Positions 1-23,302 of a DNA stretch of 23,302 nucleotides are shown here, one piece after another. Every line of letters starts with the position of its first letter. Within the stretch, counting starts at the first letter, position 1. Source of the DNA: a virus; IMG/VR virus record IMGVR_UViG_3300037234_000101, positions 1-23,302 of that record; one strand, given 5' to 3'. A program made the translations under genes and the position numbers. The notes under the pieces were generated by a model. It made no database searches. It was given only the letters and a program-made list of their open reading frames with translations, and was not told where the DNA came from.

Positions 1-1
1 A

Positions 2-871
2 TATATTCTTGACGAAGGGCTTTCCCTGGGCCGGTACGTCACAGGCTACCGGAATAAATTCTTTTACTCTTCTGGATATGGCGGGTATACCTGGACACCG
101 AAAGAATCCGCACTTGAGGATATTCAAGCTGCAATTGAACCCTACGTGCTCCGCATTAAGGCCGACGATTGGCTAGACTTGCCGGAGCTTATTATTGATG
201 ACATCAAGGTGCAGTTGCCGAAAGATGCCATGCGGATGTACAAGGAGATTGAAACCCACTTCTTTAGCCTTATCGCGGACACCCCCATTACTGCGGGGAA
301 CGCAGCGGCGGCGGGCGTCAAGTGTAGGCAAATCGCCAACGGTGCCATCTATGGTGCAGAAATTGAATACCGCCCACAGCGCGAGGTTCACATAGTACAC
401 GACGCCAAGCTGGACGCTACAGTGGACCTCGTAGAACAGCTACAAGGACAGCCCGCCCTGTTAATCTATGAGTTTGACCATGACCGCCAGCGGCTACAGA
501 AGAAGTTTGACGCCCCGGCCATAGGAGGAGGCACCAGTGCCAAGAAGAGTGACCAGTATATTCGCGCGTTTGCGGCGGGTGATATCCCCCTACTCGTCGG
601 ACACCCCGCGTCGATGGGGCATGGCATTGATGGTTTGCAAGACAGTTGTAGACATATCATTTGCTACGGTATCACCTGGAATCTGGAACATTACCTACAG
701 ACGATACAACGAGTCCACCGTCAAGGGAATACAGCATCAACTGTCATACTGCACAGAATTATTGCCGAAGGTACGCTAGACGAAGTAGTGGTAGCCACTT
801 TGTACGATAAGGAAGCTACCCAGGAAAAGTTTTTAGTTGGACTGAGGAACTATCAAAATGACACCAGATAA
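2..871 (+). CDS. SNF2-family DNA helicase, C-terminal part (5' end outside window)
   Basis: The frame is open from the left edge, so only the last 289 residues are present; an internal GTG at 146 is not a real start. The fragment begins in the linker typical of phage SNF2-like helicases (LGRYVTGYRNKFF, a YGGYTW segment and a W-x-D-LPE motif), then has the second RecA lobe. HPASMGHGIDGLQ corresponds to motif V and QTIQRVHRQG to motif VI with its two arginine fingers. The Walker A and DEAD/DEAH lobe must lie upstream. Phage proteins of this family act as ATP-driven DNA translocases in replication or recombination. The stop overlaps the next gene by 14 bp, so it heads or belongs to a + strand replication operon. 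The family call is firm; the precise role is inferred. Confidence 0.88.
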   Translation, partial: YILDEGLSLGRYVTGYRNKFFYSSGYGGYTWTPKESALEDIQAAIEPYVLRIKADDWLDLPELIIDDIKVQLPKDAMRMYKEIETHFFSLIADTPITAGNAAAAGVKCRQIANGAIYGAEIEYRPQREVHIVHDAKLDATVDLVEQLQGQPALLIYEFDHDRQRLQKKFDAPAIGGGTSAKKSDQYIRAFAAGDIPLLVGHPASMGHGIDGLQDSCRHIICYGITWNLEHYLQTIQRVHRQGNTASTVILHRIIAEGTLDEVVVATLYDKEATQEKFLVGLRNYQNDTR

Positions 872-1148
872 CCCACCACAAGTCGGGCAGACTGCCCGCG
901 AACAAAGTGAACTAGAGCGGTTGCGTGAAAAGCTGCTCGAAATTGACAACCGTATGGGCATAGTTCATGGTAAATCAAGCGGTATGATTGACCGTTTGCG
1001 TGGGGCTATGCCTGAAGCGGTATCCAATCAGACAGACGCCAAGCCAGGAGGTGGGATAACCAACGCACTCCATGTGCAAGCAGATGACATTGCCAAAACT
1101 GTTGAGTCAGTCATTAACGTGCTGACTGAAATGGAATCGCATGTTTAG
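858..1148 (+). CDS. hypothetical protein with short coiled coil
   Basis: A 96-residue acidic protein I do not recognise. The ATG at 858 lies inside the end of the helicase gene and is preceded by a TGAGGAA ribosome binding site, which favours translational coupling. Residues about 15-35 are rich in Glu, Leu and Arg in a heptad-like order (SELERLREKLLEI), suggesting a short coiled coil. A Gly/Pro break near residue 64 is followed by a second amphipathic helix at the C-terminus. There is no signal peptide, membrane segment or Cys cluster. The stop TAG overlaps the GTG of the next gene. The tight spacing argues it is a real gene; no function can be given. Confidence 0.7.
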   Translation: MTPDNPPQVGQTAREQSELERLREKLLEIDNRMGIVHGKSSGMIDRLRGAMPEAVSNQTDAKPGGGITNALHVQADDIAKTVESVINVLTEMESHV

Positions 1149-1396
1149 TGACCGTGCCGACTAACAACATCGCCCGTGAACGAGCCAAGGCGCAAGGGGC
1201 CTCTACCTACGTCGGATACCCTTGTAAGCACGGACACGATCCTATACGTTATGTAGGAACAGGTGCGTGCGTTGAGTGCCAGCGCCAAGCAAGAAAAGAG
1301 TACAAACCTAGTTCTTCTTACAAGAAAAAACCCGAGGTCTGGAGGATAAGCAAAGATTGGACACCAACCCTTGCAAATGACAAAGACGCGTGTTAG
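1148..1396 (+). CDS. small Cys/His zinc-knuckle-like protein
   Basis: An 82-residue basic protein beginning with GTG, which overlaps the upstream TAG stop (TAGTG). C26, H28, H30, C41 and C44 form a CKHGH...CVEC pattern, a probable zinc-binding knuckle. The motif resembles one seen at the N-terminus of various small phage proteins, some fused to HNH-like nuclease domains, but here no nuclease motif follows. The rest is Lys/Arg-rich and could contact nucleic acid. The ribosome binding site is weak, so expression may depend on coupling to the upstream gene. The zinc knuckle is inferred from residue spacing only; the role is unknown. Confidence 0.65.
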   Translation: MTVPTNNIARERAKAQGASTYVGYPCKHGHDPIRYVGTGACVECQRQARKEYKPSSSYKKKPEVWRISKDWTPTLANDKDAC

Positions 1397-1399
1397 TAT
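1371..1399 (+). promoter_or_regulatory. candidate sigma70-like promoter
   Basis: TTGCAA at 1371-1376 and TAGTAT at 1394-1399 are separated by 17 bp, each matching four of six consensus bases. They precede the strong ribosome binding site at 1424-1432 of the gene at 1441. An inverted repeat (TGTTAGT/ACTAACA, 1391-1397 and 1408-1414) overlaps the -10 and the expected start site, so it could be an operator. The match is modest and may be chance. Confidence 0.28.
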
Positions 1400-1440
1400 G
1401 CAATGGCACTAACACTCACTCACAGAAAGGAGCCAATGAC

Positions 1441-1920
1441 ATGGCCGAAGAGAAAGGTACCCGAAGCAACCCACCCAAGGATAACAAAGCCGAGGACGGC
1501 GAAAAGAAAATGAAGCAGCGGGGTAGCCCCCTGTTTCCGTCGGAAGGTGTGATTACGCTGCGCGTGGACACCAACCCGAAGCGCAAGGGCAGCAAGAGCT
1601 ACGACCGGTTCAAATACCGGAATGGCATGACGGTTGCCCAAGCCATCGCCCAGGAGGGCGGGCCAACTTACGCAGACCTCAAGTGGGACAGCGAGCATGG
1701 CTTCATTGCCGTGAACGAGACCCCGGAGATGAAGGCCGCGTACGAGGCCGAGCAGAAGGCCAAATCGGAAAAGAAAGCAGCCAAGGAAGCTGCCAAGGCC
1801 GAGAAAGCGAAGCTGGCTGCCGCAAAGAAAGAGGCTGCCGCAGCGGATAAAAAGGCAAAGGCTGACGCCGCCGCCGCAAAGAAGCCAAAAGAAGGCGAGG
1901 GCTCCCGCGCTAGCGCGTGA
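1441..1920 (+). CDS. hypothetical phage protein with Lys/Ala-rich tail
   Basis: A 159-residue protein. I chose ATG 1441 over an in-frame GTG at 1390 because AGAAAGGAG sits at 1424-1432. It has three parts: a charged disordered N-terminus (1-35), a compact middle domain (about 36-100; FPSEGVITLRV, then YDRFKYRNGMTVAQAI), and a long Ala/Lys/Glu helix (about 105-150) resembling histone H1 tails. The tail could bind DNA or form a helix bundle. I do not recognise the middle domain by name, although similar proteins occur next to phage helicases. It is followed 11 bp downstream by a GC-rich hairpin, suggesting this gene ends a transcription unit. No catalytic motif is visible. Confidence 0.75.
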   Translation: MAEEKGTRSNPPKDNKAEDGEKKMKQRGSPLFPSEGVITLRVDTNPKRKGSKSYDRFKYRNGMTVAQAIAQEGGPTYADLKWDSEHGFIAVNETPEMKAAYEAEQKAKSEKKAAKEAAKAEKAKLAAAKKEAAAADKKAKADAAAAKKPKEGEGSRASA

Positions 1921-1931
1921 ACTTTCCGCTA

Positions 1932-1965
1932 GGGGGCGGGCCATCGACCCGCCCCCGATCTTTAC
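1932..1965 (+). terminator. GC-rich hairpin, probable (weak-tailed) terminator
   Basis: A perfect 9-bp stem, GGGGGCGGG (1932-1940) with CCCGCCCCC (1948-1956), encloses a 7-nt loop and is followed by GATCTTTACG. The stem is very stable but the T tract is short, so termination may be partial. It separates the upstream genes from the DNA-modification operon starting at 1976. Confidence 0.55.
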
Positions 1966-1975
1966 GAGGTGAATA

Positions 1976-2764
1976 ATGCACATCTACATTCCTAGCTCTG
2001 GTAGAGCTACGCGTCAGATTACGCTCCAGAATCTTCCACTTGCTTGGCGAAAGGGTACTCGGGTCGTGGTGCCAGAAGATGAATGGTCCACCTACATAAC
2101 CCGCATATCGGGTAGCGAAGCGATGCTGATTAAATGCCCTGTAAAGGGCATCGGCAACACGCGTCAATGGATAGTTGACCACTGTCCCGGCCAGTACCTA
2201 TTGATGCTAGATGATGACCTAACTTTCTTTGAGCGTAGGTTAGATGACCGTACCAAATTTCAGCCCGCGAATAATAGTGTTGTAGATATGATGCTTGACG
2301 CCATCCGTACCCACCTAGAGTTTCATGCTCACGTTGGGGTGTGTACCAGGGAGGGTGGAAATAGGCTGCCCAACGAATTTTACCGCAACACCAGGACTCT
2401 ACGTGCCTTGGCCTACGATGTCCATGTGTTACGCAAACACGATATTCGCTTTGATGCCATGCACCTGATGGAAGACTTCTACGTGAGCCTTAGCTTGTTG
2501 ACCGCAGGCTATGGCAACCTACTTCTCAGTGATTGGGTACATGACCAAGTGGGCAGTAACACCGATGGAGGGTGTAGCCAGTACCGTACTATGGACGAGC
2601 AGTCACGGGCGGCACGTGAACTAGCTACCGCATTCCCAGACTACGTAACACTGGTGAAAAAACGTACGAAGACCGCTTGGGGCGGTAAGGAGCGAACTGA
2701 TGTACGCATACAATGGAAAAGAGCCTATGCAGATGGTAGAAGGAAGGTTAATTCATTGGATTAA
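1976..2764 (+). CDS. TET-associated-type DNA glycosyltransferase (TAGT-like)
   Basis: A 262-residue protein with the pattern of the phage TET-associated glycosyltransferase family: YIPSSGR at 4-10, a TL-x-NLP segment at 17-21, VVVPEDEW at 30-37, GIGNTRQWIVDH at 58-69, and LDDDL at 78-82, the probable DxD motif that binds the nucleotide-sugar and metal. MEDFYVSLSLL at 165-175 resembles the catalytic-acid region of GT-A enzymes. In characterised phages such enzymes add sugars to hydroxymethylated pyrimidines in DNA. ATG 1976 follows an ACGAGGTGA ribosome binding site. The gene opens an operon with a 5-hmdU-kinase-family helical protein and a dUMP-type hydroxymethylase, so the likely acceptor is a modified thymine. 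No TET gene is in the window. Family call from motifs; substrate inferred. Confidence 0.72.
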   Translation: MHIYIPSSGRATRQITLQNLPLAWRKGTRVVVPEDEWSTYITRISGSEAMLIKCPVKGIGNTRQWIVDHCPGQYLLMLDDDLTFFERRLDDRTKFQPANNSVVDMMLDAIRTHLEFHAHVGVCTREGGNRLPNEFYRNTRTLRALAYDVHVLRKHDIRFDAMHLMEDFYVSLSLLTAGYGNLLLSDWVHDQVGSNTDGGCSQYRTMDEQSRAARELATAFPDYVTLVKKRTKTAWGGKERTDVRIQWKRAYADGRRKVNSLD

Positions 2765-3551
2765 CGAGCGGTACAGCATCTTCGCCAAGCGTACGAATGG
2801 GGCTGACCCGCCCTGGACTGACGACCCCATCTTGCAGAGCTACAGATTCTGCAATGTACATAGGGAAAACGATAAGGTCACTAAGTGGATTGCCGAGCAC
2901 TGGCGTAACGAAAACTTCGACCACCCAGATCTCACTGCGGCTATGACCCTAGCCCGAATGTTCAACCTGCCTGACCACTTAATTGAGCTCTGGCCCTTTG
3001 TAGACTGGGATTTAGATGATATGTGTCGTGTATCCAAGGACCGGCGTGCCCGTGGGGAAAAGTGTTTCAATGGAGCGTACCTCATTACTACCTGTGGCGT
3101 TAAGATGGACAAGCTGGATTACGTCTACCGTGTGGTGGCTGACGTCGCTAAAGACCGCGTGCTAAGAACGCCGTGTTATGTTACACTGGCTGATTACCAT
3201 AGCAGGCTAACAAACGTGAAAGGACTCGGTGATTTCCTTGCAGCACAGATTATTGCGGACCTCAAGAACGCACCTGGACACCCGCTACAGGACGCCTGTG
3301 ACCACCTCACATGGTGTGCCCCTGGCCCTGGTAGTATGCGGGGATTAAAGCGTCTGGTAGGCTCGACAGGTGTCACCAGGGGTTCCTTTATGGGGGTGGC
3401 CCTGGCTATGTGGGGGCGCATACGCGACAGGCTTAACCCGATGCCTGGAATAGATATGCAGGATTTCCAAAACTGCTTATGCGAATTCGATAAGTACGAC
3501 CGCACCTACTTAGGTGAAGGCAAACCGAAGCAGAGGTACCGAGGTGTCTGA
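2700..3551 (+). CDS. 5-hmdU DNA kinase helical-domain / thymine pyrophosphorylase family protein
   Basis: A 283-residue, mostly helical protein. WINERYSIF at 20-28 and PWTDDPILQSYRFCNV at 38-53 are signatures of the helical domain found in phage 5-hydroxymethyluracil DNA kinases and in predicted alpha-glutamyl/putrescinyl-thymine pyrophosphorylases, which act in thymidine hypermodification. VKGLGDFLAAQIIADL at 173-188 is a helix-hairpin-helix-like DNA-binding motif as in DNA glycosylase folds, followed by CAPGPGSMRGL at 206-216. No P-loop kinase domain is fused, so a separate kinase or partner is expected. ATG 2700 has a TAAGGAG site at 2686-2692, placing the start 65 bp inside the glycosyltransferase gene. 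Family membership is well supported by motifs; the reaction is a prediction. Confidence 0.75.
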   Translation: MYAYNGKEPMQMVEGRLIHWINERYSIFAKRTNGADPPWTDDPILQSYRFCNVHRENDKVTKWIAEHWRNENFDHPDLTAAMTLARMFNLPDHLIELWPFVDWDLDDMCRVSKDRRARGEKCFNGAYLITTCGVKMDKLDYVYRVVADVAKDRVLRTPCYVTLADYHSRLTNVKGLGDFLAAQIIADLKNAPGHPLQDACDHLTWCAPGPGSMRGLKRLVGSTGVTRGSFMGVALAMWGRIRDRLNPMPGIDMQDFQNCLCEFDKYDRTYLGEGKPKQRYRGV

Positions 3552-3732
3552 AGGAACCCTTACAGTAAGAACACAGTTTGAGGATGGCAGGGTAACTGCC
3601 AACCTGAACGTGCCTGGGGAGCCGCCCACCTGGATACAAGTCTTCGGCTGTATAGAAGATGCAGAGATATTTGCAGAAGATCACGGTCTAGAATTTATTG
3701 ACGAGGTGACTTCTGATGCACACGATCTCTAG
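3544..3732 (+). CDS. small hypothetical protein within modification operon
   Basis: A 62-residue protein with GTG at 3544 after AGAGG (7-nt spacing); another in-frame GTG at 3514 has no better site. It overlaps the upstream gene by 8 bp and the downstream synthase gene by 17 bp. The sequence is acidic and looks like a small beta-beta-beta-alpha fold: two strands (TLTVRTQF, RVTANLNV), a WIQVFG strand and a helix (EDAEIFAEDHGLEFI). No cysteine cluster or membrane segment is present. I do not recognise it. Its position suggests an accessory of the modification enzymes, but nothing in the sequence proves this. Confidence 0.6.
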   Translation: MSEGTLTVRTQFEDGRVTANLNVPGEPPTWIQVFGCIEDAEIFAEDHGLEFIDEVTSDAHDL

Positions 3733-4705
3733 AAGAAACGTAAATGACGCTTACCCAGATGGCCTGTGGTATCTCAAGATTAACGGCAATGTGGAAGAAA
3801 GTCGCAATGGCAGAGTTATTGTCGCTCCTAATCCCGTGGTTAATGTTTATCATAATCCTAGGGAGCGCGTACTATTTGACTCTGTAAGGGACGCCAACCC
3901 CTTCTTCCACTTCTTTGAATCTCTGTGGATGCTGGCGGGGCGACAGGACGTTGACTACGTGGCGCAGTTTGTCTCCCGTATGCGCGACTACAGCGAAGAC
4001 GGCGTAATCTTAGAGGGGGCCTACGGGTATCGCTGGAGACATAAGTTTGGCTATGACCAAATAACATGGGTAATTGACCACCTGCACAACGAGCCTGAAA
4101 GCAGACGGGCCGTAATAACGATGTGGGATCCCTCCTATGACATCGCATACGGTAGCAAGGATCTCCCTTGCAATACTCAAGTTTATGTGAGCCTCAGCTA
4201 CCGCAACACGGAACCAGAAGTTGACATTAGCGTGTGCTGCCGGAGCAACGACGCTATCTGGGGGTGCTACGGGGCAAACGTGGTCCACATGAGCTTCTTG
4301 CAGGAGTATATAGCCTGCGCACTCAAAATGAACGTCGGGCGTTACACGCAATTCAGCCACAACTTCCATGTTTATCCCGATATGCCCAGGTTTGAAAAGA
4401 TGTGGGCTGCCCCTGGTGATGGGAATAACCTGTACGCCCTGACTAAAGAAATACAAACAGGGCCTGAGTTGTTTACAGGGGACCACCGTAAGTTCTACAG
4501 TGTGCTCCGTGGCTGGCTGGAAAAACCCGACGATGAGCTCACTAGCTATCCATTTTTGTCTGTGGTAGCATACCCTATGTGGCAGGCATTCAAGTTTTAC
4601 AAGGATGGAAGCCTAAATATGGCAAATCAATGGGCCGGGCAGATAGCCGCCCCTGATTGGAACTATGCTTGTGTGAGTTGGTTGCATAGACGAGGTGAAA
4701 AATGA
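3716..4705 (+). CDS. thymidylate synthase homologue, probable dUMP hydroxymethylase
   Basis: A 329-residue member of the thymidylate synthase/pyrimidine hydroxymethylase superfamily. SRR at 129-131 matches the phosphate-binding arginines; C152 in LPCNTQ is the catalytic cysteine that attacks C6 of the pyrimidine; RSND at 176-179 is the conserved RSxD; N188 occupies the position of the base-reading Asn (uracil-type; dCMP hydroxymethylases have Asp); H218 and Y220 match the conserved HxY. The residue after Cys is Asn rather than His, and the IWGCYGAN loop is longer than the usual LGLPFN. Expected reaction: methylene-tetrahydrofolate plus dUMP to hydroxymethyl-dUMP, or to dTMP if it is a plain synthase. 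Operon context favours hydroxymethylation. A GAGGTGA site precedes ATG 3716; the stop overlaps the next ATG. Confidence 0.85.
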   Translation: MHTISRRNVNDAYPDGLWYLKINGNVEESRNGRVIVAPNPVVNVYHNPRERVLFDSVRDANPFFHFFESLWMLAGRQDVDYVAQFVSRMRDYSEDGVILEGAYGYRWRHKFGYDQITWVIDHLHNEPESRRAVITMWDPSYDIAYGSKDLPCNTQVYVSLSYRNTEPEVDISVCCRSNDAIWGCYGANVVHMSFLQEYIACALKMNVGRYTQFSHNFHVYPDMPRFEKMWAAPGDGNNLYALTKEIQTGPELFTGDHRKFYSVLRGWLEKPDDELTSYPFLSVVAYPMWQAFKFYKDGSLNMANQWAGQIAAPDWNYACVSWLHRRGEK

Positions 4706-5112
4706 CAGCAAACGAACGTCAAGTGGACGGTGCTCACTACAAGGGCAAGCCGATACAGCACTGGGACTTCGTGCTTATGCACAAGATGCCCTACATGGAA
4801 GCACAGATTTTCAAGTACGTACTGCGCTGGAAGGATAAGAACGGCCTTCATGACTTACGCAAGGCCCAGCACTTTATCGAGAAACTGATAGAGTGGGAGC
4901 TTGCTGCACAGAAGCCTGTGGTTGACGTGTGCAGTGGCGCTCAAGAACCTACAGGTGACGTGCTGGCGCAGCAAGAAGCTGAAGACGCCCATCTGGAAGA
5001 GTGCAGGAAAGCACTCAGCAGTAAGGATGCCATGAACAGGTACATGAATCCTGATGCTAAAGAATTTGATACTGGTGAACCACAAGGCAAGGGGTATGTG
5101 GACCAAGACTAA
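4702..5112 (+). CDS. DUF3310 family protein
   Basis: A 136-residue protein whose first 65 residues match the DUF3310 family, common in phages of many hosts: HYKGKPIQHWDF at 12-23, then KYVLRWKDKNGLHDL at 39-53 and a following helix (RKAQHFIEKLIEW). The family is often annotated as a nucleotide-kinase-like phage protein but its biochemistry is not established. The C-terminal half (about 70-136) is acidic and probably disordered. Its ATG overlaps the synthase stop (ATGA), so it is translationally coupled. It is the last gene of the + strand operon before a terminator at 5216-5240. A role in nucleotide metabolism alongside the hydroxymethylase is plausible but inferred. Confidence 0.85.
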   Translation: MTANERQVDGAHYKGKPIQHWDFVLMHKMPYMEAQIFKYVLRWKDKNGLHDLRKAQHFIEKLIEWELAAQKPVVDVCSGAQEPTGDVLAQQEAEDAHLEECRKALSSKDAMNRYMNPDAKEFDTGEPQGKGYVDQD

Positions 5113-5330
5113 CAGATTGCTCCAAGTTAGCGGGAGCAGTCGGATGGGGTGCCAGTCTCCCCCGCCGACGCCTATGTGCGGAGCTCGCTGGCCCCGTTGC
5201 GCTTTCAGCCAGCCTAACCCCTTGTTTTTAAAGGGTTTTTACTGTGTGCCTGTCCAGTAGTCACTTTTTACCCCCTACCTACCCCCAAGGGTACCCCGTT
5301 TAAAACGCTCACGAGGCCGTACAGGGCGTC
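5113..5330. other. convergent intergenic region with structured sequence
   Basis: This 218-bp gap separates the rightward operon from the leftward late genes. On the + strand, GTCGG (5139-5143) can pair with CCGAC (5165-5169), with GGGG and CCCC stacked inside, and GCTGG (5187-5191) with CCAGC (5209-5213). A terminator follows at 5216-5240. For the - strand, ACGCCC and GAGCGT (5329-5324 and 5310-5305, one mismatch) precede TTTT and may be a weak terminator just after the holin gene. I see no tRNA and no credible coding region. Confidence 0.5.
5216..5240 (+). terminator. intrinsic terminator of the + strand operon
   Basis: AACCC plus TT pairs with AA plus GGGTT (one bulged C) around a GTTTTTA loop, and the right arm runs into TTTTT (5236-5240). 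It lies 104 bp after the DUF3310 stop. The stem is only seven pairs, so efficiency is uncertain, but the position between converging operons fits. Confidence 0.6.
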
Positions 5331-5807
5331 TTATTTGTTCCTACTTATGGCGCGGCTGCCAAACCACCACAAGACGCTCGCAGTAGCGAGGTATAGAACT
5401 GTAGCGATAATCTGGTCACGCATTTCCATGTTGTCTGTAGCAAGCGTGAAATAGATGGTGCCCATGAGGACTACCAGGGTTAGGGTCAGCAAAGGGCGCA
5501 TCAGGCCACGTACTACATCGACGAACACTATCCAGCCACTGTCCCCTGTAGACCATCGTTGCCCTGCCTCCTTGTAGCTAGCTTCCAGTCCCGCCCATGC
5601 TGCAATAGCTTCCTTACCTTCTTGCTTCTTGCTCTCGATTTTGAGTGCAACTTCAGCCTCTTTGTCCATGTGGCGGAGTTCCATTTCCATGACCTTGAGC
5701 TCATGGCTTTGTTCCTGCTTGGCATTGAGAAACTTCATAACACCTGATAGCGCGGTACCAATGAGTCCAGTGGCTCCGCCCGTGAGTAGACTAAGTATGA
5801 TACTCAT
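5331..5807 (-). CDS. putative holin of the three-transmembrane type
   Basis: A 158-residue membrane protein. Hydrophobic segments lie at about 2-25, 103-122 and 132-153, with a charged, probably coiled-coil stretch between (about 28-75; Glu/Lys-rich). The layout, with the SGWIVFVDVVRGLMRPLLTL stretch before the second membrane segment, matches the phage/gene-transfer-agent 3-TM holin family. Holins open the inner membrane at the time of lysis. ATG 5807 follows a strong GGAGG and overlaps the stop of the DUF5675 gene (ATGA). It is the last gene of the leftward late operon, next to two other lysis-type genes. Some homologues are annotated only as phage structural or membrane proteins, so the holin role is likely but not proved. 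Confidence 0.7.
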   Translation of the reverse strand: MSIILSLLTGGATGLIGTALSGVMKFLNAKQEQSHELKVMEMELRHMDKEAEVALKIESKKQEGKEAIAAWAGLEASYKEAGQRWSTGDSGWIVFVDVVRGLMRPLLTLTLVVLMGTIYFTLATDNMEMRDQIIATVLYLATASVLWWFGSRAISRNK

Positions 5808-6187
5808 GATACCTCCAGCAAAAACGGTTGCTTTCTCAGATGTTTAAATAGATGACGGGTTGTGGTGCGGCTACTCAGAACAGCGGTGAAACCAGATATA
5901 TCTCCCACCTTATTTCCTGGCAAGAGGCACCCCCTGGTATGTCTGGGTATGTTGCCGGGATGAATAAGTATGTGGCTTCTATCGGGCACACCAGATACGA
6001 GGTAGACCCAACCGTATTTAGAAGAACGATGCCAAAAGCATTTGTATTCTCCGGGGGGTATACAAGACTCGTTGGGTTCGTTGTTTTTCCATGGAGGTTC
6101 AAGGACAAAAGCGCGGAAGCCCTCTGCAACGAGAGCGCCGAGGCTACACTCGGCTGTCTGTAGAAATCTATTTAACTGAACTTTCAA
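5804..6187 (-). CDS. DUF5675 family protein, lysis-region
   Basis: A 127-residue soluble protein matching DUF5675: a first strand followed by LEPPWKNNEPNESCIPPGEY at 29-48, then the ILIHPGN strand at 73-79 and a RGCLLPG turn at 85-91. The family is common in phages near lysis genes, and its conserved His, Cys and Asn residues have led to suggestions of a peptidoglycan-related enzyme, but no activity is established to my knowledge. The start is TTG at 6187 with no good ribosome binding site; it overlaps the upstream gene by 20 bp, so it probably relies on re-initiation. No alternative start keeps the first beta strand. It could be the endolysin replacement here. Confidence 0.75.
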   Translation of the reverse strand: MKVQLNRFLQTAECSLGALVAEGFRAFVLEPPWKNNEPNESCIPPGEYKCFWHRSSKYGWVYLVSGVPDRSHILIHPGNIPRHTRGCLLPGNKVGDISGFTAVLSSRTTTRHLFKHLRKQPFLLEVS

Positions 6188-6503
6188 TACGTTTGAGAAC
6201 TACATCCTGCCGACGTAAGAGTACGTTAAGCGAACGCTTCAACAGTTTTAATTGAGTACGATCATTGGCGTATGCCGTACCATTATCAATACGTGCATCT
6301 ATTACATCCATCTTGTGCGTTACCTGATAGATGGCAAAGTCTACATCTTCTGCTTGTTGTTGAAGTTCTATGCCAGTGATGCTACTTTGTAATTTTTCAG
6401 ATTCCCCAGCAATGGCTCCCATGACAGCAAACCACGCGCCGAATGCTAGAGCTACGACAGTAGCTATGCCGGTGATGGATGTCGCTGTACCATTCCACTT
6501 CAT
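6168..6503 (-). CDS. membrane-anchored coiled-coil protein (spanin-like?)
   Basis: A 111-residue protein with one N-terminal membrane segment (about 8-32, ITGIATVVALAFGAWFAVMG) and a long helical, probably coiled-coil remainder rich in Gln, Asp, Lys and Arg. There is no lipobox. Its size, topology and place in the lysis block resemble an inner-membrane spanin (Rz-like), but no Rz1-like partner is visible and phage proteins of this shape have other roles too. ATG 6503 overlaps the stop of the tail fibre gene (ATGA). Real gene by context; function uncertain. Confidence 0.65.
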   Translation of the reverse strand: MKWNGTATSITGIATVVALAFGAWFAVMGAIAGESEKLQSSITGIELQQQAEDVDFAIYQVTHKMDVIDARIDNGTAYANDRTQLKLLKRSLNVLLRRQDVVLKRIESSVK

Positions 6504-7636
6504 GTCTTGATGATGTACATGGTGTAGACGTTGATGGGCCTGCTCTCGTTGCCTCCGGTAGAACCTGTATCCGCAGCACTTGATGCGCCGGTGTCAGCAG
6601 CACTGGATGCGCCGGTGTCAGCGGTACTTGGCTCAGCAGTAACCCCAGTAAGGGAGTGCGTGTGCGCTCCAGCAGAAGAAGTTGACGGAGAGAACTGAAG
6701 GGCGCCACTGCCAGACTTTGCAGCGCTCCCCTGTACGGAGGATATCACCGCACTATAAGTGTGGGTGTGCGCTCCGGCGCTAGATGTATCCCCAGCAGTC
6801 AGATCATGGGTGTGCGCCATAGTGTGAGTGTGGGTAATAGTGTGGGTGTGCGTGAGATCATGTACGTGCGCCCCACCTGCATCAGCTTGCTGCGTTCCTT
6901 GATTATCCCCAGTACCACCACCGCCTGCATCGGTGCGACCAGCAGCATCGGGATCCACACCTGCGCCGTGGTCCCAACCACGAAGAAACTTGCCACGAAT
7001 ATCTGGTACGTTAAAATTCGTACCTCCATCACCACCATATAAATCACCAATGGCAGTGTGAAGATTACCTTGAGCAGCGACTGTGTAGCTGGCACCATCA
7101 CATTCTAACCAACCAGATGGAGCTGTTAGTCCCCCATAGCCGCTCATCATACCAGGAGGCGAACCTTCTGTCGGTCCCAAGTATAGCCCAGCAGCCGTGA
7201 TACGTGCCAACACCGTACCAGTATCGTCCTGCCACTGATGTAAATCAGCAGTCTGCGTAGTATGTCCTTTGACAATAGCCTGTACGACATCAGCCGCAGT
7301 GTTACATACGAAAGTCTTGGTAGCTGTCAACCCCACAGCACTCAGGCGCAGGAATCTGGCACCAAGACGAGTAAGGCCCCAGTCCCCAGCAGTCTCTCTG
7401 TAGATGCCGCTGCCTGACTCACCATTGAATCTCACACCGGGAGCAGCTTCAGTGCCGTCAACGATACCGAGCGGTGCTCGCATATCCCCCTTACCATCGC
7501 GGCTGAGACTGTCTGTTAGCTCGGCCCCAATATCTTCCATGGTTGGGTTCGCCCAATTATCAGACTCTATAAGAGTCTGAGTTATGACTGGGTTGCCCGC
7601 TGGCAGCGAGTACACACCTGACGCATTACGTGACAT
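6500..7636 (-). CDS. tail collar-domain fibre protein with HxH motifs
   Basis: A 378-residue fibre protein. Residues about 160-225 form a phage tail collar domain (APSGWLECDG at 172-181, then NFNVPDIRGKFLRGWD at 207-222). Residues 257-327 carry six HxH motifs (HVH, then HTH five times), like the iron-coordinating tip of T4 long tail fibres, followed by an Ala/Ser/Thr/Gly-rich stretch with short tandem repeats and the typical C-terminus RPINVYTMYIIK. It is expected to form a trimer and contact the host surface. The N-terminus (1-100) probably attaches to the virion. ATG 7636 follows GAGGAA, 2 bp after the preceding gene. The receptor is unknown. Confidence 0.87.
   Translation of the reverse strand: MSRNASGVYSLPAGNPVITQTLIESDNWANPTMEDIGAELTDSLSRDGKGDMRAPLGIVDGTEAAPGVRFNGESGSGIYRETAGDWGLTRLGARFLRLSAVGLTATKTFVCNTAADVVQAIVKGHTTQTADLHQWQDDTGTVLARITAAGLYLGPTEGSPPGMMSGYGGLTAPSGWLECDGASYTVAAQGNLHTAIGDLYGGDGGTNFNVPDIRGKFLRGWDHGAGVDPDAAGRTDAGGGGTGDNQGTQQADAGGAHVHDLTHTHTITHTHTMAHTHDLTAGDTSSAGAHTHTYSAVISSVQGSAAKSGSGALQFSPSTSSAGAHTHSLTGVTAEPSTADTGASSAADTGASSAADTGSTGGNESRPINVYTMYIIKT
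6573..6620 (-). repeat. 24-bp tandem repeat in fibre gene
   Basis: Two consecutive 24-bp units (6573-6596 and 6597-6620) differ at one base and encode ADTGASSA twice near the fibre C-terminus. Such repeats can change copy number by slippage. Confidence 0.85.
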
Positions 7637-7638
7637 GG

Positions 7639-9444
7639 TTATTCCTCATAATCTGTAAGTAAGACGCTGGCCGTGCCAATCTTAGGTTCTACAATGTCAC
7701 GCATAGTCTTAGCAATAGCCTGCTGATTGCCGAGCTGCCCTCGGAAGAATTTTGACCCCATTTTAGTAGATCCAACTCCCGTGATACCGGCGAGAGGCAG
7801 AGCGACTGCTGCGGTAACACCGGGACTAGTATAGACTCCAGCACCCAAGCCAAGACCACCCAGCGTGCGTACCCACATGCTCTCTCTAGCAGGACGCATC
7901 ACGTTAGTGGCATCTGCCGATAACTGTGACGCAGTACCAGTTTGATTAGCCATCATAGATGGAGTACTACGACTAGCCACCGTTGCAGCTAGAGCTTCAG
8001 CAGTAAGTTCGCCAGGAGTAGTTTGAAACACGTTGCCAGCAGTCTCTTCCAGCACCTGTCGTTCTGCATAGGCAGTGTCAAGTTGGCGCAAAGACCTTAC
8101 TCGTTCTGGCCCAGCCCGCTTCTCTAAGAGGTCAGCAAGACTATCGCGCACCGCATTATACATGGCGATGGCCGACCTATTTTTACCAGCATCACCGCCC
8201 AGAGTAGCTTTGCTCACTCCATCAGCAGCCTCGGACATTATCTTCTTAAGTTGACGTCCAGTTACCATCGCCACGCCTTCTTCTGGAATGCCCTCAAGCA
8301 ACGATCTCCTTAACCGTGCCCGCAAAGGTGCGTCAAACTCTGTACCTGCTGCCTCAAGAGCTTCGTCAATAAGGTTAATGATACCCGGAGCTTCAATCTC
8401 AACATCGTTAAGTAGCTGCCCGTAAGCATCATCAAACTGATCTCGTAGAGTGTTGAAGTACTCTGGGCTACCTACCCGATGCTCATTGCCGATGCTCGTC
8501 AAGTTTTTAGGTGAAGCATCCGCGCCAATAGCATCAAAGAGTTCTTGCCTGGCCCGCTTGCGCCCACCAGCAACTCCTGGGATTATACCTTCAGTATAGT
8601 CCTCAATATTCTTAATTATCTTAGCAGGAATTCCACCTTCAATAGCCTGTCCAAGAGTAGGAGTAATGTCGGAGTCCATTTCTAGACGTGAAGCGGGGGC
8701 GCTAGTATCAAACATACCAGTAGTAGCTCTACGACCAGCTTGCACGGCTGTACTAAGCCCTCCACCGAGGCCCGCACCCATGAGGGCATTCGTGAGGCGT
8801 GACTCTCCGGGCAAGACAGGTTGGGCAGCCATTTCAGTAGCGGCGACGCCCGAAGCAGCAGCGACTTTCGCTGCTGACCGTGGCAACGCCTTACCTAGAA
8901 CTTTACCAGCGACTTGCTCAGCGGCACCCATAGGGAGGGCCAGGGTGCCAAGGTCGCTAGCAATTCTTCCCATCGTACCAGCGTTGATAAGACCCTGTCC
9001 TTCACCCATGCTTGCGCCTCTAGATAGCGAACGCCAGTCACGTATGTCCCTTTCATTCTGTTCTTGGTCGCCCACTCCCAGAATTTGTTTGACTCCCTGA
9101 TATAGAGCCATAGGACCAGAGCCCAGCATAGCATCGGCGCGATCACCGTAATCCATGCCCCGCTCTTCCATCAACTCATTCATGACACGAGGCATTGCTC
9201 GCCGGCCAATATGCTGAGGCAGTCGTGAGGGCGGAGCCACCTCACCAGGAAGTTCGGGGACATCACTAGGCGGGCCAGGAGAGGCCACGACTCGGGCTTG
9301 TGCTGGGCTCGTGCTGGAACCTTGCAGAGCCAACCCCTCTGCAGACATGGGGTCGGGCAAGGCAGTCTCAGCAGCTTCCCGCTCTTGAAGCTCACGTAGC
9401 CGCAGCTTACGAAGCCGCGTGCGTTGTTCTTCAGTCAGTGCCAT
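7639..9444 (-). CDS. large ejection-type internal virion protein (putative)
   Basis: A 601-residue protein without an enzymatic motif I can recognise. The N-terminus is charged and then Pro/Ser-rich (1-80). Ala/Gly-rich hydrophobic segments at about 160-235 and 527-558 could insert into or cross membranes, and the middle (about 270-480) is mainly helical. This composition and its place between the nozzle genes and the tail fibre gene fit podovirus ejection proteins, which leave the virion to build a channel through the host envelope. ATG 9444 lies in the end of the upstream gene (14-bp overlap). The assignment rests on synteny and composition, not a domain match. Confidence 0.6.
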   Translation of the reverse strand: MALTEEQRTRLRKLRLRELQEREAAETALPDPMSAEGLALQGSSTSPAQARVVASPGPPSDVPELPGEVAPPSRLPQHIGRRAMPRVMNELMEERGMDYGDRADAMLGSGPMALYQGVKQILGVGDQEQNERDIRDWRSLSRGASMGEGQGLINAGTMGRIASDLGTLALPMGAAEQVAGKVLGKALPRSAAKVAAASGVAATEMAAQPVLPGESRLTNALMGAGLGGGLSTAVQAGRRATTGMFDTSAPASRLEMDSDITPTLGQAIEGGIPAKIIKNIEDYTEGIIPGVAGGRKRARQELFDAIGADASPKNLTSIGNEHRVGSPEYFNTLRDQFDDAYGQLLNDVEIEAPGIINLIDEALEAAGTEFDAPLRARLRRSLLEGIPEEGVAMVTGRQLKKIMSEAADGVSKATLGGDAGKNRSAIAMYNAVRDSLADLLEKRAGPERVRSLRQLDTAYAERQVLEETAGNVFQTTPGELTAEALAATVASRSTPSMMANQTGTASQLSADATNVMRPARESMWVRTLGGLGLGAGVYTSPGVTAAVALPLAGITGVGSTKMGSKFFRGQLGNQQAIAKTMRDIVEPKIGTASVLLTDYEE

Positions 9445-10510
9445 ACTTAGCCTCTAGTCTGTCAAGCTCTGCCTCTTCATCTTCACTCATCTCCCCAGCT
9501 AAAGAAGCTTCCTCTTCCGGCTCTAGGTACGGGGGCATCGTGAACAAAGGCTCAGAACTAGCCCATTTGTAGTCTGGGCCAGCAATATCTTTTACAGCCT
9601 CTGGATTAAAGCTCGATTCAGCAGTAGCACGCGCTTGCCGCTCAAAGGAATCTTTGGCAATTTTCCCACGTTTTTTCAGAGCTTTAATGAGGTCTGCGGC
9701 AGGCATACCCTCGCTTACGCTAACCTGATTCCACATACGCTCTTCGTTGGCTGTGAAGGCGGAGCCAAACTTGGAGTGGCGTGCTTCCAATACGAGGTCG
9801 TACCCGTAGTCGCGCCACCACTCAGCCTGCGCACGCATCTCTGGAAAATTGTCAGAAATCATGGAGGCGTTGTTGGCTATCCAGTTCAGGCCCTTGCCCA
9901 CCATAGTGAGGCCGGAAGCATACTCTGGTTTCCATTCCTTAATACCGCGCTCGTAAGCCATCACCTGATCGACCTGATCCCCCAGGTCTGTTTGAATGGA
10001 GGGGGGTAGAGCTCGCGGCGTGAACTTTTGTCTGTACGCAAACTTTCTGCCTCTCTCCCTTTCTGCTGCTCTGGCATCTAACTTTTGCTGTCCAGATAAA
10101 AGTCGGTCTGCTCTTTGTTTAGCCCGCAGATTTCTATTCTTTTCCTTTAGAGCTTCAGCGGCTATCCTCCGCGTATTAGCGAGCTCCGAAGCAGATAAGG
10201 TCGCCTTAGCCTTAGCTCCAGCTGCCCCTACCAGGGCTGATGCTTTCGTAGACGCCAGGGAAGAGGCTAGCGCCCCTGTCTCACGCCGAGCTGCCCTAGC
10301 ATTTAGAGCATTGGTCAACGAATTCAACTGGCCCCCGCGTACACGAGTCTCTTGTGCCTGTAGCTGAGTACCGACATTCTGAGCTCCGGGTATGCCAGAC
10401 AGACCCAGCGCCGTGTAGCTGAGATTCGGTTTGGCAGCCGCCGCAGCCATAGCGTCAATCTGCTTTAGCTCGCTTTGGCTTAGCCCATAAGGATTGTCAG
10501 ATTCAGCCAC
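9431..10510 (-). CDS. Ala/Arg-rich internal virion protein (putative ejection protein)
   Basis: A 359-residue protein starting at GTG 10510 after GGGAGG. Residues about 1-40 are Ala-rich; 45-160 form an Ala/Arg/Lys helical region with long heptad-like stretches (ending ARAAERERGRKFAYRQKF). The C-terminal half is a more globular domain (aromatic residues, EWWRDYGYDLVLEARH at about 230-245) with an acidic tail. It resembles helical ejection proteins of podoviruses in composition and place. No catalytic signature is seen. It overlaps the next gene by 14 bp and follows the previous stop by 2 bp. Confidence 0.6.
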   Translation of the reverse strand: MAESDNPYGLSQSELKQIDAMAAAAAKPNLSYTALGLSGIPGAQNVGTQLQAQETRVRGGQLNSLTNALNARAARRETGALASSLASTKASALVGAAGAKAKATLSASELANTRRIAAEALKEKNRNLRAKQRADRLLSGQQKLDARAAERERGRKFAYRQKFTPRALPPSIQTDLGDQVDQVMAYERGIKEWKPEYASGLTMVGKGLNWIANNASMISDNFPEMRAQAEWWRDYGYDLVLEARHSKFGSAFTANEERMWNQVSVSEGMPAADLIKALKKRGKIAKDSFERQARATAESSFNPEAVKDIAGPDYKWASSEPLFTMPPYLEPEEEASLAGEMSEDEEAELDRLEAKYGTD

Positions 10511-10512
10511 GA

Positions 10513-11091
10513 CTACCTCCCAGACCTGCCTGCTTCAGGAGTTATCATAGCCCGGTCTGTGTTAGAAGGGCCTCCATCCTGCGACTTCAACCAGTCAGCC
10601 AACAAGCCAGCCTGTGTCTCTCTTGCTTCAGCACGCTCAGATTTCTGCTCCTTCTCCTTCTGGCGTACGACGTAGGCTTGTATCAGTTTGGCCCCGCCCT
10701 CGGTAATGCTCGCAGGTACGTAGACATTGCCCACCATCCTACCTCGGATGGGTTCCAGTGCAGACTCACGCATACTGTCAGCAATCGCACCTTGCCGTGC
10801 GCCCTGCTGAAAACGCTCCTCGCTGGGCAGACCGCCAGCCATGATAGCCATGTCCGCTGGACGTAACTGCTGGGGAGCTACTCCAGCGTTTATAGCTGGA
10901 CCCTGCCCTGCCAGCCCCAGCCCACTTTGAGGTCGCTGAGCGGGGACGGGTTGTTGCTGACGCATCGCAGCGGCCATCTGCGCTTGCACGTTAGGTGCTT
11001 GCTGAGGACCACCGGGTGGATAAGGCATCTGTGCTCCGGGAGGACCGGAGGGATAGGGCATAGGCTGCCCTGTACGTGGATCAATGGGCAT
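10513..11091 (-). CDS. Pro/Gln-rich virion-associated protein
   Basis: A 192-residue protein with a low-complexity N-terminus rich in Pro, Gly and Gln (about 1-60; for example MPYPSGPPGAQMPYPPGG), a short middle domain, and a charged helical C-terminus (about 130-165; QKEKEQKSERAEARETQAG). It starts at ATG 11091 behind GAGAGGA and overlaps the upstream gene by 11 bp. It belongs to the block of internal virion proteins and is probably disordered in isolation. I do not recognise a named family. Confidence 0.6.
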   Translation of the reverse strand: MPIDPRTGQPMPYPSGPPGAQMPYPPGGPQQAPNVQAQMAAAMRQQQPVPAQRPQSGLGLAGQGPAINAGVAPQQLRPADMAIMAGGLPSEERFQQGARQGAIADSMRESALEPIRGRMVGNVYVPASITEGGAKLIQAYVVRQKEKEQKSERAEARETQAGLLADWLKSQDGGPSNTDRAMITPEAGRSGR

Positions 11092-12196
11092 AGCCGAGTC
11101 CTCTCATGTTCACGAATTTAATACCATCAACCTCACCGACCAAGTCTGGACGTACTTGCTCAACTTCCTGAGCAATCGGGCCGAAGTACCAGTCGTCAGA
11201 CCAGATGTACTGGAATGCGTACTGCGGAATGCCGTCGTCATAGTAACCTACGTGCTCCAGGTTACGCTTAACACGCAGGTCGCACATCATGGCGCTGCTG
11301 CCCATGCTCATAGCCCCAGACATGAGGGCATCCTTGCTGGCCTGCTGAGTATTGAATATGTCCATCTCAGCTTGGCCTTGCATCTGAGCAGCACTCAAAT
11401 ACTGCGTATCGGCAGCCCTGCCAGCTTCCTTAAACCCAGGCATCGTTGGCTGAGATACCTGCTGCCCAGTCAACAGAGCATTCAGCTCGTTGAGGGGGAG
11501 GTTACGCCCCTGTAACCCTTCGGCAATCTGCATCTGGCGCAGGTTGTTCGCATAGCTGGCACCTGTCACATCCATGCCTTGCTCTGCACCCTGCATCTGC
11601 TGTACGCGCTGGCCCTCAGCCCCAGCCTGGGTCATGAAGCCCATCTCCTGCCTGGATTCCTGATCACTTTGCTGGCGCATCGCGTTTCTGTACGCCTCGC
11701 TGCCCGCCGTGATACCCTGGTTCGCGAGTTGCGTTTCCATACGAGCGCGGTCTTGGGCACGCTGAGGGGCAGCCATGTTCTGCATGTTCGTGAAGGCTTC
11801 GTCCCGATAGGCCCCAGGTGCCTGCGGGTCGCGACCTCCCTGTAACCCTTGATAGTCTCCGTATTGACTGAAGTCAAAGGGGTCTTTTGTACCCTCTTCA
11901 ACGCGGCCCAGCATATCTTGAGCAAACTCACTGCGGCCACTCTGAATATTCAGCTGAGCATCCAAGGCACGCTGCGCTTCTGGTATTATCGAGCTTGTCT
12001 GCTTGGAGGTAGTGTACTCCTTGCCGGTGACGGGATCTACGGTGGTACCATAGCTCCACAGCTGACTACCAAACGGAGTAACTTGCTCCGGTCGGTTGTA
12101 GTACATCTGTTGATTGGCAGCCTCTTGCGAGGACTTAGCCTGTTCTTCAGCAGCACCTCTGTAATCAGGCGGTTCTGGTGGTGATGCTTTTCCCAT
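11081..12196 (-). CDS. virion protein with truncated S74-like C-terminal segment
   Basis: A 371-residue protein. The N-terminus (EPPDYRGAAEEQ, NRPEQVTPFG) matches a protein widespread in podovirus-like phages, next to tail genes. The middle is Gln/Ala/Met-rich and helical. Residues about 303-371 resemble the start of an intramolecular chaperone/peptidase S74 domain (CDLRVKRNL at 305-313, FGPIAQEVEQVRPDLV at 338-353), but it is short and the usual catalytic Ser of SDxRxK is Cys305, while Lys310 is kept. It may be a capping or assembly segment, not an active self-protease. ATG 12196 follows AGGAG and overlaps the upstream gene by 32 bp. Confidence 0.7.
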   Translation of the reverse strand: MGKASPPEPPDYRGAAEEQAKSSQEAANQQMYYNRPEQVTPFGSQLWSYGTTVDPVTGKEYTTSKQTSSIIPEAQRALDAQLNIQSGRSEFAQDMLGRVEEGTKDPFDFSQYGDYQGLQGGRDPQAPGAYRDEAFTNMQNMAAPQRAQDRARMETQLANQGITAGSEAYRNAMRQQSDQESRQEMGFMTQAGAEGQRVQQMQGAEQGMDVTGASYANNLRQMQIAEGLQGRNLPLNELNALLTGQQVSQPTMPGFKEAGRAADTQYLSAAQMQGQAEMDIFNTQQASKDALMSGAMSMGSSAMMCDLRVKRNLEHVGYYDDGIPQYAFQYIWSDDWYFGPIAQEVEQVRPDLVGEVDGIKFVNMRGLGYAH

Positions 12197-12620
12197 ATCG
12201 CTCTCCTAAGCTGAGCCATCTCTGCACTCGGGGGCTGCCCCGATGCAGGCGTAACATAACAAGATCTTCCCCGTCAGCGTAGCCGTCGGGTATACGTGCA
12301 AATTCTTCAAAACCTATGTTAGTGTCCATCTTCAGGGCAGTATCGTTGTTAGCGTTCACTACTCCGATTAGCCAAGTAAGATCAAGCTGGATAAAAGGAT
12401 AATAAAAAGTATACCATAGAAACTCACGACGCATCCAGTATTTTCCTTCCGCGGCGACATGGATTTGCGCGGTCTTGCCATTGACGTCAGTGTATCCCAC
12501 CACAGCCTTCAGCATACCGTGCTCTGTCCATCCTATAGCCCGAAAATCGGCAGAAAATGACACGGTGACCCGCTCATTGAGCCACTTGTGCATGAAGTGC
12601 CTGCCGTTGGTAACAATCAC
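12165..12620 (-). CDS. GNAT-like acetyltransferase-fold protein
   Basis: A 151-residue protein resembling GNAT-fold proteins that many podoviruses encode in the tail/internal-protein block. WLIGVVNANNDTALKMDTNI followed by GFEEFARIPDGYADGEDLVM matches the GNAT C-terminal pattern (helix, then GFxxxxRxP and a GEDxxM strand). The acetyl-CoA pyrophosphate loop (Q/RxxGxG/A) is not clear, so catalysis is doubtful; the acceptor is unknown. The gene overlaps the nozzle gene (ATGA) and the next gene by 32 bp, so it is a full part of the late operon. It might modify a virion or host protein, or serve as an assembly factor. Confidence 0.65.
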   Translation of the reverse strand: MIVTNGRHFMHKWLNERVTVSFSADFRAIGWTEHGMLKAVVGYTDVNGKTAQIHVAAEGKYWMRREFLWYTFYYPFIQLDLTWLIGVVNANNDTALKMDTNIGFEEFARIPDGYADGEDLVMLRLHRGSPRVQRWLSLGERYGKSITTRTA

Positions 12621-14248
12621 ACGAAGCCCCCTTCCTCAAACCCGAAGGACCAATGCGTAAAGATCGTACCCCCTACGCCGCGAACATTCATGGCTAGTGA
12701 ACCAAAGAATCCGACTCCCTCAACACCTATCCATGCCTGAAACGTTCCTGCTTGTCCCGCCCAGAGAGCTATGTCCCATTTATCAATATCCCATTGTGCC
12801 CCTTCTGTTGGTTCTCCAGCTCCTGGAGAACCTGGGATGACGTTAAAATTAAACTCTGTGTACATGAGTAGTTGCACAGCAGGAGCAACGGGAGATTGAA
12901 ACGTAGGCTGAACAACTTGGAATTTCTTTAATTTAGCCACCCCGAAGTTATGAAAACCAGTTTGTATTCTACCAGTAATCTCATCAGAGGTACTTTCAAA
13001 ATCTAAATTGTCTACGTTACCTTCCAATATCTGATACACGTTGCCGTCGCTATCAGAACTATACAAGTCCTCCTGAAACATACCCAGAGTTTGCTGGGGG
13101 AGGTCATTTAAGTTCCCCCAAGCCCGAGAGTGTACGTTGGCTGCCCACATTTGTGACTCAGTGAGCAATGCAGTGATTGGTTCTTTAACTATAAACAGTT
13201 CTTCTCGTGAAAAATAATGAACTTCCCATTGTTCAGTATTCAGTGTGCGATTAACCACACTAGAGAGGACGGTCTGGACTGGATAGCCCAATGATTCAGG
13301 TGATGCAAGGTTTACCGCGCCTTGAAATAGCACACTAAGATCAATAAGCCCTATTTCACATAGTACCTTGACATCGCCACCAGACTTAATAGCAAGCCGT
13401 CGTCCAGTGGGCAAACTGCCAAGATCCCAAATGCCGACCATTGCAAAGGTGTCGGCATTTGCAGGGTCGGTTCCCTGGTAGACAATTACGTCGCCCTGAG
13501 ACCCTAACACTATCAAGAAGTCATCAATGCCATCACCGCCGTCACGAGTCCAGGACACTAGCTGTTTTATGTGACCACCCTGGCGCATATAGGGGCCAAA
13601 GTCGAACTCTTGCACCTCACCCACAATCTCGTTAACAGGTAAGTAGTAAGCCTTCGTACTCTCCTGTGGCACGAACCACAGTCGCCGCTTCCACGACATG
13701 ATGTAGTCAAGTTCCAGAGAATCAAAACCAGCAGGGCCAGTCATATTTCCGTTCTGTAGCACCCACTCATTCGTAGCATCGTAAGTGTAGTAGCCGTTGA
13801 GATCACCTACTGCGCAAAGGAAGTTCTCGCCAAGGTTGGAGAACGGTATCCACGACCATGTATCGGTGACAAACTCAGTCTGTGTAGCGAATGTAACGTC
13901 AGGAGTAGGTTTGACAGCGTTATCCTGACGTGAAGTGATGTCATAAATTCCTTCATGGGTGACGCCCCACAGCCGACTATCATCTGGATCACGCGCTTCA
14001 TATGGCATGATCGTGTTAATACGAAATTCAAAAGTATTCTGATGAAGCTGGAAACCGTGACGTAACTCAACCCCAAAAGGCTTTACAATGAAGTTGTCAA
14101 GCCGAACAGCGTCCTTATAATCCATCTCAGCAATGGACTTTTGAGAAGTAAGTCCACGAACAGGCGCTCCAGACGTAACCCGTTGCTGGAGATTAGTCTG
14201 GCCGGACCTTATGGTCCTGGCACTTCTAGCTAGTGGCTGAAGAGGCAT
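12617..14248 (-). CDS. tail nozzle / tail tubular protein B-like
   Basis: A 543-residue beta-rich protein directly after the adaptor gene, as in podoviruses where the adaptor and nozzle are adjacent. It contains regularly spaced beta-strand segments with Trp and aromatic residues (DSRLWGVTHEGIYDI, MSWKRRLWFVP, FLIVLGSQGDVIVY, LYSSDSDGNVYQIL), reminiscent of the propeller-like platform of tail nozzle proteins. The stop overlaps the GNAT-like gene; ATG 14248 overlaps the adaptor stop (TGATG). It should form the hexameric distal tail tube. Supported by synteny and by strand pattern; a different virion role cannot be excluded. Confidence 0.72.
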   Translation of the reverse strand: MPLQPLARSARTIRSGQTNLQQRVTSGAPVRGLTSQKSIAEMDYKDAVRLDNFIVKPFGVELRHGFQLHQNTFEFRINTIMPYEARDPDDSRLWGVTHEGIYDITSRQDNAVKPTPDVTFATQTEFVTDTWSWIPFSNLGENFLCAVGDLNGYYTYDATNEWVLQNGNMTGPAGFDSLELDYIMSWKRRLWFVPQESTKAYYLPVNEIVGEVQEFDFGPYMRQGGHIKQLVSWTRDGGDGIDDFLIVLGSQGDVIVYQGTDPANADTFAMVGIWDLGSLPTGRRLAIKSGGDVKVLCEIGLIDLSVLFQGAVNLASPESLGYPVQTVLSSVVNRTLNTEQWEVHYFSREELFIVKEPITALLTESQMWAANVHSRAWGNLNDLPQQTLGMFQEDLYSSDSDGNVYQILEGNVDNLDFESTSDEITGRIQTGFHNFGVAKLKKFQVVQPTFQSPVAPAVQLLMYTEFNFNVIPGSPGAGEPTEGAQWDIDKWDIALWAGQAGTFQAWIGVEGVGFFGSLAMNVRGVGGTIFTHWSFGFEEGGFV

Positions 14249-14997
14249 CAGACTCCGTAGTTCGTGTCAGGAATATTCCAGTAATCCAAGTAACGATAAC
14301 CCGTGCGGTTAATGAGGCTGAGCACGGGGGCGCCTTGGTCAATTGTGAAGCGTTGTCCAAAGGCCACGTTGAAATCGCGCATAGCAGCGGCGCTGTCAAA
14401 CCCCTTGACCTCTAACCACTTGGCTTTCGCCAGATAGTAGGTCAGGTAGTTGTCCAGCAACATGATATCCCCATTCTTAGTGGCGATGTTCTTGTATAAG
14501 CCACTGTCATCAGCATCTTTTACCCAGCCCTGGCTGATGTACTCCATCGTTATCGTTTGCTCTTCGGCCGGTGGGCTTTTGATTTCCCACTTGTTGCCCT
14601 TTATCCGCCAGAGGAGCCGGGTAACAAAATCCGCAGTACGGACTGTAACCCTTTGCCAATCTTGCGATAATACGGGGCCAATCATAGGCAACTGCTGGCT
14701 GACATTCCATTGACTCTGGTCCTTAAAGGCAAAGAAATCCTCGGGTAAGTCGACGAATATACTGGACTCCGGGGGTTGTTCCGTTGCCTGTATGGTAGTG
14801 CTGAATGTGGTGAGCATCTGCTGCCAGTCGTGCATACCGAGCAAGTCAGTACCTGCCTGATTTACAGACTGCACCATCTGCTGCACAGCGGGGTCGTTTG
14901 AACCTACTGCGTCCGTTACGTTAGGAAATCCCACCGCAGAAAGTGTACGGTTGACTACGTCCAGTAACGATTCATCCCGTGTAATTTGAAAAGCCAC
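14248..14997 (-). CDS. head-tail adaptor / tail tubular protein A-like
   Basis: A 249-residue protein that starts at GTG 14997 behind GAGGAGG, which lies inside the last codons of the upstream gene. The N-terminus (LLDVVNRTLSAVGFPNV at 11-27), the DLLGMHDWQQM segment at 51-61, the VDLPEDFFAF strand and the C-terminal IPDTNYG fit the tail tubular A/adaptor family that forms a 12-fold ring between portal and nozzle. Its length is close to that of known members. Adjacent to the nozzle gene, as expected. Confidence 0.78.
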   Translation of the reverse strand: MAFQITRDESLLDVVNRTLSAVGFPNVTDAVGSNDPAVQQMVQSVNQAGTDLLGMHDWQQMLTTFSTTIQATEQPPESSIFVDLPEDFFAFKDQSQWNVSQQLPMIGPVLSQDWQRVTVRTADFVTRLLWRIKGNKWEIKSPPAEEQTITMEYISQGWVKDADDSGLYKNIATKNGDIMLLDNYLTYYLAKAKWLEVKGFDSAAAMRDFNVAFGQRFTIDQGAPVLSLINRTGYRYLDYWNIPDTNYGV

Positions 14998-15636
14998 TTA
15001 TGCCTCCTCGTCAATCCCCACCGACATAGGCGTTACCACTTCGTCAGGAACCTTCTCTACCACAGACTGACCCGCCAGCATTGCCGCCACCTGCTTTTTC
15101 AGGAGCTCGATTTCCTCGTCACGACTGGAGAGCTTATCCTCCAACTCCTGGGCATTGACCCCACGGTTAGCGGCGTCAAGGTAGTCCTGCGCCTTCTGTT
15201 TATCCGTCTGGAAACCCATGAAATTCTGACCGATGGCGTCGGCTGCTGTGGCAAGCTGCTCCACAGTATGAATCTTGAAATGCCGGTACTCCTCGACTCT
15301 CCCTTCGGGCATCCACGGCAGCAACTTCAAGGGAGTGCCCACCTGTTGCTCGGACTTGCCCTGCTTGAATAGATGGTACCTGCTGGCGAACCGCTTGAGA
15401 TCCAGATCCCGAATAGGGCGGTCAACCTTACTCAGCTTGTTGCCGGGGGCCTGGATGGTAATCCAATCTTGGTCCTTGTAGATAGGCCGCTTTGCCTCGT
15501 TACTGGCGAGCTGGTCAAACACAACCTGTGATCTGAAAACCACAAACAGACGATCATCATAACGCCACATCTGTGAGTTTGTTGCACTTGCTTCGTCTAC
15601 TTCACGAGAATCCATTACATTAGGTGGTGCGCTCAT
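14998..15636 (-). CDS. conserved phage virion-associated protein with C-terminal coiled coil
   Basis: A 212-residue protein. I recognise the central pattern RPIYKDQDWITIQAPG at 50-65, RFASRYHLFK at 82-91 and the HTVEQLA stretch at about 122-128 as a conserved phage protein of unknown role that often lies among structural genes. Residues about 160-192 form a coiled coil (NAQELEDKLSSRDEEIELLK). It starts at ATG 15636 behind AAAGGAA. A head-completion or assembly-chaperone job is possible but not shown. The SD of the following adaptor gene sits in its last codons, so the two are coupled. Confidence 0.68.
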   Translation of the reverse strand: MSAPPNVMDSREVDEASATNSQMWRYDDRLFVVFRSQVVFDQLASNEAKRPIYKDQDWITIQAPGNKLSKVDRPIRDLDLKRFASRYHLFKQGKSEQQVGTPLKLLPWMPEGRVEEYRHFKIHTVEQLATAADAIGQNFMGFQTDKQKAQDYLDAANRGVNAQELEDKLSSRDEEIELLKKQVAAMLAGQSVVEKVPDEVVTPMSVGIDEEA

Positions 15637-15653
15637 TTTATTTTTCCTTTAGG

Positions 15654-16001
15654 TTAGGTGGGACTTAGCTCTGTAATGGCGACTTCACCATTAGCATTCA
15701 ACGGAATGGCGTTAGTTTGTTCAGTAACTGGCCCTGAACCAACAGCAATCCTACCTGCCGCTGTAAGAGGCCAGCCATTTACAAAGATTACTGGCACATC
15801 AAACTCAATAGCCAGGAAACCAAGTGCGACAAAAGGAAGTCCTCTTGAAGTGCCAGTAATGGCGGCGACGCTGTCAACGCCAACAATTCCGTCATTGGTG
15901 ATGGGGATGCCGTTGGTGAAGGTATCGGTGGGACCTTCTTCTACAATGTGCATCAGGCCACCACCGTCGCGGGCTATACCTTCAAGTATCTTGCTAGCCA
16001 T
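15654..16001 (-). CDS. small beta-repeat virion protein
   Basis: A 115-residue protein, starting at ATG 16001 which overlaps the upstream stop (TGATG). It has three related beta-hairpin-like motifs: NGIPITNDGIVGV, VIFVNGWPLTAAGRIAV and NAIPLNANGEVAI. Similar motifs occur in the C-terminal part of the upstream 537-residue protein, so the two gene products probably pack together or share an origin. No cysteine or membrane segment. The opposite strand is also open along almost its whole length, but the operon context supports the - strand. Likely a small head or tail decoration protein; unproved. Confidence 0.65.
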   Translation of the reverse strand: MASKILEGIARDGGGLMHIVEEGPTDTFTNGIPITNDGIVGVDSVAAITGTSRGLPFVALGFLAIEFDVPVIFVNGWPLTAAGRIAVGSGPVTEQTNAIPLNANGEVAITELSPT

Positions 16002-17614
16002 CAGCTGATTAGGGCAGTGGTGAGCATCTTACTGTCTGGGTCAATAGCTCGGCCCCAGTTAAAGAAGCTTAGAGGGGGTGCAACGTATTCGACATTCTGA
16101 GCTCCCAAGTTTGTCACCTGCCATCCACCGACAACGTGGTCGCCTTCCAAGGTATTCTCTATTATCCTCACTCCGTCGTGCCTATGCGCTATTCCTCGAA
16201 TGTACACGCGGTCCATTGCCTCGTCATCGATCACAACGTAGAGTAGTCCTGCGTTAGTATGCGCCGTGCCCGCAATATATACAACATCAGCGGGTAAAGG
16301 AGTGGAGGGGACGAAGAGTACTACTGTACCCACAACACCCTCTGAGGTGAGCAACGTGCCAGCCAAGTGGATATTGTCTCCCAAATCGGTCGACGGAGCA
16401 ATAAGGTTCGCAGCAGTGCCGGTGATAACATACGCGCCTGCCTCTGCACCAATGACTCTCTGGTGCTTAAACGTGACAGCAGTACCAGTAACAGAGTACG
16501 AACCACTGACTGCATCAATGACACTGTGGTGTTGAAGATCGGCAGCAGTACCACTGACTGTATACGCACCACCGACTGCACCGAGTATCCTATTATACTC
16601 AGTATTAGCAGCCGTTCCTGTAACAGAGTACGCTCCTGCCTCTGCGTCGATAGCACCAGCAAGAAGTTTCTTAAGAGTGGCGTCAGTACCTGTGAGAGTG
16701 TATGCCCCAGCAACCGCTGTAAGGATAGAGTTATGTTCGAGATTCGCAGCAGTACCCGTGACTGAATACGCTCCAGCCACTGCATCAATTGCGCTGTGAT
16801 GCTCAAGTCCTGCTGCTGTACCAGAGATGGAGTAAACACCACCGACCGCATCAATGACACTATGATGCTCGGTGTTAGCAGCGGTACCAGAGATAGAGTA
16901 CGCTCCACCAACTGCGTCAAGAATTCTCTGGTGCTTGAAAGTAACGGGGGTGCCCGTAACAGAGTACGCACCACCGACTGCGTCAAGAACAGCACTGACT
17001 GTCGTAGTCGCATCCGTACCACTAATCGCATACGCGCCACTGACCGCGTCAATGACCCTGCTGTGCTTGAAAGTAACAGCAGTGCCAGAGAGAGAATAAG
17101 ACCCACCAACTGCATCAATGAGCCGATGGTGTTCGAGATTAGCAGCAGTGCCCGCAACAGAGTACGTCCCACTAACTGCATCAATTGCGCTATGGTGCTC
17201 AAGACTAGCGTCAGTACCTGTGACAGCATACGCGCCAGCAACCGCACCGAGTATTCGATTATACTCAGTATTGGCAGCGGTTCCTGTGACGAGATACGCA
17301 CCACTGACCGCGTCGATTGCTGAATGGTGTTGAAGATCAGCAGCGGTTCCTGAAATTGTATATGCGCCACTGACTGCATCGAGTACTGAATGGTGCTCAG
17401 TATTAGCATCCGTTCCACTGATTGAATACGAACCACCGGCTGCATCAATAGCCGAATGGTGCTCTGTATTCGCAGCAGTGCCAGTAACAGCATACGCTCC
17501 AGCCTCTGCACTAATCGTAACGGCGACCGCCGCCAAAAAGACGACACGCAGCCTTCTCGAAATAAGCTGGTGTTGGAGTCTATAGACTCCAACACCATGC
17601 GGAAATTTATCCAC
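16001..17614 (-). CDS. virion protein with about 17 tandem 22-residue repeats
   Basis: A 537-residue protein. Residues about 33-408 consist of some seventeen 22-residue repeats with consensus close to AIDAVGGAYSVTGTAANLEHHS; one unit has a 2-residue insertion. Gly-x-Tyr and the (S/T)GT(A/D) turn are nearly invariant, suggesting a stacked beta-strand fibre. Such GxYxxTGT repeats occur in phage structural proteins. Residues 409-537 have three strand-turn motifs (VYIAGTAHTNAG, VYIRGIAHRHDG). The GTG at 17614 is the only plausible start upstream of the repeat, but its ribosome binding site is weak and the first 30 residues include a 30-bp palindrome, so the true start may differ. Probably a head fibre or decoration; I cannot identify the partner. 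Confidence 0.7.
   Translation of the reverse strand: MDKFPHGVGVYRLQHQLISRRLRVVFLAAVAVTISAEAGAYAVTGTAANTEHHSAIDAAGGSYSISGTDANTEHHSVLDAVSGAYTISGTAADLQHHSAIDAVSGAYLVTGTAANTEYNRILGAVAGAYAVTGTDASLEHHSAIDAVSGTYSVAGTAANLEHHRLIDAVGGSYSLSGTAVTFKHSRVIDAVSGAYAISGTDATTTVSAVLDAVGGAYSVTGTPVTFKHQRILDAVGGAYSISGTAANTEHHSVIDAVGGVYSISGTAAGLEHHSAIDAVAGAYSVTGTAANLEHNSILTAVAGAYTLTGTDATLKKLLAGAIDAEAGAYSVTGTAANTEYNRILGAVGGAYTVSGTAADLQHHSVIDAVSGSYSVTGTAVTFKHQRVIGAEAGAYVITGTAANLIAPSTDLGDNIHLAGTLLTSEGVVGTVVLFVPSTPLPADVVYIAGTAHTNAGLLYVVIDDEAMDRVYIRGIAHRHDGVRIIENTLEGDHVVGGWQVTNLGAQNVEYVAPPLSFFNWGRAIDPDSKMLTTALIS
16391..17518 (-). repeat. 66-bp tandem repeat array (about 17 units)
   Basis: The DNA that encodes the 22-residue units. 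Adjacent units diverge at wobble and some coding positions but keep the period of 66 bp, with one 72-bp unit. The array leaves long stop-free stretches in several other frames on both strands, which are not genes. Confidence 0.9.
17568..17597. repeat. 30-bp perfect palindrome
   Basis: Each half is TGGTGTTGGAGTCTA or its exact complement, with no mismatch. In RNA it would form a 13-bp stem with a TATA loop. It lies 17-46 bases after the GTG at 17614, inside the predicted start of the repeat-protein gene. There is no T tract on either side, so it is not a standard terminator. Confidence 0.95.
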
Positions 17615-17631
17615 GCTTCGTTACTTCGTTG

Positions 17632-17880
17632 TTACCCGCCGATGCGCCCCGGACCGACTGCTGTGCGATATTGCTTACGTTTACAGACGTCACACTCGAT
17701 TATCATCATATCGGGTGTCTTGGCATCTGCGTGGGTTTTCCAGAGCGACACAGCGCTCGTGTCCACGTTGCGGCAACAGGCTTTCAGTGCCTTGTTTGCT
17801 TTAATGCCATCGGTGTAGCGGGCTTCCAGGACCGCGTCCTTAACCTTCCGAGATTCTCCAATTTGTACTCTGTCCGGCAT
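17632..17880 (-). CDS. small protein with Cys motif, unknown
   Basis: An 82-residue basic protein with a very good ribosome binding site (AAAAGGAGG, 6 nt before ATG 17880). The C-terminal part holds IIECDVCKRKQYRT, a CxxC at about 63-66, with two more cysteines at 35-36 (KACCRN). This might be a half zinc ribbon. No membrane segment. It sits between genes for small virion proteins and is separated from the repeat-protein gene by 17 bp. I do not recognise it. Confidence 0.6.
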   Translation of the reverse strand: MPDRVQIGESRKVKDAVLEARYTDGIKANKALKACCRNVDTSAVSLWKTHADAKTPDMMIIECDVCKRKQYRTAVGPGRIGG

Positions 17881-17892
17881 GATAGCCTCCTT

Positions 17893-18312
17893 TTATTGTA
17901 TGGTAAAGACCTCAGTTCCAAAGTCCACTGTGAAAGATTCACCGTCGTTAATAGTGACGGAAGAGCCGTGATCCCACCAGGAGATCAATGGATCTGTTTT
18001 GACCCCTGTACTCTGGTTGTAAAGCGCGATGTACTGAAGGGGACCAAACGACCCACCAACAGCAGTCCACGTAACGTCTGACCCCAAAAAGGAGCCGATG
18101 CCACCAGCTTCACTGTAACTGGCCGAAATATCGGAACCGCCAGCGGGATAACCAAACTGCGCTGTGATCTCAGCCAAATCCGCCTTGACGTTATCCAACG
18201 ACGCACTCGGTGCATCATTGCTGGCATAAACGTGGTAAGTGTCGACATTGAGATTATGGACTACTATCCCAAGGTCTCCGACAAAAATTTCAAACTTGTT
18301 GTAAGCAGCCAT
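17893..18312 (-). CDS. small virion-type protein, unknown
   Basis: A 139-residue acidic protein starting at ATG 18312 behind GGAG. It looks beta-rich (FEIFVGDLGIVVHNL, TYHVYASND, SVTINDGESFTVDF) with an aromatic-rich centre (LISWWDHGS) and no cysteines. The pattern of a strand-rich acidic protein in the capsid-to-adaptor gene block is typical of head decoration or minor structural proteins, but I know no specific family. The preceding gene ends 15 bp upstream. Confidence 0.62.
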   Translation of the reverse strand: MAAYNKFEIFVGDLGIVVHNLNVDTYHVYASNDAPSASLDNVKADLAEITAQFGYPAGGSDISASYSEAGGIGSFLGSDVTWTAVGGSFGPLQYIALYNQSTGVKTDPLISWWDHGSSVTINDGESFTVDFGTEVFTIQ

Positions 18313-18327
18313 ATCAAATCTCCACTA

Positions 18328-18774
18328 TTAACCAAACTCTTCCCAGCATACCCAGCCTGAGAGTGTAGGCGTTGCCGCCGTGAACATACCAAATGCGAAC
18401 CCGTCACCGGCATTCGCTCTGGGCCTCGTTTCCGGCGTGTAAACGTGCCCGACAGGGCCGAGCTGTTCCCATTGCCAATCCATGAGTCCTCCGCCGCCCG
18501 CACCTGGGGTCGTATCCTCAGTACGGAAAGTAGCAGTTACCGCACTAAAACGCTCATCGGCAAGTTCCTCAGTACCAGGAGCAACACCCCCAGTTCCCGC
18601 AGCCGTAATTCTATGTAGATCGACGTTAATTATGGCAGCCGCGATAGCAGCACTTGTGATCTCAAAGCCATGCAAAAGAATCGGACTACCAGAACCGGCA
18701 ACTACTGACCAAATATCCTGAGTTACATCTGAGGCCAGCACTACATTAAATTTTTGATAAACAATTCTACCCAT
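18328..18774 (-). CDS. small virion-type protein, unknown
   Basis: A 148-residue protein. I chose ATG 18774, 8 nt after GAGG, over a GTG at 18780 that directly abuts the ribosome binding site; the start lies 2 bp after the upstream stop. It has hydrophobic beta strands (IVYQKFNVVLASD, PILLHGFEITSA), a helix, and a Gly-rich loop (PGAGGGG) before WQWEQLG. No catalytic motif is visible. It belongs to the block of beta-rich genes between capsid and adaptor and is probably a structural protein. Confidence 0.62.
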   Translation of the reverse strand: MGRIVYQKFNVVLASDVTQDIWSVVAGSGSPILLHGFEITSAAIAAAIINVDLHRITAAGTGGVAPGTEELADERFSAVTATFRTEDTTPGAGGGGLMDWQWEQLGPVGHVYTPETRPRANAGDGFAFGMFTAATPTLSGWVCWEEFG

Positions 18775-18776
18775 AA

Positions 18777-20069
18777 TCACATCCTCAAAAGTGTGTCTGG
18801 TCTCTTTGTATAAAACGGAAGAAAGAGAGCAACCTCTTCTACAATCGTGATGTTTGGCGTCTCGGTGATTGTATCTGGAACAGTGTCGTCATACAAAACG
18901 CGGAAGGCGTAGGACACTTCTCTAGCAGCCGGGACGCCCTCAATACTCCAAACATCTTCACGGTTGCCGTTGTCGGCAATATCGGTATCGGTAGTAGAAG
19001 GATTCTGAGCCGCTGTTTCTTCAATCCGCCCGCCGCCGAATGTACCTGACATTCCAGTGAGGCGCGCAGTCGTAGAGCCCGGAGTCGCAGCACCCAGCAC
19101 CATCTGTAATGCTTGCGGACGGTGGAGCGTGATCGCGGCCGAGCCAAATTCATTCGGAATGCTTGTTAAAACAATGATGAACCGCTGTCCTGGGCCGAGA
19201 GTCTGAAGTTCGTCAAGCTCCGCACCGGAGAGCTGGGTCAGGTCGAGATTAATCTGCGTGTCGTTCCAGGTGTTGACCGCCGAGCTGATGTCCACCTCGT
19301 TGGCGCTGCCGGCGAGCGTGTTAGCATCTGACAGGTAGATGGTGCCACTGGTCTGCGTGCTTTCAAAACCCGACCCGTCGACATCAATGTCGGCGTTGTC
19401 CATGTCAAACTCATTCGGGACAATAGCGGTAATGCCGACGCCTGCGTCATGAATAAGCTCACACGCGCAGATCACCTGCCGGTTCGGCGTCGTCCAAGTA
19501 CACTCACACGCTATGGTAGTCGCACCAGCAACTTCGTCATCGGCCAGACTTCCAGTAGCACTTGCGCCAGCTTCTTCTTGCTCGGTTTGTTCTACTAACG
19601 TGCCACCCCAGGCAGCCGTTCCTCCGTTACCCATACCGGCAAAAGCGACAACAATGGCGTTAGCGGCTCCCGTTACGATGTCGCAGGCGGTAAGCGGATT
19701 CGGTGTCGACGACGTTGAACTATCGGTATCGGTGTTCGTCGGTGTGGATTGACCTACTGATTCGTAAGAGGCGGCATGGACTGTTGTCGCTCCTGTGGTA
19801 TTACTGACAGCAATCGCACTACTGCTGGCCGCTTCGATCCCCGCATCATTCAGATAGAATAGTGTAACTCGACAGGGCAGCGCGGGATTAACCTCAATGT
19901 CGACGACCTCGGCCATCGTCTCGCCACCATAAGTGGCGGTGGGCGTACCGAGATCCGAATCTTCTTGTTGAACACCGACGATCAGGCAACGATTAGTCCC
20001 CGCACTAACGGTATAGTTGAAGCCAGAGCTGGTAGCTTGTGCTTCAGCAGCGTCTAATCTCGTACCCAT
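18777..20069 (-). CDS. beta-rich virion protein with IPT/TIG-like domain
   Basis: A 430-residue acidic protein that starts at ATG 20069 overlapping the upstream stop (TAATG). Residues about 1-207 form a beta-rich domain (CLIVGVQQ, VTLFYLND, NAIVVAFAGMG, RQVICACELIH) similar in layout to the 289-residue protein encoded at 20335-21204. Residues about 213-278 resemble an IPT/TIG Ig-like domain (ITAIVPNEF, IDVDGSGF). The C-terminus (about 320-430) carries further strands. Cysteine pairs (ACECTW, CACELI) are unusual for a phage cytoplasmic-assembled protein. Ig-like domains on capsids and tails often help weak adsorption to surface glycans. Role inferred. Confidence 0.68.
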   Translation of the reverse strand: MGTRLDAAEAQATSSGFNYTVSAGTNRCLIVGVQQEDSDLGTPTATYGGETMAEVVDIEVNPALPCRVTLFYLNDAGIEAASSSAIAVSNTTGATTVHAASYESVGQSTPTNTDTDSSTSSTPNPLTACDIVTGAANAIVVAFAGMGNGGTAAWGGTLVEQTEQEEAGASATGSLADDEVAGATTIACECTWTTPNRQVICACELIHDAGVGITAIVPNEFDMDNADIDVDGSGFESTQTSGTIYLSDANTLAGSANEVDISSAVNTWNDTQINLDLTQLSGAELDELQTLGPGQRFIIVLTSIPNEFGSAAITLHRPQALQMVLGAATPGSTTARLTGMSGTFGGGRIEETAAQNPSTTDTDIADNGNREDVWSIEGVPAAREVSYAFRVLYDDTVPDTITETPNITIVEEVALFLPFYTKRPDTLLRM

Positions 20070-20335
20070 TAGGGGGTCCAGCCCTCGTCAGCACGTTCCC
20101 AATAGTTCTGCTTATCCAACTCGACGCGGCTATCCCAAAATTCTTCGCTTTCCACGTTGTTGACGTTACGCTTTCCTGAAGCCTCACCGGGATCATCAAT
20201 CTCAAGATGTTGTTTCCCGTTCCTATCAGTCTCGACCACAACACGAACAATGCCGCTGTATCGCTTCGTGTCGTCTCTGATCGGGTGGTACTCGTAATAC
20301 CAGATAGGTTCGCCTAGTTGCGTCACGTTTCCCAT
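20069..20335 (-). CDS. small hypothetical protein
   Basis: An 88-residue charged protein. I chose ATG 20335, which overlaps the upstream stop (TAATG) and has GGAAGG 7 nt before it; an in-frame ATG at 20353 would add six residues. Residues 1-45 look beta-rich (PIWYYEYHP, SGIVRVVVE), then comes an acidic, Asn/Asp-rich tail with several aromatic residues. No known domain. The gene overlaps both neighbours by one base, so it is translated as a unit with them. Confidence 0.6.
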   Translation of the reverse strand: MGNVTQLGEPIWYYEYHPIRDDTKRYSGIVRVVVETDRNGKQHLEIDDPGEASGKRNVNNVESEEFWDSRVELDKQNYWERADEGWTP

Positions 20336-21204
20336 TACGGCACCTTCCGCCATTCACTCGCTGCGTCCGCAGTTTCCTTGTACTGAAGCTCTCCGGCCTC
20401 TGCATCAGGATCACCAATATACTGACACCCAACTCTTAATTGAGTTATCACCTCTCTTGAGCGATTTATGTCTGCATTCTGAGAGTCGATAGCGACCGCT
20501 CCTGACTCAGTACCGTCTTCGTAAAATCGGAAACTGTCTTGCTCACGATCAACAGTTGAACCCACACGAAGCGCGACAGTGGGACAAAACCATTGCTCTG
20601 TATTGGCTGTATACGCACCCGGGTTTTCAGGGTTGGAAACAGAGAGGTCATACGCAGCCGCCAGCGAAGCTCCATTACCTCCACCGAGAGCAATAACATC
20701 GCCCAAACCACTAGGACTGGTGTATCCAGTCGGAACAGCTATAAATTCCCCGCCTGCTGAATCCCATGTAGCAGAAACGACTACCGTAGAGTCAGCATTC
20801 GTCAGAGTGATTGAGGCTGGATTAGCAGTGCCATCCCCTGAGACTATCGTTGTGGTGGCGTCAATAGGTGTCGTAGTATCCACACCGCTGAACGCGAGCA
20901 TTTGGGCGCAGATACCCGTAGAACCTGCCGTGGGCGTGATGGTGTAGCTTGCAGGCTCACTATCTGCTATGCGCCACCAAACTGATGTACCTGGAGGTGA
21001 AGGTGCGGCACCGCCTGTCTCCTCGTTATCAACAATTTGGTTCCAACCTGTAAGAGTATTGAAACCACCATCGTCACCATCAGCCGTAACACCGAACAAC
21101 AAAAGAAAATCGTCATCATTAACACCGCCGGGAACATTGATGGCAAGAGATGTAGAAGCGGAGGGTGTACCAGCTTCCGTCGCTGCTATAAAGGCGATAG
21201 TCAT
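20335..21204 (-). CDS. beta-rich virion protein, possible adhesin-like domain
   Basis: A 289-residue acidic protein, start ATG 21204 in preference to TTG 21207. The layout (FLLLFGVTADG, then GWNQIV, VWWRIADSE, ICAQMLAFSGVDTTTPIDA, VVVSATWD, CPTVALRVG) is a recurring beta-sandwich pattern of phage and bacterial extracellular proteins and matches the N-terminal domain of the 430-residue protein two genes downstream. After residue about 220 a separate segment (EQDSFRFYEDGTESGA) follows. No signal peptide. Probably a capsid-attached decoration or fibre; binding partner unknown. Confidence 0.66.
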   Translation of the reverse strand: MTIAFIAATEAGTPSASTSLAINVPGGVNDDDFLLLFGVTADGDDGGFNTLTGWNQIVDNEETGGAAPSPPGTSVWWRIADSEPASYTITPTAGSTGICAQMLAFSGVDTTTPIDATTTIVSGDGTANPASITLTNADSTVVVSATWDSAGGEFIAVPTGYTSPSGLGDVIALGGGNGASLAAAYDLSVSNPENPGAYTANTEQWFCPTVALRVGSTVDREQDSFRFYEDGTESGAVAIDSQNADINRSREVITQLRVGCQYIGDPDAEAGELQYKETADAASEWRKVP

Positions 21205-21237
21205 CAAGCAGGTCCATACACGCCCGCTAAATCAGTT

Positions 21238-21594
21238 TTACGCGTTCTCGCTGAGCCACGCATATTGACCGATTTCGATGGTCTTACCAGTATGGTTGTA
21301 GAAACCCGTGGCACCATCTTGAGCACCATCAGCCAACTGAGCATCGGCCTTATGGAAAATTATGTCAGCATCCTCGTTAACATCCTCCAAAATGGGGCCG
21401 GTACCCGTGCCGAGGCGCGCCTGTATCGGCTGCTCACCATCCACGAAACCTAGAACACCGGAGTCCAAGTCACTACCAATGTCCACTTCATCGTACACCT
21501 CTTGAGTGCCGATGCCAATACCGCTGCACAGCCCACCGAGAGGTTGACTGGCATCGGAGTCTTTGATTGAACCCACTTTACCTGTTGCAGCCAT
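21238..21594 (-). CDS. small protein directly downstream of capsid gene
   Basis: A 118-residue very acidic protein (many Asp, Glu, Gly). ATG 21594 follows AGGAGA that lies immediately after the capsid-gene terminator. Strand-like segments include QARLGTGTGPI and KTIEIGQYAWL; the N-terminus is Gly/Ser/Asp-rich. Position after the major capsid gene suggests a decoration or head-stabilising protein, but I see no family signature. Expression would depend on read-through of the terminator. Confidence 0.63.
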   Translation of the reverse strand: MAATGKVGSIKDSDASQPLGGLCSGIGIGTQEVYDEVDIGSDLDSGVLGFVDGEQPIQARLGTGTGPILEDVNEDADIIFHKADAQLADGAQDGATGFYNHTGKTIEIGQYAWLSENA

Positions 21595-21606
21595 CTAATT
21601 TCTCCT

Positions 21607-21636
21607 AAAAAAGTGGGTAGGGGCGAACCCCTACCC
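21607..21636 (-). terminator. strong intrinsic terminator after capsid gene
   Basis: On the - strand GGGTAGGGG pairs perfectly with CCCCTACCC around a TTCG tetraloop, followed by A, C and TTTTTT (21612-21607). This is a textbook Rho-independent terminator with a UUCG loop, 22 bp after the capsid stop. It should lower transcription of the genes further left relative to the capsid gene. Confidence 0.92.
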
Positions 21637-21657
21637 GAAACAACCCACCACCTGAGT

Positions 21658-22635
21658 TTACGTCAGGTCAAAGAGGCGACCCTGGAATTGACGACCCGAG
21701 CAGGTCAGATTTCCGGCCCAGCCCAGGATCTGCACTTCAGCATCCTGGTTGATAGCGTACCGCTTACTCGGCATCAAGGCCACCATGTTCCGGTCCCTGT
21801 GCGGGCGCAGGAAGATGTACTTGGTGTTGAGCATCCACGCGGTGTCCGTCGGAGCGAACCCGCCGATACCACCGTCCAGAACGCAGTCGGCGTCCATGTA
21901 CTTGAGGGTCGGGAAGCCCAGCTTACCGACTTCGGTGCCGGCGAAACGCTGGAGGCTCTGCAGACTGGAAACGTAGAAGTTCCAGAATCCGGAATCCATC
22001 GGAATCAGATCGGGGCGGTCACTGCCTCGGACGAGGCTCGCCCATGCCTGGTTCATCAGGTTCTGGACGTTGGCTGCCGTGAGGTTGCCACTGTTGACCA
22101 CAGCCGAATCGAATGCACCCGAAGACCAGAAAGCGAAGGAGCCAGGGTCGATACCGCCATAGGTACCCACGCCGCTCTCGAGAACTGCGAGGTCCAGACC
22201 TTCCAGCTGCTTGCCACCGTCGCCGGTGCCATCGGAGTACACACCCTCGGAAAGCTGGTTCACCATTGTGGACTCCGCCACGGACAACCGGCCTTCCATA
22301 AGGTCAATCATACGCTCGCGGCCATTATTCTGGAGCATTTCCAGACCGGACATGACCACCGGAGTTGCCAACTGGCGAATGTTGTACTCGGCCGCGCTGA
22401 TGACGTCCTGCGCTGCCACGGGCAGGAGGTCGTAACCCGAATACCAACCGGCATTGGAGTTCTCGGCGAAGCTGAGTTCTTGATAGATAACGGATCCGCC
22501 ACCAAACGGCTTCACGTTGCCCCGATCTTCGAGGCGCTTGAGTAGCGCGTTGTTCTTGGTGACGTTATCCGCGATTTGCCGCGTACGACTCTCGATGGTC
22601 GTAGCGATGATGTCGGATACGTTTGGAAATGCCAC
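21658..22635 (-). CDS. major capsid protein
   Basis: A 325-residue protein I recognise as a phage major capsid protein of HK97-like type. The N-terminus (MAFPNVSDIIATTIESRTR) and the segments VIYQELSFAENSNAGWYSGY (about 49-68) and LLPVAAQDVISAAEYNIRQL (about 70-89) are characteristic of a family common in short- and long-tailed phages. The C-terminal region (RPHRDRNMVALMPSKRYAIN) carries the typical P-domain strands. It starts with GTG behind GGGAG, follows the scaffold gene and precedes a strong terminator. It forms the icosahedral shell around the scaffold core. Length fits the family. Confidence 0.92.
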   Translation of the reverse strand: MAFPNVSDIIATTIESRTRQIADNVTKNNALLKRLEDRGNVKPFGGGSVIYQELSFAENSNAGWYSGYDLLPVAAQDVISAAEYNIRQLATPVVMSGLEMLQNNGRERMIDLMEGRLSVAESTMVNQLSEGVYSDGTGDGGKQLEGLDLAVLESGVGTYGGIDPGSFAFWSSGAFDSAVVNSGNLTAANVQNLMNQAWASLVRGSDRPDLIPMDSGFWNFYVSSLQSLQRFAGTEVGKLGFPTLKYMDADCVLDGGIGGFAPTDTAWMLNTKYIFLRPHRDRNMVALMPSKRYAINQDAEVQILGWAGNLTCSGRQFQGRLFDLT

Positions 22636-22637
22636 GT

Positions 22638-22732
22638 TAGTCTCCCATAAATGAGTGGATACCTACTCGGTTTTCCTCTACTGGGCTGGGCTATGAACCC
22701 TTTGCTGTAGAGACTCCCCAAGCGGGAGACTA
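22638..22732 (-). promoter_or_regulatory. possible RNA switch sequestering the capsid ribosome binding site
   Basis: In the - strand transcript TAGTCTCCC at the scaffold stop (22732-22724) is exactly complementary to GGGAGACTA (22646-22638), which contains the ribosome binding site of the capsid gene. The same upstream arm can instead fold locally with GGGGAGTCT (22719-22711; 5 bp plus 2 bp with a mismatch). The two structures exclude each other. Translation to the scaffold stop would open the long-range helix. Inferred from complementarity only. Confidence 0.4.
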
Positions 22733-23302
22733 GTCCATGGCATTAGCATCAAAGGAAGCTTCCAAGGCTCCGCGGAGTGATGTGGACTTTGCTGCCGCAC
22801 GCCCTGCGTCTGGTGACGTACTGACAACTCCCACACTCTTCGCTTTCGCCGCTTTAGCCGCCTCGTCTTTTTTCTGAGCTTCGCTTTGCAGCTTACGCTC
22901 TGAGACGATCTGTGCTATGTCACTGTGCAACAATATAGCACGGTCGTATGCCTCTTGTAAAGTCATATTTTGGCTCCGCATTGCTGCGGCTTCCAAAAGA
23001 TTTGCCATATCACCTTTCACATCCATGTAAAATTCGTTTTCAGGTTTCTCTTTAAACGCAGCTATCTCCTCGTTTATATTGATCTGCTGAGTCTCAGCTT
23101 GAGTAACCTGCTGATTCTGGTAACTGCTCATGAATTGGTTGACAGGAGCCAGAGCCTTGTTGATGGCCTCTACTACGCCAGTGCCAGCTCCTGCTCCTGG
23201 TGGGGCACCCTGAATCTGCTTTGTAAGAATGCCGTCCAACTGCTCCACATCCACACCATACTGCTGAATGATTCCAGCTACAAGAGCGGCTTTCTCAGGA
23301 GC
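22730..23302 (-). CDS. scaffolding protein, C-terminal part (5' end outside window)
   Basis: The frame is open to the right edge, so 190 C-terminal residues are seen; a GTG at 23254 is internal. The protein is helical, with Gln/Glu/Ala-rich stretches (about 60-150) and a Lys/Ala-rich segment (KKDEAAKAAKAKS). A Pro/Gly/Ala linker (APPGAGAGTG) lies near residue 35 of the fragment. It directly precedes the major capsid gene, as scaffold genes do, and the C-terminus is charged, which in many scaffolds contacts the capsid. The stop lies 94 bp before the capsid start. Assigned from position and composition, not from a conserved domain. Confidence 0.72.
   Translation of the reverse strand, partial: APEKAALVAGIIQQYGVDVEQLDGILTKQIQGAPPGAGAGTGVVEAINKALAPVNQFMSSYQNQQVTQAETQQININEEIAAFKEKPENEFYMDVKGDMANLLEAAAMRSQNMTLQEAYDRAILLHSDIAQIVSERKLQSEAQKKDEAAKAAKAKSVGVVSTSPDAGRAAAKSTSLRGALEASFDANAMD

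Follow-up and report, generated by a model that had tools for sequence, protein, structure and literature searches.

In the RNA phage MS2, the replicase start is held in a long-range pairing, and translation of the coat gene upstream frees it. There the pairing partner lies inside the coat gene, unlike at the junction that we describe here, between a scaffold-like gene and a major capsid gene in a 23,302-nucleotide stretch of viral DNA (the window). How tailed phages balance scaffold and capsid at the RNA level is, to our knowledge, a largely open question. For TP901-1, the accessible text of one study goes no further than listing translational coupling among the possible reasons for polar effects (PMC4493119). 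In the systems covered by the accessible parts of a review (PMC12548453), as is proposed for the present junction, a downstream start is engaged in long-range pairing and freed by upstream translation, and the downstream product can exceed the upstream one, fivefold in the case of rplJL (quoted in PMC12548453 and PMC10666635); the available portion of PMC10666635 names such coupling upstream-translation-dependent de novo initiation. Unlike in the systems that this portion of the review describes, the partner here consists for the most part of the stop codon with the few bases that follow, and a separate covarying domain lies in between. Escherichia coli rpmI-rplT (L35-L20), as presented there, shares with our junction a positive spacing and an inhibitory structure at the downstream start, which upstream ribosomes prevent there and would prevent here, and differs from it in comprising ribosomal protein genes, in its pseudoknot (named in a reference title), and in a gap of +52 nt compared to 94 to 106 nt between stop and start, measured linearly, in our ten leaders (PMC12548453). 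The VII-IX junction of phage f1 is another phage junction with a hairpin before the downstream start, which upstream translation opens in f1, but it belongs to a filamentous phage, has a spacing of −4 nt and, in the same account, is without an anti-Shine-Dalgarno (anti-SD) sequence at a distant stop (PMC12548453). On our best reading, the kind of control is already known and the element itself is new; in a literature search with most subscription journals outside its coverage, no publication among the results listed dealt with this element, judging by titles and the openings of abstracts.

We consider it fairly probable, from sequence comparison and folding models, that the RNA of the scaffold-capsid junction links the translation of capsid to that of scaffold by unfolding. 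The two genes are encoded on the minus strand, with the scaffold-like gene upstream. Its 3′ part (22730-23302) is an open reading frame that is truncated by the end of the window and runs to a TAG at 22732-22730, and the major capsid gene (21658-22635) begins with a GTG at 22635-22633. The capsid protein matches phrog_9953, major head protein (E value of 1.6e-103), and is 57.9% identical to the major head protein of Mx8. We infer the name scaffold from the place of the gene and the composition of its product: the six full-length relatives that were read encode alanine-rich proteins of 366 to 394 amino acids, all six without cysteine and directly upstream of capsid, and the Mx8 counterpart lies between the portal and head protein genes. 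The scaffold-like protein gave no Pfam match above the cut-off, and its one profile match was a weak one, to a family of unknown function. By eye, a similar short motif recurs at both termini in five of the six proteins, as SLKESLEAAFD and SLRGALEASFD in L002 (1774-2904). Inside the scaffold-like gene of the window there is also a promoter-like site with an extended −10 (22932-22961, minus strand; 10 of 12 matches), which, if real, would yield a capsid transcript that lacks the beginning of the scaffold gene; at that stringency the region holds three such sites against 1.0 expected.

The original prediction, that the capsid SD is exactly complementary to the scaffold stop region, proved correct in its coordinates, and the pairing is larger than was described. 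On the minus strand, the anti-SD TAGTCTCCC (22724-22732), which contains the scaffold TAG, is the exact complement of the capsid SD region GGGAGACTA (22646-22638); read on the plus strand, TAGTCTCCC stands at 22638-22646 and GGGAGACTA at 22724-22732. In predicted folds of the window, this helix, H1, is extended past a small internal loop by nine pairs over the capsid start codon, with AATGCCATG at the end of the scaffold coding sequence (22736-22744, minus strand) pairing with CGTGGCATT, which covers the GTG (22636-22628, minus strand). The 121-nt leader of the window folds at −49.6 kcal/mol and its dinucleotide shuffles at −32.1 ± 3.2 kcal/mol (z = −5.4; none of 200 as stable), whereas the plus strand, opposite to the mRNA, reaches a z of only −1.5 over a 181-nt stretch, with 12 of 200 shuffles as stable. 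A 9-nt inverted repeat is by itself common—the window holds 29 with arms at most 150 nt apart, against a mean of 12.7 in 20 mononucleotide shuffles—and it is the placement and size of the stop:SD repeat that are unusual. As a duplex, the stop and SD regions of the window reach −32.3 kcal/mol (z = −6.0), and the seven clade junctions score −6.0, −5.1, −4.2, −4.0, −4.0, −3.5, and −0.9. Among the other 246 of 253 gene junctions on the contigs analyzed, where ORFs were called by a simple procedure and some are false, the strongest z was −3.8 and 3.7% reached −2.8; the four strongest were capsid junctions of other family members.

Relatives sharing this arrangement were collected by scanning IMG/VR with two capsid proteins, the upstream protein, and two DNA patterns, which gave at least ten distinct clade leaders, the window included. 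One pattern scan returned 23 stretches, 13 of them clade members by sequence or contig name and 10 unrelated, with L189 as the sole new leader. In a tree of 83 capsid proteins of at least 250 amino acids, the six clade members are monophyletic with a support of 1.0, and the support for their sister group is 0.095. The anti-SD is identical in all ten leaders. Three lines support burial of the capsid SD by the scaffold stop region, as originally predicted: this retention, the covariation of the enclosed domain, and the junction controls. L004 retains TAGTCTCCC although its frame already ended at a TAA directly before it, and it has the weakest pairing of the clade (z = −0.9; P = 0.16). In most leaders the upstream gene contributes little to the pairing beyond its stop codon. 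A more distant relative, L105, has the plan of the clade in other letters, with TAGCTCCTC pairing with GAGGAGCT.

The closed fold runs from H1 through H2, a 5-by-5 purine-rich internal loop, and H3 to an apical hairpin, P3, and this was the minimum-energy fold in all seven leaders folded. On the minus strand of the window, H2 pairs GCTTGG (22718-22723) with CCGAGT (22665-22670), and over the ten leaders 60 of 60 pair cells are standard and three of six pairs show a double change (at least as many in 8 of 2000 null runs). H3 pairs CTCTAC (22707-22712) with GTAGAG (22676-22681), with 59 of 60 cells paired and again three of six pairs doubly changed (5 of 2000). The hairpin P3, GGGTT-CAT-AGCCC (22688-22700), which was aligned by structure, has 53 of 54 cells paired and double changes in five of its six pairs (0 of 2000). 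Overall, 13 of the 31 pairs of the closed fold carry double compensatory changes compared to a null mean of 2.0, and 13 was reached in none of 2000 runs. These counts rest on a hand-made alignment, used because MAFFT alignments misplaced the SD, in which the structural placement of P3 biases towards pairing; the null is our own script rather than R-scape, with parsimony on a FastTree tree and substitutions moved among columns. Covariation in relatives, which the original prediction called for, was thus found for the domain that H1 encloses and not in the SD:anti-SD core, where no pair changes doubly because the core hardly varies: 77 of 80 core cells are paired in the ten leaders, one place alternates between G-C and G·U, and elsewhere in the core three leaders have a single T·T. 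The variable extension of H1 shows two double changes, a number matched by 38 of 2000 null runs, with only 15 of 30 cells paired, and lends weak support to H1 pairing. Standard pairs fill 284 of the 304 pair cells in ten leaders, and 23 of these are G·U, so that the fold reads on the mRNA strand and would have mismatches on the opposite one. Six of the ten leaders have an extra small hairpin (TAGG-TTCA-CCTA or similar) upstream of the SD. Rfam 15 gave no match at the gathering score for 15 sources and none for window positions 22560-22800 at E values up to 5, and the leader of L008 retrieved only an antisense microRNA model (E value of 0.41, far under its threshold).

How such a fold could couple the two genes is suggested by its geometry. 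In the free mRNA, the scaffold stop region would pair with the capsid SD, and in the window with the start codon too, closing the domain H2-H3-P3. A ribosome reading the last scaffold codons and terminating at the TAG would cover the anti-SD and thereby free the SD, at which another ribosome could start capsid, so that capsid could still outnumber scaffold. The scheme supposes a single mRNA spanning both genes, a capsid gene that would be silent without scaffold translation, and initiation by a new ribosome. Computationally, an inhibitory long-range pairing of the capsid start with the upstream gene is indeed predicted. We modeled a static footprint by masking 18 nt before the TAG and 9, 12, or 15 nt from its start. 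Comparing folds with and without it, as had been proposed, the cost of opening the capsid start drops in every one of the ten leaders. For the stretch from SD to start in the window, it goes down from 16.9 kcal/mol to between 6.5 and 7.3 kcal/mol, whereas a control footprint 36 nt upstream gives 18.0 kcal/mol there and shifts the cost by −0.9 to +1.8 kcal/mol over the ten leaders. The SD of the window nevertheless stays mostly paired, now with other partners: with the stop masked it is open with a probability of only 0.04 to 0.26. In L008 and L088 it is open at 0.67 to 0.75 with the 12- and 15-nt masks, and in L004 it falls from 0.34 to 0.08 with the 9-nt mask and stands at 0.87 with 15 nt. 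In these static folds, the geometry fits release by a terminating ribosome, and our models go no further than such a fit. Ribosomes finishing the scaffold gene would then probably switch capsid production on, and an element supported by covariation and having two short arms makes the coupling directly testable by reporters.

A further part of the original prediction was that the stop region can alternatively form a local hairpin, giving a switch between two folds. The hairpin, GTCTCCC / GGGAGAC, pairs completely in six of the ten leaders, whereas the other four each carry a single mismatch. The window belongs to these four: there it can form with six of seven pairs and a T·T, its 3′ arm being the internal-loop bases GGAGT (22713-22717, minus strand) with their neighbors. 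No covarying pair was seen in it among seven leaders. The open arrangement, whose energy was estimated from two parts folded separately, lies above the closed one by about 15 kcal/mol in the window, by 2 to 3 kcal/mol in L004 and L006, and by 5 to 12 kcal/mol in the other four leaders. With the mismatch, the lack of covariation, and this energy difference, the two-fold switch fares less well than burial of the SD; some relatives could have a two-state switch, but for the window it is unlikely at equilibrium. That the local hairpin keeps the SD open for a while after a ribosome has passed would be a speculative addition to the coupling scheme.

Beyond the clade, we compared capsid leaders across the wider Mx8-like family, in which 163 leaders comprised 86 distinct ones. 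Of these, 74 were taken for folding, and L057 gave an empty sequence without a meaningful value. Capsid starts with a leader have a mean SD openness of 0.18 (n = 73), compared to 0.41 for other starts on the same contigs (n = 281), and a fold z of −2.7 compared to −1.0, in sequences that are related, so that P values for this comparison are overstated. A stop-region anti-SD does not hold as a family-wide rule: the probability of SD:stop pairing exceeds 0.5 in just 10 of 72 leaders, six of them from the clade. The seventh clade leader, L009, reaches 0.37, scored with a wrongly chosen SD. Outside the clade, 4 of 65 leaders exceed 0.5; in most, the SD is buried by something other than the stop region, and several have long helices pairing it with other partners. 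This pattern gives some weight to an explanation that we consider unlikely, though still a serious competitor, namely, that a conserved RNA buries the capsid SD for another purpose, with capsid kept low until scaffold or capsid protein, a host factor, or timing opens the RNA, and that the scaffold stop is merely a convenient partner in the clade. Such a purpose is compatible with the stronger SD burial at family capsid starts, mostly by other partners, and with the conserved fold that a large group of leaders has of its own (see below). Against it stand the anti-SD in the stop region of all ten clade leaders and the in silico opening of the start when that stop is masked. Other lineages mostly use different partners to bury the capsid SD; burial may thus serve a purpose that predates coupling at the stop, which would be the version found in this clade.

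The large group just mentioned has in common a conserved, roughly 190-nt leader between the scaffold-like gene and capsid (L131:1814-2003 and 27 other loci, alignment A3), with the motif run GTGTGCC..AGCACC..AGCCACC..CGGACTG... Across the 28 aligned leaders, 18 of 41 predicted pairs show double compensatory changes. The helix before the SD occurs in two sequence forms, whose own pairing amounts to 6.9 and 5.3 bp and whose cross pairing amounts to 4.0 and 2.5 bp. One member searched against Rfam by E value met only microRNA models far below threshold, and the A3 leader is likely an undescribed RNA class. Leaders of L112, L110, L120, L125, and L152 (239 to 272 nt, before capsid) show, by eye, AGCCACC followed by GGACTC, twice per leader; an Rfam search by E value with that of L112 was empty. 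In other relatives the scaffold-capsid gap holds homing-endonuclease-like ORFs: L138:1617-1985 has a GIY-YIG match above the cut-off, L164:1402-1992 an HNH match (E value of 0.0018) under the Pfam cut-off, and those of L140, L058, and L136 are assigned by similar DNA alone. In L148, the gene after capsid (ORF start near 2184) is preceded by an upstream stop TGA in GTGATCTCCT, the complement of AGGAGATCAC at its SD (z = −2.8), which repeats the clade's plan at a different junction. With its structured capsid leaders, the family offers phage RNAs that are absent from Rfam. A broader proposal, possible but decidedly tentative, would be that capsid genes of this family are headed by lineage-specific, folded, SD-burying leaders, several of them undescribed RNA classes, of which the strongly conserved one of about 190 nt could be a sensor for an assembly protein or for some other signal. 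In the lineage of the window, the control would then be wired straight to the stop codon of scaffold, and a double-stranded DNA phage would use RNA folding to set the order in which scaffold and capsid are made and the ratio between them.

Termination-reinitiation, in which the folded H2-P3 would bring the stop near the start and the same ribosome would cross to capsid, seems improbable to us. With H2-P3 folded out, some 35 to 40 nt of unfolded RNA would separate stop and start, and at least seven relatives have the stop beside the SD, with gaps of 9 to 18 nt, where such coupling is usual. In the clade, in contrast, the genes neither overlap nor lie a very short gap apart, and at 94 to 106 nt reinitiation is less likely because about 20 nt almost abolished it in the six native pairs reported in the available text of PMC10666635. 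The element also presents an evolutionary contrast between relatives with the stop beside the capsid SD and relatives with a folded spacer that pairs both. We give as little credence to a hairpin serving the processing or stability of the capsid mRNA, as an RNase site or a protective fold, to which SD pairing would be secondary: folding is unusually strong across the family's capsid leaders (z below −2 for 59 of 72, mononucleotide shuffles), but such a role would leave unexplained the precise pairing of stop region and SD in each clade lineage. It is very improbable that the complementarity arose by chance or marks a feature of the DNA, for example a terminator or an operator, given the covariation, the G·U pairs on the mRNA strand, and the junction controls, despite the frequency of 9-nt inverted repeats in the window, and no intrinsic terminator (GC-rich hairpin with a T run) occurs on the minus, coding strand inside the leader, the terminator-like match at 22652-22669 being on the plus strand.

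Two further features of the window lie outside the junction. A terminator-like hairpin, GGGTAGGGG-TTCG-CCCCTACCC with a T run (21615-21636, minus strand), stands between capsid and the next gene, and among the structural genes a long ORF (16001-17614, minus strand) consists, by eye, mostly of repeats of about 20 to 25 residues (HHSAIDAVSGAYSVTGTA and similar).
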